Notes under the pieces: model-generated
Told to the model about the DNA's origin: nothing
Database searches by the model: none
Seen by the model: only the letters and a program-made list of their open reading frames with translations
Shown: piece after piece, positions 1 through 64,000 of the stretch
Layout of the letters: each line of letters opens with the position of its first letter
Position numbering within the stretch: the first letter of the stretch is position 1
Origin: Candidatus Sulfotelmatobacter sp.
GTDB lineage: Bacteria; Vulcanimicrobiota; Vulcanimicrobiia; Vulcanimicrobiales; Vulcanimicrobiaceae
Assembly (NCBI GenBank): GCA_035504415.1
Contig: DATJRY010000005.1
Coordinates: 124,001 to 188,000, forward strand
DNA length: 64,000 bases
Reading direction: 5' to 3'
Program-made: the position numbers and the translations under genes

Positions 1-200
1 ACCAGCAGCATCCGTAACAGACGGTAGGCCCGCACGCTCAGGCCGAGCGGCGAGATCGCTCGTTCGACCAGCTGGTTGACCGAGAGGGCAAGCGTGGAGA
101 GGACGAAGTCCGGACAGGCGATCAGCGCTCCCGAGTACCCCTCGGCGATGCAGCTCTCGATGCTCTCCTCGTCTCTCGCCTCCGCGCGCCGTTGCGCCAT
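1..200 (-). CDS. MarR-family transcriptional regulator, N-terminal part (runs off the window)
   Basis: The reverse strand reads MAQRRAEARDEESIES followed by a helix with LSVNQLVERAISPLGLS and then VRAYRLLRMLL. This is the usual first helix and start of the winged-helix domain of MarR regulators (LSxRQYxVLRxL). Only about 66 residues are visible and the gene continues beyond base 1. ATG at 200-198 was chosen; an in-frame TTG at 224-222 is possible. It is divergent from the sigma factor/RND pair, the normal position for a local repressor of an efflux operon. An inverted repeat lies just upstream at 220-246. The family call rests on a short fragment. Confidence 0.6.
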   Translation of the reverse strand, partial: MAQRRAEARDEESIESCIAEGYSGALIACPDFVLSTLALSVNQLVERAISPLGLSVRAYRLLRMLL

Positions 201-219
201 CGTCAGGCCGTTCCCCGTC

Positions 220-246
220 TGCAAGAAAATTCCCCAGTCGCTTGCA
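220..246. promoter_or_regulatory. inverted repeat upstream of the MarR gene, candidate operator
   Basis: TGCAAG (220-225) and CTTGCA (241-246) form 6-base arms around a 15-base spacer, 20 bases before the MarR ATG. MarR dimers commonly autoregulate through palindromes in the divergent intergenic region. The function is inferred only from position and symmetry. Confidence 0.35.
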
Positions 247-254
247 ACCCACCC

Positions 255-308
255 CTGACCATCAGAGTTTCTGACCGTCAGGAATGCTGACAATACGACG
301 GACTGATG
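255..308. repeat. 16-base-period CTGAC repeat array between the MarR gene and the sigma factor
   Basis: CTGACC starts at 255 and 271, CTGACA at 287 and CTGATG at 303: four starts exactly 16 bases apart. The first two units are also small palindromes (CTGA-CCA-TCAG and CTGA-CCG-TCAG), and GTCAG-N5-CTGAC spans 277-291. The array covers the annotated ATG of the sigma factor (284), so it could be an operator for the divergent regulator or a cue that the sigma factor starts downstream. The fourth unit is the weakest. Confidence 0.45.
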
Positions 309-805
309 ACGGCGCGCCCCCGGCGACGCTGGACTTTTTGACCGACCCCGGCCTGCGCGCGTCGGCGATGCGCCGTGCATTACGGGTGGTGCGCGTTCGC
401 GCCGATGCGGAGGACGTCGTCCAAGAGGCGGCCGCGCGCGCGCTGCGCTTCCGCGGCCACCTGCGGCCGGGCGCGCCGGGCGAACCGTGGTTCTTGCAGA
501 TCGTCTCGCGCCTCGCGCTCGACACGGTTTTGCGCCGGGCACGCTTTCCGTCGTTGCCGCCGCCGCTGCCCGCGGCCTCGGCCGTCGCCTCGGTCGTCGA
601 TCGGGAGCGCACGCACGCCGTCCGCAACGCCATCGACGCGCTCCCGCCGTTCCAGCGCCGCGCCGTCGTCCTGCACGACGTCGACGGCTTGACGACCCGC
701 GAGATCGCGGCGCTGGACGGCGTCCCGCACAGCACGGTCCGCACGCGCCTGCGGCGCGGCCGGCTCACTTTGCGCACCGCACTGGCCGACGAGGTCGCAC
801 CGTGA
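284..805 (+). CDS. RNA polymerase sigma factor, ECF/sigma-70-like
   Basis: A 173-residue protein. Residues 41-53 (DAEDVVQEAAARA) match region 2, which binds core polymerase and the -10 element. Residues 117-166 (IDALPPFQRRAVVLHDVDGL...TREIAALDGVPHSTVRTRLRRGR) match the region 4 helix-turn-helix for the -35. It is small, as ECF factors are, and no anti-sigma factor is adjacent. Its TGA (803-805) overlaps the GTG of the RND gene in a GTGA junction, so the two are translationally coupled. The start is uncertain: AGGA abuts the ATG at 284 with no spacing, and TTG 338 or ATG 368 are in-frame alternatives. Coupling a sigma factor directly to a pump is uncommon. Confidence 0.8.
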   Translation: MLTIRRTDDGAPPATLDFLTDPGLRASAMRRALRVVRVRADAEDVVQEAAARALRFRGHLRPGAPGEPWFLQIVSRLALDTVLRRARFPSLPPPLPAASAVASVVDRERTHAVRNAIDALPPFQRRAVVLHDVDGLTTREIAALDGVPHSTVRTRLRRGRLTLRTALADEVAP

Positions 806-3800
806 TTCGCTTCTTCCTCCACCGCCCGATCTTCGCGGCGGTCTGCTCGCTCGTCATCCTCACGGCCGGGGTCGTCGCGATCCCGACGCTGCCGATCTCC
901 GAATACCCGAAGATCGCGCCGCCCGTCGTCACGGTCACCGCGCAAGACCTCGGTGCCGACGCCGAAGACGTCGAAGCCGCCGTCACGACGCCGCTCGAGG
1001 AAGCGATCAACGGCGTCCCGGGGCTGCGCTACATCTCCTCGTCCAGCAACTCCGACGGCTCGGTGACCATCACCGCGACCTTCGAGCTGGGCAAGAACCT
1101 CGACGTCGCGCAAGCCGACGTGCAGAACGCCGTCCTGGGCGCGAGCGGCGCGTTGCCGGCCGAGGTCCAGCGCACCGGCGTCATCGTCAAGAAGAGCAGC
1201 GCCGCGTACATCCTGGGGATCGGGATGGTCTCGGACAACCCGCAGTACGGCTACGCCTGGCTGAGCAACTTCACCGATGTCCACGTCGTCGACGCGATCA
1301 AGCGCGTGCAGGGTGTGGGCGACGTGCAGGTCTTCGGCGAGCGCACCTACGCGATGCGCCTATGGCTCGATCCGCGCAAGCTGGCGCAGAACGACTTGAC
1401 CGCGACCGACGTCGTCAACGCGCTGACGGACCAAAACGTGCAGGTCGACGCGGGCGCGATCGGCGCCGCGCCGAGTCGCCCCGATCAGCCCGATCAGATC
1501 GGCTTGAGCGCCAGTGGACGGCTGGCCGACCCGGCCGAGTTCGCCGCCATCGTGCTGCGCTCGAACCCCGACGGCGGCGCGGTCCGCGTGCGCGACGTCG
1601 GCCGGGTCGAGCTCGGGGCCGCCGACTACTCGTCGTCGACGCACTGGAGCGGCACCACGGCGATCGGGATGGGCGTCACCCAGCTCCCCGACGCGAACGC
1701 GCTCGAGACGGCCAAGGCCGTGCGCGCGCAGCTGGCCGAGCTCTCGAAGAGCTTCCCGCCGGGCGTGCACTACGTGATTCCGTTCGACCCGACCCTGTTC
1801 GTCAAGGAGTCGATCAGGGAGGTCACGCTGACGCTGTTCATCGCGATCCTGTTGGTCGTGCTCGTCATCTGGCTGTTCTTGCAGAACTGGCGGATGACGC
1901 TCATCCCGCTGGCGACGATCCCGATCTCGCTGATCGGCACCTTCGCGCTGATGAAGCTGCTCGGCTTTTCGATCAACACGCTCACGCTGTTCGGGCTGAC
2001 CCTCGCGACGGGACTGGTCGTCGACGACGCCATCGTCGTGATCGAGAACATCACCCGCTTCGTGCAAGAGAACCGCATGGGCGCCTACGAGGGCGCCGCC
2101 GCGGCGATGCGCGAGATCACCGGCGCGGTCATCGCGACCTCGCTGGTGCTGCTGGCGGTGTTCGTCCCGGTCGCGTTCTTCCCGGGCTCGACCGGCCTGC
2201 TCTACAAGCAGTTCGCGCTCACCATCGCCTGCTCGATCACGATCTCGCTGTTCGTCGCGCTGACGCTGACGCCGACGCTCTCGGCGCTCCTGCTCTCGCG
2301 GCCGGTCGGACCGCCGCCGCGGTTCCTGCGGCCGGTCAACGACGCGATCGAAGCGGTGCGGCGCTTCTACCGCGCCGCGCTGGCGAACATCGTGCGCTGG
2401 CGGTTCGCCGTGCTGGCGGCCTTCGCCGTGCTGCTGGTCGTCACCGGGATCACCTTCCGCACCACGCCGACCGGCTTCATCCCCGACGAAGACCAAGGTT
2501 ATCTGGTCGTCATGCTGCAGACGCCCGAAGGCACCTCGCTGGTCGGCGACGAGCGCTTCGCCAACCGCATCGCACGGCTGATCGAGGCCAGCGCTCCCGA
2601 AGTCGCGGGCACGTTCCAGATCGACGGCTTCAACTTCTTCGGGCCGGCGCCGAACCACTCGCTGATCTTCTTGCCGCTGCGCCCGTGGAGCGAGCGGGTC
2701 GGCCCGCAGCACACCTACTCCGCCATCGTCGCGCGCTTGCAGCCGCTGCTGTTCGAGGTTCCCGGCGGGACCGCGTACGTCTTCAACCCGCCGGCCATCC
2801 AAGGCATCGGCAACTTCGGCGGCTTCCAGTTCGAGGTGCTCGACACGGCGAACATCCCGCTGCCGCAGCTGACCGCGGCGACCTATGCCGGCCTGCTGCC
2901 GGCCGCGAACGCCGACCCGGCCCTCTCCTCGGTGTTCACCACCTTCCGCACCGACGCGCCGCAGCTGCACCTGCAGGTCGACCGCAACAAGATCCAAGCG
3001 CTGCAGATCCCGATCTCCGACGTGTTCGGGACGCTGGGCGCCTACTTCGGATCGGAGTACGTCAACGATTTCGACTACAACGACCGCGCCTACCGCGTCT
3101 ACGTCGAGGCCGACGCGCCGTTCCGCTCGCGGCCGGCCGACCTCTCGCGCGCGTACGTCCACGCGCCCAACGGCGCGATGGTGCCGCTCAGCTCGCTGGT
3201 GACGGTGCAGCCGCGCCAGGTGCCGCCGTCGATCACGCACTACGACCTGTTCCGCTCGATCGAGATCGACGGTCAGCCCAAGCCCGGCGTCGGGTCCGGC
3301 GACGCGATCGCGGCGATGGAGCGGGAGGCGCGCGCGCACTTGCCGGCCGGCGTCTCGTTCGCGTGGACCGGGCTCTCGCTCGACCAGATCGAGGGCGGCA
3401 GCGCGGCGGCGCTGATCTTCGGCCTGGGCATCTTCATGGTCTTCCTGGTGCTAGCCGCGCAGTACGAGAGCTTCCTCGATCCGCTGGTCATCCTGCTGGC
3501 GGTGCCGCTGGCGATCCTGGGCGCGCTGTGGGCCGTGCAGCTGCGGCATCTGCCCAGCGACGTCTTCGTGCAGATCGGGTTCGTCATGCTGATCGGGCTG
3601 GCCAGCAAGAACGCGATCCTGATCGTCGAGTTCGCCAACCAGCTGCGCGCCACCGGACTCGAGGCGGCCGCGGCCGTGCAGCGCGCGGCGCGCACGCGAC
3701 TGCGGCCGATCCTGATGACCTCGCTGGCGTTCGTGTTCGGGATCTTCCCGCTCGTGATCGCGACCGGCGCCGGCAGCAACAGCCGCAACTCGCTCGGGAC

Positions 3801-4068
3801 GGCGCTGTTCGGCGGGATGGTGCTCTCGACGGTGCTCAACCTGGTCGTCGTGCCGGTGCTCTACATCGTGGTCGAACGGCTGCGCGAACGGGTCCACCGG
3901 TCGGCCGTCGTCCACGACACGGTGCCGACCTATGCCGACGACACGCTGCGCGCCGCCTCGCTCGCCGTCGCGGCCGACGGCACGCTCGTCGCCGTCACCG
4001 ACGGCACCGCCGGCGACCGGCGCGCGGTCCGCATCGCCACCCTCGGCGAGCATCCGCGAGGAGAGTGA
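802..4068 (+). CDS. RND (HAE1/AcrB-type) efflux pump permease
   Basis: A 1088-residue inner-membrane proton/drug antiporter of the AcrB/MexB family. The GTG start gives VIRFFLHRPIFAAV, the canonical N-terminus. Asp-Asp near residues 407-408 (GLVVDDAIVVIEN) and Lys near 935 (LASKNAILIVEF) are the proton-relay residues of AcrB. Two blocks of six membrane helices flank two large periplasmic loops. The length is slightly above AcrB (1049) because of a C-terminal hydrophilic tail of about 50 residues. It overlaps the sigma gene by four bases. No membrane-fusion (HlyD) or outer-membrane (TolC) gene is visible here; partners may lie left of base 1 or elsewhere. Confidence 0.95.
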   Translation: MIRFFLHRPIFAAVCSLVILTAGVVAIPTLPISEYPKIAPPVVTVTAQDLGADAEDVEAAVTTPLEEAINGVPGLRYISSSSNSDGSVTITATFELGKNLDVAQADVQNAVLGASGALPAEVQRTGVIVKKSSAAYILGIGMVSDNPQYGYAWLSNFTDVHVVDAIKRVQGVGDVQVFGERTYAMRLWLDPRKLAQNDLTATDVVNALTDQNVQVDAGAIGAAPSRPDQPDQIGLSASGRLADPAEFAAIVLRSNPDGGAVRVRDVGRVELGAADYSSSTHWSGTTAIGMGVTQLPDANALETAKAVRAQLAELSKSFPPGVHYVIPFDPTLFVKESIREVTLTLFIAILLVVLVIWLFLQNWRMTLIPLATIPISLIGTFALMKLLGFSINTLTLFGLTLATGLVVDDAIVVIENITRFVQENRMGAYEGAAAAMREITGAVIATSLVLLAVFVPVAFFPGSTGLLYKQFALTIACSITISLFVALTLTPTLSALLLSRPVGPPPRFLRPVNDAIEAVRRFYRAALANIVRWRFAVLAAFAVLLVVTGITFRTTPTGFIPDEDQGYLVVMLQTPEGTSLVGDERFANRIARLIEASAPEVAGTFQIDGFNFFGPAPNHSLIFLPLRPWSERVGPQHTYSAIVARLQPLLFEVPGGTAYVFNPPAIQGIGNFGGFQFEVLDTANIPLPQLTAATYAGLLPAANADPALSSVFTTFRTDAPQLHLQVDRNKIQALQIPISDVFGTLGAYFGSEYVNDFDYNDRAYRVYVEADAPFRSRPADLSRAYVHAPNGAMVPLSSLVTVQPRQVPPSITHYDLFRSIEIDGQPKPGVGSGDAIAAMEREARAHLPAGVSFAWTGLSLDQIEGGSAAALIFGLGIFMVFLVLAAQYESFLDPLVILLAVPLAILGALWAVQLRHLPSDVFVQIGFVMLIGLASKNAILIVEFANQLRATGLEAAAAVQRAARTRLRPILMTSLAFVFGIFPLVIATGAGSNSRNSLGTALFGGMVLSTVLNLVVVPVLYIVVERLRERVHRSAVVHDTVPTYADDTLRAASLAVAADGTLVAVTDGTAGDRRAVRIATLGEHPRGE

Positions 4069-4093
4069 CGCCCGCCACGGGTACGTGCGTGAG

Positions 4094-4606
4094 GTGACCC
4101 GCGTCGGCGTCGTCAGCGACACGCACTTCCCGCGCTTCGGGCGCGCTCTGCCGCGCGCGCTCGTGCGCGGGTTGCAGCGCGCCCAGGTCGGCCGGATCCT
4201 GCACTGCGGCGACCTCACCGATCTGCTGGCCGTCCCGCTGTTCGAAGCGATCGCCCCGTTCGACGCGGTCGCCGGCAACAACGACGGCGACGCGATCCGC
4301 GAACGCTTCGGGCGCCGAAAGGTGGTGGCGATCGAAGGCGTGCGGGTCGGCATCGTGCACGGCGACGGCAAGCGCGGCACGACGTACGCGCGTGCCCGTG
4401 CCGCGTTCGACGACGACGAGGTCGAGGTCATCCTGTTCGGCCACAGCCATCGCCCGGTCGTCAAGCGCGACGGGCGGATCCTCGTCGCCAACCCGGGTTC
4501 GCCGACCGACAAGCGGCTCAACCCGCTCTACTCGTACGCGATCCTCACCGTCGACGGGCACACGGCGCGGGTCGATCTGAAGTTCTACGCCTCGCGCGCG
4601 GTGTGA
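4094..4606 (+). CDS. YfcE/MJ0936-type metallophosphoesterase
   Basis: A 170-residue calcineurin-like phosphoesterase. The metal-binding motifs are in order: SDTH (residues 8-11), HCGD (37-40), GNND (61-64), H89 in VHGD and GHSH (116-119), with NPGS following. These coordinate a dinuclear metal centre. Family members hydrolyse phosphodiesters such as bis-pNPP or 2',3'-cyclic nucleotides in vitro; the natural substrate is usually unknown. It follows the RND gene by 25 bases in the same direction. The start is ambiguous between GTG 4094 (VTRVGVVSDTH, chosen) and GTG 4085. The GAGGAG at 4058-4063 is rather far from either. Confidence 0.85.
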   Translation: MTRVGVVSDTHFPRFGRALPRALVRGLQRAQVGRILHCGDLTDLLAVPLFEAIAPFDAVAGNNDGDAIRERFGRRKVVAIEGVRVGIVHGDGKRGTTYARARAAFDDDEVEVILFGHSHRPVVKRDGRILVANPGSPTDKRLNPLYSYAILTVDGHTARVDLKFYASRAV

Positions 4607-4611
4607 CGACG

Positions 4612-6642
4612 CTACATCGGTAGCGTGGTGACGTTGCCGGTGACGGTGTCGGACGTGCTCGCCGGGTCGACGTCGACCGGCACGCCCGCGTTGGGGAGCA
4701 GCATCGTCGTGAGGCGATCCAAGCCGATCACGTTCCCGACCACGCTGATCGAGCTCGTTCCGGCCGCCAACGTCACGCCGTTGCCGGCGTTCCCGCTGAT
4801 GACGTTTCGCACGGGCTGGCTCGGATCGGTGGCGACGCCGCCGATGAGATCGCTCGTCGCGGTGCCCCCGACGTAGATGCCGCCCAGCTTGTTACCTTGA
4901 TACGAGAGCGTCGCCAGGACGGCTTCGCCGACGACGTTCGTTCCGATGAAGCTGTTGATGATCTGATTGTCGTAGGCCTGGCCGACGATCGCGATGCCGT
5001 AGCCGCCGTTGCCGGAGATCACGTTCTGCGGGATGACCGAGAGCGTGTAACCGCCGACGACGTTCGCGTGCGCGGTGCCGCCGATCAGAATCCCGTCGTT
5101 GCCGTTGGGCAGCGCCGCCATACCGACGGTGTTGGCGCCGACGATGTCGGGCTCGATCGTCACCCCCGAGGCGTTGCCGGCCAGCTCGATCCCGTTGTTG
5201 AGGTTGCCCGACACGACGTTCGTTTGGAGGGTCTGGTTGCCGCCGGTCGCGGAGACGAGAATGCCGTCGTTGGCGTTCGGAACCGGTCCGCCGAAGGCTG
5301 CCAGCCCGGCGAACGTGTTGAACGAGGTGAACCCCGACGTCGCGCCGGCGACCTCGATGCCGTTGGTGCCGTTTCCCGCCGCGACGTTGCCCAGCGGGAT
5401 CACGCCGCCGACCAAGACGTTGCTCGAGGTTCCGTCGACGAGAATCCCGTCGCCGGCGTTGCGCAGAGCGGCCGCGTTGTTCGCGCCGATGCCGAAGAAA
5501 TTCCCTTGCACGGTGGTGTTGGCGGCGTTGGTCACGTGCAGCCCGTTGGCGCCGTTGCCGTCGACGACGTTGTAGTACACGAACGGGTTGTTGACGAATT
5601 GACAGCCGATCATTGAGTTGGCGGACGCGCCGTTGATCTGCACGCCGTCGGCGCCGTTTCCGAGCGCTCCGTCGCCGCTGGCCGTCGTGCCGACGAAGTT
5701 GCCGTTGAGCATGTTGGCCTGCGAGCTCGTATCGATCAGGATCCCGTCCTGCGCGTTGCCGGAGACGAGATTGCCCTGCGGCGGGACGACGAACACCGGC
5801 GTCGCGGTTCCTTTGTCGCCGGTGGGATCGTTCGCGTGTCCGCTCGCGGCGTCGACGAAGGCGGTGCCGCCGATCTCGTTGTTGCTCGAACCCGCTGTTA
5901 TCCAGATGCCGTTCGCACCGTTGCCGATCGCGACGGTGCCGGCGGCGTCGGTGCCGATGCGGTTGGCGGCGATGGTGTTCCCGGAGGCGTGATGCAAGCT
6001 CACGCCGTTGCCGGCGTTGCCCGAGATGACGTTCGCGACGACGCCGGCGACCGAGGACGCGTTGGAGCCGATCGCGTCGTTCGACGAGGTCGCGGCAACG
6101 TACACGCCGTCGCCGGCGTTGCCGAACGCCGCTCCGGCCAGGTTCAACCCGATATAGTCGTGGTTCAGCGCGATCGAGCCCGCCTCGAGCGTCACGCCGT
6201 TGCCGCTCGCATCGTCGACGGCTAGGCCCAGCAGCCGCGAGCCGGCCGAGCCGGCGGCGAACACCAGGCCGCCGTTCCGGTTGGCGTCGAGCTCGACCAC
6301 CGGAGCGCCGCCGGCATAGGTGGGCGCGGTCGTTCCGTCGATGATCACCTTCGCGCTGATCGGCGGCAGGCCGGAGGCGAGCGTGATCGTGCCGTTCACC
6401 GCGAAGGTGATGGATGCGGACGTCCCGGCGGGGAGCGTGTTCGCCGACTGGATGGCGGCCCGCAGCGAGCCCGGGCCGGAATCGCTCAGGGTCGTGACGG
6501 TGGTCGAGACGACGCCCGTCGGGCCGGGAGCGCTCGGCACCGGTCGCGCGCCCGGCGGCGCCGTGGTGCTGCCGCAGCCCCAGGCTGCGATGAGGGCGAC
6601 CGCAGCGAGCGACGCTCGCAGGGCAATCAGCGGAAATCGCAT
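4612..6642 (-). CDS. right-handed parallel beta-helix lipoprotein
   Basis: A 676-residue secreted protein. The ATG at 6642 follows a strong GGAGGTG. A hydrophobic signal (FPLIALRASLAAVALIAAW) ends in GCGS, a plausible but non-ideal lipobox. After a Pro/Ala linker there is a SLRAAIQSAN motif, typical of beta-helix proteins with a CSLREA-like cap. About 20 imperfect repeats follow, such as VISGNAGNGV, NTIAANRIGTDAAG and NVVDGNGANGL, which form parallel beta-helix coils. Such proteins bind or process polysaccharides or act as adhesins; no catalytic residues could be assigned. It is tail-to-tail with the phosphoesterase and divergent from the MFS gene. Confidence 0.85.
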   Translation of the reverse strand: MRFPLIALRASLAAVALIAAWGCGSTTAPPGARPVPSAPGPTGVVSTTVTTLSDSGPGSLRAAIQSANTLPAGTSASITFAVNGTITLASGLPPISAKVIIDGTTAPTYAGGAPVVELDANRNGGLVFAAGSAGSRLLGLAVDDASGNGVTLEAGSIALNHDYIGLNLAGAAFGNAGDGVYVAATSSNDAIGSNASSVAGVVANVISGNAGNGVSLHHASGNTIAANRIGTDAAGTVAIGNGANGIWITAGSSNNEIGGTAFVDAASGHANDPTGDKGTATPVFVVPPQGNLVSGNAQDGILIDTSSQANMLNGNFVGTTASGDGALGNGADGVQINGASANSMIGCQFVNNPFVYYNVVDGNGANGLHVTNAANTTVQGNFFGIGANNAAALRNAGDGILVDGTSSNVLVGGVIPLGNVAAGNGTNGIEVAGATSGFTSFNTFAGLAAFGGPVPNANDGILVSATGGNQTLQTNVVSGNLNNGIELAGNASGVTIEPDIVGANTVGMAALPNGNDGILIGGTAHANVVGGYTLSVIPQNVISGNGGYGIAIVGQAYDNQIINSFIGTNVVGEAVLATLSYQGNKLGGIYVGGTATSDLIGGVATDPSQPVRNVISGNAGNGVTLAAGTSSISVVGNVIGLDRLTTMLLPNAGVPVDVDPASTSDTVTGNVTTLPM

Positions 6643-6734
6643 CGCGAAACACCTCCTCGCGCGCGCTCGTCCCGGGGCGCGTTTCGGCGGTGTCGAGCCG
6701 CCGCTCCTGCCCTGCAGCGCGGGCGGCCCCGTCC

Positions 6735-6750
6735 TGCGACCTCGGTCGCA
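6735..6750. promoter_or_regulatory. perfect inverted repeat in the divergent region before the DHA2 transporter
   Basis: TGCGACC (6735-6741) and GGTCGCA (6744-6750) form 7-base arms around a 2-base centre. The site ends 37 bases before the GTG of the MFS transporter and lies upstream of the divergent beta-helix gene. Its spacing suits a dimeric repressor. No regulator gene is adjacent. Confidence 0.4.
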
Positions 6751-6787
6751 AGCCGAACCTCGACCCCGCCGAAGCGGTTGTACGAAG

Positions 6788-8215
6788 GTGGATTCGACAC
6801 GACGGGCTTCGATCGTCGCGTTGGTGGTCTCGTGTGCGCTGTTCATGGAGCTGCTCGACGGGACCGTCATCGCGACGGCGTTGCCGCAGATGGCACGCTC
6901 GTTCGGCGTGAGCGCGGTGGACGTCGGCGTGGGCATCTCGGCGTATCTGGTCACGCTGGCGGTCTGCATCCCGGTCAGCGGCTGGGCCGCCGACCGGTTC
7001 GGCGGCCGGCGCGTCTTCCTGACCGCGATCGTCGTCTTCACGCTGGCCTCGGCGCTGTGCGGCCTCGCACACAGCTTGCCGCAGTTCGTGCTGGCGCGCA
7101 TCTTGCAAGGCGTCGGCGGCGCGATGATGGTGCCGGTCGGCCGGCTCGTCGTCCTGCGCACCACCGCCAAGCACGAGCTGGTGCGGGCGACCGCGCTGAT
7201 CACGACGCCGGGCCTGGTCGCGACCGTGCTCGGTCCGCCGGTCGGCGGCGTGATCACGACCTACGCGTCGTGGCGCTGGATCTTCTACTTGAACGTCCCG
7301 ATCGGCATCCTGGGCATCCTGCTCACGCTGCTCTATCTGCCGCAGGACGACGACGCGGAGTCGCGGCCGTTCGACACCAGCGGGTTCGTGCTCTCCGGTG
7401 TCGCGCTGGCCGTGCTGATGCTCGGGCTCGACGACGTCGGCAGCGGCGAGCATCTGGCGTGGGCGGCGCCGCTGATCGCGCTCGGGGTCGCACTCGCGGT
7501 CGTGGCGATTCGGCACGCCCGCCGCGCGGCGCACCCGCTGCTCGACTACCAGCTGCTGCGCGTCCCGACGTTTGCGGCCTCGGTGTGGGGCGGCACCTGC
7601 ATTCGCCTCATCGTAGGAACGACGCCGTTCTTATGGGGGCTGCTGTTCCAGGTCGGCTTCGGGCGCACGCCGTTCGTCTCGGGGCTGCTGGTGCTGGCCT
7701 GCGCGGTCGGCGACGTCGGGACGAAAGCGTTCACCACCCGCGCGGTGCGTACGCTCGGCTTTCGCACGCTGCTGGTCGGCGCGTCGCTGCTGCTCGCGCT
7801 CGGCATCCTCGCCTGCGCGCTGTTCGCGCCGACCACGCCGACGCTGGTCATCCTCGTGGTGCTGTTCTACATCGGCGTCGTGCGCTCGTTCGCGTTCACC
7901 GGCATCAACACGCTGGCCTACGCCGACATCCCGCCGGCCCAGATGAGCGCGGCGACGTCGTTCGCCAGCACCCTCCAGCAGCTCTCGTTCGGCATCGCGA
8001 TCGCGCTGGCCGCCATCGTCCTGCACGTGGCCGCGCTCGCGCACCGCGGGAGCACGGCGGAGTACACGGTCGGCGACTTCCGCGTCGCGTTCGTCGTCGT
8101 GGCGGCGATCGGCGTCCTGGCGGCGCTGAACTTCTCCAAGCTGCATCCGGACGCCGGGCATACGGTCAGCGGACGCCGCCGCTTCACCGCGCGCGAGGCG
8201 CCGACGCCGGCATGA
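6788..8215 (+). CDS. MFS transporter, DHA2 (EmrB/QacA) family
   Basis: A 475-residue multidrug-type proton antiporter, about 14 membrane helices. Helix 1 contains FMELLDGTVIATALP, where Asp in the D-x-T motif is characteristic of DHA2 pumps. Motif A follows (GWAADRFGGRRVF), then RILQGVGGAMMVPVGR and the helix-5 antiporter signature GPPVGG. The start GTG 6788 precedes helix 1; the next ATG would cut into it. The last 32 bases overlap the convergent ACS transporter. The substrate is unknown; export of drugs or aromatic compounds is the usual inference. Confidence 0.9.
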   Translation: MDSTRRASIVALVVSCALFMELLDGTVIATALPQMARSFGVSAVDVGVGISAYLVTLAVCIPVSGWAADRFGGRRVFLTAIVVFTLASALCGLAHSLPQFVLARILQGVGGAMMVPVGRLVVLRTTAKHELVRATALITTPGLVATVLGPPVGGVITTYASWRWIFYLNVPIGILGILLTLLYLPQDDDAESRPFDTSGFVLSGVALAVLMLGLDDVGSGEHLAWAAPLIALGVALAVVAIRHARRAAHPLLDYQLLRVPTFAASVWGGTCIRLIVGTTPFLWGLLFQVGFGRTPFVSGLLVLACAVGDVGTKAFTTRAVRTLGFRTLLVGASLLLALGILACALFAPTTPTLVILVVLFYIGVVRSFAFTGINTLAYADIPPAQMSAATSFASTLQQLSFGIAIALAAIVLHVAALAHRGSTAEYTVGDFRVAFVVVAAIGVLAALNFSKLHPDAGHTVSGRRRFTAREAPTPA

Positions 8216-9467
8216 CGAACGGTTCGCCCGCGCGGATCGCGAACGCGACGGCCGCACCGATCGGCAACAACAGCACCGAGGCCGCGAACGGCAGCGTCCA
8301 GCTGTGCGTTACGTCGATGACCGCGCCGAAGACGACCGGCGAGAGGATGCCCGCGATGCCGAAGCCGAGGTTCATCATCCCGCTGGCCGTCCCGGCATAG
8401 TCGGGTGCGATGCTCATCGCCGCGGACCAGATCGGAGCGACCACCAGCTCGGCACAGAAGAACGCGCAGCCCAGCGCGACCGTGACGGCCGTGAAGTCGT
8501 GCACGAACACGACGGGCACGAGAAAGACCGCCGCGCCGAGCAACCCGCCGACGATGACGTCGCGGCGCGCGCGCGTCACGTTCCCCGTGCGCACCAAGAG
8601 CAGGTCGCTCAGCGTCCCGCCGGCGACGTCGCCCAGCACCCCCGCCAACAGCACCGCGGACGCGAAGAGCGCCGCGTGCTGCACGTCGAGGTGGAAGTGC
8701 TTGAAAAAGAACGACGGCAGCCAGCTCAGGAAGACCCACAGCGTCCAGCCGTAGCAGAAGTCGACGACGGTCGCAGGCAGAATGCGGCGCGCGAGGCGCA
8801 GCCACGGCAGCTTCGGCCGTGCTTCACCCGACGCCGTCACGTTCGCATCCCGGCCCGGCCGCCGGAAGAACACGACCGCCAGGAGGGTCCAACTCAGGCT
8901 CAGGAGCGCGAAGCCGACGAACGTGAGCCGCCAGGAGACGAACAGGATCGCGAACGCCACCAGCGGCGGGGTCAGCGCGTTGGCGATGCGCGCGCACGCG
9001 TGCGTCGCGCCCTGCGCGAATCCCCACTGCTCGCGCGGCAGGTTCTCCGCCAGCGCTCGCGCCGCGGTCGGGAACACGGCACCCTCCCCGAAGCCCAGGC
9101 CGAAGCGTGCCAGCGCGAGAGCGGCCCCGGAGGTCACCAGGCCCGTCATCGCGGTCGCGAGCGAGACGATCGTGCCGGCGAAACCGAAGGTGCGGCGCAC
9201 GCCGAACCGGTCGCCGAACCACCCGCCGAAGACCTGGAACAGCGCGTACGGATACGCGAAGGCCGAGAAGGCCAGCCCCAGCACGACGTTGCTGAGCTTG
9301 AGGTCGTGCTGGATTAGCGGGGCCGCGGCGGCGATGTTGACCCGGTCGACGTAGAAGACCAGGTACATCGCGCACAGCACCAGCAGCACGCGATTGCCGC
9401 GCAGCGCGCCCTGCAGCGCACGCGCCGGCGCGAGCGGAACGGCCGCGTGCGATGCGAGCAGCCGCAT
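8184..9467 (-). CDS. MFS transporter, anion:cation symporter (ACS) type
   Basis: A 427-residue, 12-helix transporter. Helix 1 has FYVDRVNIAAAAPLI, the D-R-x-N pattern of ACS permeases (phthalate, glucarate, 4-hydroxyphenylacetate). GDRFGVRRTF is motif A. It starts 3 bases after the stop of the TauD dioxygenase gene, so it is the last gene of a chemoreceptor-dioxygenase-transporter operon. The natural inference is proton-driven uptake of the organic anion oxidised by the dioxygenase, analogous to transporters beside tfdA or tauD genes. The 3' end overlaps the convergent DHA2 gene by 32 bases. Confidence 0.88.
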   Translation of the reverse strand: MRLLASHAAVPLAPARALQGALRGNRVLLVLCAMYLVFYVDRVNIAAAAPLIQHDLKLSNVVLGLAFSAFAYPYALFQVFGGWFGDRFGVRRTFGFAGTIVSLATAMTGLVTSGAALALARFGLGFGEGAVFPTAARALAENLPREQWGFAQGATHACARIANALTPPLVAFAILFVSWRLTFVGFALLSLSWTLLAVVFFRRPGRDANVTASGEARPKLPWLRLARRILPATVVDFCYGWTLWVFLSWLPSFFFKHFHLDVQHAALFASAVLLAGVLGDVAGGTLSDLLLVRTGNVTRARRDVIVGGLLGAAVFLVPVVFVHDFTAVTVALGCAFFCAELVVAPIWSAAMSIAPDYAGTASGMMNLGFGIAGILSPVVFGAVIDVTHSWTLPFAASVLLLPIGAAVAFAIRAGEPFVMPASAPRAR

Positions 9468-9470
9468 CGC

Positions 9471-10331
9471 TCAGGCCGCCGGACGCGTCGTGCCGCTGAT
9501 CTGCGTGCGACGCAGCAGCCGGCGCGCGTTCGCGTCGAACGGCTCGCGGCGGTGCATCGTACAGCGGTTGTCCCACAGCACGACGTCGCCGACGCGCCAG
9601 CGGTGGCGCCAGGCGTGCGCGGTCGCGTTCGCCCAGAGCGCATCGAGCAGCGCCTCGGACTCGTCGACCGAGAGGTCGTCGATGTAGGCGTTCCGCCGTC
9701 GTCCGAGATACAGCACCGGCCGACCGGTCTCCGGATGCGTGCAGATGACCGGGTGGCTCGCTCCCGGGGAACGCCGCGGATCGTCGGTCGCCGCCACGCC
9801 CAACCGCACGTCGCCGGCGCTGGTGTACGTGCCGTCGTGCTTGATGGTGCGCCCGCGCACCAGTTCGCGCAGCGCGGGCGAGAGCTCGTCGTATGCCGCG
9901 TACATCGAGCAGAACGAGGTGTCGCCGCCGGCCGGCGGGACCTCGAGCGCGTACAGGATGCTCGCCTTCGGGGGCATCGGCAGGTACGACATGTCCGTAT
10001 GCCAGGCCGCTTCGCCGGCGCCCAGGCTGCCGATCGGCTTCCCGTCGTCACCCAGGATGTTCGAGACGACGTAGATCTCGGGGTAGCCGTCGACGAAACG
10101 CCGCCCGGTTTCGAGCACCGGCGCCTCGTCGAGCGAGCCCAGCCGCCGGCTGAACGCCGCGAACTCCGCGTCGCTGAGGTGCTGATCGCGAACGAGCAGC
10201 ACTTGATGCCGCAGCCACGCGTCGTGGATCACCGCGAACGACGCGTCGTCGAGCCGAGCCAGATCGACGCCGCGCACCTGCGCGCCCAGCGCCGCGCCGG
10301 TGGGCTCGATCGCCAGCACCGCGGTGCTCAC
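9471..10331 (-). CDS. TauD/TfdA-family Fe(II)/2-oxoglutarate dioxygenase
   Basis: A 286-residue cytosolic oxygenase. The facial triad is visible: His111 and Asp113 in WHTDMSY, and His260 in [13 protein letters not shown]. Arg274/275 in RRTQI would bind the 2-oxoglutarate carboxylate. The family hydroxylates taurine, other sulfonates, alkylsulfates, 2,4-D or related acids; sequence alone does not choose among them. The GTG start overlaps the stop of the chemoreceptor gene in a GTGA junction, and the stop lies 3 bases before an ACS transporter. The cluster would sense, import and oxidise one organic acid. Confidence 0.9.
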
Positions 10332-12424
10332 AGCGAGGCCGCCAGCGAGAGCTTGGCGAGGGCCGAGACCGGACGCCGTTCGACGACCGGCAACGGTGCC
10401 GGCGGCTCGGCCGGAGCGGAGCCGACCGTGAACTGCGCGAGCAGCGCGTCGAGCCGCTCGGCCTGGTCGCGGAGCGCGCGCGCCGTCGCGTCGATCTCCT
10501 GGATGCCCGCCGCGAGTTCGTTGGTCGCGTTCGCCGCCTGGCGCGCGGCCGCGGCGTTCTCTTCCGCCGTCACCGCGACCGGGACCATCGCCTCGGTGAT
10601 CTCCTTGGTCGAGGACTTCATCTGGCTCGCCGCCGCCGCGCTCTCCTCGACCGCGAGCGACGTATCGCTGATGTTCTCGGCCGCCACGCTCGACGCCGAG
10701 CGCATCTCCATGGCCTTCCCGGCCAGATCGCCGGCGACGTCGTTCGCCGCCGCGATCGCGGCGCCGAGCGAGAGCAACGCCGATTCGGCGCGGTCGGCGA
10801 CGTCGAGCCCGCGCCCCATCGACTCGCCCGAGGTCTCCATCGCGCTCGACGCGGCGACCGTCTCGCGCCGGATCGCGCCGAGGATGTCGCTGATCTCCTT
10901 GGTCGCACGCGAGCTGCGCTCGGCCAGCTTGCGCACCTCGTCGGCGACGACTGCGAAGCCGCGGCCTTGCTCCCCGGCACGGGCCGCTTCGATCGCCGCG
11001 TTGAGCGCGAGCAAGTTGGTCTGGTCCGCGATCTCCTCGATCGTCCGCACGATCGTCTCGACTTCCAGCGAACGTTCTTCGAGCGCGGCGATCGCGCTCG
11101 CGGCGCGTCCGGAGACGTCGCGCAAGTGGTGCATCGCCGTCCGCGTTTCGCCGACCGAGTCGCTGCCCGTGCGCGCCTCGCCCGCCGCCTCGCGAGTCGA
11201 GGACTCCAGCGCGACGCCATGGTTGCTGAGCGCTTCGATGCCGGCGTCGAGCACGGTGATGGATCCCGCGATGCGCTGGATTGAGGCAGCCTGGTCGCCG
11301 GCGCCAGCGGCGACGCCTTCGGCCGCGCGCGAGATCTGCTCGACGGCCGAGGTCGCCCGCGCGATGCGTTCGGCCTGGTCCTTCGCGCCGGTCGCGACGT
11401 TGTCGACGGCGTGTGCGATCTGCTCGACCGCCATCGCCGCCTGGTTCGCCGAGCTCGACGCCTGATCGCTCGCGAGCGCGAGGTTCTTCGAGGCGAGGCT
11501 CACCCCGCCGATCAGCGTGCTCAGACGGCCCAGACCCGTGCCGAGCTCCGCCTCGATCGACGAGAGACCGTCCGCGAGGTCGTTGTAGCTGCGCACCAGG
11601 TCGCCGATCTCGTCGTCGCCGGCGCGATCGAGATGCGCGGCGCTCATCGCGAACACCGAGCGGAAATCGCCGCCCGCCATCCGTGAGAGCGCGTTCGCGA
11701 GGGCGCGGAAATCGCTGGCGACCATCTGCCGCAGCGCCGCCGAGACGTTCCCCAGCCGACGTGTGACGCGGCGCACCAACGCGGTCGTGACCGCGACCGT
11801 GATTCCGATCGTGACCAGTCCGACCGCGATCATCAGCAGCGTCAGCGTGCGGATGAGCGTCTCGAACGACGTGGCGGCCTGCTGGCGCGCCGCATCGGCG
11901 TCGGCGATCAAGTTCGTCACGCGCTTGTCCAGATCGTTGCCGGTGGCGACGTTGGCCTTCACCGAGTAGAACGGCGCTTTCGCCGCGCCGGTCTTCACGC
12001 CGTGATACGAGTCGAGCACGGCCTGCGCGTTCTGCTTGACCATGCGCATCAAGTTGTTGCTGCGCCAGTCCATGGTATGGACTTCCTGGTCGATGATCCG
12101 CACGTGCTCGGCCCCGCCGGGCACGACGGCGGCGTGATCGGCGAGGTATTGCAAATCACGGTACGCGGCCCGCATCGCCTTGTGCTGGACGGCGATGTGC
12201 GCCGGCTTGACGATCAGGACATAGCCGCGCACGCCGTACCGCGAGAGCACGACGTTGTACTCGACGTCGCGGACGGTCGTGTAGAAGCGCGACGTCTCCA
12301 TGATCTGCTGCTCGGAGGCACGCAGGCTCGCGAAACCCGCGATGACCGCGCACGAGACAATCGCCAGAGCGACGATCGGGATCGCGGCGCTGGCCGCGAT
12401 CTGGAATCCAAGACGAATTTTCAT
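10328..12424 (-). CDS. methyl-accepting chemotaxis protein
   Basis: A 698-residue transmembrane chemoreceptor. Helix 1 is at residues 8-32, then a helical periplasmic sensor of about 160 residues (4-helix-bundle-like) and helix 2 at about 193-217. A HAMP region and a long coiled-coil signalling domain follow, with the conserved hairpin [37 protein letters not shown] near residues 459-500. The protein ends without a CheR-binding pentapeptide. ATG 12424 (MKIRLGF) was chosen; GTG 12460 has a better GAGG but adds 12 polar residues before helix 1. It is the first gene of the operon with the TauD dioxygenase and ACS transporter. Confidence 0.93.
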
Positions 12425-12488
12425 CGGGGCACACCCACAGGCCGTCCGAGGCGAGTCCACTGTGCCTCGGTTACCTAGGGTGTCGTCC

Positions 12489-12515
12489 GGATGATTCGTA
12501 AAGTTTAGGTCATCC
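12489..12515. promoter_or_regulatory. inverted repeat upstream of the chemoreceptor operon
   Basis: GGATGA (12489-12494) and TCATCC (12510-12515) are 6-base arms around a 15-base AT-rich spacer, in the only AT-rich patch of the 110-base gap before the chemoreceptor gene. It could be an operator or part of the promoter region. Confidence 0.3.
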
Positions 12516-12535
12516 CCACGACCGGGCCGGGCCCC

Positions 12536-12736
12536 CTACTTGCCGACGACCACCGACGTCGGATTCACGCTCAGCGTGACCGTATCGCCCTCGCCGATCT
12601 TCAGGCGCTCGAACGCCGAGGTCGGGATCGCGGCGGCCGCGGTCGCGGGCTCGATCGCGACTTCGATCTCCGTCATGACGGAGCCGACGCGAACGGAGAG
12701 GACCTTGCCCTTCAGGCTGCGCGCACTCGTGTCCAT
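12536..12736 (-). CDS. small TOBE (Mop-like) domain protein
   Basis: A 66-residue protein beginning MDTSARSLKGKVLSVRVGSVMTEIEV and ending LKIGEGDTVTLSVNPTSVVVGK. This is a single TOBE/Mop fold of the kind that binds molybdate or tungstate in molbindins, ModE and ModC. GAGGGTGG lies seven bases before the ATG at 12736. Molbindins oligomerise and store or buffer molybdate in the cytosol. No modABC genes are nearby. Canonical Mop proteins have a MSxRNxLKGxV start; here SARSLKGKV is close. The ligand is inferred from the family. Confidence 0.75.
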   Translation of the reverse strand: MDTSARSLKGKVLSVRVGSVMTEIEVAIEPATAAAAIPTSAFERLKIGEGDTVTLSVNPTSVVVGK

Positions 12737-12904
12737 TCCACCACCCTCACAAGAGAACCAGAGCGTTGAGTCCCGCCGGTTCGCTGGACCGGCCGCGCGC
12801 CCTTCTGACTCCTTTCCGGAGCCCGCGCTAGCCTGGACGCGGTGCAGGACGACGCTCGAGCACCGGCGGCAGGCGATTCGGCAGCCGAACGGGGAGAAAA
12901 CGCG

Positions 12905-13594
12905 GTGCTGTGTCCGCGCATCGCCGTCATCGACGACGAGGGCAATTTGCGCGCCGCGCTCGAGAGCGGTCTGCGCACGCGCGGCTTCGAGGTCCGCTCC
13001 GCGCCGGACGCCGCCCGAGGCGCCGAGCTGGTGCGCGCCTGGCGTCCCGACGCGATCGTGCTGGACGTCATGATGCCGGGCACCGACGGGCTCTCCCTCA
13101 TCCCCGCGCTGCGCCGCATCACCGAGGCGCCGATCCTGCTCTTGAGCGCTCGCGGGGACGTCGAGACCCGGGTGGAGGGGCTCGAGCGCGGCGCCGACGA
13201 TTATCTCGGCAAGCCGTTCGCCTTCGACGAGCTGGTGGCGCGGCTCCGCGGCGCGCTGCGACGGCCGCGCCTGGAGCTGCCCGAGCGCATCGCCTACGCG
13301 GACGTCGAGGTCGACCTGACGCTGCGCACGGTCGTGCGCGGGGGGCACCCGATCCCGCAGCTCTCGCGCTACGAGTTCGACCTGTTCGTCACGCTGCTGC
13401 GCCAGCCGCGCCGCGTCTTCACCCGCGAGCAGCTGCTCGACCTGGTCTGGGGAACGCAGAGCGAGACGACCGTCGCCAGCGTCGAGCGCTTCGTCTCGTA
13501 TCTGCGCGCGAAGGTCGACGCCGGCTTCGCCGAGCCGTTGATCCACACGGTGCGCGGGGTCGGGTACTGCGTGCGCGCCGCGTCGGCGACGTGA
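12905..13594 (+). CDS. OmpR-family response regulator
   Basis: A 229-residue regulator. The receiver has Asp10/Asp11, phosphoacceptor Asp54 (VLDVMMPGTDG) and Lys103 (DDYLGKPF). The winged-helix effector runs from about residue 130 to the end (LSRYEFDLFVTLLRQP..., IHTVRGVGYCV). GTG 12905 was chosen because GGGGAG sits 8 bases upstream and the protein then starts with the receiver's first strand; an upstream GTG at 12842 would add an Ala-rich tail. The stop overlaps the kinase GTG in GTGA. A short palindrome, TTCGG-CAG-CCGAA (12877-12889), precedes the ribosome site and might be an autoregulatory operator. Confidence 0.93.
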   Translation: MLCPRIAVIDDEGNLRAALESGLRTRGFEVRSAPDAARGAELVRAWRPDAIVLDVMMPGTDGLSLIPALRRITEAPILLLSARGDVETRVEGLERGADDYLGKPFAFDELVARLRGALRRPRLELPERIAYADVEVDLTLRTVVRGGHPIPQLSRYEFDLFVTLLRQPRRVFTREQLLDLVWGTQSETTVASVERFVSYLRAKVDAGFAEPLIHTVRGVGYCVRAASAT

Positions 13595-14928
13595 CCGGCT
13601 TCGCCCGCCTCTTCGCCCGCTACTATCTGCGGCTCGCGCTGCTGCTGGTGGCGGTCTTCGGCGCCGTCTCGTTCGGCGGCTCGGTCCTCTTTCGCGAGCA
13701 TGACATCAGCGCCGAGATCGCCTGGACCTCGCAGCGCGCCGCTGCGCGGATGAGCGAGGAGCTGGCGCGTGGCGTCCCGTTCCGCACCGCCGCCGCACGG
13801 ATCGTCGCCGACTACACGCACCCGCCGGTCACGATCGGCGTCTACGGCCGCGACGGTTCACTCGTCGCCGGCAACGTCGCGGCGCCGACCCTTCCCGGCG
13901 CCTATTCGAACGTCATGCAGACCACGGCGGCGGGTGGCACGGTCGTCGTCAGCGTCGATCGCGCGCATCTCGTGCACGACGCGCGGATCTACTTTGCCGT
14001 GCTCGTGCCGACGTTGGCGCTGACGGTCGCGCTCTGCTACGTGCTCGCCGGCGCGCTGGCGCGCCGGGCAGTGCGTCCGCTCGACGCCTTGCGCGGTCGC
14101 CTGCTCCAGCTGGCAGCGGGCGAAGCCGCGCCCGCACCGGTCGAGACCTGGGGCAGCGCGCGCGAGATCGCCGAGGTCGGCCAAGCCTACAACGCGGCGG
14201 CGGAAACGATCCGCCGTGCGCGCGACGTCGAAGCGCACGGCGAAGAACGCATGCGGCGCTTCGTCGCCGACGCCGGACACGAGCTGCGCACGCCGCTGAC
14301 CGTCATCATGGCGTACGCCGAGATCCTCGGCGGCTCGGCCGCCGGCGACCCGACCGCCGCCCAGGCCGTCGCCGCGATTCGCGACGAGGGTGCGCGCATG
14401 CGCGCCCTCGTCGACAAGCTGATCCTGCTCGCGCGCCTGGAGACGCCGGTCGCGCCGGCGCCGACGCGCCCCGTCAACCTGACGCTGCTCGCCGAACAGC
14501 TGCGCGACGGGCTACGACCGCTCGCCGGCGAGCGTCTGCGCGTGCGTGCGACGGCCGACCATCTCGTCGACGGCGATGAGGACGAGCTGCGCGACGCGCT
14601 CGGCGCGATCGTCGAGAACGCGCTCGTCTACGCGCCCAAAGGCCCGGTCGAGATCGCGCTCGACCGCGAGGGAGAGAACGGCGGCACGATCGTGGTCACC
14701 GTCCGGGACCGCGGCCCCGGCTTCGCGCCCGACGAGACCGAACGCGTCTTCCAACGCTTCTACCGCGGCCGCGACCACGGCCGCGCCCCCGACGGCTCGG
14801 GCCTCGGCCTCGCGATCGCGCGCCGCGCCGTCGAGCGTGCGGGCGGCACGATCGCCGCGCGCACGCGACCCGAAGGCGGCGCCGCCGTCGAGCTGCGTCT
14901 CACCGCACTCGGCGCCGCGATCGACTGA
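13591..14928 (+). CDS. membrane sensor histidine kinase
   Basis: A 445-residue partner of the preceding regulator. Two membrane helices (about residues 8-28 and 135-158) bracket a periplasmic sensor of about 100 residues. HAMP follows, then the H-box with phospho-His near 230 (DAGHELRTPLTV), N-box near 341 (ENALVYAP), G1 DRGPGF near 373 and G2 GSGLGLAIA near 403. It is translationally coupled to the response regulator gene by a 4-base overlap. The stimulus is unknown. The overall form is that of TcrY/BaeS-type envelope sensors. Confidence 0.93.
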   Translation: MTGFARLFARYYLRLALLLVAVFGAVSFGGSVLFREHDISAEIAWTSQRAAARMSEELARGVPFRTAAARIVADYTHPPVTIGVYGRDGSLVAGNVAAPTLPGAYSNVMQTTAAGGTVVVSVDRAHLVHDARIYFAVLVPTLALTVALCYVLAGALARRAVRPLDALRGRLLQLAAGEAAPAPVETWGSAREIAEVGQAYNAAAETIRRARDVEAHGEERMRRFVADAGHELRTPLTVIMAYAEILGGSAAGDPTAAQAVAAIRDEGARMRALVDKLILLARLETPVAPAPTRPVNLTLLAEQLRDGLRPLAGERLRVRATADHLVDGDEDELRDALGAIVENALVYAPKGPVEIALDREGENGGTIVVTVRDRGPGFAPDETERVFQRFYRGRDHGRAPDGSGLGLAIARRAVERAGGTIAARTRPEGGAAVELRLTALGAAID

Positions 14929-14936
14929 CGGCGCCG

Positions 14937-16553
14937 CTACGGCACGACAGCGATGCCGGTCGCTGCGGCGGTGTCGGCGCTGGGAAACGATCGAACGAGG
15001 TTGCCGTTCTCGTCGAACACGTGCATGATCGCATCTACTGGGTCGGCCTCGTAGAGCAACCCGTTGTCGGGGTCGTACGCCAGCTTGACGTATTGTGCCG
15101 GAAGTCCCGGGAACGTACCCGACAGGGTTTGACGGTTGCCTTCCGCGTCGAAGGCCCAGAGCGTCTGCGCGTCGGGGGCGTCGACGTAGATGAAGCCGTT
15201 GGCGGAGTCATACGCGATCCCGCCTGGTCTGTAGGGGATCGTGAAGCCGGGGAAACCGCCGGTGAGGGTCTGCTTGTTGCCCTGCCCGTCGTACGCGGTC
15301 ACGGCATTCGCAGTCGCCACATTCGCCGCCACGTACAGGAAGCCGTTCGCGGCGTCGTACGTCATCCCGGTGACGTCGCCCGTCACGGTGATCGGCGATG
15401 CCAGCGTCTGCTGATTCCCGTTCAGGTCGTATGCCGTCACCTCCGCGCTGTTGGCGATGTAGAGCCAACCATCGGCTGGATCGTCGATGATCGCGGTCGG
15501 GTTATTCGTGATACCGCCGAAGCTACCGGAGAGCGGGACGGCCAGCCCACCGAGCGTCGACGCGACGACGGCGGGCGGTCCGCCTTCGTACGTTGTCGCG
15601 TAGATCGTTCCGGCGCCGCTCGCGTAGGCGACGCCTTCGAGGCTGCCGCCGATGAGTCCGTCGACGGTCGACTTCAGGTTGCCGAACTCGTCGTACGCAG
15701 TGGCGCCGTTGACGGTGGAGATGACGATCGTCGCGCCGCCGGGTGGTGCGAGCGCGGCGGTCGTCGTGACGGCGCTCGCGCCGCTGGTCGCGGTCGGGGT
15801 CGCCGTCGCGGTCAGCGTGACCGACGCCGACTGCGCGTTCGACGTCAAGGTGAAGGCATTGGGGTTCGCGGTCGCCGGCCCGGTGACGGAGACTTGTGCC
15901 GGGGTGCTGCTCGTCAGCCCGACGGTCGGCGCGCCCGCGCCGAGGATCAGGTTCCCGTCGGCGTCGATCCCGTACACCGAGACCACCGCGCTCGCGTCGA
16001 TCTTCAGCGTGAACCCGCCGGTCGCGGTCGTCGTCAGCGCGGTGCTGCCGGAGAGGATCGCGACGCTGCTCGGCAGGCCGCCGAGCGTGAGCGAGATGCT
16101 GTTGGCCTGCCCTTCGACGATCGTCAGTGGCACGCTCTGTGCCGCCGAGAGCGCGTTCCCCGCGCCGCCGGTCTGGTCGTACGTCGTCAGCGTGAGATCG
16201 TAGCTGCCCGGCCCGAGCACCAGCGAGATGGTGCACACCGTGGAGGCCAACGTCGAACTGCAGCCGGTCGACGTCGGCGTCAAGTCGACGGTCATCGGAT
16301 AGCCGCTCACCTGCGTCCCGGTGCCTTGCACGGTGACGTCGATCGTCGCGCTCTGCGTCGCCGCCGACACGTACGCGGGCCGTTTCCGGCTCGCAGCGGT
16401 GCCGCTGTTCGCGTGCGGAATCGTGATCGTGACGCGCGCTTTCGCCGACGGCAGCGCGTGCGCGGGCGCAGGGACGCTACCGGAGCGGCCTGCGCATGCG
16501 GTCAGGACGGCGGCGGCCACGGCGAGCGCGGCGAGAGAACCCGGCTTCTTCAC
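14937..16553 (-). CDS. secreted lipoprotein: SPATQS-type N-module plus beta-propeller
   Basis: A 538-residue lipoprotein with signal MKKPGSLAALAVAAAVLTAC (lipobox LTAC). Residues about 40-160 carry a module with RPAYVSAATQSATIDVTV, DLTPTSTGCSSTLA, GPGSYDLTLTTYD and EGQANSISLTL. The same module occurs in the lipoprotein at 20968-22704. After a linker, about six repeats such as GMTYDAANGFLYVAANVATANAVTAYDGQGN resemble NHL/SMP-30 beta-propeller blades. It probably sits on the cell surface or periplasmic face. No enzyme motif was found. GTG start; the Shine-Dalgarno is weak. Convergent with the kinase gene 8 bases away. Confidence 0.82.
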   Translation of the reverse strand: MKKPGSLAALAVAAAVLTACAGRSGSVPAPAHALPSAKARVTITIPHANSGTAASRKRPAYVSAATQSATIDVTVQGTGTQVSGYPMTVDLTPTSTGCSSTLASTVCTISLVLGPGSYDLTLTTYDQTGGAGNALSAAQSVPLTIVEGQANSISLTLGGLPSSVAILSGSTALTTTATGGFTLKIDASAVVSVYGIDADGNLILGAGAPTVGLTSSTPAQVSVTGPATANPNAFTLTSNAQSASVTLTATATPTATSGASAVTTTAALAPPGGATIVISTVNGATAYDEFGNLKSTVDGLIGGSLEGVAYASGAGTIYATTYEGGPPAVVASTLGGLAVPLSGSFGGITNNPTAIIDDPADGWLYIANSAEVTAYDLNGNQQTLASPITVTGDVTGMTYDAANGFLYVAANVATANAVTAYDGQGNKQTLTGGFPGFTIPYRPGGIAYDSANGFIYVDAPDAQTLWAFDAEGNRQTLSGTFPGLPAQYVKLAYDPDNGLLYEADPVDAIMHVFDENGNLVRSFPSADTAAATGIAVVP

Positions 16554-16661
16554 GCCCCGACCCTACCGGGCCAGCCAGAAAAGAACCCGAAAGCCGCCGC
16601 CGGCGTCACGGGACGCTCACGCCGCGGTCACGAAGCCGCAACCTCCCCGAGGTAGCGTGGC

Positions 16662-17225
16662 ATGAGTGACATGGCCGACCTGGCACCGCGTCTTTTCACC
16701 GTCGACGAATACCACCGCATCGCCGATGCCGGTCTGTTCGCCGACGAGCGGGTCGAGCTGCTCGACGGCCTGATCGTCTCGATGAGCCCGATCGGCCAGC
16801 GCCACTGGCGACGCCACGCGACCATCTCGGCGTACCTCAACGAGGCAGTACGCGGCGCGGCGTTGATCGTTCCGCAAGGCTCGTTCCCACTCGGCAACCG
16901 CAACGAGCCCGAACCCGATATCGCGGTCCTCTCGCCGCACATCGACGAGTCGACGAAGGTCGAGCCGCGGCAAGACATCTACGCGATGATCGAGCTCTCC
17001 GAGACGTCGCTCGCCGTCGACCTCGGCTTCAAGCTGCGTCTCTACGCGCGCTTCGGCGTGCGAGACTATCTCGTCGTCGACCTCGCGGCGAACGTGCTGC
17101 TCCATCACAGCCAACCCGATGACCTCGGCTACCGCGACGTCGAACGTCTCGGCCCCGGCGCGACGTTCGCGCTGGCGCGCGTGCCCGAAATCGTGCTGCG
17201 CGCCGATCCGTTCCTCGCTCCCTGA
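16662..17225 (+). CDS. Uma2-family (DUF820) putative restriction-fold endonuclease
   Basis: A 187-residue protein with the Uma2 layout: FTVDEYHRIADAGLFADERVELLDGLIV at the N-terminus, then EPEPDIAVL near residue 87 and IELSETSLAVDLGFKLRLYARFGVRDYLVVDL near 110-140. The E-P-D, E-x-S and K residues correspond to a PD-(D/E)XK nuclease core. Uma2 proteins are abundant in cyanobacteria and other soil lineages and their biological role is unsettled. GAGG lies 10 bases before ATG 16662. It stands in front of a small operon of hypothetical genes. Confidence 0.85.
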   Translation: MSDMADLAPRLFTVDEYHRIADAGLFADERVELLDGLIVSMSPIGQRHWRRHATISAYLNEAVRGAALIVPQGSFPLGNRNEPEPDIAVLSPHIDESTKVEPRQDIYAMIELSETSLAVDLGFKLRLYARFGVRDYLVVDLAANVLLHHSQPDDLGYRDVERLGPGATFALARVPEIVLRADPFLAP

Positions 17226-17240
17226 GAACAGGACACGATC

Positions 17241-17429
17241 ATGAGCGACACCGCGAACCCCGAGATTCCCAACGACCGCGATCCGCTCGCGGAGATCGAG
17301 GACGACGACGACACCGTCGAGGGCGACGACGTCGCGCCACCGGTCGCGGGACCAGAGCTGCACCTCAACACGAACGACACCGATCCGACCGCGGGCGCGT
17401 CGGACATCGGCGGCCGCGCCGGCGATTGA
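17241..17429 (+). CDS. small acidic hypothetical protein
   Basis: A 62-residue, strongly acidic protein (IEDDDDTVEGDD), Pro- and Asn-rich, with no hydrophobic core; likely disordered. AGGA lies 9 bases before the ATG. It sits 15 bases after the Uma2 gene and 33 bases before the winged-helix gene, in the same direction. Family not recognised. Confidence 0.55.
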   Translation: MSDTANPEIPNDRDPLAEIEDDDDTVEGDDVAPPVAGPELHLNTNDTDPTAGASDIGGRAGD

Positions 17430-17462
17430 CGACCGGCGTCCGGCCCCGGTAGAACCACCGAC

Positions 17463-17843
17463 GTGGCGCGACTTCCCGAGGACGTCCGACGCTTCATCCG
17501 CGAGCGCATCGACTCCGTGGAGTTGCTCGACGTCCTGGCCTTGTTCCGAGCCGCGCCGGGTCGACCGTGGACGATCGACGAGCTGAGCGCGGAGCTGCGC
17601 AGCTCGCCGAACTCCATCGACCGCCGGATTGCACACCTGCGCCGTCATCGCTTGATCGTGTCGGCCGACGACCTGCACCGCTACCGGGCCTCGCCTGCCA
17701 CCGACGCGATCGTGGGACGGTTGCTCGCGCTCTACGTCGAACGGCGCACGAGCGTGATCGACGCGATCTTCTCGGCGCCGGCCGACCCGCTGCAATCCTT
17801 CTCCGACGCCTTCAAAGTGGGAGATCACGACGATGATCGCTGA
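17463..17843 (+). CDS. winged-helix domain hypothetical protein
   Basis: A 126-residue protein. Residues 18-80 (SVELLDVLALFRAAPGRPWTIDELSAELRSSPNSIDRRIAHLRRHRLIV) read as a compact winged helix-turn-helix. An Ala-rich helix follows (RLLALYVERRTSVIDAIFSA). GTG start without a clear ribosome site. Its end overlaps the next ATG (17833) by 11 bases, and two DUF5985 membrane proteins follow. It may be a regulator or a cytosolic partner of those membrane proteins; there is no direct evidence which. Confidence 0.65.
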   Translation: MARLPEDVRRFIRERIDSVELLDVLALFRAAPGRPWTIDELSAELRSSPNSIDRRIAHLRRHRLIVSADDLHRYRASPATDAIVGRLLALYVERRTSVIDAIFSAPADPLQSFSDAFKVGDHDDDR

Positions 17844-18096
17844 GACCATCTACGTGCTCTGCGCGCTCACGAGCTTGGCGTGCGCGTTCCTGCTGCTGCG
17901 CGGCTATGCGCGATCGCGACACCGTCTGCTGCTGTGGTGCGGCCTGGGCTTCGTCGGCCTGTTCCTCAACAACGTCCTGCTGTTCCTCGACCTGATCGTA
18001 TTCCCATCGGTCGACCTCTCGGCGTGGCGGCTGGTGCCGGCGGTGCTCGGGCTGGCCGTGCTCTGCTACGGGCTGATCTGGGACGTGGAACCGTGA
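17833..18096 (+). CDS. DUF5985-like small membrane protein
   Basis: An 87-residue protein with three hydrophobic helices (residues 4-22, 30-56, 66-82). It has the DUF5985 pattern: a basic loop (RGYARSRHRLLLW) between helices 1 and 2, and an acidic tail. GGGAG lies 9 bases before the ATG. It overlaps the winged-helix gene and is joined to the next gene by a GTGA overlap. Function unknown. Confidence 0.7.
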   Translation: MIAETIYVLCALTSLACAFLLLRGYARSRHRLLLWCGLGFVGLFLNNVLLFLDLIVFPSVDLSAWRLVPAVLGLAVLCYGLIWDVEP

Positions 18097-18347
18097 TCGC
18101 CGCGCTGCTCGGCGGCGTCGTCCTCGCGCTGGCGGCAGTCGCGGCGCTGCTCTTCTTCCGCGCCTATCGGCGCACGAGCGATCGGCTGTTCTTGCTGTTC
18201 GGCATCGCGTTCGTCGTGATCGCCGCCGAGCGCGCGCTGCTGGCGTTCGTCGGGCGGCCCGAGGCGAACGAGCCGATCGACTTCCTGCCGCGGCTGATCG
18301 CATTCGGCATCATTCTCTACGCGATCGTCGACCGCAACCGCCGTTGA
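18093..18347 (+). CDS. DUF5985 family membrane protein
   Basis: An 84-residue paralogue of the preceding gene product. LLFFRAYRRTSDRLFLLFGIAFVVIAAERALLAF is the conserved core of DUF5985, with three hydrophobic helices in all. The GTG overlaps the previous stop by four bases. The tandem pair probably forms a heteromer in the inner membrane. Role unknown. Confidence 0.75.
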   Translation: MIAALLGGVVLALAAVAALLFFRAYRRTSDRLFLLFGIAFVVIAAERALLAFVGRPEANEPIDFLPRLIAFGIILYAIVDRNRR

Positions 18348-18372
18348 CGGCGCGGTTGCCGCCGCGAGCGAA

Positions 18373-18406
18373 GACGAAAAGAGCCGCATCGTGACGATGC
18401 GGCTCT
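18373..18406 (-). terminator. intrinsic terminator of the rplJ-rplL operon
   Basis: A 12-base perfect stem (AGAGCCGCATCG paired with CGATGCGGCTCT, 18380-18406) with a 3-base loop is followed on the reverse strand by TTTT. It lies 24 bases after the rplL stop codon. Confidence 0.9.
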
Positions 18407-18429
18407 TCTGCGCCGGAGCGAAGCGGAGG

Positions 18430-18801
18430 TTACTTGACGGTGACCTTCGCGCCGGCTTCCTGGAGCTTCTTGGCGACGGCGTCGGCTTCGTCTTTGGTGA
18501 CGCCTTCCTTGACCGCCTTGGGCGCGCTCTCGACGAACGCCTTGGCCTCGGTCAGACCGAGCGAGGTGACTTCGCGAACGGCCTTGATGACCTTGATCTT
18601 CTCGGCGCCCGCATCTTCGAGGATGACGTCGAATTCGGTCTTGGCTTCGGCCGGAGCGGCGGCTCCGGCGGCCGGGGCGGCCGCGACGGCGACCGGCGCG
18701 GCGGCGCTCACGCCGTACTTCTCTTCGAGCTGCTTGACGAGGTCCGCCAGCTCGAGCACGGTGAGCTTGTCGATTTGATCGATGAGTTCGGCAACTGCCA
18801 T
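18430..18801 (-). CDS. rplL: 50S ribosomal protein L7/L12 (bL12)
   Basis: A 123-residue ribosomal stalk protein that recruits translational GTPases. The N-terminal dimerisation domain ([29 protein letters not shown]) is joined by an Ala/Pro hinge (about residues 33-53) to the C-terminal domain ([36 protein letters not shown]...). This is standard length and composition. AGGAG lies 12 bases before the ATG. It follows rplJ by 21 bases and precedes a strong terminator. Confidence 0.98.
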
Positions 18802-18822
18802 GATACGTGGTGACTCCTGCGC

Positions 18823-19359
18823 TTACGACGCGGCGGATTGACCCGCGGCATCACGCTGCTCGCGGATCGCATTGAGGACGCGGACGAGGCCGCTCTGGTT
18901 GCCGCTGAGGACGCGAACGAGTCCCGACAGCGGCGAGGCGAGCGACCCGACGAGTTTCGCGAGCAGCTCCTGCTTGGGAGGAAGGGCCGCGAGCATCGCG
19001 ACCTGCGCCCCGTCGACGAGCTTCCCGTCGATGTAGGCGGCTTTGACGGCGACGGGCTTGGTGCCGTCCGAGAACGTCTTGAGCGCCTTGGCGGGCGCCA
19101 CGGGATCTTCACCGGCGAAGATGACGCCGGTCGGGCCCGCGAGGATCGCGTCGAGCTGCGAGCCGAGGTCGCCCGCCGCACGCTTGAAGAGCGTGTTCTT
19201 CACGACGCCGTAGGTGCTGCCGTCCTTACGCAGCTCCGTGCGGAGCTTCGTGATCTCTTCGACGGTCAGGCCCTGGAAGTTGGTGAAGATCAGATTCTTC
19301 GAGCTCGCGATCTGCTCGCGGAGCTGGTCGATCGTCGCTTCCTTTTTCGCGGTCGGCAT
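18823..19359 (-). CDS. rplJ: 50S ribosomal protein L10 (uL10)
   Basis: A 178-residue stalk base protein: MPTAKKEATIDQLREQIASS followed by NLIFTNFQGLTVEEITKLR, with VVKNTLFKRAA matching the rRNA-binding domain. The C-terminal helix binds L7/L12 dimers. GGAG lies 8 bases before ATG 19359. It is preceded by its own promoter, an L10-type leader and an attenuator-like hairpin, so the rplJ-rplL unit is transcribed separately from rplK-rplA, which sits 3.5 kb upstream. Confidence 0.98.
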   Translation of the reverse strand: MPTAKKEATIDQLREQIASSKNLIFTNFQGLTVEEITKLRTELRKDGSTYGVVKNTLFKRAAGDLGSQLDAILAGPTGVIFAGEDPVAPAKALKTFSDGTKPVAVKAAYIDGKLVDGAQVAMLAALPPKQELLAKLVGSLASPLSGLVRVLSGNQSGLVRVLNAIREQRDAAGQSAAS

Positions 19360-19379
19360 CGTGCACTCCGAGAGAGAAA

Positions 19380-19408
19380 GAAAAACGCCTCCGCCGACGG
19401 GCGAGGCG
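19380..19408 (-). terminator. attenuator-like hairpin before rplJ
   Basis: On the reverse strand CGCCTC-GCC pairs with GGC-GAGGCG around a CGTC loop with one bulge (19386-19408), and TTTTT follows. It lies 20 bases upstream of the rplJ start, inside the leader, where termination would respond to folding of the L10-binding region. Confidence 0.6.
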
Positions 19409-19500
19409 CACGGGCCGACCGGCGCCTGCGCGCCCGCCGGGAGATCTCTCTCGATTCCGCGTCCTCGGTAGGCCTGCACCCCGGGTGGAGCGCCGATTAC
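19409..19500 (-). promoter_or_regulatory. L10-type ribosomal leader RNA
   Basis: The leader between the promoter and rplJ contains, on the reverse strand, GCAGGCCTACCGAGGACGCGG. This resembles the conserved CTAACCGAGGACGCGG-like core of L10 leaders, followed by paired arms (GAGAGAGATCTC). In other bacteria this element binds the L10(L12)4 complex and represses the operon. The match is by eye; a covariance-model search would settle it. Confidence 0.65.
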
Positions 19501-19540
19501 CGACCCGAAGGTCGACCTACGGTCATTGGAGCCAACGGCA

Positions 19541-19570
19541 TTTATATCACGGCGGGAGGGTTCGCGTCAA
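19541..19570 (-). promoter_or_regulatory. sigma-70 promoter of rplJ-rplL
   Basis: Reverse-strand TTGACG (19565-19570) and TATAAA (19541-19546) are separated by 18 bases. This is close to the housekeeping consensus and stands out in GC-rich DNA. Transcription would start near 19534, giving a leader of about 175 bases. The remaining DNA to 19811 contains no gene, only an inverted repeat TTGCGG (19658-19663)/CCGCAA (19683-19688). Confidence 0.75.
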
Positions 19571-19811
19571 ACGCCCGCCGCGCCTAACGATAGTGCTAGC
19601 GAGGACCTTCCTGCCCGCACCGGCGCCTTGCAGCAAGCAACCGTGTCTCTCGTCAAGTTGCGGAAAACGGCCTAGACAACCTCCGCAATTTGTGGGAAGT
19701 AAGTAGCGGGACGGCGGCGCGCGTCGACCGCGAGGAAGACGCCCACACCCGGCGTCGCCGTCCCACCCTTCCGCCACGACGGCAGGCGCAGCTCCGCCGA
19801 GCGCCGCAGAG

Positions 19812-20594
19812 ATGACCTCCGTGAGCGTCGAGCGAGCTGAAGCCGCGTTCTGGGCGAGCTTCTTGCGCAACCGCAACCTCGACGTGACGACCGTCGACGA
19901 CGGTGCCGTCTCCGTCGCGGGCGGCTATGCCGTGTACGCGACCGGCACGTTCTTGCAGTACGCCATCGGCGCCGGCACGACGCGCTCGCTGCGCGCGGAC
20001 GACCTCGCGATCGTCGAAGAGTTTTACGCGGAGCGCGGCGCCCCGAGCCGGCTCGAGCTGACCGACGCGGCGATCGCGCGCGACCGCGCGCTGCTCGACG
20101 CACGCGGCTACGCCGACGACGGTCTCACGCTCGCGGTGCTCGAAGCTCCGCTCCCGCTCGCGGGCGAGCCGAGCACGGCGGTCGGCACGCGCGTGGTCGG
20201 CGATCGCCGCGCGTGGAGCGCGCTCTCCTTGCGCGCGTTCGCCGATACGGTCGCCGGCGACGATGCGGCCGAGACGCTGCGACGCAGTACGCTGCTCTCC
20301 GCCGCCGCGGCCAGCGCGCTCGTCGTCGCCACGCTCGACGGCGTCGACGTCGGTGCCGCGGCGGTGCGGCTCGTCGACGACGTCGCGCTCCTGTACGCGG
20401 CCGCGGTGCTCCCGGAAGCGCGCGGCCACGGCGTTCACGGCGCGCTGCTCGCGGCGCGCACCGCGTTCGCGCGCACGCGCGGCGCGACGCGTGCCGCGCT
20501 CAAGACCGCGGCCGGCGAACCCGCCGAGCGTTCCGCCCTGCGTCACGGCTTTGCACGAACCGCGCTCTTGCGGCACGTCACGCGCGCGCGCTGA
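19812..20594 (+). CDS. GNAT-family N-acetyltransferase
   Basis: A 260-residue protein. The C-terminal half carries the GNAT core: LLYAAAVLPEARGHGVHGALLAARTAFAR has the acetyl-CoA pyrophosphate-binding R-G-H-G-x-H-G loop (near residues 204-212), followed by ALKTAAGEPAERSALRHGFART. The N-terminal half resembles the degenerate GNAT-like domain seen in fused family members. It acetylates an amine of unknown identity. ATG 19812 has only a weak GAG upstream; GTG 19824 is an alternative. It interrupts the ribosomal protein region on the opposite strand. Confidence 0.75.
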   Translation: MTSVSVERAEAAFWASFLRNRNLDVTTVDDGAVSVAGGYAVYATGTFLQYAIGAGTTRSLRADDLAIVEEFYAERGAPSRLELTDAAIARDRALLDARGYADDGLTLAVLEAPLPLAGEPSTAVGTRVVGDRRAWSALSLRAFADTVAGDDAAETLRRSTLLSAAAASALVVATLDGVDVGAAAVRLVDDVALLYAAAVLPEARGHGVHGALLAARTAFARTRGATRAALKTAAGEPAERSALRHGFARTALLRHVTRAR

Positions 20595-20647
20595 CGCGCC
20601 GCATCAAGGAACGTGGTCGCGGTGCGCGAAGGCCCGCCAGCAGGGTG

Positions 20648-20965
20648 ATGGAGCGCCGAGAACCGATCGTCATTCGCCTGGTCGGCGAGCACGATATCGC
20701 GAGCCGCAGCGACGTGACCGCCGCGCTGCAAGCCGCCGGCGACAACCCCGCCGTCATCGTCGATCTGACGAGCGTCGACTATGTCGATTCGACGACGATC
20801 GAGGAGCTGTTCCGAGCGATCCGGCGCGCGGGCGCGCTGGGCGGCAAGCTCGCGCTCGTCGCGCCCAACGAACGGCTCGTGCGCATCCTGAGCATTGCCG
20901 GCGTCACCCGGCTGGCGCGCATCGTCGACACCCTCGACGAAGCGCGCGCGGCCTTTCTCGCCTAG
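20648..20965 (+). CDS. STAS-domain anti-sigma factor antagonist
   Basis: A 105-residue single STAS domain of the SpoIIAA/RsbV type. The key segment VIVDLTSVDYVDSTTIEELFRAIRRA contains Ser48/Thr49 after Asp47, the site phosphorylated by RsbW-like kinases. Phosphorylated antagonists release their anti-sigma partner; PP2C phosphatases reactivate them. No anti-sigma kinase or sigma gene is adjacent, so it may be a target of the PP2C proteins at 42328 or 51705. AGGG precedes the ATG closely. It is convergent with the lipoprotein gene, 2 bases apart. Confidence 0.88.
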   Translation: MERREPIVIRLVGEHDIASRSDVTAALQAAGDNPAVIVDLTSVDYVDSTTIEELFRAIRRAGALGGKLALVAPNERLVRILSIAGVTRLARIVDTLDEARAAFLA

Positions 20966-20967
20966 CG

Positions 20968-22704
20968 CTACGGCGTGAGCGCGGCGGCGAACGCGCCGCC
21001 GGCGCCCGAGCCGCCCGTCGCGATCGTCACCGGCGTGCCGCGATAGGGCGGCGCGAAGATCTCGAGGCTCGGCATGCCGCTGTTCGGGACGAACACGTCG
21101 TTCGCGCCGTCGAGGACCAGCGAGACCGGCGTCGAGAGACCGCTGGTCATGGTCACGACCGGCGCGCCGCTGTAGGGCGGCGCGTACTCGGTCACCGTGC
21201 TGGCGCCGGCGTTGGCGACGAAGAGGTCGTTCGCCCCGTCGAGCACGACCGACGAGGGTGAAGAGACGCCGCCGCTGATGACGGCCGGCGCGCCGCTGTA
21301 CGGCGGCGCGTACTCCGCCACGGTGCTGCCGCCCGAGTTGGCGACGAAGAGGTCGCCGACCGGGTCGAGCGCGAGCGCCAGCGGCTCGTTGGTGTTCACG
21401 TCCGAAATCGTGGCGACGGGCGCGCTGGTGTAGGGCGGCGCGAACTCCAGCACCGCGTTCTGGCCGATGTCGGCGACGAACAGATCGCCTTGCGCGTCCA
21501 TCGCCAGTGCGACCGGAGCGGACAGTCCGCTGCTGATCGTGATCGGAGCGCCTCCGTACGGCGGTGCGTACACGGTAACCGTTCCGATGCCGTAGTTGGC
21601 GACGAAGAGGTTGCCGTGCGCATCCAGCAAGAGCGCCGCAGGCGCGTTCACCCCGTTGGTGATCGTCGCGCTCGGGGCGCCCGTGTAGGGCGCCGCATAC
21701 TCGGTCACGGTGGACGCGTTCGCGACGAACAGGTCGTTCGCGGCGTCGACCGCGAGCGCGTCGGGGAACCCGACGCCGTTCGAGATCGTCGCGCTGGGCG
21801 CACCCGTGTACGGCGGCGCGTACACCGTGACGGTGTCGGTCGGGTCGTAGTTGGCGATGAACAGCGTCTGGACGTCGTTTTTCACCGCGAACGTCGCGCT
21901 GCAGACGGCGCCGGTCGTCGAGCAGGTGCCGTCGGCGTAGCTGGCAGCGAGCGTGAAGGTCTCGCTCTGGCCGTTCGCGCCGGGCGGCGTCAGCACCAGC
22001 GTGTTCGGCGCGGCCGCGGTCGGGTTGGTGATGGTGAAACCGCTGCCGCTCTGTGCGCCGGCCGTGAAGGTTGGTGAACCCGGGCCGACGATGACGTTGC
22101 CGTCGACGTCGAGCGCTTCGACCACCAGCTTCTGCGCACTGATGCCGTAGAGCGTGAAGCCCGCGTCCTGCGAGCCGTGGACCGCCGGCGCACCGGAGGC
22201 GACCTGCAGCGAGGCCGGGATGCCCGAGAGCGTCAGGGCCAGCGTGTTCGCCTGTCCTTGACTGACGGTGAAGCCGACCGTTTGGCCGGCCGAGAGCTCG
22301 TTCCCGGTCGCGTTCGGTCCGTCGTAGGTCGCCAGAGCGGCGTCGTACGTCCCGGGCGAGAGCGAGATCGTCAGCGTGCAGATCGTCGTCGCGAGCGACG
22401 AGCTGCAGCCGGTCGCGGTCGGCGTCAGGCCGACGGTCTGGTTCAGCACCGTCGCGCCGCCGCTATGCTGCGTCACCTGGAGCGTCATGCTCTGCGTCGC
22501 CGGCGAGAGGTAACGCGCCCGGCGAACACCGCCGGTCGTCGTGCTCGCCTTCGGTACGCGGATCGTCACGGTGACCGCGGCGCGTCCGTGTGCCGCCGGT
22601 GCGGCACTCGTCGGGGGAGTCGTCGTCACGCTTCGCGCGCCGCACCCGACCAGCACGCACAGAAGCGGCCAGGCGATATGACGCCCGGCAGCGGAGAGAT
22701 TCAC
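20968..22704 (-). CDS. secreted lipoprotein: SPATQS-type N-module plus repeat domain
   Basis: A 578-residue lipoprotein; lipobox LVGC follows WPLLCV. Residues about 45-190 have RRARYLSPATQSMTLQVTQ, GLTPTATGCSSSLATTICTL, SPGTYDAALATYDG and SQGQANTLALTLSGIP. This matches, block by block, the module of the lipoprotein at 14937. The C-terminal half has about seven repeats of 45 residues with a V-T-x-Y-A-P-P-Y-x-G-A-P core and ALAVDAANDLFVANAG, an NHL-like propeller. The start is uncertain: GTG 22704 was chosen because it puts the signal peptide at the N-terminus; GTG 22713 and TTG 22755 are alternatives. Confidence 0.82.
   Translation of the reverse strand: MNLSAAGRHIAWPLLCVLVGCGARSVTTTPPTSAAPAAHGRAAVTVTIRVPKASTTTGGVRRARYLSPATQSMTLQVTQHSGGATVLNQTVGLTPTATGCSSSLATTICTLTISLSPGTYDAALATYDGPNATGNELSAGQTVGFTVSQGQANTLALTLSGIPASLQVASGAPAVHGSQDAGFTLYGISAQKLVVEALDVDGNVIVGPGSPTFTAGAQSGSGFTITNPTAAAPNTLVLTPPGANGQSETFTLAASYADGTCSTTGAVCSATFAVKNDVQTLFIANYDPTDTVTVYAPPYTGAPSATISNGVGFPDALAVDAANDLFVANASTVTEYAAPYTGAPSATITNGVNAPAALLLDAHGNLFVANYGIGTVTVYAPPYGGAPITISSGLSAPVALAMDAQGDLFVADIGQNAVLEFAPPYTSAPVATISDVNTNEPLALALDPVGDLFVANSGGSTVAEYAPPYSGAPAVISGGVSSPSSVVLDGANDLFVANAGASTVTEYAPPYSGAPVVTMTSGLSTPVSLVLDGANDVFVPNSGMPSLEIFAPPYRGTPVTIATGGSGAGGAFAAALTP
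20990..21850 (-). repeat. tandem coding repeats (about 135 bp) of the propeller domain
   Basis: The DNA repeats a unit with GGCGCGTACTC and GCGCCGCTGTAGGGCGG-like blocks roughly every 135 bases, encoding the YAPPYSGAP repeats. The copies are similar at the DNA level, which suggests recent duplication or recombination between blades. Confidence 0.6.
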
Positions 22705-22785
22705 GCCGTCCACGTTAGCGAAACAACGCCAAGATGCCGTGTGCGACGCCGTCAAAATCCCGTTAAGCAGTGCTCCGAAAATGCT

Positions 22786-22813
22786 GAGGGCGAGCGCGTT
22801 TGCGCTCGCCCTC
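22786..22813 (-). terminator. terminator of the rplK-rplA operon
   Basis: A perfect 12-base stem (GAGGGCGAGCGC with GCGCTCGCCCTC, 4-base loop) is followed on the reverse strand by AGCATTTT. The hairpin is 27 bases after the rplA stop. The U tract starts three bases after the stem, so termination may be less than complete. Confidence 0.75.
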
Positions 22814-22840
22814 GGCGACCGGTTGGAGGTACGTGCGGCG

Positions 22841-23548
22841 TTACGCCGTCGCGGCGGTCGACTTGATGCGGGTCGGATCGACCTTCACGCCGGGCCCCAT
22901 CGTCGAGGTCAGCGTGATCGATTTGAGGTAGGTGCCCTTCGCGGCGGACGGCTTCGCGCGCACGATGGCGTCGAGCAACGTCGCCAGGTTCTCGGTCAGC
23001 TGCGCCTCGTCGAACGAAGCCTTGCCGACGATCGTGTGCACGATGCCGGTCTTGTCGAGGCGGTACTCGACCTTACCGGCCTTGATGTCGCGCACCGCGG
23101 CCGCGACGTTCGGCGTCACCGTGCCGGCCTTGGGGTTCGGCATCTTCTGCGCGAGGATACGGCCGAGCTCCTTACCGATCGAGGGCATCATGTCGGGCGT
23201 CGCCACCGCGACGTCGAAGTCGGCGAAGCCGCCCTTGACGCGCTCGATCAGATCCGCTTCGCCGACCACGTCGGCGCCGGCGGCTTCGGCCGCCTTCGCC
23301 GCGTCGCCGCGCGCGAACGCGATCACGCGCACGGTGCGACCGGTGCCGTGCGGCAGGTTGACGGTGCCGCGCACGTTCTGATCGGACTTCTTGGGATCGA
23401 CGCCCAACCGGACGTGGATCTCGATCGTCTCGTTGAACTTCGCGGTCGCGTTCTTCTTCACGAGCGCCGCCGCTTCGGAGGGATCGTAGAGCCGCTCGCT
23501 GTCGAACGCGGCCACCAGGTTGCGGAACCGCTTGCCGGGCTTACGCAT
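22841..23548 (-). CDS. rplA: 50S ribosomal protein L1 (uL1)
   Basis: A 235-residue L1-stalk protein. Hallmarks are [56 protein letters not shown] and the C-terminal [12 protein letters not shown]1 binds 23S rRNA at the E site and represses its own operon in many bacteria. Its ATG immediately follows the rplK stop with no gap, so the two are translationally coupled. Confidence 0.98.
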
Positions 23549-23977
23549 CTACTTGGCCTCCACGTTGACGCCCATCGAGCGGGCGGTGCCGGCGATGATC
23601 AGTGCGGCGGCGTCGATGTCGTTGGCGTTGAGGTCGGGCATCTTGGTCTGCGCGATCTCACGGACTTGCGCTTGCGTCAGCGTCCCGACCTTGTTGCGGT
23701 TGGGTTCCTTCGAGCCCGATTCGAGCCCGAGCGCGCGCTTGATCAAGAACGACGCCGGCGGCGTCTTCGTGATGAACGTGAACGTACGGTCTTCGTAGAC
23801 CGTGATCACGACCGGGATGATGAAGCCTTCTTGGGCCTTCGTGCGGTCGTTGTACTGCTTGCAGAAGTCCATGATGTTGAGCGAATAGGGGCCCAACGCC
23901 GGACCGACGGGCGGCGCAGGTGTCGCCTTCCCGGCGGGAAGAGCAAGTCCGATCTTCCCGACGACTCGTTTTGCCAT
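23549..23977 (-). CDS. rplK: 50S ribosomal protein L11 (uL11)
   Basis: A 142-residue protein of the GTPase-associated centre. [46 protein letters not shown] is the conserved N-terminal domain, and the C-terminal rRNA-binding domain ends with [13 protein letters not shown] lies 7 bases upstream of ATG 23977. It is the first gene of rplK-rplA. secE and nusG, the usual upstream neighbours, are absent; divergent TonB receptor genes follow instead. Confidence 0.98.
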
Positions 23978-23996
23978 GAGTTGTCCTTTCGAAGGG

Positions 23997-24013
23997 CTCG
24001 AGCGCAGCTCGAG
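23997..24013 (-). promoter_or_regulatory. hairpin in the rplK leader, possible L1 autoregulatory site
   Basis: CTCGAG (23997-24002) and CTCGAG (24008-24013) form a 6-base stem with a 5-base loop, ending 20 bases before the rplK start. A GGGGGAGATGG stretch lies just upstream in the transcript. L1-binding sites in rplK leaders are short hairpins near the ribosome site, but the match here is only positional. Confidence 0.3.
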
Positions 24014-24075
24014 GCCATCTCCCCCGCTGGTGAACACGCCGGCCGCCGGGGTGCCTCGGCCGGGCGCAACGCTTC

Positions 24076-24105
24076 AGTCTATCACGCGCGCAGGAGGGTG
24101 GGCAA
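24076..24105 (-). promoter_or_regulatory. sigma-70 promoter of rplK-rplA
   Basis: Reverse-strand TTGCCC (24100-24105) and an extended -10, TGA-TAGACT (24076-24081 for TAGACT), are separated by 18 bases, the same spacer length as the rplJ promoter. The leader would be about 90 bases. Confidence 0.6.
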
Positions 24106-24193
24106 GGCACCTGTCGCGCCCCGATCGAAGCGCGGGACACGCAGCACCTGCTTGCTCCGCTCGTGGCCATCTCACTCGCCGCTCGAGTCAGGT

Positions 24194-24230
24194 GAGGTTC
24201 CTCATTCCGCATTCCTGCGGATGGGAACTC
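24194..24230 (+). promoter_or_regulatory. imperfect hairpin in the 5' region of the first TonB receptor
   Basis: GAG-G-TTCC pairs with GGAACTC, and CATTCCGCA pairs with TGCGGATG, each with one bulge; CCGCA-TTCC-TGCGG is the apical stem. It ends 25 bases before ATG 24256 and could control translation. The sequence does not fit the cobalamin riboswitch pattern. The rest of 24106-24193 shows nothing recognisable. Confidence 0.4.
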
Positions 24231-24255
24231 GGGCGTCTGGACCGAAGGGCGGCCC

Positions 24256-26973
24256 ATGGCGGGAAAACGTTCGTTCCTGGCAGCGCTTGGCTGCTTTCTT
24301 TTCGCTCTCTGCGCTCGTGCTGGTGCACAGAGTGGCCAGGCAATGCTCAACGGCGTCGTCGCCGCGAGCGACGGTGCGCCGGTCGCCCGGGCGATCGTCT
24401 CGGGCGGGGGTGCCAGCACGCGCACCGACGCGAACGGACGCTTCACGCTGGGATGTCCCGCCGCGACGCTCGACGTGCGGGTCGAGCACGGCGGGTTCCG
24501 GCCGACGCGCATCCTCGGCGTGCCGTGCACGCGGCCGCTGACCGTTCGGCTCGCGGCGGCGACGCTGACGTCGATCGGCGAGGTCTCGACGAGCGCCGAT
24601 CGCGTGCCGATGAACCTCTCGCCGGAGTCGATCGTGGTCGTCGACCGCGCGCGCATCGACGATCAAGGCGCGATCCAGTGGAACCAGCTGCTCGACCAGA
24701 CGCCGGGCGCGGTCTCGGCACACACCGGCACCGCGAATCCCGCCGATCCGGGCGCGCAGACCTCACCGAACTTGCGCGGCACGCTCGACTACGAGAAAAC
24801 GACGCTGATCGACGGACACCCGGTCGCCAACGGCAGCCACGGCGACTACGTCACCACCTTCCTGACCACGTACCTGATCGAGGACGTCGAGATCGCCAAG
24901 GGTCCGGGCGCCGACGCGCCGCTGGTCGTCAACGGCATCGGCGGCTCGATCAACTTCCGCACCTTCGATCCGACGCGCACGCTGACGACCAACTTCGACG
25001 TCGGTTACGACGGCTACGGCGGGACGATCTTGCACGGCGCGATCTCGAACACGATCGGCAAGCTCGGCTTCTATCTCGGGTACGTCGACTGGACGACGTC
25101 GGGACCGCTGGACAACGAGCCGACCGACATCACGCTGCCCAACGGCTCGACGATCGCGGGGATCGGCACCGTCGGCGGGACGACCTCGGCCAAGACCGCG
25201 CCGGGCGGCGCCTATCCGGTGCCCGGTTCGATCGGCGGCCCCGGCTCGCCGTACCCGAAGCTCGTCGCCTGCTGTGAGGACGTCGGCTCGTGGTACGACG
25301 CGCGCGGCGAGTTGGCGAAGCTGCGCTACGGCTTCTCCTCCTCCAGCTCGCTGACGGTCGCGTTCCTGGGCACGCACGCCGGGTTCGACAACGACGGCGC
25401 ACAGCTGCAGCAATTCCAAACGGTCACCGCGGCCGGTGTGCCGGTCGACCTCAACCCGACCTCGCACGCACCAGAGAACGTCACCGAGTACGAGAACGAG
25501 CCGATGTTCGAAGGCGAGTTCCGCACCGCACCCTCGCCGAACGACACGCTGATCGCGCGCTACTACACGCTCGACATCGATCGTCTCTCCGGGAACTACG
25601 CCGATCCGTCGCCGACCGTGCCGTACAGCGGCACCTTCTTCCTGAGCGGCAGCGCGCCGCTGACCAACGGCACCAGCGTTCCCGTCGCCGGCCCCTACAG
25701 CGTCACGATTCCCAACATCTACACGCGCACGGCCGAAGAGGACAAGCTGCACGGCGGCTCGTTCGAAGAGGACCACGTCGCGGGCCCGGTGACGCTGACG
25801 CTCGCGATCGACCGTTGGAGCGCGACGACCGACGCCTACTCGATCGGGACCAGCAGCAGCGGCAAGCCGACGTACACGCCGACCATCGCGGCCGGCTCCT
25901 CGCAGACGATCACCTCGTACTTGCTGCGCGGCGCGTGGACGCTCGACCCGCGTGACGACCTGACGCTGGCGAACTACCTGACGACCTACGCCGACCACGT
26001 GCCGACCGCGTTCACCGTCAGCGGGCCGGTCTTCGCGACCGAGACGGTCGGTCACGACGACCCGCGCTTGGGCTTCACCCACCGCTTCACCCAGAACGCG
26101 ATCGGGCGCTTCGCGATGGGCTCGACGATCACGGTCCCCAACATGGGGCTGGTCAGCGTGCCGAACTCCGCGCCGGTCTTCACCAGCTCGTCGTCCGGCT
26201 CGTACTACACCGACACCCGCAACGCCGGCAACCTATTGCCCGAAACGGCGTGGGGGTACGATCTGGGCAGCGACGTCCGGCTGCACACCGACGCGGTTCT
26301 CTCGTTCGACGCCTACGAGACGACGCTGCGCAACCAGTTCGTCTCCGCCGTCGCGCAGACGGGGACGCTGGCGCCGCCGGGCGGCGGTACGCCGGTCCCG
26401 GTCTACACGACCATCAACGAGAACCTCGCGCACGCGCGCTTCGACGGGCTCGAAGCATCGTACCGCCAGGATCCGCGCGTCGGCTTCGGCTACGTCGCGC
26501 AGGGCGCGCTGGTGCGCTCGTACACCTACGACGTCTCGCCGGCGACGTATTTGGCGGCCGGCAAGCTGCAGAACCAAGCCGTCATCCCGAACATCAACTA
26601 CACCTCGACCGGTACCGGCTACAACGGCATCTCGAACAAGGGGATCCCGTACGCCGACGGCTACGGCGAAGTGCACTACCGCGCCGCCGACGGGAAACTG
26701 GCGCTGCTCGGGCTCACCTACTACGGCAACAACAACTCGTGGAACGAGCGCGCGTTCACCGTCGGCACCGCGGCGTTGCGCGTGCCGATCGCGCGCGCCG
26801 CCTCGCTGCAGCTGACGATCGACAACCTCTGGAACACCTATCCGGGGACGGCGATCCTCTCCTATCAAGGCGTGGCGGTCCCGGTCATCGGCGCGCAGGT
26901 GGGGCTGACCAACGCGCTGCCGTACGGGCCGCGCGTGGTCCGGCTCGACCTGCATCTCGGCAACGCGCGGTGA
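24256..26973 (+). CDS. TonB-dependent outer-membrane receptor
   Basis: A 905-residue protein. A signal peptide ends near AGAQSG (residue 25). Residues 29-100 form a carboxypeptidase-regulatory-like beta-sandwich (AMLNGVVAASDGAPVARAIVSGGG...). Residues about 110-240 are the plug (SIVVVDRARIDDQGAIQWNQLLDQTPGAV, TTLIDGHPVAN, VEIAKGPGADAP). The rest is a large beta-barrel with aromatic-rich strands and a C-terminal strand RVVRLDLHLGNAR. The ligand (siderophore, vitamin B12, glycan or metal) is not identifiable. It overlaps the second receptor gene by GTGA. No exbB, exbD or tonB in the window. Confidence 0.9.
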   Translation: MAGKRSFLAALGCFLFALCARAGAQSGQAMLNGVVAASDGAPVARAIVSGGGASTRTDANGRFTLGCPAATLDVRVEHGGFRPTRILGVPCTRPLTVRLAAATLTSIGEVSTSADRVPMNLSPESIVVVDRARIDDQGAIQWNQLLDQTPGAVSAHTGTANPADPGAQTSPNLRGTLDYEKTTLIDGHPVANGSHGDYVTTFLTTYLIEDVEIAKGPGADAPLVVNGIGGSINFRTFDPTRTLTTNFDVGYDGYGGTILHGAISNTIGKLGFYLGYVDWTTSGPLDNEPTDITLPNGSTIAGIGTVGGTTSAKTAPGGAYPVPGSIGGPGSPYPKLVACCEDVGSWYDARGELAKLRYGFSSSSSLTVAFLGTHAGFDNDGAQLQQFQTVTAAGVPVDLNPTSHAPENVTEYENEPMFEGEFRTAPSPNDTLIARYYTLDIDRLSGNYADPSPTVPYSGTFFLSGSAPLTNGTSVPVAGPYSVTIPNIYTRTAEEDKLHGGSFEEDHVAGPVTLTLAIDRWSATTDAYSIGTSSSGKPTYTPTIAAGSSQTITSYLLRGAWTLDPRDDLTLANYLTTYADHVPTAFTVSGPVFATETVGHDDPRLGFTHRFTQNAIGRFAMGSTITVPNMGLVSVPNSAPVFTSSSSGSYYTDTRNAGNLLPETAWGYDLGSDVRLHTDAVLSFDAYETTLRNQFVSAVAQTGTLAPPGGGTPVPVYTTINENLAHARFDGLEASYRQDPRVGFGYVAQGALVRSYTYDVSPATYLAAGKLQNQAVIPNINYTSTGTGYNGISNKGIPYADGYGEVHYRAADGKLALLGLTYYGNNNSWNERAFTVGTAALRVPIARAASLQLTIDNLWNTYPGTAILSYQGVAVPVIGAQVGLTNALPYGPRVVRLDLHLGNAR

Positions 26974-28997
26974 TCGCCGGTGCCGTGACGGCCGGCCTAT
27001 TGACCGTCATCGTCGCCGCCGATCCGGGGACGAGCGCGCGCGGCGCGGTCGTTCGCGCCGGCACCGCGCGCGCCGTCGTCGGCGAGGGCGGACGCGCGCG
27101 GCTGGGTCTGGCGCCCGGGACGTACGACCTCACGGTGACCAAGCCGGGCTTCGCGCCCGCGCACGCGCGCGTGGTGGTGCGGACCGACGGCGACCGCGTG
27201 CGCGTCGCGCTGCACCTCGCGCCCAGCTCGGCGCTGCGCACGATCGGCGCCGTCTCCGCCGCCGAGCGCGGCGCGTCGAATACCTCGCCGGTCCCCGAGA
27301 CCACGGTGCCGCGCGAAGCCTACCGTGACATGAGCCAGCCCGGCCTGGACGACGTGCTCACGCAGAAGCCGGCGCTGGCGATCGATCGCGCCGGCCGCGG
27401 ATTGAGCGCCGACGACGCGCCGCCGGTCGCGCTGGTGCGCGGCGGGACGCCGCTCGAGACGCAGACGCTGATCAACGGCGTCCCGGTCGAGCCCGCGACC
27501 ACGCGCGCGCTGGCGCTGACCGCGATCCCGACCTTCGTGCTGCAAGAGCTCGAGGTCGAACCCGGCGCGAGCGCGCCGCTGCCGACGATCGACGGCGCGG
27601 TGAACGGCAGCCTGAACCTCCGTTTCGCGGAGCCGGTGCCGGTGTTGCGCGCGCTGCCCGAGCAAGGCTTCGACGGACGCGGCGGCAGCTTCAGCGACCT
27701 GACCGGCGGCGGCGCGCTCGACGGCGGTCAGGTCGCGTTCGGCCTCGCCGCGGCGATCGACGGCGAGAACGGCGACGTGGCGGCGACGAACGTCCTGCAG
27801 CGCGCGGCGCTGCTCACGACGCGCGCGGCGCTCTCGCCGAGCGGCACGCTCACCCTGACGGGCTACGACGAGTCCGACACCGACGAGCTCGACCAGAACC
27901 ATTTCGCGTTCAGCGAGGCCGAGTACCGGCTCGACGGCGCGCAGAGCGCGCTGCTCGCGCGTGCGTGGCACGTCGAGGACGAACGCGACGGCGTGGCGGC
28001 CGGCGATCCGCTCGAGATCGCGACCGACGATCGCCTCACCGGCGGCCAGCTCGAGCTCGACCGCACCGTGGGCGGCAGCTTGTTTTCGGCCGGCGTCACG
28101 ACCACCGGCGACGAGGGGACCGCCGCGGGCGCGATCGTCGTTCCCGCCGGCTCCTCGCAGACGGTGACGACCGCGTTTCTGCGCGCCATCCTGCACGCGG
28201 GCACGCGCTGGAACGTGCAGCTGACGGGCTACGACGTCGACGCGCGTACCGTGGTGCCCGGCCGCGTCGACGACATCTCCGGCCTGGCGGGCCGCGCCGG
28301 CCTCGCGTACCGCCTCACCGATCGGCTGACGCTGCGCGCGTCGAGCGGCGCCGGCTTCACGCCACCCTCACTGGTCGCGCTGGCCGGCGTGCGCGGACCG
28401 CTCGGCGTCGAGGCCGCGCTCACCGACGACGTCGGGCTCGACGCCCACGTCATCGACGCGCATACGACGCTCTCCGCCGACGTCTTCACCCAGACGGGCA
28501 ACGACCGGCTGGTCGAAGAGCTCGGCCCCGATCCCTGGGTCGACGCCGGCCCGTTCACCCGGCACGGCGCCGAGTTCTCGCTGGCGCGTTTCGTGCCGGC
28601 CGGCTTCGGCTACGTGCTGCAAGCCTGGACGGCGAGCGAGACGCCCAGCCTGGCCGGCTCGATCGGCGACGTCGCCTCCGGCAACACGCACGGCTACGCG
28701 GAGGCCTCGTACCATTGGCGCAACGGCTCGCGCTTCTCGTTCGGCGCGACGTACTACGGCGCCGACCCGCTGCTGGCGCAGCGCGCGGCGGTGCTGCTCA
28801 ACAGCAACCTGGAGATCCAGCTCGGCCGGCGCGGCAAGATCCAGTTCGATCTCGAGAACCTCAACAACCAGCGCCTCGCAATCACGTCGCTCGCCGTCCC
28901 GGTGCTCGCGGCTCGCAACGCGTTCGCGCCGGCGCCGCGCACGTTTCGCATCGTCATCCGCCGCTCCGTGGGCCGAACCGGCACCGACAACGGATAA
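26970..28997 (+). CDS. TonB-dependent receptor, second of a coupled pair
   Basis: A 675-residue protein. A short signal (VIAGAVTAGLLTVIVAA) is followed by a peg-like beta-sandwich (residues 22-85), a plug domain (about 95-215, with PGLDDVLTQKPALAID, LINGVPVEP and LEVEPGASAPLPTIDGAVNGSLNL) and a shorter barrel ending in TFRIVIRRSVGRTG. Segments such as FTPPSLVAL and FDLENLNNQRL are typical of the barrel. The GTG start overlaps the first receptor's stop by four bases, so the two may be co-expressed for related ligands. Confidence 0.85.
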   Translation: MIAGAVTAGLLTVIVAADPGTSARGAVVRAGTARAVVGEGGRARLGLAPGTYDLTVTKPGFAPAHARVVVRTDGDRVRVALHLAPSSALRTIGAVSAAERGASNTSPVPETTVPREAYRDMSQPGLDDVLTQKPALAIDRAGRGLSADDAPPVALVRGGTPLETQTLINGVPVEPATTRALALTAIPTFVLQELEVEPGASAPLPTIDGAVNGSLNLRFAEPVPVLRALPEQGFDGRGGSFSDLTGGGALDGGQVAFGLAAAIDGENGDVAATNVLQRAALLTTRAALSPSGTLTLTGYDESDTDELDQNHFAFSEAEYRLDGAQSALLARAWHVEDERDGVAAGDPLEIATDDRLTGGQLELDRTVGGSLFSAGVTTTGDEGTAAGAIVVPAGSSQTVTTAFLRAILHAGTRWNVQLTGYDVDARTVVPGRVDDISGLAGRAGLAYRLTDRLTLRASSGAGFTPPSLVALAGVRGPLGVEAALTDDVGLDAHVIDAHTTLSADVFTQTGNDRLVEELGPDPWVDAGPFTRHGAEFSLARFVPAGFGYVLQAWTASETPSLAGSIGDVASGNTHGYAEASYHWRNGSRFSFGATYYGADPLLAQRAAVLLNSNLEIQLGRRGKIQFDLENLNNQRLAITSLAVPVLAARNAFAPAPRTFRIVIRRSVGRTGTDNG

Positions 28998-29054
28998 ACT
29001 CGCAGCACGAAGCATCACGCGCGATCGATCCCGAGCTTACTCCGGCATGAGCAC

Positions 29055-29580
29055 CTACTCAGGCGCTTCGTATTCCCAGCGCCCAACTTCGTGATATTGG
29101 CGAACGTCGTCAGCTGCAGCGGGATCGCCATAGTAACGCTCGACGATGCTAACGATCGCGTCGACCTGCTCCGCATCCAGTCGCCCGAGCGTGCGAGTAA
29201 GATCTCCTTGATCGACGGCCCGCGCCGAGTCGAGCTTCATCAACACGAGATACGCGAGCGGAATTACGCGTTCACCGTTCCGGTCGCGCACCGCGGGCGC
29301 TTCGAATGCCGCTCGTACCCACGGCTGCGGCGAAGTGATGAGCCCCAACGAGCATCATGGAAGCGTCTCCGAAGACCGACGCGATCATGTCGACTCCTCG
29401 CGAAGGCGGCTGTTCCAAAAGGAAGCGGAGATCGCTGCCGGAACCGCGCGTCGCCTTCCGGAACGCGCGCTCGATGTACCACCGGCGCCGGGCAGCCGCG
29501 CTGGTGACCTCGATCCGCGTGCGAGCGTGCGGAGCGGTCGTGAGTCGATGCTTCGACGCGAACACCTGCGCCCCCGGCAA
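29055..29580 (-). pseudogene. frameshifted hypothetical gene (two adjoining frames)
   Basis: The first part, from TTG 29580, reads VFASKHRLTTAPHARTRIEV and then RRRWYIERAFRKATRG up to SVFGDASMML. The second part, in the next frame, reads LGLITSPQPWVRAAFEAPAV, PLAYLVLMKLDSARAVDQGDLTRTLG and YHEVGRWEYEAPE. Removing one base near 29349 (CTC-G-TTG) joins them into one protein of about 175 residues with a helical N-terminus and a C-terminal PLPYLVLMKLD-type motif. The start sits 7 bases after the oxidoreductase stop in the same frame. It is either a decayed gene or a sequencing error. The family was not named with certainty. No other feature was seen in 28998-29586. Confidence 0.5.
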
Positions 29581-29586
29581 GCGCGG

Positions 29587-30558
29587 CTATGGAAGCGGGG
29601 CGTTCTTCGGCGGCCGGAGCGGCGCGGTGATGGCGGCGTCGAACGCGAGCACGATCTTGCCCCGAGCTTTCCGCCGCGCGAGCTCGACATAGGCGTCGCG
29701 GAGCATGCCAAACGGATAGATCGCCGAGAGCGGCATGACGATCTCGCCCCAAGCGATCGCGTCGGCGGCGCTCGCCAACGTCTCACGCGACGCCGCGGCG
29801 GCCGACCCGTCGGTCTTGGCCCCCACCCGCGCCGCCGCTGTATGATCGATGATCGTGTCGATCCGCTCCGGCGCGACACCGAGGGTGACGGCGAGGTCGA
29901 CGTACCCGCCGCCGAAGAGATCGATGAACGCGTTGATTCCGTGCGGAGCAGCGGCTCGCAACCGCTCCGCAAGGCCGTCGCCGTACGCGACCTGCTCGAC
30001 GCCCACGGAACGGAGAAACGCTCCGTTCTCGTCGCCGGCGATGCCGATCACCCGCGCGCCCGCCCGTCGTGCGAGCTGCACCGCGAGCGATCCGACGCCG
30101 CCCGCGGCACCACTGATCGCAACGACGTCGCCCGGCTTCAACGCGACCGCGCGCACAGCGGCGACGGCGGTCGTCGCCACCACGAACAAGCTGCCCGCCC
30201 GAAACCAATCGAGTGCCGGCGGCTTGGCGATCAGCTGCGCCGCGCTGCTCTTGACGTACTCGGCTTGCGCCGAGCGCTCTTCTGACCAACCGAGGACCTC
30301 GTCGCCCGCTTTGAACGCGGTGACGCCGGCTCCGACCGCATCGACGTGCCCGGCAAAATCGGTACCCTGACCGAAGGGGAACGCCTTCGGAAACACGTCC
30401 TTGAGAAAGCCTTCGCGTATCGCGATCTCGCCGGGGTTCGTGCCTGCGGCAACGACGCGCACGACGATCTCGCCCGGCCCGGGCACCGGCTTTGCGACCT
30501 CGACGATCGCGAGCTGATCGACTCCGCCGTAGGCGGAGAGCTGCACCGCTTTGGGCAT
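29587..30558 (-). CDS. NADP-dependent quinone oxidoreductase-like MDR protein
   Basis: A 323-residue zinc-independent medium-chain dehydrogenase/reductase of the QOR type. The N-terminal GroES-like domain (residues 1-115) has AAGTNPGE and [18 protein letters not shown]. The Rossmann domain begins with [29 protein letters not shown] (150-156 being the AAGGVG nucleotide loop). No structural-zinc cysteines are present. It probably reduces quinones or enones with NADPH. Divergent from the UvrA2-like gene, 77 bases away. Confidence 0.88.
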
Positions 30559-30635
30559 GACATGCTGCCCTTCTGGCGCGTGCCGCGCGCCCCTCTTTCG
30601 ATTTCCGGCGCGCGCATCTGGGTATCCGCCACGGT

Positions 30636-33110
30636 ATGAACGGTCGCGCGGGCTTCGTGCGTGTGCGAGGCGCGCGCGAGCACAACCTCAAGAACGTCGA
30701 CGTCGTCATTCCGCGTGACGCGCTGGTCGTCTTCACCGGCGTCTCCGGCTCCGGGAAATCGTCGCTTGCATTCAGCACGCTGTATGCTGAAGCGCAGCGG
30801 CGGTACCTCGAGTCGGTCTCGCCGTACGCGCGCCGGCTCTTCCACCAGATGGCGGTCCCGGAGGTCGACGAGATCGACGGCCTGCCGCCGGCCGTCGCGC
30901 TGCAGCAGCAACGCGGTTCACCGACGACGCGTTCATCGGTCGGCAGCGTGACGACCGTCTCGAACCTGCTGCGCATGCTCTATTCGCGGGCGGGCGAGTA
31001 CCCGCGCAAGCAGCCGCATCTCGCGGCGGAAGCCTTCTCACCGAACACGCCCGCCGGCGCGTGTCCGCGCTGTCACGGTCTGGGTCGCATCTACGATGCG
31101 ACTGAGCGCTCGATGGTCCCCGACGACACGCTGACGATCCGCGAGCGCGCGATCGCGGCGTGGCCGACGGCCTGGCACGGGCAGAACCTCCGCGACATCG
31201 CGACGACGCTCGGCTACGACGTGGATCGCCCGTGGCGCCAGCTGCCGAAGAAAGATCGCGACTGGCTGCTGTTCACCGATGAGCAGCCGACGGTTCCGGT
31301 TTACGCGGGCTACACGCCGAGCGAAGTGCGCCGCGCACTCAAGCGCCGAGAAGAGCCCAGCTACCAAGGCACCTTCACCGGCGCCCGGCGGTACGTGCTG
31401 CAAACGTTCGCGACCACCCAGAGCGCGCTGATGAAAAAACGGGTCGCGCGATACCTCGTGAGCGGCGAGTGCCCGCTCTGTCACGGCAAACGGCTGCGCC
31501 GCGAAGCGCTCTCGGTGCGCTTCGCCGGTCGCGACATCGCCGAGACGGCGCGGCTGCCGCTGGCGGAGCTGCACGCGATCATGCGGCCGTACGCCGCCGC
31601 CGACGACGCCGTCGTACGGCGGATCGCGGAGGACCTCGTCGCGCGGCTCGCGGTGATGCTCGATCTCGGGCTCGGCTATCTGACCGTCGAGCGCAGCACT
31701 CCGACGCTCTCGCCCGGCGAGCTGCAGCGCCTTCGTCTCGCAACCCAGGTGCGCTCCAACCTCTTCGGCGTCGTCTACGTGCTCGACGAACCATCCGCCG
31801 GGCTTCATCCGGCCGACACCGAGGCACTCCTCACGGCGCTCGACAGCCTCAAAGCGGCGGGGAACTCGCTCTTCGTCGTCGAGCACGACCTCGACGTGAT
31901 TCGCCACGCCGATTGGATCGTCGACGTCGGTCCTGCCGCGGGCCAGCACGGCGGCAGCATCCTCTACAGCGGTCCGCTCGAGGGTCTGCGCGCGATCGAG
32001 GCGTCGCACACGCGGCGCTACCTCTTCGGCCACGACGCCGGCGCGCGCCGCAGCCCGCGCGTCGCGCGCGCGTGGCTCGAGCTGGCCGGCGTCACGCGCC
32101 ATAACCTGCGCAATCTCGAGGTCGCCTTCCCACTGGGCACATTCACGACCGTGACCGGCGTCTCGGGCTCCGGCAAGTCCAGCCTCGTGAGCCAAGCGCT
32201 GGTCGACCTGGTCGAGGCGCGGCTCGGGCATCAGCCGGCATCCGACGAGTTCGAAGACGCGGCAGACTTCTTGCGTGTGCCGGACGCGCCCAGCGGAGGC
32301 CGCATCGTGCGCGGCATGGAGCACGTCAAACGACTCGTGTGCGTCGATCAGAAGCCGATCGGCCGAACGCCGCGCTCCAACCTCGCTACCTACACCGGTC
32401 TCTTCGACGGCGTCCGCAAGCTGTTCGCAGCGACGAAGCTCGCTCGCTCACGGCGCTACGATGCTGGCCGCTTCTCCTTCAACATTCCAAAGGGTCGCTG
32501 CGCGACCTGCGAGGGGGAAGGCTTCGTCATGGTCGAGCTGCTGTTTCTGCCGAGCGTCTACGCACCGTGTCCAACCTGTCACGGCGAGCGCTACAACGCG
32601 GCGACGCTCGAGGTTCGCTATCGCGACAAGTCGATCGCCGACGTGCTCGCGTTGACGGTCGACGCCGCCTGGGACTTCTTCGCCGACGCGCCGCAGGTGT
32701 GCCGCTCGCTCGCGGTCCTACGCGAGGTCGGTCTGGGGTATCTGCGACTCGGCCAACCCGCGACCGAACTGTCCGGCGGGGAGGCGCAACGAATCAAGCT
32801 CGCAGCCGAGCTGCAGCGCACCCAGCGCGGCGACACCCTCTACGTGCTCGACGAGCCGACGACCGGCTTGCATCCCGCCGACGTGGAGAGGCTGATGACG
32901 CAGTTGAACGGGCTGGTCGAGGCCGGTAACACGATCGTCGTCGTCGAGCACGACCTGCGCGTCATTGCCGGCAGCGACTGGATCATCGATATCGGTCCGG
33001 GCGCGGGCGCAGAGGGTGGACGCGTGGTGGCGGCGGGACCGCCGGCGACCCTCGCCGCCGCCGCAGCCAGCCGCACCGCCCCGTATCTCGTGCGCTATCT
33101 CGGTTCGTGA
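30636..33110 (+). CDS. UvrA-like (class II, drug-resistance-type) ABC ATPase
   Basis: An 824-residue protein with two ABC ATPase halves. Walker A motifs GVSGSGKSS lie at residues 35-43 and near 508. The signature motifs are LSPGE (near 358, the second Gly replaced by Pro) and LSGGE (near 712), and zinc-binding CxxC pairs occur in [23 protein letters not shown] and CPTCHGER. It is about 115 residues shorter than UvrA because the UvrB-interacting region is reduced. Such UvrA2 proteins are linked to resistance to DNA-intercalating drugs or a back-up repair role and do not need UvrB. It is not next to uvrB or uvrC here. Confidence 0.9.
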
Positions 33111-33129
33111 ACGGCCCAGCCGGCAGACG

Positions 33130-34989
33130 TCAGCTCCGCAAATCCGGTCGCAGCACGAGCACCGGTGAGGGATGGGGCAGCTCGTCGTCGAGCGTCGGCT
33201 GCGTATGCAGGCCGTCGGCCAGCACGGCGGCCTGCTGTGCCAAGCCGGCGACGGCCGCACCCGCACCCGGCGCGATCGGGTAGCTCCACGTCGGACGGCC
33301 CTCGGTCGCGCGAATGAGATCGTCGTACGGTACGTCGGGCGCTTGCGGCGTGCGCAGGCCCAGCGCGTAGTGGGCGAGATAGTTCTTCAGCGCGCCCATC
33401 GTCGAGCGGAACCGCAGCCAGCGCTGGTTCTCCCAGTCGATCCCCGGAGGCAGCGGCGGCCGCTGCGGTGAGAGGACGCTGGGGTTCTCGAAGTGCTGGA
33501 CCATCAGCGCGCCCGCGGCCGAGCCGCGCTTCTCGAGCCGCTCGAGGATCGCCGGCGGCATGTCGAGGTTGAGCCCGCCTTCGTCGGCCGCGAGGAACAC
33601 GGTCGCGATGCGGTCGCGGAAGCCGGGCAGCACGCTCTGCGTGTTGTCGCCCCAGTTCTGCGCGGCGCCGAAGACCGCGCCCAGAAACTGCGGCACGGTG
33701 GCGAAGCGGTTGAAGACCGGCAAACGGCCCGCACTGTTGCGGGCGATCATGTACACGTTCTCGGCCTCGTTGGGGCGCTGCGGATGGTTGGGCGGAAACG
33801 CGGCCAGTGAGATGCCGAACGTCGGCCAGCGCGGCAACGGCGAGTCGAACAGCGTGATCGGGAAGTTGCTCGAAATGCCGCCGTCCGAGAACCAGACGCG
33901 TTCGAGGTCGCGAGTCACACCCGGCTGGGCTTGCGAGAAGTCGGCGGCCCACAGTGGGACGGCGCTGAGCAAGACCGGGAACGCCAGGCTCATCCGCGTC
34001 GCGAAGACGACCGGCAGATCGCCCATCAGCGGCAACGCCAGCTTGGGTGCGTAATGCGCGAAATTCGCCGCCTCTTGCGGCGTCGCCGGCGGCCGCGAGC
34101 GCTTCACCATCCAATCGACGACGTAGTCGGGAAAGTACGGCTTGAGCTCGGCGGGGTCGAAGAAAAAGACCCGCGTCGTCACCGGGAAGTTGTACGGACG
34201 CCCCCACGTGAGGTTGGTGGTGATCATCTCGAGGTTGACGTCGGGATCGTCCGGGAGCTGCGTCAGCCCGTCGGCGACGACGTCGCGCTTCGCGTCCCAG
34301 AGCATGCCGAACGTCAGCGGGATCGTCGGGTCCGCGATGCCGGCCGTCCGGTCGAGCTCGTTCGCGAGCCACGTGCTCAGCGCGATGGGGTTCGCGCGAT
34401 TCGCTTCGTCGACGCCCGTCACGATGCCGAAGCCGTTGGCCTGCAGCTTGCGCAGCACGTCGCGCACCAGCGCGACGGCGACGGCAATCGTGATCCCGGC
34501 GACGACGGCGAGCGTGGCGACGATCAGCCCGATCACCCACGCCCAGGTCGCCAACGCGTTTTGCGTGCGCAGCACCACGGCCAACAGGACGACGCCCGGC
34601 ACCGCGCCGAGCAGCGAGGCCAACGGATACGCCCACAGGAGCCCGAGCCATTTCGCCACGACGGCCGGCTGAAAGCGCGGACGGCCGGCGAGCGCGGTCA
34701 GGATCTTGAACAGCGACGCCGTGCTGGTGCTGGGCACGAACAGCCGGAACAACCGGTTGTCTTGCATCAACCAGCCGGGAATGGCGCCGATCCGCTCGAA
34801 GCCCGCCGTTGAACCGCCGGCGGCGCGGCAGCGTTCGGCCGCGGCGGTCAATGCCGCCGCGATCGCCCCCGCCGACGTGCCGCCGACGTTCTTGAAGACG
34901 AACGTCTTGGCGATCTCGACGACGGCCGCGGGATAGATGATCCCGCTGGTGATCCCGCCCTTCATCACGATGTCGCAGAACCGTGGCAT
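33130..34989 (-). CDS. patatin-like phospholipase with internal membrane helices
   Basis: A 619-residue protein. The oxyanion glycines are MKGGITSGIIYP (residues 9-20), the nucleophile elbow is GGTSAG (Ser39), and the dyad Asp is in FSDGGISSNFPI (near residue 372). Between them, roughly residues 114-175, lie two or three strongly hydrophobic segments, so the lipase fold is interrupted by a membrane hairpin. It would hydrolyse acyl esters of phospholipids at the membrane. ATG 34989 was chosen over GTG 34995 because AAGGGG then sits at a normal distance. Its start region overlaps the divergent lipoprotein gene. Confidence 0.85.
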   Translation of the reverse strand: MPRFCDIVMKGGITSGIIYPAAVVEIAKTFVFKNVGGTSAGAIAAALTAAAERCRAAGGSTAGFERIGAIPGWLMQDNRLFRLFVPSTSTASLFKILTALAGRPRFQPAVVAKWLGLLWAYPLASLLGAVPGVVLLAVVLRTQNALATWAWVIGLIVATLAVVAGITIAVAVALVRDVLRKLQANGFGIVTGVDEANRANPIALSTWLANELDRTAGIADPTIPLTFGMLWDAKRDVVADGLTQLPDDPDVNLEMITTNLTWGRPYNFPVTTRVFFFDPAELKPYFPDYVVDWMVKRSRPPATPQEAANFAHYAPKLALPLMGDLPVVFATRMSLAFPVLLSAVPLWAADFSQAQPGVTRDLERVWFSDGGISSNFPITLFDSPLPRWPTFGISLAAFPPNHPQRPNEAENVYMIARNSAGRLPVFNRFATVPQFLGAVFGAAQNWGDNTQSVLPGFRDRIATVFLAADEGGLNLDMPPAILERLEKRGSAAGALMVQHFENPSVLSPQRPPLPPGIDWENQRWLRFRSTMGALKNYLAHYALGLRTPQAPDVPYDDLIRATEGRPTWSYPIAPGAGAAVAGLAQQAAVLADGLHTQPTLDDELPHPSPVLVLRPDLRS

Positions 34990-35707
34990 AGGCACACCCC
35001 TTCACCCCGTACGCGAGTTCGAACGCAGGCTTGCACGGGCGAACCGAGCTGCCCTGCCCTCGTTCGCATGTGCGATCGCGGTACTGGCGTGTGGCGCGGC
35101 CGCGCCGTCGCCGAGCGTACGCGCCGTCGCGGTCGTGGCTCGGCTGGACTACGTCGACGACGAGACGCGCACGTTCGTCGCGTCGGCGTACGACCTCGCG
35201 CAGACGCGGCGGATCCACGTCCACGTCGAGATGCACTTCCGCACGACGTCAGCGCAGCGAACGACCGTCGCGAGCCCCGGCGGCTACGCCCTCGCGGCTA
35301 CCGGGACGTTGAGCTGGAGCGCGTCGGGCTTTCCCAACCTGTACGGCACGAGCCACGCCGAAGCGGGTTCCTGCGACAACACCAGCGGTTCTGTGCCGGC
35401 CGTGCTGCACGTCAGCCGCGGTGGCGGCGTGGGCGCGATCGACGTCCAGCCGGCGCAGACGAACGTTCCCGACGGCTTGCACGCATGCCCGCCCTTCGTC
35501 GTCAACTACGACGGCGGGGCATCGGCCGGCAGCGCCGTGTACGGCAGCGTGACCGAGACCGAACGGTACGGCGATCCGCCACCGGTCCTCACGCCGGACC
35601 AGGCCGGCCCGCTGCTCGTGCTGCTCGAACGCACGCGCTCGAGCGTGGGGCCGAACGCCCTCGACGAGCGGCTCACGATTCGCGGGACGATCGAGTTCGC
35701 TCAGTAA
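34970..35707 (+). CDS. putative lipoprotein of unknown function
   Basis: A 245-residue protein. A hydrophobic stretch LPSFACAIAVLACG contains a lipobox-like VLAC, and the mature part is rich in beta-strands and Thr/Ser (YALAATGTLSWSASGFPNLYG, SGSVPAVLHVSRGGG) without a known motif. No ATG, GTG or TTG lies close to the signal, so ATG 34970 is the nearest in-frame start. That gives a long N-terminal region and a 20-base overlap with the divergent patatin gene. The start may be wrong or non-canonical. Confidence 0.6.
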   Translation: MSQNRGIGTPLHPVREFERRLARANRAALPSFACAIAVLACGAAAPSPSVRAVAVVARLDYVDDETRTFVASAYDLAQTRRIHVHVEMHFRTTSAQRTTVASPGGYALAATGTLSWSASGFPNLYGTSHAEAGSCDNTSGSVPAVLHVSRGGGVGAIDVQPAQTNVPDGLHACPPFVVNYDGGASAGSAVYGSVTETERYGDPPPVLTPDQAGPLLVLLERTRSSVGPNALDERLTIRGTIEFAQ

Positions 35708-35794
35708 CCACCCTGTAACCACCGCCGGGTACCGTCGAGTCGTGCCCAGGCCTGGCGGCCGCCACGGTCACTACCTCATCCAACGGAGTGCGAC

Positions 35795-36748
35795 ATGCAA
35801 CAGATCCTCACGGTTGCGGGCGGCCTCATCGCCGTCTACATCATCCTCGCCTTGATCGTCTCGCAGGTCGTCGAGTGGATCAACACCACCTGGAACATGC
35901 GCGGAAAGCTCTTGTACAAGGGCATTCTCGAGATGCTCTCGGCACGCCGCAACGCGGGTGGTTCCGGGCAAACGCTCGTCACCGAGATCTACGCGCACCC
36001 GCTGGTCGGCAATCTCGGTCTCAAGCAGAAACCCAGCTACATCGGAGCGCGCACCTTCACGGTCTCGCTGATCGCCGCGCTGCGCACGCTGCCGGCCCAG
36101 CCCGGGAAACAACTGCCGCCGGTACCGAATCTGAGCGCGGACGGGGTGGCGCTGTTGAACGACCTCCAAGCACGCGTCGCCGCCGTCTTCGCACCGAACG
36201 ATCCGGTCGGCAAGAGCTTGGGCCTGGTCATCGAGCAGACCGAAAACGTCTACGAGAGCGTCCTGGGGTCGATCGACGCCTGGTTCAACGCGCAGATGGA
36301 CCGGATCACCGGGACCTTCAAGCGCTACTCGGCCTACTTTCAGATCGGCCTCGCGGCGATCATCGTCTACGTGCTGCGGGTCGACACGCTCGCACTCGTC
36401 GGCCAGCTGAACACATCGTCCGCGGCCCAGAGCGCGATCGCGGTGGCGCAAGGCCTGCAGAACGGCACGACCTCGCTCGACGCCGCGCTTCAAGCCCTGG
36501 CGAAATACGACGTCATCCCCTCGAACCTCACCTTTCCCGCCGCATGGCAGCCGCCGCACGACGTGAAGGTGTGGGTCGGGATGGCGATCACCTGGTTCGC
36601 GATCCTGCTCGGCGCGCCGTTCTGGTTCGACGTGCTCAAGCGGTTCACGCCGGTCCGGCTGACGGGTCCGAAGATCGATCCGCAAGCCGCGGCCCAAGGC
36701 GACCAGCAAGCCGTGCCCTCGCCGCTGGCCGGACCGGCGGCCCCCTAA
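35795..36748 (+). CDS. membrane-anchored hypothetical protein
   Basis: A 317-residue protein with an N-terminal membrane helix (residues 6-26, GGLIAVYIILALIVSQVVEWI), one or two central ones (about 188-206) and a C-terminal one (about 268-285, GMAITWFAILLGAPFWFDVL). A large cytosolic helical region carries AWFNAQMDRITGTFKRYSAYFQ. The pattern VVEWINTT...RGKLLYKGI and GAPFWFDVLKRF recurs in uncharacterised bacterial membrane proteins. GGAG lies 8 bases before the ATG. Its stop overlaps the stop of the convergent CoA-ligase gene. Confidence 0.7.
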   Translation: MQQILTVAGGLIAVYIILALIVSQVVEWINTTWNMRGKLLYKGILEMLSARRNAGGSGQTLVTEIYAHPLVGNLGLKQKPSYIGARTFTVSLIAALRTLPAQPGKQLPPVPNLSADGVALLNDLQARVAAVFAPNDPVGKSLGLVIEQTENVYESVLGSIDAWFNAQMDRITGTFKRYSAYFQIGLAAIIVYVLRVDTLALVGQLNTSSAAQSAIAVAQGLQNGTTSLDAALQALAKYDVIPSNLTFPAAWQPPHDVKVWVGMAITWFAILLGAPFWFDVLKRFTPVRLTGPKIDPQAAAQGDQQAVPSPLAGPAAP

Positions 36749-38604
36749 GTCGCCGCCCCCGCCGCCCGGCGCGCGACGATCACCGCGTCGCCGGGATGGG
36801 GCTCGTGGGCGGCGTCGGCCAGCTGCGCACGGCGCGCCAGCACCGTGCGCGCGTTGAGCGAGCCCTTATCGGTGATCTCGCCCGCGTCGAGCGCGGGCGG
36901 TTCGACCAACAGCAGCAGCCGCGCGATGCGCGTCGCGCTTCCGGTCGCTTCGGCGGCGAGCGCGTCGAGCATCGCGGCCAGCTGTGCGCGCAGCGCGGGG
37001 CTGGCGCACACGGCGGCCAGCGGCGCGTCGGCCGGCACGTCGGTCGCCAGCGCGCGCGCGCGAGCCGGATCGACGAACGCCAGCGCCACGATCTCGTCGC
37101 GATTCGGACCCGAGAGCACCGCGTCGGTCAGCAGTCCACCGAAGCGCGCGACCAGCCGCGTGCGCAGCGGCCCTGCGCTCACCCACGTCCCGGTCGCGAG
37201 CTTGAAATCCTCGGCGATCCGCCCGTCGAAGAAAAAGCCCTCCTCCGGCCGCGCCTCGTCGACGAAGCGCAGCGCGTCGCCGATGCGATAGAACCCGTCC
37301 TCGTCGAAGGCTTCGCGCGTGCGGACCGGATCGCGAAAGTAGCCGGGCGTGATGTTGTCGCCGCGCAAGCGCAGCTCGAGCTTGCCGTCGACCGGGACCA
37401 GCTTTGCCGTCACGCCCGGGATCGGCACGCCGACGTAGCCGGGTCCCGGTGCGAACCACGGCGCGGCCAGCGCCGCCGGCGCCGTCTCGGTCGAGCCCAA
37501 GCTGGTCGTCATCAGGATGCGCTCGCCGGTCGTCGCGACCGCCAGCTCCTGCAGCGCGTCCCACAGGTGCGGCGAAAGCCCCGCGCCGGAGTAGAACAGC
37601 ACGCGCAGCCGCGAGAAGAATCGCTGCGCCAACGCCGGGTCGCGGCGCAGCGCGTCGATCAGCAGCTCGTAGCCTTTGGGGACGTCGAAGTAGATGGTCG
37701 GCGCCACCTCGCGCAGCGCGCGCACCGTCTCGCCGAACAGCGCCGGCGCGGGCTTGCCGGGGTTGACGTAGAGCGTCCCGCCGTTGGCCAGCACGATGCC
37801 CACGTTGTGATTGCCGCCGAAGGTATGGTTCCACGGCAGCCAGTCCAGGATCACCGGCGGCTCGTCGGTCAGGAACGCGAGGAAGCCTTGGATCATACGC
37901 TGATTCGCGCACAGCATCCGGTGCGTGTTGACGACGCCTTTCGGCGTCCCGGTCGAGCCCGACGTGAAGAGGATCTTCGCGATCGTGTCGGGGCCGACGG
38001 CAGCGTGCGCGCGGGCCAGCGCCGCGCCGGGCTCGGCCGCCAGCAGCGCGGCGAACGGCGTCGTCGCGCGCGCCGGATGCGGGGCCCGCGAGGTGACCAA
38101 CTCCGCGTCGGGCGGCACGGCAGCGTCGATCGCGGCCGCGTAGGCCGCGCCGTCGCTCGCGTAGACCAGCCCCGGCGTCACCACCGCGAGCACCTCACGC
38201 AGCTTGCGGTGATCGGTCGAGACCAGCGAGTACGCGGTCGAGATCGGCGCGTACGGAACGCCGGCGTAGAGCGCGCCCAAGCCCAGCAGCGCGTGATCGA
38301 CGGCGTTCTCCGAGAGGATGGCGACGCCGCGCTCGGCGGTGAGACCACGGTCGATCAACGCGGCGCCGATCGCGCGCGCCGCCGCCAGTGCCTGCGCGTA
38401 CGTGACCCGCCGCCAGCCCTCGCCGTCGCGCTCGGCGACGAAGGCGCGCTCGGGCGCCCGGGCGGCCCAGTGCTCGAGGTGATCGGTCAGCCGGGCCGCG
38501 TAGGGACCCAGCGGCTCGCGGTTGCGCACGATGCGCGTGCCGTCGGAACGCCGCTCGACCTCGACCGCGCGCGAACCCAGCCGAACCGAGCGCACCTGGT
38601 GCAT
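36745..38604 (-). CDS. feruloyl-CoA synthase-like acyl-CoA synthetase
   Basis: A 619-residue adenylate-forming enzyme. The AMP-binding P-loop [12 protein letters not shown] is near residue 214, followed by [21 protein letters not shown] and [13 protein letters not shown]. The opening ([56 protein letters not shown]) is the family-specific start of feruloyl-CoA synthases. It activates hydroxycinnamic or related acids to CoA thioesters with ATP. The vanillin-forming hydratase partner (ech) is absent. A weak ribosome site precedes ATG 38604. It fits the aromatic-acid theme at 48-51 kb. Confidence 0.85.
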
Positions 38605-38663
38605 GCCGCGACTATCCGGCGCGAGCACGAGCACTTCCCGCTCGCGCTCGCGCCGGGGCGCCG

Positions 38664-40574
38664 TCAGTCGTCCTGGCTGTTCTTGGCCGTGAAGCTGAAG
38701 GTGGCCGGCCCGTCGTCCCAGGTCGTCGACGAGTGGTCGAGCCACATCGAGCCACCGACCGTCCCGCCCATCGGAACGTTGAAGGTGTACGGCCCGAACT
38801 GACAGTTCTGACTCGACTGGTCGTCGTTGTCGTACTGCGTCTGCGTGATCGAGAACTCGATCGAGAGGTCCTGGGCCAGCGTCGCGTCGACCGTGTACAT
38901 GACGTTGTACTTGCCCGGGTTGTCGCAATCGATCCCCAGCGAGTTGAACACCTGACCGGGGCTGAGCGGGATCGACTGCTGGTCCGGTCCGATGCTGACG
39001 TTCTGCGTGCTCTCGAACCACGCGCTGTGCTGTCCGTTGTAGGTGTAGAGGATGTCGAGCCGCCGGAAGATGTCGGATGGCGGCTGCAGCGCGAGGTCGA
39101 CGACGATGTTCGCGTTCGACGCCGTCAACGTGACCGTCTTCGACGTCGAGTACTCGTAGTTCTCGTAGAGAACCTGAGCGCTGATGTTGTACGAACCGAT
39201 CCCGACGTGCTGGAGCTTGTAGGCGCCGTTGCCGTCGGTGTAGGCGTCCATCCCGTCGTACAGCTTGACGTAGGCGTTCTTGACGGCCTGGCCGTTGACC
39301 GTCACCTTGCCCGAGACGCTGCCCCAGGTGATGACCTGCTTCCAGCGCGAGACCGTGTACTGCTCGGGGTGCGCGTCGAGGAACTGCAGCGGCTCGGCGT
39401 ACCCGAGCACGCCGAAGGGCGGCGCCTTCCACCAGCGGATGTTGTCGGGGCTGACGGCGTTGGCGTTGCCCGGCGTCTGCCAGGCGTTCGAGCCGTAGCC
39501 GTTGGCGGCGTTGTCGAAGGCGAAGGTGTTGAGCAGCTGATCGGTGATGTCGCTCGCGATCGCGGTCGAGATGAACGGGATCTCGGAGATCCAGCCTTCC
39601 GCGTCGAGCACGTCCTGCTGGAAGATCCCGTTGAGGATGTTACCGCCGGTCGCGCGCTCGTCTTGCGTGTAGAAGAACAGCCCGTCGAGCATCTCCGGCC
39701 CGACCAGCGCGCCTTGCGCGACCGCGCTCGGCGTGAGGTCGCCTTCGGTGACGTATTGGTTGGTCGTCTCTTGGTGCACGCCGTTCTGGTGCATGCAGTA
39801 CCAGACGAACGACGAGCAGACCGCCGGGATCGTCCCGGCCGCCCAGCCGGCGTCGGCCGGCGCGGTGTAGGTGAGCGCCATCTCGGGCTTGGTGTAGCAG
39901 TAGAACCGGTAGTGCGCTTTCGGCGCGACGACGACGTTGCCGTTGGCGTCGACCTGTCCGCCGTGGCTGCGCGCGTAATCGGCGACGGTCATCAGCTTGG
40001 CGCGGGTCGCCGCGCTCTCGGGATCCGGCTTGACGACCAGCGGCGGCGTCAGCACGAACTGATCGTTGTCGGTGTTGCCGATCGCCTCGGCGTCGAAGCC
40101 GGCGATGCTGTACTTCTTCCCGTTGGGGTCGATCCAGGTCTCGCCGTTGAGCGCCGCGTCGATCGTCTGGGTGACCGAACCCGGCCACAAGTAGGTCAGC
40201 ACGTCGGGTTGGATGCCGCCCGCGCCGGCCAGACCCTGGGTGTAGTCGGGCAGCCGGTCCTCCGAGGCCGTGCAGTGGGTGACCTCGACGAAGTTCTTCG
40301 ACATGATCCCGGAGTGCGAGTGATACTGCGGCGGAGACATCGCGCGCAGGAGCTGCGAGATGATCGAGGTGCCGCCCGGCGCGAGGATGACGTCGCCCTT
40401 GAGCGCGTTCTGGAACTCGGCCGGCATCATCACCGTCTCGGTGACGTCGGTCAGCTGGCAGACGAGTTGGTGCGCGGCGGCGGTCGACGCGTCGCTGGTC
40501 GAGATGTTGTCGGGATCGCAGATTTGGCCGGCCGCGACGGGACCCGGCACGGGTGGTGGTGGCAGTCCTGCCAT
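38664..40574 (-). CDS. permuted papain-fold (YiiX/NlpC-P60-like) protein with carboxypeptidase-regulatory domain
   Basis: A 636-residue protein of unknown role. Residues 55-275 look like a permuted NlpC/P60 (YiiX-type) hydrolase: GDVILAPGGTSIISQLLR, then YHSHSGIM (His85/His87), then VCSSFVWYC with candidate nucleophile Cys253. Residues about 417-490 form a carboxypeptidase-regulatory-like sandwich (GSVSGKVTVNGQAVKNAYVKLYDG, TDGNGAYKL). A C-terminal beta domain follows, with three Cys. No signal peptide is seen, although the composition (Asn, Thr, Trp, Cys) suggests an exported protein. It starts 4 bases after the PKD-protein gene, so the two form an operon. Confidence 0.65.
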   Translation of the reverse strand: MAGLPPPPVPGPVAAGQICDPDNISTSDASTAAAHQLVCQLTDVTETVMMPAEFQNALKGDVILAPGGTSIISQLLRAMSPPQYHSHSGIMSKNFVEVTHCTASEDRLPDYTQGLAGAGGIQPDVLTYLWPGSVTQTIDAALNGETWIDPNGKKYSIAGFDAEAIGNTDNDQFVLTPPLVVKPDPESAATRAKLMTVADYARSHGGQVDANGNVVVAPKAHYRFYCYTKPEMALTYTAPADAGWAAGTIPAVCSSFVWYCMHQNGVHQETTNQYVTEGDLTPSAVAQGALVGPEMLDGLFFYTQDERATGGNILNGIFQQDVLDAEGWISEIPFISTAIASDITDQLLNTFAFDNAANGYGSNAWQTPGNANAVSPDNIRWWKAPPFGVLGYAEPLQFLDAHPEQYTVSRWKQVITWGSVSGKVTVNGQAVKNAYVKLYDGMDAYTDGNGAYKLQHVGIGSYNISAQVLYENYEYSTSKTVTLTASNANIVVDLALQPPSDIFRRLDILYTYNGQHSAWFESTQNVSIGPDQQSIPLSPGQVFNSLGIDCDNPGKYNVMYTVDATLAQDLSIEFSITQTQYDNDDQSSQNCQFGPYTFNVPMGGTVGGSMWLDHSSTTWDDGPATFSFTAKNSQDD

Positions 40575-40578
40575 GATC

Positions 40579-42120
40579 TTAGGCCCCCTTCTGGCTGGCG
40601 GAGAGAATTCCGGAACGGATCGCGGCGCGTGCCTGCGACTTGGCCGCGACGGTATGCGGCGGCGTCGAGAGCGCGATCGCGACGGTGTTGGTCGCCTCGT
40701 CGGCGGAGATCGCGCCGGCGTCGGCCGCGAGCTTGAGCTTCGGGTCGGTCGCGACCGTCAGCGCGGCCTTGCTGAAGTTCGCCAGGTCGAGGGTGATCTT
40801 CGGCGCGCTCGCCGCTTGCGTCAGCCACGCGCCGCCGCTCTGCGTGAGCGGGATGCGGAAGGTGCGCGAGAACAGCACGGGCGTCGTCGTGTTGCCCGAC
40901 TTGAAGCTGCCCTTGTAGTACACGATGAAGCCGGGGACGGCGCTGCCGAGCTTGGTGGCCGCGCTCAGCTCCGAGATCGGGATGACGATCCCGAAAGCGC
41001 TGGCGCCGTTGGCCTTGATCGTGATCGGCGTCTTCATGGTGGTGAAGGTCGGCGCCGGGAGCTGCGCGTCGACGTTGTCGCTGGTCGGCGTGAAGCCCAT
41101 CGACGTCAGCGTGATCGGCTCGGCCTCGACGTTGTAGACGGTCATCGAAGCCGTGAAGCCGACACCCTTTTGGAAGTTCGCATAGACGTCGGAGTCGACG
41201 TTGGGGACGATCGTCCCGAACTGCTTGCACATCTCGTACGCCGAGTTGAGCACCAGCGTGCGGGTCACGGTGACGTTGTCGTGCACGGAGGTGCAGGTCA
41301 CGTCGAAGGGCTGCGAGACCATCCCCACCTTGATGGCCGGGAAGTAGTCGTGGGTGACGGTCGGCGACTGCGTCGTCGCCGTCGTCCCGTCGCCGAAGTT
41401 CCACTTGTAGCTGGTCTGCTGCGGCGTCACCGTCAGGTTCAGCGATGGCACCACGGTGTACGCCGCGGTCGCCTTGACGTCGTTCGCGAGCGCTTGCGTC
41501 TGCGTCGCGTGCACGGTGCGCTGCGCGGCGGGCACGGCGGAGATGGCCTTGTCGAGCACGGTCGGCGGCGCCGGCACCACGGCCGGGCGGGTCGTGGTCG
41601 ACGTGACCTCGGGCTTCGCCGCGGCCGCGGCGGCAGCAGCCGCCGCCGCGGGCGTGGCGGGCGGCGGGACGGGCAGCTCGGCGCCCAACGAGAACGTCGC
41701 GACGTAGTGCGCACCGATCGTCTGGGTGAGCTGCAGCTTGGCGACGGGCGTGATGATCGGCGCCGTCAGCGTGCGCCGGAAGGTGACCGCGTCGCCGGCG
41801 ACGGTGACCGTCGCCGTCGCCGTTTCGCTCTGCGTGCCGTGCACGGCGCGAATCAGCAGCGTGCGGGTGCCGGCGCCCAGATACTGCACGTACCTGTGCG
41901 CGGTGGGAACGCCGTCGATCGTCACCGTGACGGGCGAGTTCGCCGCGTACGGCTTCCCGGAGCCGTCGAGAACTTCGATCAGCACCGACTGTCCCGGACG
42001 AGCCGTGCTCGGCGAGACCGTCACCGACCCGATCAGCTTCTCGGCGAGGATGATCGGTGATTTGAGCAGCACGTCACCGCTGACGACGGATGCCGTCGCC
42101 GGTGTGGTGGTTTCAGCCAT
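40579..42120 (-). CDS. PKD-domain hypothetical protein
   Basis: A 513-residue beta-rich protein. Residues about 30-110 form an Ig-like fold (GSVTVSPSTARPGQSVLIEVLDGSGKPY). A low-complexity linker of Pro and 11 Ala follows, and residues about 222-300 contain a PKD domain (YKWNFGDGTTATTQSPTVTHDY). The C-terminal 200 residues are another beta domain (NSAYEMCKQFGTIVPNVDSDVY). There is no signal peptide. GGAGG lies 6 bases before the ATG and a sigma-70-like promoter sits 97 bases upstream. Four bases separate it from the papain-fold gene. It may be a scaffold or adhesin for that partner. Confidence 0.65.
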   Translation of the reverse strand: MAETTTPATASVVSGDVLLKSPIILAEKLIGSVTVSPSTARPGQSVLIEVLDGSGKPYAANSPVTVTIDGVPTAHRYVQYLGAGTRTLLIRAVHGTQSETATATVTVAGDAVTFRRTLTAPIITPVAKLQLTQTIGAHYVATFSLGAELPVPPPATPAAAAAAAAAAAKPEVTSTTTRPAVVPAPPTVLDKAISAVPAAQRTVHATQTQALANDVKATAAYTVVPSLNLTVTPQQTSYKWNFGDGTTATTQSPTVTHDYFPAIKVGMVSQPFDVTCTSVHDNVTVTRTLVLNSAYEMCKQFGTIVPNVDSDVYANFQKGVGFTASMTVYNVEAEPITLTSMGFTPTSDNVDAQLPAPTFTTMKTPITIKANGASAFGIVIPISELSAATKLGSAVPGFIVYYKGSFKSGNTTTPVLFSRTFRIPLTQSGGAWLTQAASAPKITLDLANFSKAALTVATDPKLKLAADAGAISADEATNTVAIALSTPPHTVAAKSQARAAIRSGILSASQKGA

Positions 42121-42216
42121 GGAGCGCCTCCGAATGGGGCGAGAAGCGTGAGGCGCATCCGGCGCACGGAGCATCGCTCCGGCGGAAGACCTCACTGACC
42201 GATGGACTGCCGGGCC

Positions 42217-42245
42217 ACTATAGCGCATCGCGAGCGCGTCCACAA
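42217..42245 (-). promoter_or_regulatory. promoter of the PKD/papain-fold operon
   Basis: Reverse-strand TTGTGG (42240-42245) and TATAGT (42217-42222) are 17 bases apart. The -10 is good and the -35 fair. Transcription would start near 42210, giving a leader of about 90 bases. Confidence 0.55.
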
Positions 42246-42327
42246 GGGGCGCGCGTCAACTGGTCGCGATGTGCGCCGACGCACCGACGCTCGCCCGTCC
42301 TGCGCACGAGCGATCCCGCGCGGGTGA

Positions 42328-43911
42328 TCAGCGCGTGCGGCGCATGGCGACGATCGCGATGTCGTCGGTCACGTTCGTGGGCCCGGCGTCGCGCACGACG
42401 CGATCGCACAGCGCGTCCAGCTCGCCGCGGCCGTCGGCCACCGCGCGCGCGAGCCGCTCGAGGCCCTCTTCGATCGTCTCGCGGCGCCGTTCGATCAGCC
42501 CGTCGGTGAACAGAAGGAACAGATCGTCGCGCTCGAGCGCGAAGTCGTGCTCGGGCGCGGCTGCCGCTTCCACGCCGAGCAGCGGACCGCCGATCGGCAA
42601 GAAGCTCACGCCGCCGCGCGTCTGCAGCAGCGGCGGCGGATGCCCGGCGTTGGCCAAGGTGCCGCGGCCGTCGGTCGGATCGTAGACCGCGCAGCAGACC
42701 GTCGCGGTGACGTCGGGATGGAAGCGCAGCAGCAACCGGTTCAAGCGGACCAGCATGGCGCCCGGGCCGTGTCCCTCGAGCATGTACGAGCGAATCGCGG
42801 TCCGCAGCTGCGCCATCACCGCCGCGGCCTCCAGCGAGTGGCCGACCACGTCGCCGATCGCCACCACGATCCGGCCGTCCTCGAGGGTGAAGATCTCGTA
42901 GAAGTCGCCGCCGACCTCGGCGTGCTCGGCGCTGGCTTGGTAGCGCACGGCGATATCGACGCCCGGAATCGCGGGCACGACGTCCGGCAACAGGTTCCTC
43001 TGCAGCGTCAGCGCGATCTGCCGCTCGACGTCGAACGAACGCGCGTTGCGCAGCGCGATTCCGGCGGCGCGCGCGTACTGCTTGAGCACGACCTCCGCCT
43101 CGTCGCCGAAGGTGCGGATCGACGGCGACGCCGCGTGGCCGACCAGCAGAAAGCCGTGCACGCCCACCGGATCGCTGAACTCGGCGACCAGGAACGCGGG
43201 GACGCGCGCGACCGGCAGGACGCCCGCCAGCGCCGCCGCGCCGATCGAGGCGCGACCGGCCAGGACGCGCCGCGCGGCGTGCAGCACGGTCGCGTCGTGA
43301 TCGTACAGCACCGGCTCGTCGCCCGGCGCGGCGCCCGCCAGGAAGCTGCGTTCGCCGACCACGGCGGTTGCGATGGCGGTCGTCTCGAACAGCGCGGCCG
43401 CCTCGCCCGCGATCGCGATCAAAAGGTGCTCGAGCGTCGGCGCCTCGTTGAGCGCGTGGGTCGCATCGTTGAGCGCGCGCAGCCGGCGCGCCAACAGCGT
43501 GGCCGTGCGCTCGGCGGTCGCACCGCGCAACAGCGCTTCGACGCTGGCCAACAGCTCTTCGCGCTCGAGCGGCTCGACCAAATACCCCTCGGCGCCGCGG
43601 CGCAGTCCCTCGGAACGATCGGCCGGCTGGATCGCCGTCGCCGAGACGTGCAGCACCGGAATCGCGCCCGTCTCCGCGCCGGCCTTGACCCGCTCGCAGA
43701 CCTCGTACCCGGTCATGTCGGGCAGGTTGATGTCGAGCACGAGCAGGTCGGGCTGCTCGGAGAGGACGAGGTCGAGCGCCTCGGCGCCGGTCTTCCCTTC
43801 GATCACGTCGTAGCCGGCGCGGCGCAGCCACGTCGCCAAGACGTACCGGTTGCTCTCGCTGTCGTCGACGACGAGGATGCGGGTCCCCTCCGGGTTGGAT
43901 GCGTACGTCAC
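42328..43911 (-). CDS. response regulator with GAF and PP2C (SpoIIE/RsbU-type) phosphatase domains
   Basis: A 527-residue protein. The receiver (residues 11-125) has Asp16/Asp17 and phosphoacceptor Asp60 (VLDINLPDMTG), but the switch lysine position is Glu113 (YLVEPLE). A GAF-like domain spans about 130-300. The PP2C domain (310-525) carries GGDFYEI, AIGDVVGHS, FTDGLIERR and TDDIAIVAM, whose aspartates bind Mn. It should dephosphorylate a STAS protein in response to phosphorylation. The GTG start overlaps the upstream hybrid kinase gene by four bases. It is the last gene of the stressosome operon and its presumed output. Confidence 0.92.
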   Translation of the reverse strand: MTYASNPEGTRILVVDDSESNRYVLATWLRRAGYDVIEGKTGAEALDLVLSEQPDLLVLDINLPDMTGYEVCERVKAGAETGAIPVLHVSATAIQPADRSEGLRRGAEGYLVEPLEREELLASVEALLRGATAERTATLLARRLRALNDATHALNEAPTLEHLLIAIAGEAAALFETTAIATAVVGERSFLAGAAPGDEPVLYDHDATVLHAARRVLAGRASIGAAALAGVLPVARVPAFLVAEFSDPVGVHGFLLVGHAASPSIRTFGDEAEVVLKQYARAAGIALRNARSFDVERQIALTLQRNLLPDVVPAIPGVDIAVRYQASAEHAEVGGDFYEIFTLEDGRIVVAIGDVVGHSLEAAAVMAQLRTAIRSYMLEGHGPGAMLVRLNRLLLRFHPDVTATVCCAVYDPTDGRGTLANAGHPPPLLQTRGGVSFLPIGGPLLGVEAAAAPEHDFALERDDLFLLFTDGLIERRRETIEEGLERLARAVADGRGELDALCDRVVRDAGPTNVTDDIAIVAMRRTR

Positions 43912-45680
43912 GTCGGCAATACCGCGTGGTCGAGCGCATCGGCGATCGCGCCCTGCACGACCTCGCGGCTGATGTTGCTCTTCGCCAGCAGCGCCGCGGC
44001 AGACCCCAGCGTGGTGCGGACGTTCGGCGAGAGCTCGACGGAGGTCACGATCACGACCGGGATCGCGCGCAGAGCCGGGTCGCCGCTCATCTCGGCGAGG
44101 ACGGCGGCGCCGTCCAGGTCGGGCATGCACAAGTCGAGGAAGGCCAGCGTCGGGGCGCGCTCGCGCAGCAGCTTGAGTCCCTCGATCCCGCCGCGCGCCT
44201 CGAGCACCTGTCCCGCCACGCCTTGCAGCATCCCGCGCAGCGCGGTCCGGAAGCCGTCGTCGTCGTCGACGATCAGCACGGTCGGCACCGACACCGCGCG
44301 GGCCGGCTGCTGCCCCGGCGTCCGCACCGCGCGCAACAGCGGCTGCCAGAGCAGCGGCAAGCGGATCGTGAACGTGCTGCCGCGGCCGGGATCGCTCTCG
44401 ACCGCCATCTCGCCGCCCAGCGTCTGCGTGAGCCGGCGCGCGTAGGGTAAGCCCAGGCCGGTCCCCTTCTGCTCCGCCTGCAACGGACCGCGCACCTGAT
44501 AGAACTCTTCGAAGATCCGCTCGATGTCCTCGCGCGCGATCCCGATTCCGCTGTCGCTGACGGTGATCTCGACGCTGTGCGACGAGTCGGCGCGCGCGTG
44601 CAGCCGAACCGTCCCGTCCGGGGTGAACTTCAACGCGTTGGTCAGCAGGTTGCGCAGCACCTGACCGAGCAGCTGCGGGTCGGTCTCGACCGGCGGCAAA
44701 TCGGGCTCGACCGCGACCTGGAGGCTCACGCCCGCGCGCGCCAGCGGACGCAGCGCGCCGCGCAGCTCGCCGAAGAGCTGACCGAGGTCGACGGATTGCA
44801 CGTCGGGCTCGATGCGTCCCGACTCCGCCTTGGCCAAATCGAGCAGCTGGTTGACCAGCAGCAGCAGCTCGGAACCGGACACGCGGATGAGCGCCAACTG
44901 TTGGCGCTGCGCGCTGGTGAGCTGCTCCGAGGCCGGATCGAGCAGCAGCCGCGCCAGCGCGAGGACCGAGTTGACCGGGCTGCGCAGCTCGTGACTGACG
45001 TTGGCGAGAAAACGGCTCTTGGCTTCGTTCGCCTGGTTGAGACGCACGGTCTTGTCGTCGATCTCGGCGTACAGTGCGACGACGCCGCGATTGGTCTCCT
45101 CGAGCTCGTCGGCCAACTGCGCGTACATCGCCATCACGCCGCGGTTGGTCTCCTCGAGCTCGCCGTTGAGCTGCTCGAGCTGGTCTTGCCGTTCGCGCAA
45201 GGCCGAGAGCGTCGCGATCAAGTCGCGGTTCTCCAGCCGCAGCTCGTCCAGCGCGCTCGGCGAGGTGATGCCCGCGAGCGCGGTGCGCAGCTCCTCTTCG
45301 CTCTGCCGGCGCGGCGCGCCCGGCCGCGGGCGCATCAGCACGCCGATCGCGCTGGTGCGCGCACCGTCGCTCACCTCGACGTCCTCGACCAGCCGGCGCG
45401 CGGCTTGCAGCCCGACGATCCCGGTGTCGACCCGTGCGCCGCTGCGCGGGAAGTTCTCGAACGCGACGTGCAGCGCGCCGTCGCCGCGCAAGGTGAAGAT
45501 CGCCCGCGCTTTGCGACTGCCGCCGGCCAACGATTCGCGTCCCAGCTCGCTCAGCGCGGTGGCGAAGCGGACCTGGTCCGCTTCGTCGCAGCCGATTCCG
45601 GCGGCGGCGACGCGCGCCGCCTGCCGGAGGGCGAAGACGTCCTCGGCACGCTCGATCGGGAGCGTCGCGACGTCGCTCAC
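43908..45680 (-). CDS. hybrid histidine kinase with degenerate RsbT-like N-terminal domain
   Basis: A 590-residue cytosolic protein. Residues 1-118 align with RsbT (VATLPIERAEDVFALRQAAR, ALSELGRESL, GIVGLQAARRLVEDVEV), but the N-box Asn and the DxGxGI loop are missing. A coiled coil (145-222) contains a tandem 18-residue repeat with ELEETNRGV. HisKA has His230 (NVSHELRSPVN). HATPase has DSGIGI and GTGLGLPYA. The C-terminal receiver (about 460-590) has DDDD, LDLCMPDLDG and LAKS. It is joined by GTGA overlaps to both neighbours. It likely receives the stressosome signal and phosphorylates the receiver-PP2C protein. Confidence 0.92.
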   Translation of the reverse strand: MSDVATLPIERAEDVFALRQAARVAAAGIGCDEADQVRFATALSELGRESLAGGSRKARAIFTLRGDGALHVAFENFPRSGARVDTGIVGLQAARRLVEDVEVSDGARTSAIGVLMRPRPGAPRRQSEEELRTALAGITSPSALDELRLENRDLIATLSALRERQDQLEQLNGELEETNRGVMAMYAQLADELEETNRGVVALYAEIDDKTVRLNQANEAKSRFLANVSHELRSPVNSVLALARLLLDPASEQLTSAQRQQLALIRVSGSELLLLVNQLLDLAKAESGRIEPDVQSVDLGQLFGELRGALRPLARAGVSLQVAVEPDLPPVETDPQLLGQVLRNLLTNALKFTPDGTVRLHARADSSHSVEITVSDSGIGIAREDIERIFEEFYQVRGPLQAEQKGTGLGLPYARRLTQTLGGEMAVESDPGRGSTFTIRLPLLWQPLLRAVRTPGQQPARAVSVPTVLIVDDDDGFRTALRGMLQGVAGQVLEARGGIEGLKLLRERAPTLAFLDLCMPDLDGAAVLAEMSGDPALRAIPVVIVTSVELSPNVRTTLGSAAALLAKSNISREVVQGAIADALDHAVLPT

Positions 45681-46693
45681 GAGGCGCGCGCCACCGCGAT
45701 CGACGCGTCGTCGCGCCGCACCCCGGCGTCGCGCATCAGCGTCGCCGCCACCAGGTGCGGATCGCGCGCGCGCAAGCCGGGATACGCGTCCAGGTCCCAC
45801 TTCGAAGAGAGCCCGTCGGAGTGCAGCAGCACCAGCGATCGCGGCGCCAGCGGCACCGTCACCTCGCGGATCGTGCGCGCGTTGTTGCCGACGATGCCGG
45901 CCGAGGACACCAACGCGCGACGGCGCTCGCCGTCGTCGATCCAGGCCGCGACGTTGCCGACGCCGGCGAACGTCAGCGACGCGCTGCTCGGGTCGATCCG
46001 CACGATCGCGACGGCCGCGCCGCGCGTGCCGCGCAACGCCTGGTCGAGCCGTTTGAGCGTGCTCGCGGGGTTCGGATCGGACTCGCCCGCGGTGAAGGCC
46101 CGCACCGCGGCGCGCGCGGCGATCGCCGCGATCTCGCCGTGGCCGAGCCCGTCGACCAGGGCGACGCTGGTCGCCTCACCGTCGAGGCGGTACGCGCAGG
46201 CGTCGCCGCAGACCGCCTCGCCGTTCATCGGGCGCGTGATCGCGGCGATCCGCGGCGGCCGCTGCGCGGTCGGCTGGCGCCAGAACGTCGCGATCGTGAC
46301 CGTGCCGCGCCCGACGACCGAGTGACTGTCGAACCAGCTGGCGAGCCGCATCGCGGCGCCCAGGCCGATGCCGAGCGTTCCGGACGTCGAATGGTGGTCG
46401 ATCGACGACGCGGCGAGATCGGCCATCCCGGGACCGGCGTCGACGACGACCAGCTCGACGGCGGCGTCGTTCGGAATGCGGCGCAGGCGAACCAAGATCG
46501 CGCCCGCGACCGCGTGCCGGTAAAGGTTGGTGGCCAGCTCGGTCGCCGCGATGGCGACCTCGCCTGCACGGTGTTCGTCGAAGCCCAGCCGCCGGGCCAA
46601 CGCGCTGGCCGCGCGTCGCACGCTTCCCGGTGCGCTCTCGTCCTCGACGGGAATCCAGGCGATGTCCTCGACCGGCTCGTTCAGCGCTTCCAC
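45677..46693 (-). CDS. RsbT-RsbX fusion: anti-sigma-type ATPase plus PP2C phosphatase
   Basis: A 338-residue protein. Residues 1-140 are a GHKL kinase of the RsbT/RsbW type, with a good N-box (AATELATNLYRHA) and G1 (VVVDAGPGMADLA). Residues 145-338 are an RsbX-like PP2C (CGDACAYRLDGEATSVALVDGLGHG, LLHSDGLSSKWDL, RRDDASIAVAR). In B. subtilis RsbX resets RsbR/RsbS by dephosphorylation, so this protein combines a kinase and the resetting phosphatase. The GTG start overlaps rsbT by 13 bases, and the stop overlaps the hybrid kinase start. Confidence 0.92.
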   Translation of the reverse strand: MEALNEPVEDIAWIPVEDESAPGSVRRAASALARRLGFDEHRAGEVAIAATELATNLYRHAVAGAILVRLRRIPNDAAVELVVVDAGPGMADLAASSIDHHSTSGTLGIGLGAAMRLASWFDSHSVVGRGTVTIATFWRQPTAQRPPRIAAITRPMNGEAVCGDACAYRLDGEATSVALVDGLGHGEIAAIAARAAVRAFTAGESDPNPASTLKRLDQALRGTRGAAVAIVRIDPSSASLTFAGVGNVAAWIDDGERRRALVSSAGIVGNNARTIREVTVPLAPRSLVLLHSDGLSSKWDLDAYPGLRARDPHLVAATLMRDAGVRRDDASIAVARAS

Positions 46694-47073
46694 TTGGTCA
46701 CCGTGACCCTCGTTCCACGGCCGGGTCCCGTTTCGATGTCGAACGCGTCGACCAACCGGCGACTGCCGGACAATCCGAGTCCCAGGCCGCCGGCGGTCGT
46801 GTAGCCGCCGGCAAGCGCCAGGTCGAGGTTCTGGATACCCGGACCCTGATCGACGAAAGCCGCCCGCAGTCCCGTCCGCGACCCCTCGTGCAGCAGCTCG
46901 AGCTGCGCGCGGCCCCCGCCGCCGTGGATCAGCGTGTTGCGCGCCAGCTCGCTCGCGGCGGTGACGATCTTGGTTTGATCGACGATCGAGAGCGCCACTT
47001 GCGCGGCCATCGCACGGACGGCCTGACGTACGCGAACCACGTCGGCGTCGTTGTTGATCTCCAGTTCTTCCAC
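46681..47073 (-). CDS. rsbT: RsbT serine/threonine kinase of the stressosome
   Basis: A 130-residue GHKL kinase. The N-box is AASELARNTLIHG, G1 is FVDQGPGIQN and the G2 region is GGLGLGLSGSRRLVD, all intact. RsbT is held by the RsbR/RsbS complex, phosphorylates them on stress, then is released to activate a downstream partner. RsbU, the usual partner, is absent. It lies between rsbS (33-base gap) and the RsbT-RsbX fusion. Confidence 0.95.
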   Translation of the reverse strand: MEELEINNDADVVRVRQAVRAMAAQVALSIVDQTKIVTAASELARNTLIHGGGGRAQLELLHEGSRTGLRAAFVDQGPGIQNLDLALAGGYTTAGGLGLGLSGSRRLVDAFDIETGPGRGTRVTVTKWKR

Positions 47074-47106
47074 GATGGTGTCAGCCGCCTCGCCGGCCCG
47101 ACGGCA

Positions 47107-47529
47107 TCACGAGATGCGCTCGCCCCCATCGGCCGCGTCGTCCGGCTCGTCACCGTCGTTGTCGGTCGCACCGCGGCCGGCTTCGCGCAGCAGCGTGAAG
47201 GCTCGCTCGGCGTTGAGGGCCGTGCGCACGCCGCCCAGCGAGAGGCCCAGCTCCGCCAGGGTGATCGCGACCGCCGGACGCATCCCGCACACGACCGTCT
47301 CCGCGTCGAGCACGCGCGCCATCGAGGCGATCGTCGCCAACATGCGCCCGATGAACGTGTCGACGATCTCGAGCGCCGAGATCTCGATGATCACGCCCGT
47401 GGCGCCGGTCTCGACGATGCGATTGGAGAGGTCCTCTTGCAGTGCCAGCGTCGTCTGATCGCTGACGTCGACCTGGATCGAGACCATCAAGACCTGCCCG
47501 ATCTTGACGATCGGGACGCGCTCGATCAT
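47107..47529 (-). CDS. rsbS: RsbS stressosome scaffold STAS protein
   Basis: A 140-residue STAS protein: IERVPIVKIGQVLMVSIQVDVSD, then EISALEIVDTFIGRML, which is the phosphorylation loop. The residue aligned with B. subtilis Ser59 is Thr58 here. A 20-residue acidic tail follows the STAS fold. RsbS and RsbR form the icosahedral stressosome core that holds RsbT. The ATG overlaps the rsbR stop (ATGA). Confidence 0.95.
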   Translation of the reverse strand: MIERVPIVKIGQVLMVSIQVDVSDQTTLALQEDLSNRIVETGATGVIIEISALEIVDTFIGRMLATIASMARVLDAETVVCGMRPAVAITLAELGLSLGGVRTALNAERAFTLLREAGRGATDNDGDEPDDAADGGERIS

Positions 47530-48380
47530 GCGCGCTTTTCGATCTTGCGGACCTCGAGGCCGGCGCGCTGCAAGGTGATCTTCAACGCGTCGGCGAGGCT
47601 CGATTTGGTGACGATGTCGCCGAACTCGACGCCCAGCGCGACGATCGTCTGGGCGATCTGCGGGCGGATCCCCGAGATCACGCAGTCGGCGCCCATCAGC
47701 CGTGCGGCGAAGACGGTCTTGAGCAAGTGCTGCGCGACCTGCGTGTCGACGGCCGGCACGCCGGTGATGTCGATGATGGCGTGGGCGCTGCCGGTCGAGA
47801 GGAGCGTCTGCAGGAGCTGCTCCATCACGACCTGCGTGCGCTCGGAGTCGAGCGTGCCGACCAGCGGCAGCGCGACGATGCCGTCCCACAGCTTGACCAC
47901 CGGCGTCGAGAGCTCGAGCAGCTGCTCGGCCTGATTGGTGATGACCGCTTCGCGCGTCTGCACGAAGGCTTCGAACGTCTGCAGGCCGAGCGCGTCGATG
48001 AACGACGAGAAGGTCGCGAACTCGGCGAACGAGTATGGCGGCGTCTTCTCCTCGCGCGCGACCTGCAGCACCGCGTCGCGCAGGGCGAAGACGGCGACCG
48101 CGGTCTCGCTCGGGGTGAAGCCTTGGCGCGCTCGCGTACGCGAGTACTCGGTCAGCATCGCGCGCACTTCCGCGAAGTCCGGCGCGTCCAAGCTCAGCGA
48201 TCCCTGTTGCGCGGCGGCGATCAGCGCGTCGAGCAACGGGGTCAGCTCGCGTTCGGCCTCGTCCGGGGTCATGCGCCCCCGCGAAGCGCTCAGGACCGTC
48301 TGGATCCAAGCTTTGGCGATGCGCTCGCGCTCGCGAGCGAGGTAGGTGATGACGAGGTTCGTCGTTTGCTGCGGTGCCAT
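47526..48380 (-). CDS. rsbR: RsbR-type stressosome sensor (RsbRD-like N-domain plus STAS)
   Basis: A 284-residue protein. Residues 1-155 are an all-helical RsbRD-type sensor (AKAWIQTVLSASRGRMTPDEAERELTPLLDAL). The STAS domain (160-280) keeps Thr159 (ELSTPVVKLWDGI) and Thr213 (DITGVPAVDTQVAQHLLK), the two sites RsbT phosphorylates in B. subtilis. GGAAG precedes ATG 48380. It is the first gene of the operon, with no clear promoter in the 176-base divergent gap. Confidence 0.95.
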   Translation of the reverse strand: MAPQQTTNLVITYLARERERIAKAWIQTVLSASRGRMTPDEAERELTPLLDALIAAAQQGSLSLDAPDFAEVRAMLTEYSRTRARQGFTPSETAVAVFALRDAVLQVAREEKTPPYSFAEFATFSSFIDALGLQTFEAFVQTREAVITNQAEQLLELSTPVVKLWDGIVALPLVGTLDSERTQVVMEQLLQTLLSTGSAHAIIDITGVPAVDTQVAQHLLKTVFAARLMGADCVISGIRPQIAQTIVALGVEFGDIVTKSSLADALKITLQRAGLEVRKIEKRA

Positions 48381-48556
48381 CGGGCGGCTTCCATTAGGTG
48401 CGCGGGCGCGACGTTCCGCTCGATCACGCCCGATCGTACGCCAACGTACCGAACGTCTTGACGGTTTGCGAACCAGCGGGCGAGCGGCCCCTTCCAGGAA
48501 ATCGGCAGAGTACTGTCGATTCGTTTCGCAGCGAAGCCTTCACGAAAGGTGCCCCC

Positions 48557-49915
48557 ATGACCGTGTCCGCCGCCGAGGAGATCGAGAGCTCGCGCTTCGG
48601 CCTCTTCCACCGCCTGATCATCGGCCTGATCGGCCTGACCGTCGTTTTCGACGGCTACGACACGTTCGTGCCGGCGTACGTCATCTCGGCGGTCGCCGGT
48701 CCCAAGGGAGCCTGGCACCTCAGCCACACGCAAGCCGGATTTCTCGTCTCTTCCGGCCTGTTCGGGTTCATGATCGGCGCCCTCGTACACGGCTCGATCG
48801 CCGACCGGATCGGACGCCGCGCCACGCTGCTGGGCGGGATGTGGATCTCCGGCGTCTTCTCGCTGGCGACGGCGATCTTCGCCAACGACGACGGGACGTT
48901 TCTCATCCTGCGCGTCCTCACCGGTCTGGGTCTGGGCACGCTGCTGCCGCTGTGCACGACGTACATCACCGAGTTCTCGCCGGCGCGCGGGCGCAACGCC
49001 TTCGTCGTGTGGGGGGCCGCCGTCGGGTGGGCGAGCGGCGCGATCGTCGCCTCGCTGGTCGGCATCTGGCTCACGCCGCGGTTCGGCTGGCACGCGCTGT
49101 TCTGGTTCGCCTCGCTCTCGCTGATCGTCGCCGCGATCTCGCAGGTCTGGCTGCCCGAGTCGCCGCGCTTCCTGGCGCTGCGCGCGCGCTTCGGCGAGCT
49201 GGCGCTGCTGTTGGCGCGCATTCGTCCCGAACGTGCGGAGATCTACCGCGGCGCGACCTTCGTCATCCCGGCCGTGCTGGCCGGGAGCGGCTCGCCGCTG
49301 GCGCTGTTGGCGCCGGCGTTCCGGCGCAACACGATCATCATCTGGGTGTGCGCCTTCTTCGTGCTGTTCGACATCTACGGCTTGGGCGGCTGGCTGCCGC
49401 CGGTGATGATGACGCGCGGCGAGACCCCGTCGGCGAGCTTCGGCTACGGTGCGCTGCTCCAGATCGCCTCGCTGCTGGGCGCGTTCGCGTGCGGCGCGAT
49501 CGCCGACCGGCGCGGCGGCCGCCGCATGCCGCTGGCCGTCTGGTGGCTGCTCGGCGCGGCGTCGGTGCTGCTGCTGGCCGTCGTCAACACGCACGTCACC
49601 AACGCGCTGCTGATCTTCGCGGCCGGATTCTTCGTCATCGGCGGCCAGTTCATCCTCAACAACTTCACCGCCGTCGCGTATCCGACCGAGCTGCGCGCGA
49701 CCGGCGTCGGCATGGAGCTGGGCATCGGACGCGTCGGCGGCATCCTGGGGCCGTACATCGGCGGCGCGATCCAGGACGCGTTCGGCGGCGCCAACGGCTT
49801 CTTCGCGGCGATGGCGCTGGCGTCGCTGCTAAGCGCGTTGGCGATCTGGTTCTCGCGTCCGGTCGCCGGCGACATCAGCGCGGCGCCGACGATGCCGCAG
49901 GATGCGGTCGCCTGA
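48557..49915 (+). CDS. MFS transporter, aromatic acid:H+ symporter (AAHS) family
   Basis: A 452-residue, 12-helix transporter. Helix 1 has FDGYDTFVPAYVI, the D-G-Y-D motif of BenK/PcaK/VanK. Loop 2-3 is GSIADRIGRRATLLGG. It imports benzoate-like acids with protons. AAAGGTG lies 7 bases before ATG 48557. It is divergent from the stressosome operon and convergent with a MarR gene 3 bases away. A flavin monooxygenase gene follows, so uptake and hydroxylation of an aromatic acid are likely coupled. Substrate unknown. A short palindrome (TTCGC-A-GCGAA, 48525-48535) lies 21 bases upstream. Confidence 0.92.
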   Translation: MTVSAAEEIESSRFGLFHRLIIGLIGLTVVFDGYDTFVPAYVISAVAGPKGAWHLSHTQAGFLVSSGLFGFMIGALVHGSIADRIGRRATLLGGMWISGVFSLATAIFANDDGTFLILRVLTGLGLGTLLPLCTTYITEFSPARGRNAFVVWGAAVGWASGAIVASLVGIWLTPRFGWHALFWFASLSLIVAAISQVWLPESPRFLALRARFGELALLLARIRPERAEIYRGATFVIPAVLAGSGSPLALLAPAFRRNTIIIWVCAFFVLFDIYGLGGWLPPVMMTRGETPSASFGYGALLQIASLLGAFACGAIADRRGGRRMPLAVWWLLGAASVLLLAVVNTHVTNALLIFAAGFFVIGGQFILNNFTAVAYPTELRATGVGMELGIGRVGGILGPYIGGAIQDAFGGANGFFAAMALASLLSALAIWFSRPVAGDISAAPTMPQDAVA

Positions 49916-49918
49916 CCG

Positions 49919-50383
49919 CTACGCGCCGACGTCGGTGAGATGCGGGACGCGCGATGCGGCGTTGTGCGCGTCGACGAAGCGCTGCAGGAGCGCCAGGAAC
50001 TGGGCCGCTTCGTCCGCGCTGAACGGCGAGAGCAGGCGCGCGCGCTCGGCGGCGACCGGCGCGGCCAGCTGCGCCAGCCGCTCGCGCCCGCTGCGGGTGA
50101 TGCGCAGCCGGTAACGCCGCTGATCGCCGGCATCGGTCTGACGCGCCACCAAGCCGGCGTCGACGAGCTTGCCGACGACCAGGCCGGCGGTCGAGCGGTC
50201 GAGTCCCAACCGTCGCGCGATCCCGATCTGGTCGATGCGCGCGACGCCGCCGATCAAGGTGAGCACGCCGTACTGCGTGGGCGTCATCCCGTCGCTGTAC
50301 TCCATGAACGTCGAGACCGCCATCTGATGCGCCCGGCGGATCAGGTACCCGGGGCGCAGATAGAGCTCGTCCAGGACGTCCAT
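49919..50383 (-). CDS. MarR-family regulator of the aromatic monooxygenase locus
   Basis: A 154-residue dimeric winged-helix protein. PTQYGVLTLIGGVARIDQIGIARRLGLDRSTAGLVVGKLVDAGLVARQTDAGDQRRYRLRITRSG is a full MarR DNA-binding domain. It is divergent from the flavin monooxygenase gene across a 42-base gap filled by a 22-base palindrome, its likely operator. MarR proteins of this type release DNA on binding phenolic acids or their CoA thioesters. Confidence 0.92.
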   Translation of the reverse strand: MDVLDELYLRPGYLIRRAHQMAVSTFMEYSDGMTPTQYGVLTLIGGVARIDQIGIARRLGLDRSTAGLVVGKLVDAGLVARQTDAGDQRRYRLRITRSGRERLAQLAAPVAAERARLLSPFSADEAAQFLALLQRFVDAHNAASRVPHLTDVGA

Positions 50384-50391
50384 GCGAGCGG

Positions 50392-50413
50392 ATTCGTCAG
50401 ACGTCTGCCGAAT
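50392..50413. promoter_or_regulatory. 22-base palindrome between the MarR and monooxygenase genes, likely operator
   Basis: The site is ATTCG-T-CAGAC|GTCTG-C-CGAAT: two 11-base half-sites with one mismatched pair. Its centre falls in the 42-base divergent gap, 13 bases before ATG 50426. The length and symmetry match MarR sites. Confidence 0.7.
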
Positions 50414-50425
50414 TCCGCCGGCACC

Positions 50426-51673
50426 ATGGAACCGATCATCGTCGTCGGCGGCGGCATCGGCGGTCTGACGCTGGCGCTCAGCCTGCATCGGGCCGGCCTG
50501 CCGTGCCGGGTCTACGAAGCCGTGCCGGAGATCAAGGCGATCGGCGTCGGCATCAATTTGTTGCCGCACGCGATGCGCCAGCTCGACGCGCTGGGCGTAC
50601 TCGAGCCGTTGGCCGCGGTCGCGGTCGAGACGAAGGAGGCGGCGTTCTACAACCGCTTCGGCCAGCACATCTACACCGAACCGCTCGGACGCGCGGCCGG
50701 CTACGACTGGCCGCAGCTCTCGATCCATCGCGGCGACCTGCACCTGGTGCTGCTGCGCGCCGCGCGCGAACGGCTCGGCGAGCAGAACGTTCTGTGCGGC
50801 TGGCAGTGCACCGGTGTCGAGCAGGACGATCGCGGCGTGCGCGCGCGATTCGTCGACCCGGTCTCGCACGCCGAACGTCCGGTACAGCACGGAGCGCTCG
50901 CGATCGGCTGCGACGGCATTCACTCCGCGATTCGCAAGCAGCTCCACCCGCACGAGGGGCCGCCGCGGTACTCCGGCGTCAACATGTGGCGCGGCGTCAC
51001 CGTCGGCGCGCCGTTCCTCTCCGGCGCGACGTTCGCGCGCGTGGGCTGGCTGACGCCGGCGAAGCTCGTCCTCTACCCGATCCGCGACGACGTCGACGGG
51101 CGCGGGAACCAGCTGCTGAACTGGGTCGTCGAGATCCAGACGCCGCACCACGCCGTGCGCGACTGGAACCGGCGCGGCGCGCTCGAGGACTTCTTGCCGG
51201 CGCTCGCCGATTGGCACTTCGATTGGTGTGACGTGCCGGCGCTGATCCGCGGCGCGCAGACGGTCCTCGAATACCCGATGGTCGACCAGGACCCGTTGCC
51301 GTGGTGGACGCAGGGCCGCATCACGCTGCTCGGCGATGCGGCGCACCCGATGGTGCCGCGCGGCTCCAACGGCGCGGGCCAAGCGATCGTCGACGCGCAC
51401 GTCTTGGCCGACCTGTTGCAGCGCAGCGCCGACCCGTCGGCTGCGCTGCGCGCCTACGAGGAACTGCGCTTGCCGGCGACGGCCGCCGTCGTGCTGGCGA
51501 ATCGCGCCAATCCGCCCGATGCGATCTTGCGCGAAGTCTACGAGCGCACCGGCGACCGGCCGTTCACCGACATCGACGCGGTCATCTCGCACGCCGAGCT
51601 GGTCGGGCTGACCGACGCCTACAAGCGGGTCGCGGGGTACGACCGCGAGACGCTCACGCGCACCGAGCGGTAA
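50426..51673 (+). CDS. FAD-dependent aromatic hydroxylase (group A flavin monooxygenase)
   Basis: A 415-residue enzyme. GGGIGGLTLAL (residues 8-18) binds the ADP of FAD, CDGIHSAIR (near 162) is the DG motif for FAD and NADPH, and GDAAHPM (near 302) is the GD motif. It is closest in form to salicylate, 3-hydroxybenzoate or 6-hydroxynicotinate-type hydroxylases; the specific substrate cannot be read from sequence. It is divergent from its MarR gene and downstream of an AAHS transporter gene. Confidence 0.9.
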   Translation: MEPIIVVGGGIGGLTLALSLHRAGLPCRVYEAVPEIKAIGVGINLLPHAMRQLDALGVLEPLAAVAVETKEAAFYNRFGQHIYTEPLGRAAGYDWPQLSIHRGDLHLVLLRAARERLGEQNVLCGWQCTGVEQDDRGVRARFVDPVSHAERPVQHGALAIGCDGIHSAIRKQLHPHEGPPRYSGVNMWRGVTVGAPFLSGATFARVGWLTPAKLVLYPIRDDVDGRGNQLLNWVVEIQTPHHAVRDWNRRGALEDFLPALADWHFDWCDVPALIRGAQTVLEYPMVDQDPLPWWTQGRITLLGDAAHPMVPRGSNGAGQAIVDAHVLADLLQRSADPSAALRAYEELRLPATAAVVLANRANPPDAILREVYERTGDRPFTDIDAVISHAELVGLTDAYKRVAGYDRETLTRTER

Positions 51674-51704
51674 ACCCGGGGACCCGCCACGAAAGGCGGG
51701 ACCA

Positions 51705-54209
51705 GTGGACGAGCAGCGATCGGACGGTCTCGATCGAAGCAGCGCCGCGCGCGCCTTGGCCGACGCCATGCCCCACGTGGTCTGGGTCTCGGCCGCCGAC
51801 GGCCGCTTCGAATGGTTCAACGCGCGGTGGTATACCTACACCGGCCTGGGTTTCGAGCAGACGGTCGCAGCCTTCCACAACGAGCGCAGCGCCGTCTTCC
51901 ACGCCGACGACGTCGACGCGTTCCTGGCCGGCTGGTACGACGCGCTGCGCAAAGGCCGGCCGTTCGAGATCGAGACGCGGCTGCGCGGCGTCGACGGCGT
52001 CTACCGGTGGTTTCTCGCGCGCTCCTCGCCGGTCGTCGACCAAGCCGGGCGCATCGTGCAGTGGCTCGGTACCTTCACCGACATCGACGACCGCAAGCAC
52101 GCGGAAGCCCAGAGCTTGTACTTGGCCGCCGCCAGCGAGGTGCTCGGCTCGTCGCTCGACCTGACGGCGACGTTGCGCGAGCTGGCCGAGCTGGCCGTCC
52201 CGGCGATGGCCGACTGGTGCTCGGTGCTGCTGCTGCAGCGCGACGGCGCGCTGACCCCGGTCGCGTACGCACCCGACGACGCCGACCGCCGCCAGCTGGC
52301 CGCGATTTTCACCGAGCCGAGCGTCGAAGGGCTCAGTGCGGCCGACGTCGCGCACACCGGCAAGTCGCTGCTGATCTCGCAGGCGCCCGCGCCCGCGCGC
52401 TCGCTGATCACGGTGGCGCTGGTCGGGCGCTCGCGCATCTACGGCGCACTGCAGCTGGCGACCGGGCCGTCGGGGCGGGTGCTCGACGCGCGCGACCTGC
52501 GCACCGCCGAGACGTTGGCCGCGCGCGCCGCGACCGCGATCGAGAACGCGCGACTCTACCAGCAGGTGCAGTTCGCGGCGCGCGCGGGCGAAGCGCTGGC
52601 CGAGTCGCTCGACTCCGAGACGACCATGCGGCGCGTGCTGGACTTGATCGTCCCGGCGTTGGCCGATTGGGCCGTCATCGACCTGTTCGACGAGCAAGGC
52701 CGCGTCTACATCGGCGCGATGGTCCATGCCGATCCGGCCATGGCACCGCTGGTGGCGCGCTTGACCGGCGCCTCGACCGCGCGCCCCGAGTTCTCCGAGC
52801 TGGTCGCGACCGCGGTGCGCGCGCCGGCTACCACGGTCACGCCGCAGATCGATCCCAACGTCGTCGCGACGCTGGTGCTGCCCGAGTACCGCGACGCGAT
52901 GCTGGCGCTCGACGGGCGCTCGTCGATCCTCGTGCCGCTGCGCTCCGGCGGGCGCGCGCTGGGCGCGCTGGTCGCGTACTTCACCGCCTCGACGCGCCGC
53001 TTCAGCGACGAGGACGTGCCGATGTTCGAAGAGGTCGCGCGCCGCGCCGCGGTCGCGATCGAGAACGCGCAGCTCTACGAATCGGAGCGGCACGTCGCCA
53101 ACGCCTTTCAGCGCGCCGCGCTGCCCAGCTCGCTGCCCGTGCTCGAGGGGGTCACCTTCGACGCCGTCTACGTCGCGGCGCGCAACGAGGCGCAGGTCGG
53201 CGGCGACTGGTACGACGCGGTCCGATTGCCCGATGGCCGCATCGTCGTCTCGATCGGCGACGTCGCCGGCAGCGGACTCGAGGCCGCCGTCATCATGGCC
53301 GCGATGCGCCAGATCCTGCGCGGCGTCGCGCACGTCTACGCCGATCCGGCGACGATGATCGACGCCGCCGACCGCACCTTGAAGGCCGAGCATCCCGGCC
53401 GCATCGTGACCGCCGTGGCGGCCGTTTTCGACCCGATCGCCAACACGCTCTCGTACGCGAATGCCGGCCATCCGCGGCCGCTGGTCCGCGCCGCCGACGG
53501 CCGCGTGCACGAGCTCCCCTCCGAAGGGTTGCCGTTGGGACTGCGCGACCGCGGCGACGCCGAGACGCGCGTCGTCCCGCTCGAGCGCGACGCGCTGTTC
53601 GTCTTCTTCACCGACGGGCTGACCGAGTCGACCCGCGACCCGATCGAAGGCGAACGGCTGCTGCGCACGGCGCTGGCCAGCCCGGCGATCGTCGCGCGCC
53701 GCGACGCCGCCGTCGCGCTCTACGACACGCTGCTGGCCGCCGGAACGCACGACGACGTCGTCGTGCTGACGATGCACGTCGCCGGCGAGCCCGAACACGT
53801 CTCGCGCTGGCACTTCGAGACCGGCGACGCAGGCGCGGCGCGCGCGACCCGCGAGTCGTTCGCGCAGACGCTGGCGCGCATGGGCGTGAACGGCGAGAGC
53901 GCGTTCACCGCCGAGCTGATCTTCAGCGAGCTGCTCGGCAACGTCGTGCGCTACGCGCCCGGCGCGGTCGAGGTCGCGCTCGAGTGCGCCGGCCGGCTGC
54001 CGCCGGTGCTGCACTTCTTCGACCGCGGTCCCGGCTTCGACGTCGTCCCGCGACTGCCGACCGACCGGCTCAGCGAGCGCGGACGCGGTCTGTTCCTGGT
54101 GTGGTCGATGGCCGAGGACTTCAGCGTCGCCAAGCGCCCCGGCGGCGGCTCGCACGCGCGCGCCGTGCTGCCGGTGCGTTCCGAGGCGCGTCAGCCGCTG
54201 CGCAGCTAG
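51705..54209 (+). CDS. PAS-GAF-GAF-PP2C-HATPase signalling protein
   Basis: An 834-residue cytosolic protein. PAS at about 15-140 (ADGRFEWFNARWYTYTGL, GTFTDIDDRKHAE). GAF domains at about 145-305 and 310-470. PP2C of the RsbU/SpoIIE type at about 475-690 (VGGDWYDAV near 498, SIGDVAGSG, FFTDGLTES, HDDVVVLTM). A C-terminal RsbW-like HATPase at about 700-830 has AELIFSELLGNVVRYAPG and FDRGPGFDV. It combines an antagonist phosphatase and an anti-sigma kinase, setting the state of a STAS protein such as the one at 20648. GTG start, AAGGCGGG 7 bases upstream. Its TAG overlaps the stop of the opposite gene in CTAG. Confidence 0.93.
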   Translation: MDEQRSDGLDRSSAARALADAMPHVVWVSAADGRFEWFNARWYTYTGLGFEQTVAAFHNERSAVFHADDVDAFLAGWYDALRKGRPFEIETRLRGVDGVYRWFLARSSPVVDQAGRIVQWLGTFTDIDDRKHAEAQSLYLAAASEVLGSSLDLTATLRELAELAVPAMADWCSVLLLQRDGALTPVAYAPDDADRRQLAAIFTEPSVEGLSAADVAHTGKSLLISQAPAPARSLITVALVGRSRIYGALQLATGPSGRVLDARDLRTAETLAARAATAIENARLYQQVQFAARAGEALAESLDSETTMRRVLDLIVPALADWAVIDLFDEQGRVYIGAMVHADPAMAPLVARLTGASTARPEFSELVATAVRAPATTVTPQIDPNVVATLVLPEYRDAMLALDGRSSILVPLRSGGRALGALVAYFTASTRRFSDEDVPMFEEVARRAAVAIENAQLYESERHVANAFQRAALPSSLPVLEGVTFDAVYVAARNEAQVGGDWYDAVRLPDGRIVVSIGDVAGSGLEAAVIMAAMRQILRGVAHVYADPATMIDAADRTLKAEHPGRIVTAVAAVFDPIANTLSYANAGHPRPLVRAADGRVHELPSEGLPLGLRDRGDAETRVVPLERDALFVFFTDGLTESTRDPIEGERLLRTALASPAIVARRDAAVALYDTLLAAGTHDDVVVLTMHVAGEPEHVSRWHFETGDAGAARATRESFAQTLARMGVNGESAFTAELIFSELLGNVVRYAPGAVEVALECAGRLPPVLHFFDRGPGFDVVPRLPTDRLSERGRGLFLVWSMAEDFSVAKRPGGGSHARAVLPVRSEARQPLRS

Positions 54210-54667
54210 CGGTCGGAGCCCTCGACCAGCGCCTGCGCGAGCGTCTCGAATAGCTGCCGCTCCTGATCGTGGAAGCGATCCTCGCGCGGGCTGTCGACGT
54301 CGAGCACCCCGACCACCTCGCCGTCGGCCAGCAGCGGCACGACGATCTCCGAGCGGGATGCCGCATCGCAGGCGATGTGGCCGGGAAAGGCGTGTACGTC
54401 CGGGACGACCAGCGTACGGCGTTCGCGGGCCGCGCTGCCGCACACGCCGGCACCCAGCGCGATGCGCGTGCACGCCGGCCGGCCTTGGAACGGCCCCAGC
54501 ACCAGCTCGTCGCCGCGGCGCAGGTACACGCCGACCCAGTTGACGTCCGGCAACGCTTGATACAGCAAGGCCGAGAGGTTGGCGGCGTTCGCGATCAGGT
54601 CGCGCTCCCCGTCGAGCAGCGCGCGCCCCTGCGCGATCACGAGCTCGGCGTCGATCGTTTCGTTCAT
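54206..54667 (-). CDS. msrC: free methionine-(R)-sulfoxide reductase, GAF fold
   Basis: A 153-residue enzyme that reduces free Met-R-sulfoxide with thioredoxin. The cysteines Cys66 (RPACTRI), Cys76 (GVCGSAA) and Cys100 (HIACDAAS) have the 10- and 24-residue spacings of E. coli MsrC. WVGVYL and VVPDVHAFPGHIACD are family signatures. It follows the SulP gene by one base, so it is co-transcribed with it. No signal peptide: cytosolic. Confidence 0.93.
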   Translation of the reverse strand: MNETIDAELVIAQGRALLDGERDLIANAANLSALLYQALPDVNWVGVYLRRGDELVLGPFQGRPACTRIALGAGVCGSAARERRTLVVPDVHAFPGHIACDAASRSEIVVPLLADGEVVGVLDVDSPREDRFHDQERQLFETLAQALVEGSDR

Positions 54668-54668
54668 C

Positions 54669-56828
54669 TCACCGTTGCAGGTTGGCGACCAGACCGCTCT
54701 GATACTCCAACCGTTCCCCGAGCGAGCGGATGATGGCGGCCGTCAGCGACGCGGCCAGCGCCGGGTCACCGACCTCCATCGCCGTCAGCGCGCCCGCGGT
54801 GAGGACGTGCACGACGCTGGGCCGGTCGGCCAGCGCGGTCGCGCTGCGCCGCGTGTCGCGATAGAGGCCGATCTCGCCCAGGATCGTGCGATCGCCCAGG
54901 CTGCGCAGCCGCAGATGCGAGCCGTCGTCGTTCTCGAGCACGACCCGCACGCGGCCCGACTCGATGAAGAACATCGACTCGGCGTGCTCGTTCTGGCGGC
55001 ACAGCGCCTCGCCGACGCCGAACGTGCGCGGCTGCAGATAGGCCAGCAGCCGTTGCGCAAGGTCCGCCGAGCGCAGCTCGTATTCCAGCCAGTCCCCCAG
55101 CGGCACGTGCGGCAGGTCGGGCTGGTCGTCGGGGACGATCAGCTGGTCCTCGCACCACTCCAGCGCGTGATCGAGGCCGCCGAAATGCTCGATCCCGTCG
55201 TGCACGCCGGCCGCGCCGCTGACCCAGTCGTTCGCGACCCGCTCGTTCATCCCGCTGAACACGAGGCGCACACCGCGCGCCTCGGCGGCGCGGTAGGCCT
55301 TGACGAAGCTCGACACGCCCGAGGCGTCCATCCCGACCACCATGCGGAAATCGAACACGCAGAAGCGCGTGTTCGGGCGTTCGATCTCGGCCTTGGCGTT
55401 GCGGAACAAGCGGTCGGCCATCCCGAAGAACACGAATCCTTGCAGCTCGAAGATGCGAATCGACCAACCGTCGTCGGCCAGGATCGCCAGCTCTTCGAGC
55501 GGTCGCACCAAACTGCTGCGGCGCTGCGCGCCGGTCATCGAATGCTTGACGACGTCGATGCGGCTGTAGTTGAAGGCGAACAGCAGCGCGCCGGCGACGA
55601 CGCCGACGATCAGTCCGGTCAGGAACCCCCACACGACGATGACGCCGAAGATCAGCAGCAGCGCGCCGTACTCGAGCGGCGCGAGCTGTCCGCGCGCCGC
55701 GATCAGCCAGCGGTAGAGGAGCTGCACGCCCAAGCTGAGCAGCAAGCCGGCCAGCACGAAGGTCGGCACGACCGCGATCGCGCGCCAGCCGCCGAGCAGT
55801 AAGAGCGCGCTGGCCGCCGCCAGCGCCACGCCGGCGACGCGGTCGCTGCCCCCGAAGCGCCGCAGCAGCAGCGTGCGGTTGAGGGAGAGGTAGCCCACGA
55901 AACCGCCGACCAGCGCCGAAGCCAAGTTCGCGATGCCCTCGGCGCGCAGCTCGTGGTCGAGGTCGACGTCGTCCTCGGTCTCCAGCTCCAAGCCGGTCGC
56001 GTTGAACAAGATCGTCACTACCGCGACGATGACGACCGTGAGCAGCTCGCCCGAGGCGCGCCCGAACGCCGGCCACACGACGGCATTCAGATCGTGGCTG
56101 GTCCAGGGCGTCCAGATGTGCAACCGCTCCGGCGCTTTGACGAGCCAGCCGGCCTGCTGCGCGGCGAGCGGCGCGACGTGCAGCGCCCACAGCGCCAGCG
56201 CGAACAGGACGACGACGCCGACCAGCAGCACCGGCACGCCGAGTGCCTTCTTCACGTAACGCGCCTCGGCCGCGACCAGCGCGGCGAACGCGACGGCGGC
56301 GCCGAGCCGCGCGAGCACGAGCGGATCGGCGTAGGCGCGCGCGTGCGCGAGGTCGGGCGGAATGCCGGCCGCGACTTTGATGGCGCCGACCGTCAGCACC
56401 CATGCGGTGCCGGCGACGAAACCGCCGACGACCGGGAACGGGACGTAGCGAATCCACCCCCCGCCGCGCACCGAGCCCAGCGCGATCAGCGCCAGCGCGG
56501 TCACCGCGGTGACCAGCACCATCATCCACAGCACGGTGGCGACGATCGCGTGCGGTGAGGCGCCGGCGCTCGCGAGCTGGGGTTGCATGGTCGCCGCCGT
56601 CACGGCCAACAGCGCGACCGCGTTGCCTTCCGGGCCGGCGACGACGGTGCGGAACGGGCTGAGGATCGCGACCAGCAGCGCGACGCAGGTCATGCTCAGC
56701 ATCGCCGCGGTGACGCCCAGCGGCAACGCGAACGCGAGCGGGCCCGAGAAGATCAGCGCGGCGTACGACAAATTGAAGACGAGGCAGACCACGGCGGTCA
56801 GCACGCCTGCCGAGACGTTCCGAACCAT
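54669..56828 (-). CDS. SulP-family transporter with STAS and cyclic nucleotide-binding domains
   Basis: A 719-residue protein. About 12 membrane helices (residues 1-430) of the SLC26/SulP fold include GIANLASALVGGFVGYLSLNRTLLLRRFGG. A STAS domain (about 450-570) follows, with VFDFRMVVGMDASGVSSFVKAY, then a cNMP-binding domain (about 590-715) with GEALCRQNEHAESMFFIESGRVRVV and ILGEIGLYRDTRRSATALA. It transports an anion such as sulfate or bicarbonate; the cyclic nucleotide domain suggests gating. ATG 56828 with GGAAG 8 bases upstream was chosen; GTG 56858 is an alternative. It is followed by the msrC gene. Confidence 0.9.
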   Translation of the reverse strand: MVRNVSAGVLTAVVCLVFNLSYAALIFSGPLAFALPLGVTAAMLSMTCVALLVAILSPFRTVVAGPEGNAVALLAVTAATMQPQLASAGASPHAIVATVLWMMVLVTAVTALALIALGSVRGGGWIRYVPFPVVGGFVAGTAWVLTVGAIKVAAGIPPDLAHARAYADPLVLARLGAAVAFAALVAAEARYVKKALGVPVLLVGVVVLFALALWALHVAPLAAQQAGWLVKAPERLHIWTPWTSHDLNAVVWPAFGRASGELLTVVIVAVVTILFNATGLELETEDDVDLDHELRAEGIANLASALVGGFVGYLSLNRTLLLRRFGGSDRVAGVALAAASALLLLGGWRAIAVVPTFVLAGLLLSLGVQLLYRWLIAARGQLAPLEYGALLLIFGVIVVWGFLTGLIVGVVAGALLFAFNYSRIDVVKHSMTGAQRRSSLVRPLEELAILADDGWSIRIFELQGFVFFGMADRLFRNAKAEIERPNTRFCVFDFRMVVGMDASGVSSFVKAYRAAEARGVRLVFSGMNERVANDWVSGAAGVHDGIEHFGGLDHALEWCEDQLIVPDDQPDLPHVPLGDWLEYELRSADLAQRLLAYLQPRTFGVGEALCRQNEHAESMFFIESGRVRVVLENDDGSHLRLRSLGDRTILGEIGLYRDTRRSATALADRPSVVHVLTAGALTAMEVGDPALAASLTAAIIRSLGERLEYQSGLVANLQR

Positions 56829-56888
56829 CGCCCGTACTTCCGCGTACCTGCGAGCCACCTCTGCAAGTAGCGCCGGAGTACGGTTAGA

Positions 56889-58853
56889 CTACGGCGCCTC
56901 GATCGTCCCGTTCGCGCGCCGCGCCATGCCGCCGACCCAGCGGTACAACGCGACCACCACGATCGCGAACACGATCGTCCCCAGCCAGTTCGCGACCGGT
57001 TGGAACGAATCGCCCACCAGCGCCAGCGGCGCTTCCTTCCGCGTGACCACGATCAGTCCGGCCAGCACCACGCCGAACAGGCTCTCGCCGACGATCAGCC
57101 CCGACGCCAGCAGCACGCCCAACCGCTGCCCGGCCTCGCCGAATCCGCTGCGCGTGACCCAGCGCTCGTATGCGCGCCCCACCAGCGCGCCCAGCACGAT
57201 CGGGGTGATCGTCGCGGCCGGCAGATAGATGCCCAGCCCCACCGCCAGCGGCGGGAGGCGCATGCGATGGAACAGTCCCAGCGTCTGATCGAGCGCGATC
57301 ATCACGACGCCCAGCAGCGCGCCGATGCCGATCATCCCCCAATCGATCTGCCCCTCGATCACGCCCTTGGCCAGCGCCGAGATCAGCGTCGCCTGCGGCG
57401 CCGGCAGCGCGTGCGGACCGGTGAAACCGTAGGCCGCCTGCAGCAGCCCGAGAATCGGCGGGATGATCGCCGCGCCGACGATGACGCCGATGACGAGCGC
57501 CACCTGCTGCCGCCAGGGCGTCGCGTCGACCAGCTGACCGGTCTTGAGGTCCTGCAAGTTGTCGTTGGCGATCGTCGCCACGCACAGCACGACGGCGGTG
57601 ACGAACAGCGCGAACGCGACCAGCGCCGCGGCGCCGTGCGGATCGGTGCGGTGCGCGACCGCGAGCAGCAGCAGCGCGGCGCCGACGACGGTCAAGATCG
57701 CCAGGCCCGAGACCGGGCTGTTCGACGACCCGATCAGTCCCGCCATGTAACCGCACGCCGCGGCGACCAGGAAGCCGGCGATGACGACGTACACGACCGC
57801 GCCGATCGTCAGCGGGACGATCAGATCGCCGAGCGCGCCGCCGGCCAAGAAGCTCACCAGCAGCGCGGCCAGCGGCAGCACCATCACCAGGCTGACCAGC
57901 GCGACGGTACCGATCGGAATGTCTTGCTCGGTGCGCGGCAAGTCGGCGCCCTCGCCGGCCGCGACGCGGCGCGCGGTCGCGAGCGCCGACGCGACGCCGC
58001 GCGTCACCGGACCGGCCAGCTTCGCCAGCGCCCAGATGGCGGCGATACCGATCTCGCCCGCGCCGATGAAGCGTACTTGGTGGCGCCAGACGCCGACGGC
58101 GATCGTCGCCGCGTCGCCGACCGCCGGGTGCAGCGCGGTCAGGATCGGGGTCGCCGCGCCCCAGGCGATGACGACGCCGACCAGCATCGCGACGCCGACC
58201 GAGAGTCCGACCAGATGGCCGACGCCGAGCAGCGCCAGCGAGTATTGGATGCCGTTGCCGGTCGCGACCGCGCCGGCGCGAAAGAAGCCGTCGATCTCGC
58301 CCGCCACGACCTGCGTCGCCGTCGCGGCCGCGAAGCCGGCCGACGCGATCGCGCCCCAGACGACCGACCACAGCCCGGCGCGGTTCTCCGCCGCGGCACC
58401 CTCGGAGCTGCCGACGCGCAGCACCTCCGCCGCGGCGACGCCTTCGGGATACGGTAAGTCGCTCTCGACCACCAGCGCGCGGCGCAGCGGGACCGAGTAC
58501 ATCACGCCCAGCACGCCGCCGATCGCGCACACGCCGAACGACTGCCAGAACGGGAAGCCGGTCCACCACCCGACCATCACCAGCCCGGGCAAGACGAAGA
58601 TGATCGACGAGAGCGTGCCCGCCGCCGACGCGATCGTCTGCACGATGTTGTTCTCGTAGATCGTCGCGTTGCGCAGCCAGCGCAGCACCGCCATCGAGAT
58701 CACCGCCGCCGGAATCGACGAGGCGAAGGTCAGGCCGACTTTCAGCCCGAGGTAGACGTTGGCGGCCGTGAAGACGAGCGTGATCGCGGCACCCAGAACG
58801 ATCCCGCGCCACGTGAGCTCGGCTCCCCGGCCCAAACCGGCCTGGGAACGCAT
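56889..58853 (-). CDS. OPT-family oligopeptide/metal-chelate transporter
   Basis: A 654-residue, 14-16-helix membrane protein. Conserved OPT segments: TAANVYLGLKVGLTFASSIPAAVISM near the N-terminus, ENNIVQTIASAAGT, DLPYPEGVAAAEVL, AGLIGSSNSPVSGLAILT and NDNLQDLKTGQLV. OPT proteins import oligopeptides or metal-siderophore complexes with protons. It is on the same strand as the SulP gene, 60 bases away, but no shared regulation was seen. Confidence 0.93.
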   Translation of the reverse strand: MRSQAGLGRGAELTWRGIVLGAAITLVFTAANVYLGLKVGLTFASSIPAAVISMAVLRWLRNATIYENNIVQTIASAAGTLSSIIFVLPGLVMVGWWTGFPFWQSFGVCAIGGVLGVMYSVPLRRALVVESDLPYPEGVAAAEVLRVGSSEGAAAENRAGLWSVVWGAIASAGFAAATATQVVAGEIDGFFRAGAVATGNGIQYSLALLGVGHLVGLSVGVAMLVGVVIAWGAATPILTALHPAVGDAATIAVGVWRHQVRFIGAGEIGIAAIWALAKLAGPVTRGVASALATARRVAAGEGADLPRTEQDIPIGTVALVSLVMVLPLAALLVSFLAGGALGDLIVPLTIGAVVYVVIAGFLVAAACGYMAGLIGSSNSPVSGLAILTVVGAALLLLAVAHRTDPHGAAALVAFALFVTAVVLCVATIANDNLQDLKTGQLVDATPWRQQVALVIGVIVGAAIIPPILGLLQAAYGFTGPHALPAPQATLISALAKGVIEGQIDWGMIGIGALLGVVMIALDQTLGLFHRMRLPPLAVGLGIYLPAATITPIVLGALVGRAYERWVTRSGFGEAGQRLGVLLASGLIVGESLFGVVLAGLIVVTRKEAPLALVGDSFQPVANWLGTIVFAIVVVALYRWVGGMARRANGTIEAP

Positions 58854-58896
58854 CCCGGCCTCTGCGCCGCCCCCGACGGGTGCCCCTTCGCCCGCC

Positions 58897-59865
58897 TCAG
58901 CGGGTGCGGAGCGAGGCGTTCACCAGCGACGCCAAACCGTAGACCGCCGAGCTGAACGGGACCGCGACCCCGCAGCGCTCGCCCAACTCGACGACCGCCC
59001 CAAGCAGCGGATCGAGCTCGAGCGGACGGCCCGCTTCGAGGTCCTGCAGCATCGAGGTCTTGGTGTCGTCGCGCGGGCTCTGCGCGATGCGACGCTCGAC
59101 GTCGACCGCCGGCTCGTCGCCGAGCGCGCTCGCGACCGCGAGGCACTCGCTCATGACGGCGCGCGCGAGCTGCAACGCGCGCGGCTGCGCCATGATCGTG
59201 CCCATCGTCGAACGCGTCAGCGCGCTGATCGGGTTGAAGGCGGCGTTGCCGAGCAGCTTCGCCCACACCTCGCGCCGCGGCTCGTCGCTCGTCTCGGCGC
59301 GAAAACCCGCCCGCGCCAAGACCTCGGCAACCGGCGCGAGCAGCTCGTCGCCGGCCGGTGCGGCCGCGCCGAGCACGATGCGATCGCCGTGCGTGTGGCG
59401 CACCACTCCCGGCTCCGGTACCGTCGCCGCGATGTAGAGCGAGGCCGCCAGCACGCGCTCGACCGGAATCGCGCGCGCGAGCGCACCGCGGGGATCGACC
59501 GACGCGAGCTGCCAGCCGCCGGCGCGGGGATGGCCGAGCGTGTACCACCACGGGATGCCGTTCTGCATCGAGACGATCGTCGTCGCCGGGCCGCTCATCG
59601 CCGCGATCGCGGGCAGCGCGTCGCGCAGCTGGTGCGCCTTCACGCTCAGCACCAGCACGTCGACGACCCCGATCCGCGCCGGATCGCTCTCGACGGCGAC
59701 CTCGGCCGCGGTCGACCCCGAGCCGTCGCGCAGCGTCAGACCGCGTTCGCGCAGCACGTCGGCCTGCGTGGCGCGCGCCAGCAGGACGACCTCCTTGTGC
59801 GCCATCGCCAGCCGCGCTCCGACGTACGTGCCGATCGCGCCGGCGCCGACGATCCCCCACCGCAT
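58897..59865 (-). CDS. panE: 2-dehydropantoate 2-reductase (ketopantoate reductase)
   Basis: A 322-residue NADPH-dependent enzyme. The N-terminal MRWGIVGAGAIGTYVG is the dinucleotide fold. VLSVKAHQL has the conserved Lys and VWAKLLGNAAFNPISALT the catalytic Lys-Asn block. It reduces ketopantoate to pantoate for CoA synthesis. panB, panC and panD are not in the window. Family members also include broader ketoacid reductases, so the exact substrate is probable, not certain. ATG 59865; divergent from the PaiB-like gene. Confidence 0.88.
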   Translation of the reverse strand: MRWGIVGAGAIGTYVGARLAMAHKEVVLLARATQADVLRERGLTLRDGSGSTAAEVAVESDPARIGVVDVLVLSVKAHQLRDALPAIAAMSGPATTIVSMQNGIPWWYTLGHPRAGGWQLASVDPRGALARAIPVERVLAASLYIAATVPEPGVVRHTHGDRIVLGAAAPAGDELLAPVAEVLARAGFRAETSDEPRREVWAKLLGNAAFNPISALTRSTMGTIMAQPRALQLARAVMSECLAVASALGDEPAVDVERRIAQSPRDDTKTSMLQDLEAGRPLELDPLLGAVVELGERCGVAVPFSSAVYGLASLVNASLRTR

Positions 59866-59949
59866 CGGGTGGGGAGTCGTGCCGACGATCGCCGTCCTCC
59901 TGCCGCGAGCGGGCGGGGACGGCAGGCCGGGCGCCGGAACACCAGCCAC

Positions 59950-60600
59950 ATGTACGTGCCGAAGCACTTCGCCGAGCAGGACGCGACGCTGCTGCGCGAG
60001 GCGATCGCACGCTATCCGCTCGCGACGCTCGTCACCGCGTACGAGGCGGCGCCGGTCGCGAACCACCTGCCGATGCTGGTCGACCCGGAGCGGCCCGACG
60101 TGCTGTTGTGCCACGTCGCCCGCGCCAACGCGCTGTGGCGCACCGTCGACCAACGAAGCGAGGCGCTCGCGATCTTCACCGGTCCCGACGCCTACGTCTC
60201 GCCCGCGTTCTATCCCGCCAAACGCGAGCACGGCCGCGTCGTGCCGACGTGGAACTACATCGCCGTCCACGTCTACGGCACGCTGCACGTGCTCGACGAC
60301 CTCGCGGCGACGCGACGCATCGTCACGCTGCTGACGGACGCGCACGAGGCGCCGCGGGCGCAGCCCTGGCACGTCGACGACGCGCCCGAGACGTTCGTCG
60401 AACAGCAGCTCGGCGCCATCGTCGGCCTCGAGCTGCACGTCGCGCGCGCGATCGGGAAATGGAAGCTGGGCCAGAACCGTTCGACCGCGGACCGGCTGGG
60501 CGTCGAGGATGCGCTCTCGGCCTCCGATCGCCCGAGCGACCGCGCGACCGCCGACGCGATGGCCGAGCGTGCGGCGCGCGATGCGAAGCCGGCGGACTGA
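59950..60600 (+). CDS. PaiB-like FMN-binding protein
   Basis: A 216-residue member of the PaiB (split-barrel, FMN-binding negative regulator) family. It begins MYVPKHFAEQD and has PVANHLPMLVD, HVARANALWR and the signature YVSPAFYPAKREHGRVVPTWNYIAVHVYG, ending with a conserved KWKLGQNRS. PaiB in Bacillus affects sporulation and protease genes. No DNA-binding motif is seen, so a flavin reductase role is possible. The start is ATG 59950 at the beginning of the family. Confidence 0.92.
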   Translation: MYVPKHFAEQDATLLREAIARYPLATLVTAYEAAPVANHLPMLVDPERPDVLLCHVARANALWRTVDQRSEALAIFTGPDAYVSPAFYPAKREHGRVVPTWNYIAVHVYGTLHVLDDLAATRRIVTLLTDAHEAPRAQPWHVDDAPETFVEQQLGAIVGLELHVARAIGKWKLGQNRSTADRLGVEDALSASDRPSDRATADAMAERAARDAKPAD

Positions 60601-60603
60601 CGC

Positions 60604-61734
60604 CTAGGAGTCGCGCACCCGCGCCGTCCGCAGCAGATCACGGGTCGCGTCCATGCTGACCTGAACCTGTTCGCGGTCCTCGTCCAAGCGCGCCGTCTGG
60701 TAGCGTCGCAGCGCGCGCGCGCCGGCGGCGCCCCGCACGCCGCCTTCGTCGTCGACGTACGTCGCGATGGCCAGCGCGTCGAGCAGCCCGGTTATCAAGC
60801 CCGCTCCGACCATCGGCGAGGAGACGTGCGCGGCATCGCCGAGCATCGCGACGCGCCCGCTCGCGAGACGTTCGGGAAGATACTCCGCCAGCGGCGTCCC
60901 GAAGGCGACGTTTCGATCGAGTGCCGCCACGATCGCCGCGGCAGCCGGCGTACCGGGCCAGCGCGCCGGCGCGATCGCGCGCAGCTCGGCGCGCAGCGTG
61001 TCGTCGAGCGTCACCGAGCTGCGCACCTCGTCGCCGACCAGCAAGCCGCGCTCGCGCAGCCACGCCGTCCGGCTGCCGTCGTACCACGCGAAGGTGATCT
61101 GGCGCGATCCGGGCGCCGTCTCGCCGTGTGGTCCGGGGACGTGATAGGCGACCAGGCGCGCCGTCTCGGGAATCGGTTGGCGGCCGCCGCCGAGCTGGCG
61201 CGCGCGCCACATCGCTTCCGGCAGCCACGCCTCGTGCGGCAGACCGCGCCACAGCACGAAGCCGCCGTAGCGCGCGTGCTGACGGGCCGGATCGACGGCG
61301 GCGCGCACGACGCTGCGATAGCCGTCGGCGCCCAGCACGACGTCCGCCTCGAACGTCGTGCCGTCGAGGGTGCGGGCGACGGCGCGCTGCGCGCCGTCGC
61401 GCACCTCGACCACCCGCCGACCCGCGTGAATCTCGATGCCCGGCGTGCGCGCGACGACGGCCAGCAGCCAGCTCCGGATCGCGTACCAGGTCGAGGTCTC
61501 GCGCGAGGTGCGGATGACCGGCATCGCCGGAACGAGCTCGCTGGTGCGCGGGTCGACGCCGGCGAGTCGCGCGTACAGGTCGCGCTCGACGCCGAGCCCC
61601 GCACCCCCGCGCTCGTCGCCGACCGTCTGCTCGAGCACGGTCACGGCGATGCCGCGCCGCGCGAGCGCGATCGCGAGCGGCAAGCCGACCAGCGACCCGC
61701 CGACGACGATCGCGGCACCCCGATTTGCCGGCAC
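60604..61734 (-). CDS. FAD-dependent monooxygenase of the dihydroxypyridine-hydroxylase type
   Basis: A 376-residue protein. GGSLVGLPLAIALARRG is the first FAD loop, VLGADGYRSVVR the DG motif and AMLGDAAHVSSPMVGAGLI the GD motif. The G-G-S-L start and the order of these blocks are those of 2,6-dihydroxypyridine 3-hydroxylase and related hydroxylases. A substrate-specific role in N-heterocycle degradation is possible but not proven; no nicotine or pyridine cluster is nearby. Convergent with the PaiB-like gene (3-base gap). Confidence 0.82.
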   Translation of the reverse strand: MPANRGAAIVVGGSLVGLPLAIALARRGIAVTVLEQTVGDERGGAGLGVERDLYARLAGVDPRTSELVPAMPVIRTSRETSTWYAIRSWLLAVVARTPGIEIHAGRRVVEVRDGAQRAVARTLDGTTFEADVVLGADGYRSVVRAAVDPARQHARYGGFVLWRGLPHEAWLPEAMWRARQLGGGRQPIPETARLVAYHVPGPHGETAPGSRQITFAWYDGSRTAWLRERGLLVGDEVRSSVTLDDTLRAELRAIAPARWPGTPAAAAIVAALDRNVAFGTPLAEYLPERLASGRVAMLGDAAHVSSPMVGAGLITGLLDALAIATYVDDEGGVRGAAGARALRRYQTARLDEDREQVQVSMDATRDLLRTARVRDS

Positions 61735-61770
61735 GCCGACGACTATGCGGCCGCTGCCGCGATCACCTGG

Positions 61771-63504
61771 CTACGGTGCGCTCGCGGCGAGGATGTCCTG
61801 GGCGATGAGGTCGCGAAACCGCTTCCAGACCGGATACTGCATGTAGTTCGCCGCGGTGACGAGCACGACCAGATCGAGCTGCGGCACGACCTCGAGCAGC
61901 TGGCCGCCGTTCCCGCCGGCTTCGTAACTGCGATAGGTGCGACGCCCGACGCGCAGCGTCAGCCGATGCCAAGAGTACCCGTAGTCGCCCGGCGTCTGCA
62001 GGCTCGCATGCGGGCGCAGCGCGTCGGTCACCCACGCGTGCGGGAGCAGCCGCACACCGTGCCACCTCCCGCCGTCGAGGAAGAGTTGGCCGAGCTTGAG
62101 GAAGTCGCGCGGAAGCAGATACTCGCCGCCGCCCAGATACATCGTCCCGGTCGGCGTGATCGGGATGTAGTAGCGGCCGAACTGCAACGGCCGCGCGATC
62201 GTTCGATCGAACCACAGCGGCAGCCAGACGGCGGTCGCGTGCGAGACGACGCCGCCGACCAGATTGATCCCCTCGCTGCAGTAGACGGCGCGCACGCCGG
62301 GCGCGCTTGCCATCGGCAGGTCGAGCATGTAGCGGTACCAGTCGGGCTGGCCGGCTTGGCTCTGCACGACGCCTTCGTTGCCCGGCGACGCGTCGTCGTT
62401 GTCATCGCAGCGCAAGCCGCTCGACATGTCGAGGACGTCGCCGAGCGTGATGTGCGCCTTGCGCGGATCGGGGTGCCGCAGCGCGCCGAACCGGTAGAAC
62501 GGCAGGATCGGCGTATCGGCGCGCAGAGCAGCGCCATGCGCGATCGCCGTCCCGACCAACGCCGCATCGAAGCTCTTACCGGCCGAACGCAAATCGTGCG
62601 GACGATCGGCGGAGAAGCCGTCGAAATACGCGTCGACGACCAACCGGCCGTGGCGCGCGACCAGCAGCCCTTGGATCACCGGCGCGCGCAGCGAGTCGTC
62701 GGGGGTGCGCAGGATGTGGTCGAGCAGCGCCTCGACGGGCGCCGGCCGCATTCCGACTTGCGCCAAGGTCCCGACCGGCCAGCCGTCCGCGCGCGGCAGC
62801 GGCCGCTCGTAGGCGAGGTGCGAGCGCATCGGCGTGCGCGGAAAGAACCCGCTCGCCGCGCTCGGCGCGACGCGCGTGAAGATCGCCGGTGGATACGGCG
62901 CGATCGTCAGCGCGATCGTTTGCGTCGCCGGATCGTAGGCACCGGCGAAGCCGCCGTGGGCTCCGGTGAAGCGGAGCGTCGTGCCGTCGAGCCGCGCCGA
63001 CGCGAAGCTCGGCCCGAAGTTCGCCAGCGGATCGCGGACGAAACCGCGCAGTCCGCCCTGCGGCCCCGGTTGCAAGACGAGGTAGAGCTCGAGACGCGAG
63101 GGGAGCGTGACGACCTGGCCGACCCAGGTGTCCGGCTCCCGCAGCCGCAGATCGGCCGGCGAGCCGTAGCGGTTCCCGAACGTCGCTCCCGCGGGCTGGA
63201 TCCAGAACGCGCGCATCGAGGCACCGGGGCTCACCGGAGCGTGCAGCTCGCCGAACCCGGCGGGAAAGCGGAACGTTCGGATGGTGCCGGCCGTCCTGCC
63301 GGTCGCCTCGAGGCCGTCGATGCTCGCCGTCCAGCGTCCCGCATGCGCTCGCACGACGAGCTCGCCGTCGACCGGCGGACCGACGGTTCCCACCGCACGC
63401 CACAGCCCGGCGAGCGCGCGCGAGCCGTCGACGCCTTGCGCGCCGGCGGCGACCGCGGCGAACGGCAGGGCCGCCGTCAGCAACAACGAGAGTACGGATC
63501 GCAT
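61771..63504 (-). CDS. secreted serine hydrolase, beta-lactamase class C/penicillin-binding-like
   Basis: A 577-residue exported enzyme. The signal peptide is MRSVLSLLLTAALPFAAVAAGAQG. An N-terminal beta domain of about 230 residues precedes the hydrolase. The catalytic SxxK is Ser307-Ala-Gly-Lys310, the YxS/N-like motif is in VYCSEGINLVGG and the third motif region is EAGGNGGQLL. It could act on esters, D-amino peptides or lactones; it is not a confirmed beta-lactamase. Its ATG (63504-63502) overlaps the start of the divergent regulator in CATG. Confidence 0.88.
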   Translation of the reverse strand: MRSVLSLLLTAALPFAAVAAGAQGVDGSRALAGLWRAVGTVGPPVDGELVVRAHAGRWTASIDGLEATGRTAGTIRTFRFPAGFGELHAPVSPGASMRAFWIQPAGATFGNRYGSPADLRLREPDTWVGQVVTLPSRLELYLVLQPGPQGGLRGFVRDPLANFGPSFASARLDGTTLRFTGAHGGFAGAYDPATQTIALTIAPYPPAIFTRVAPSAASGFFPRTPMRSHLAYERPLPRADGWPVGTLAQVGMRPAPVEALLDHILRTPDDSLRAPVIQGLLVARHGRLVVDAYFDGFSADRPHDLRSAGKSFDAALVGTAIAHGAALRADTPILPFYRFGALRHPDPRKAHITLGDVLDMSSGLRCDDNDDASPGNEGVVQSQAGQPDWYRYMLDLPMASAPGVRAVYCSEGINLVGGVVSHATAVWLPLWFDRTIARPLQFGRYYIPITPTGTMYLGGGEYLLPRDFLKLGQLFLDGGRWHGVRLLPHAWVTDALRPHASLQTPGDYGYSWHRLTLRVGRRTYRSYEAGGNGGQLLEVVPQLDLVVLVTAANYMQYPVWKRFRDLIAQDILAASAP

Positions 63505-64000
63505 GACTCCATCGTGGCGAACGAGCGGCGGCGCGTCTTCACGGATCTCTCACGGCGAGCGCGTCTATCGCATCGGAGCCCTCTCCCTCGACGCCGATCG
63601 GCTCGTCGTGTTGGCGAACGGCACACCGGTCGCGCTGGCGCCGAAGGCGGTTGCAACGCTTGCGTTGCTCGTCGAGCGCGCCGGTACGCCGGTCGCCAAA
63701 GACGAGTTCCTCGACACGATCTGGAGCGACGCCGACGTCGGCGAGGCGACGCTGGCGCAGAACGTCTACCTGTTGCGGCGCACGTTGCGGCTGCACGGTT
63801 TGGACGGTGCCATCCGTACGCTCCGCGCCGCGGGTACGTCTTTACCGCACCGGTCGCGCGCGACGCGTCGCCGCCGGCGTCACGTCGGCCGGCACCGCCG
63901 GCGGCTCCGGCGCGGCGGTGGCCGACCCTCGCGCTGACACTGCTCGCGTTGCTGGTGATGGGCGGCGGCGGCCCGGCGCCGGTACGCGGCACGCCCGCTC
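63503..64000 (+). pseudogene. CadC-like winged-helix membrane regulator, frameshifted and truncated by the window
   Basis: The first frame (from ATG 63503) reads an OmpR-type winged helix: VYRIGALSLDADRLVVL, ALAPKAVATLALLVERAGTPVAKDEFLDTIWSD and TLAQNVYLLRRTL. At IRTLR (63812-63826) the expected RRGYVFTAPV appears in another frame, from base 63829. It continues as Ala/Pro-rich DNA to a hydrophobic WPTLALTLLALLVM near the window end, the usual transmembrane link of CadC-like regulators. One missing base at about 63827 explains it: a real frameshift or a sequence error. The C-terminal sensor is beyond the window. Confidence 0.7.

Follow-up and report, generated by a model that had tools for sequence, protein, structure and literature searches.

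The locus raises the question of why a hybrid histidine kinase in a stressosome operon should begin with an RsbT-like domain that lacks the ATP site of RsbT. The window analysed here (the whole stretch of 64,000 nucleotides) comes from a little-known bacterial lineage. Its operon, encoded throughout on the minus strand, has the order RsbR - RsbS - RsbT - [RsbT+PP2C] - hybrid kinase - [REC+PP2C]. The RsbR-type co-antagonist (284 aa, RsbRD_N + STAS; 47526..48380) matched Pfam RsbRD_N (4.8e-23) and STAS (7.5e-14). Its stop is overlapped by the ATG start of an RsbS-type STAS protein (~140 aa; 47107..47529), identified by Pfam STAS (1e-9, for a slightly shorter reading) and by syntenic orthologues. 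A stand-alone RsbT with intact ATP motifs (46681..47073) is followed by an RsbT-like GHKL domain, its N-box intact, joined to a SpoIIE-type PP2C (45677..46693; Pfam HATPase_c_2 2e-12, SpoIIE 8.8e-13), an RsbX-like feedback phosphatase. The hybrid kinase (590 aa, GTG start; 43908..45680) and an RsbY-like response regulator of REC + SpoIIE-type PP2C (527 aa; 42328..43911; Pfam Response_reg 1.1e-21, SpoIIE 9.5e-47) complete the operon. GTGA overlaps join the kinase start to the stop of the RsbT-PP2C gene and the REC-PP2C start to the kinase stop. Adjacent rsbR, rsbS, rsbT and a PP2C feedback phosphatase mark a stressosome of the RsbRSTX type, from which the window operon differs in the additional RsbT-like domain of its PP2C. 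With the RsbR, RsbS, RsbT and RsbT-PP2C genes preceding it, the kinase does lie inside a stressosome operon, as an earlier note on this DNA had claimed.

The same note had described residues 1–118 of the kinase (45327..45680, minus strand) as RsbT-like. All the motifs it quoted were found in place, and both hhalign and AlphaFold2 agreed with the assignment. In a whole-genome search, the window RsbT matched the head with E 9e-4 and 38% identity. The degenerate head alone was reached by no Pfam model and no PDB sequence profile. A profile of eight degenerate heads, however, matched stand-alone RsbTs with an hhalign probability of 97.4 (E 9.5e-12) and the intact RsbT heads of other kinases with 99.1 (E 1.9e-18), compared to 2.5 for the negative control, the kinases' own HATPase_c domains. 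AlphaFold2 modelling of the head with three orthologues (mean pLDDT 85.7, pTM 0.83) gave the topology β-α-α-β-β-(α)-α-β-β. The top 21 Foldseek matches in the PDB were exclusively SpoIIAB, RsbW, UsfX, Rv1364c or SiaB, with query TM scores of at most 0.66 and target TM scores of at most 0.79. The structural check that had been proposed therefore returned a GHKL fold, with SpoIIAB, RsbW and UsfX as top matches. The head is an RsbT-derived GHKL domain of the RsbT/RsbW/SpoIIAB fold, and the resemblance goes beyond chance.

Alignment with the operon's own RsbT bore out the further claim that the ATP site is dismantled. RsbT reads TAASELARNTLIH ... DQGPGI ... GGLGLGLSGSRRLVD, whereas the head reads TALSELGRESLAG ... 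ENFPRSG ... (gap) ... VGLQAARRLVE. The N-box Asn is replaced by Glu49, DxGxG is absent, and the lid is deleted together with the first G2 glycine. By the N-box Asn, DxGxG and glycine-rich lid, the head does not class as a functional RsbT; it is descended from RsbT, yet to judge by its sequence it should be catalytically inactive. The loss is conserved among homologous kinases: three orthologues share it, as do actinobacterial relatives. Of the eight degenerate heads in the window's lineage, none has the N-box Asn or DxGxG, whereas 18/18 intact heads have both; stand-alone RsbT was intact in the degenerate-head operons inspected. Non-canonical binding of nucleotide or another ligand, with Glu or Asp standing in for Asn, might be suggested by the catalytic-base position E45, kept in 9/9, and by the replacement, acidic in all eight heads of the window's lineage. 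We consider it barely credible, as DxGxG and the lid have gone too and the N-box residue is Thr or Ala in a second degenerate lineage.

The head has kept the surface that aligns with the STAS-facing side of related switch kinases. In SpoIIAB, E16, R20, E39, S45 and T49 lie at or near the STAS partner, K41 contacts the sigma factor and E46 is the catalytic base (PMC10345196); RsbW makes contacts through R23, D42, K44, S48 and E49 (PMC7340262). These residues align to V15, R19, R38, S44, R48, A40 and E45 of the head, where R19, R38, S44, E45 and R48 are kept. The SpoIIAB sequence used in the alignment matches the PDB alignment over residues 33–138 and PMC10345196 in its numbering; its residues 1–32 are to be taken as provisional. 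Across the degenerate heads of the window's lineage, all seven STAS-face positions show the residue most common in intact heads (8/8), against a mean retention of 14% at ten nucleotide-site positions, a comparison partly confounded because the STAS face sits in the N-terminal half (α1–α2), which is better conserved anyway. Some of the "STAS-face" positions depart from SpoIIAB throughout the RsbT family, and the likeness is thus to RsbT rather than to SpoIIAB. A vestigial spacer, left over from an ancestral active RsbT-headed kinase, would agree with a derived degeneration, given that most relatives have intact heads. Such a spacer is highly unlikely to have preserved this face in 8/8 heads, a non-random N-box that is Glu or Asp in all eight, a confidently modelled fold, and a mean head identity of 41% within the degenerate clade (Eremiobacterota + Actinomycetota) versus 49% among intact heads.

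Docking of the head on RsbS/RsbR, as the earlier note had suggested, is the best reading of these retained STAS-aligned residues, and remains a prediction from them. The β1/α1 region also forms the GHKL dimer. The head might instead serve mainly as a dimerisation partner, forming a homodimer, or a heterodimer with stand-alone RsbT or RsbT-PP2C, via β1/α1 as in SpoIIAB and RsbW, so that free RsbT and not the STAS core would control the kinase. The RsbW dimer is formed in this way (PMC7340262), V15, F16 and R19 of α1 are invariant across the aligned degenerate heads, and the kinase presumably forms a parallel dimer. However, S44, E45 and R48 of α2 are just as invariant although they lie off the dimer edge, and dimerisation is compatible with docking; as the main role of the head we judge it unlikely, if worth keeping in view. 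In a further scheme, RsbR would be the preferred docking site and the pose non-catalytic: the head would stay bound as an allosteric ligand and tune the hold of RsbS on active RsbT, and the kinase, instead of being released as a client, would be a permanent part of the stressosome. According to docking work on Listeria, RsbT may be able to occupy RsbR with its ATP site not presented (PMC9237128), a place that would suit a dead RsbT. This scheme appears rather improbable, the literature being model-based and the sequence not separating RsbR from RsbS docking. The ADP-bound form of SpoIIAB has a tight hold on its STAS partner, and E104 of the lid is close to that partner; without a lid, the head may bind weakly or differently.

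The catalytic machinery of the kinase itself is intact, with Pfam matches to a HisKA dimerisation/phosphoacceptor domain (residues 220–288, H230; 44817..45023; 3.9e-16), a HATPase_c catalytic domain with intact motifs (residues 334–443; 44352..44681; 3.9e-30) and a C-terminal receiver domain (REC, residues 468–558; 44007..44279; 4.2e-13), all on the minus strand. NCBIfam models covered this core alone. Upstream of it lies a tandem 18-aa signalling-helix repeat (ELEETNRGVMAMYAQLAD / ELEETNRGVVALYAEIDD; residues 174–209; 45054..45161, minus strand). Among the aligned kinases, the linker from a conserved Asn to the H-box His is mainly 33, 61, 72 or 79 residues long. These lengths differ by 28, 11, 7 and 18, heptad/hendecad steps as expected of a continuous coiled coil. 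Pfam found no CHASE3, HAMP or GAF domain in the kinase, and RsbU_N, the domain bound by RsbT, was absent from the Pfam matches of both the kinase and the REC-PP2C protein.

The relay had been proposed to act "instead of RsbU". This part of the proposal was not upheld: the next gene encodes an RsbU/RsbY-type REC-PP2C, the probable recipient of the relay, and a REC+PP2C gene comes next in 6/6 kinases of the window's clade. The relay thus probably ends in an RsbY-like phosphatase, and its likely target is the rsbV-rsbW-sigB operon, which lies on contig 13 of the genome, apart from the contig that carries the kinase. The locus and genome together hold the components of an RsbK-RsbY module, namely a hybrid kinase with a REC-PP2C partner, and rsbV-rsbW-sigB. 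A SigBFG factor scored above cut-off in 92/99 genomes of the family and the kinase was found in 4, so the sigma factor must have other inputs.

On balance we favour, with some confidence, a stressosome-coupled hybrid kinase whose dead RsbT head docks on the STAS domains of RsbS/RsbR and passes changes in docking through a His-Asp relay and the REC-PP2C to sigma-B. The pseudo-RsbT head would be a docking plug in the stressosome, Ser/Thr kinase activity coming from the active stand-alone RsbT and reset from the RsbT-PP2C protein. Phosphorylation or reshaping of RsbS/RsbR would then probably release the head, or else rearrange it, with the active RsbT of the operon as the driver. This change could be transmitted through the rigid, phase-locked signalling helix to the HisKA dimer, much as RsbT drives an output protein via a coiled-coil linker (PMC12143880). 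Phosphate from the kinase would pass to the co-encoded REC-PP2C; this phosphatase would then remove phosphate from an RsbV-type STAS protein, and sigma-B would be freed from RsbW.

RsbT-headed proteins are a wider family across phyla, of which the earlier note was unaware. Using a plasmid collection and a genome search, with Actinomycetota sampled through plasmid records only, we found such signalling proteins in Eremiobacterota, Actinomycetota, Pseudomonadota, Deinococcota and Planctomycetota. A pattern scan of genome contigs, with patterns that were too specific, added only two weak kinase matches to the known orthologues. With few exceptions the loci are R-S-T-TX-[head protein] stressosome operons. 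Intact-motif homologues outside such operons had been named as evidence against the original reading; intact heads do exist and form the majority (~26, against ~10 degenerate), but nearly all sit in stressosome operons. Their prevalence among relatives indicates that the degenerate head is the derived state. The best trees require two changes to the degenerate state, but the AU test does not reject trees that unite all degenerate kinases in one clade (p 0.11 and 0.21), and "two origins" is therefore a matter of parsimony. In Streptomyces, the head and helix are joined directly to a SpoIIE PP2C, which suggests that the two together serve as an input unit for more than one kind of output. Tentatively, and at slightly less than even confidence, we propose that pseudo-RsbT heads are a class of their own among stressosome docking domains, making histidine kinases, or PP2Cs in Streptomyces, captive clients and replacing free RsbT as messenger. 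These GHKL switch-kinase pseudokinases would have descended from active RsbT-headed kinases on two or more occasions.

The head shares its fold, the invariant α1 Arg and the α2 S-E-x-x-R with RsbT of the RsbRST stressosome (B. subtilis, Listeria, Vibrio), and has RsbR and RsbS as operon partners in common. It differs in being fused to a histidine kinase without N-box Asn, DxGxG or lid, next to a separate active RsbT. With RsbK-RsbY of B. cereus, the kinase shares the HK-REC to REC-PP2C logic and a C-terminal REC (PMC4574943), and it has a signalling-helix motif in the corresponding place before the H-box. RsbK, however, is a transmembrane sensor with CHASE3-HAMP-GAF input (PMC4574943), whereas in the window kinase, encoded in a stressosome operon, the input is the RsbT-derived head. 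The signalling helix of RsbK-RsbY modules is methylated by RsbM, which makes methylation of this type a possible lead for the window kinase. RsbU_N modules (RsbU, the M. thermoacetica GGDEF protein, proteobacterial kinases) are likewise stressosome-coupled outputs with a coiled-coil linker, but carry an RsbT-bound domain where RsbT-headed proteins carry the RsbT-derived domain itself (PMC9237108, PMC12143880). In the Vibrio stressosome study, most downstream proteins were reported to lack RsbU_N, and no interaction of RsbT with the downstream kinase came out positive (PMC9237108). Intact-head kinases (Deinococcus radiodurans MP1 DR_RS15590, Sphingomonas, Burkholderiaceae, Planctomycetota) have the same operon and head-helix-kinase architecture. 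Unlike the window kinase, they retain ATP motifs in the head and have one helix repeat, and their next gene, among those inspected, is mostly REC plus another kinase rather than REC-PP2C. A kinase that brings an RsbT-derived head with it suggests a concrete and readily testable way for stressosomes outside Firmicutes to reach their two-component outputs. Intact, dead and phosphatase-fused heads form a natural series, including an intact-head version in the tractable D. radiodurans, that allows the docking role of RsbT to be separated from its kinase role.

The hybrid kinase (45680–43908, minus strand; 590 aa, GTG start) is fifth in a tight minus-strand run. It is preceded by an RsbR-type gene (48380–47526), an RsbS-type gene (47529–47107), a stand-alone RsbT (47073–46681) and a fusion of an RsbT-like domain with a SpoIIE-type PP2C (46693–45677), and is followed by a REC plus SpoIIE-type PP2C protein (43911–42328). 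A single transcript from RsbR to REC-PP2C is likely, because several of the junctions overlap, as GTGA. The window RsbS has Thr (EIVDTF) at what is apparently the usual phosphorylation site, versus Ser (EIVDSF) in its orthologue in genome G042. By reading, the orthologous G042 REC-PP2C (L040:2007-3872) carries an additional C-terminal GHKL (RsbW-like) domain that the window copy lacks.

Within the kinase, HisKA (residues 220–288, H230), HATPase_c (334–443) and REC (468–558) all scored above the Pfam cut-offs, and residues 1–118, the head, matched no Pfam model. The head is nevertheless RsbT-derived. Used as a query against this genome, it matched the operon's RsbT (E 9e-4). Profile-profile comparison of eight degenerate heads gave 97.4% (E 9.5e-12) against stand-alone RsbTs and 99.1% (E 1.9e-18) against the intact RsbT heads of other kinases, with no match (2.5%) to the kinases' own HATPase_c domains as negative control. 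AlphaFold2 returned the β-α-α-β-β-α-β order from the head sequence alone, and pLDDT 85.7 and pTM 0.83 once two orthologues were added. The best 21 Foldseek matches of the model in the PDB were SpoIIAB, RsbW, UsfX, the Rv1364c RsbW domain and SiaB. The GHKL fold on which the earlier note made its reading depend is therefore the one predicted.

Orthologues are rare: among 99 family genomes searched, three were found besides this genome's own (63, 53 and 54% identity), each within an operon of the same make-up. Two of these genomes place the lineage in Candidatus Eremiobacterota. The N-box Asn is Glu, and DxGxG and the lid are absent, in 4/4; judged from these alignments, dismantling of the ATP site is conserved. 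Searching with head plus helix gave plasmid-borne relatives in Embleya, Nonomuraea, Streptomyces, Caballeronia, Sphingomonas and Deinococcus (including D. radiodurans R1 MP1). Whole-genome searches added Burkholderiaceae and further Pseudomonadota, Planctomycetota, and a single distant genome of Eremiobacterota. Nearly all lie in an RsbR-RsbS-RsbT-[RsbT+PP2C] operon; three intact-head kinases (loci L142, L146 and L147) lie outside one, L186 has an RsbR gene alone nearby, and two Planctomycetota loci break off at a contig edge. About 26 heads are intact and about ten degenerate, the latter from four Eremiobacterota, Embleya, Nonomuraea, Caballeronia, the pseudomonadote G1130 and two distinct Streptomyces sequences. 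On the Streptomyces plasmids (L079:7950-9326 and L080:7935-9305), the same stressosome operon encodes a degenerate head and helix joined directly to SpoIIE PP2C, with the kinase absent. G1130 has two RsbT-headed kinases (L182 and L186), one degenerate within a full stressosome operon and the other with an intact N-box beside a divergent RsbR gene only. The earlier identification of a degenerate RsbT head inside a stressosome operon is right, and stronger than originally stated.

Trees were built from the kinase core alone, excluding head columns; the Streptomyces proteins, having no such core, could not be placed. The six degenerate kinases of Eremiobacterota and Actinomycetota formed one clade (support 98/94 to 100/100), and Caballeronia plus G1130 a separate one (95/97). 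Two is the least number of changes to the degenerate state on these trees; a single origin was not rejected by the AU test (p 0.21). REC-PP2C is the next gene in 6/6 kinases of the first clade. A REC plus kinase protein takes that place in most of the intact-head operons inspected, and likewise in both members of the second clade, Caballeronia and G1130.

Seven STAS-face sites were set by alignment to SpoIIAB, with contacts from PMC10345196 and RsbW equivalents from PMC7340262: five at the STAS partner or close to it (16, 20, 39, 45 and 49), one sigma contact (41) and the catalytic base (46). The intact-head majority residue occupies all seven in 8/8 degenerate heads of Eremiobacterota and Actinomycetota, although this face lies within the more conserved half of the head. 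Retained and lost sites interleave in that half: 45, 46 and 49 are kept, whereas 50 is not. In the same heads, retention at ten nucleotide-site positions averages 14%, with N-box Asn in 0/8 and DxGxG in 0/8, versus both in 18/18 intact heads. The degenerate-head operons inspected carry an intact stand-alone RsbT and therefore still have their switch kinase. From the kept STAS-face residues we infer, as the best available interpretation, that the head docks on RsbS/RsbR, as the earlier note proposed.

An 18-residue signalling-helix motif occurs as two tandem copies in the first clade (45054–45161 in the window) and as one copy in intact long-linker kinases. From the conserved Asn at the helix start to the H-box His, almost all kinases measured (two Planctomycetota rows excluded) span 33, 61, 72 or 79 residues, in steps of 28 (61 − 33), 18 (79 − 61) and 7 (79 − 72); Sphingomonas has 87, with a different phosphoacceptor domain. 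These lengths are what a continuous coiled coil of fixed phase would allow, and a signal from the head may pass along it to the H-box. RsbT acts on RsbU through a coiled-coil linker, which it orders, and on that basis phosphatases, kinases and cyclases have been proposed to exchange as modules (PMC12143880). In the window kinase, RsbT-derived head and linker share a single polypeptide. Two-component genes downstream in stressosome operons have been described, as have outputs carrying RsbU_N; RsbU_N is absent from most downstream proteins, and RsbT-dependent phosphorylation has been offered as one possible route (PMC9237108). Neither an RsbT-headed kinase nor a pseudo-RsbT was found described in searches of the open-access literature. 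Two older subscription papers cited in PMC8115616 could mention the fusion: Pane-Farre 2005, on output modules of RsbRST, and de Been 2011, on sigma-B modules with hybrid kinases.

The window also encodes a second large phosphatase of stress type (51705–54209, plus strand), which reads as PAS-GAF-GAF-PP2C followed at the C-terminus by an RsbW-like ATPase (HATPase_c_2 match at G000:C5:177829-178146, in this genome's contig numbering). Elsewhere in the genome, contig 13 carries an rsbV-rsbW-sigB operon (L177:3440-5052) whose sigma factor scores above the curated SigBFG cut-off; by reading alone, the genes upstream resemble YtxG/YtxH-type stress proteins. Such a factor is found above cut-off in 92/99 family genomes, so it is not specific to RsbT-headed input. 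The hybrid kinase and REC-PP2C pair resembles RsbK-RsbY of B. cereus (PMC4574943). The relay, earlier placed "instead of RsbU", should read as probably upstream of an RsbU/RsbY-type phosphatase, and the rsbV-rsbW-sigB operon would be its plausible end point.
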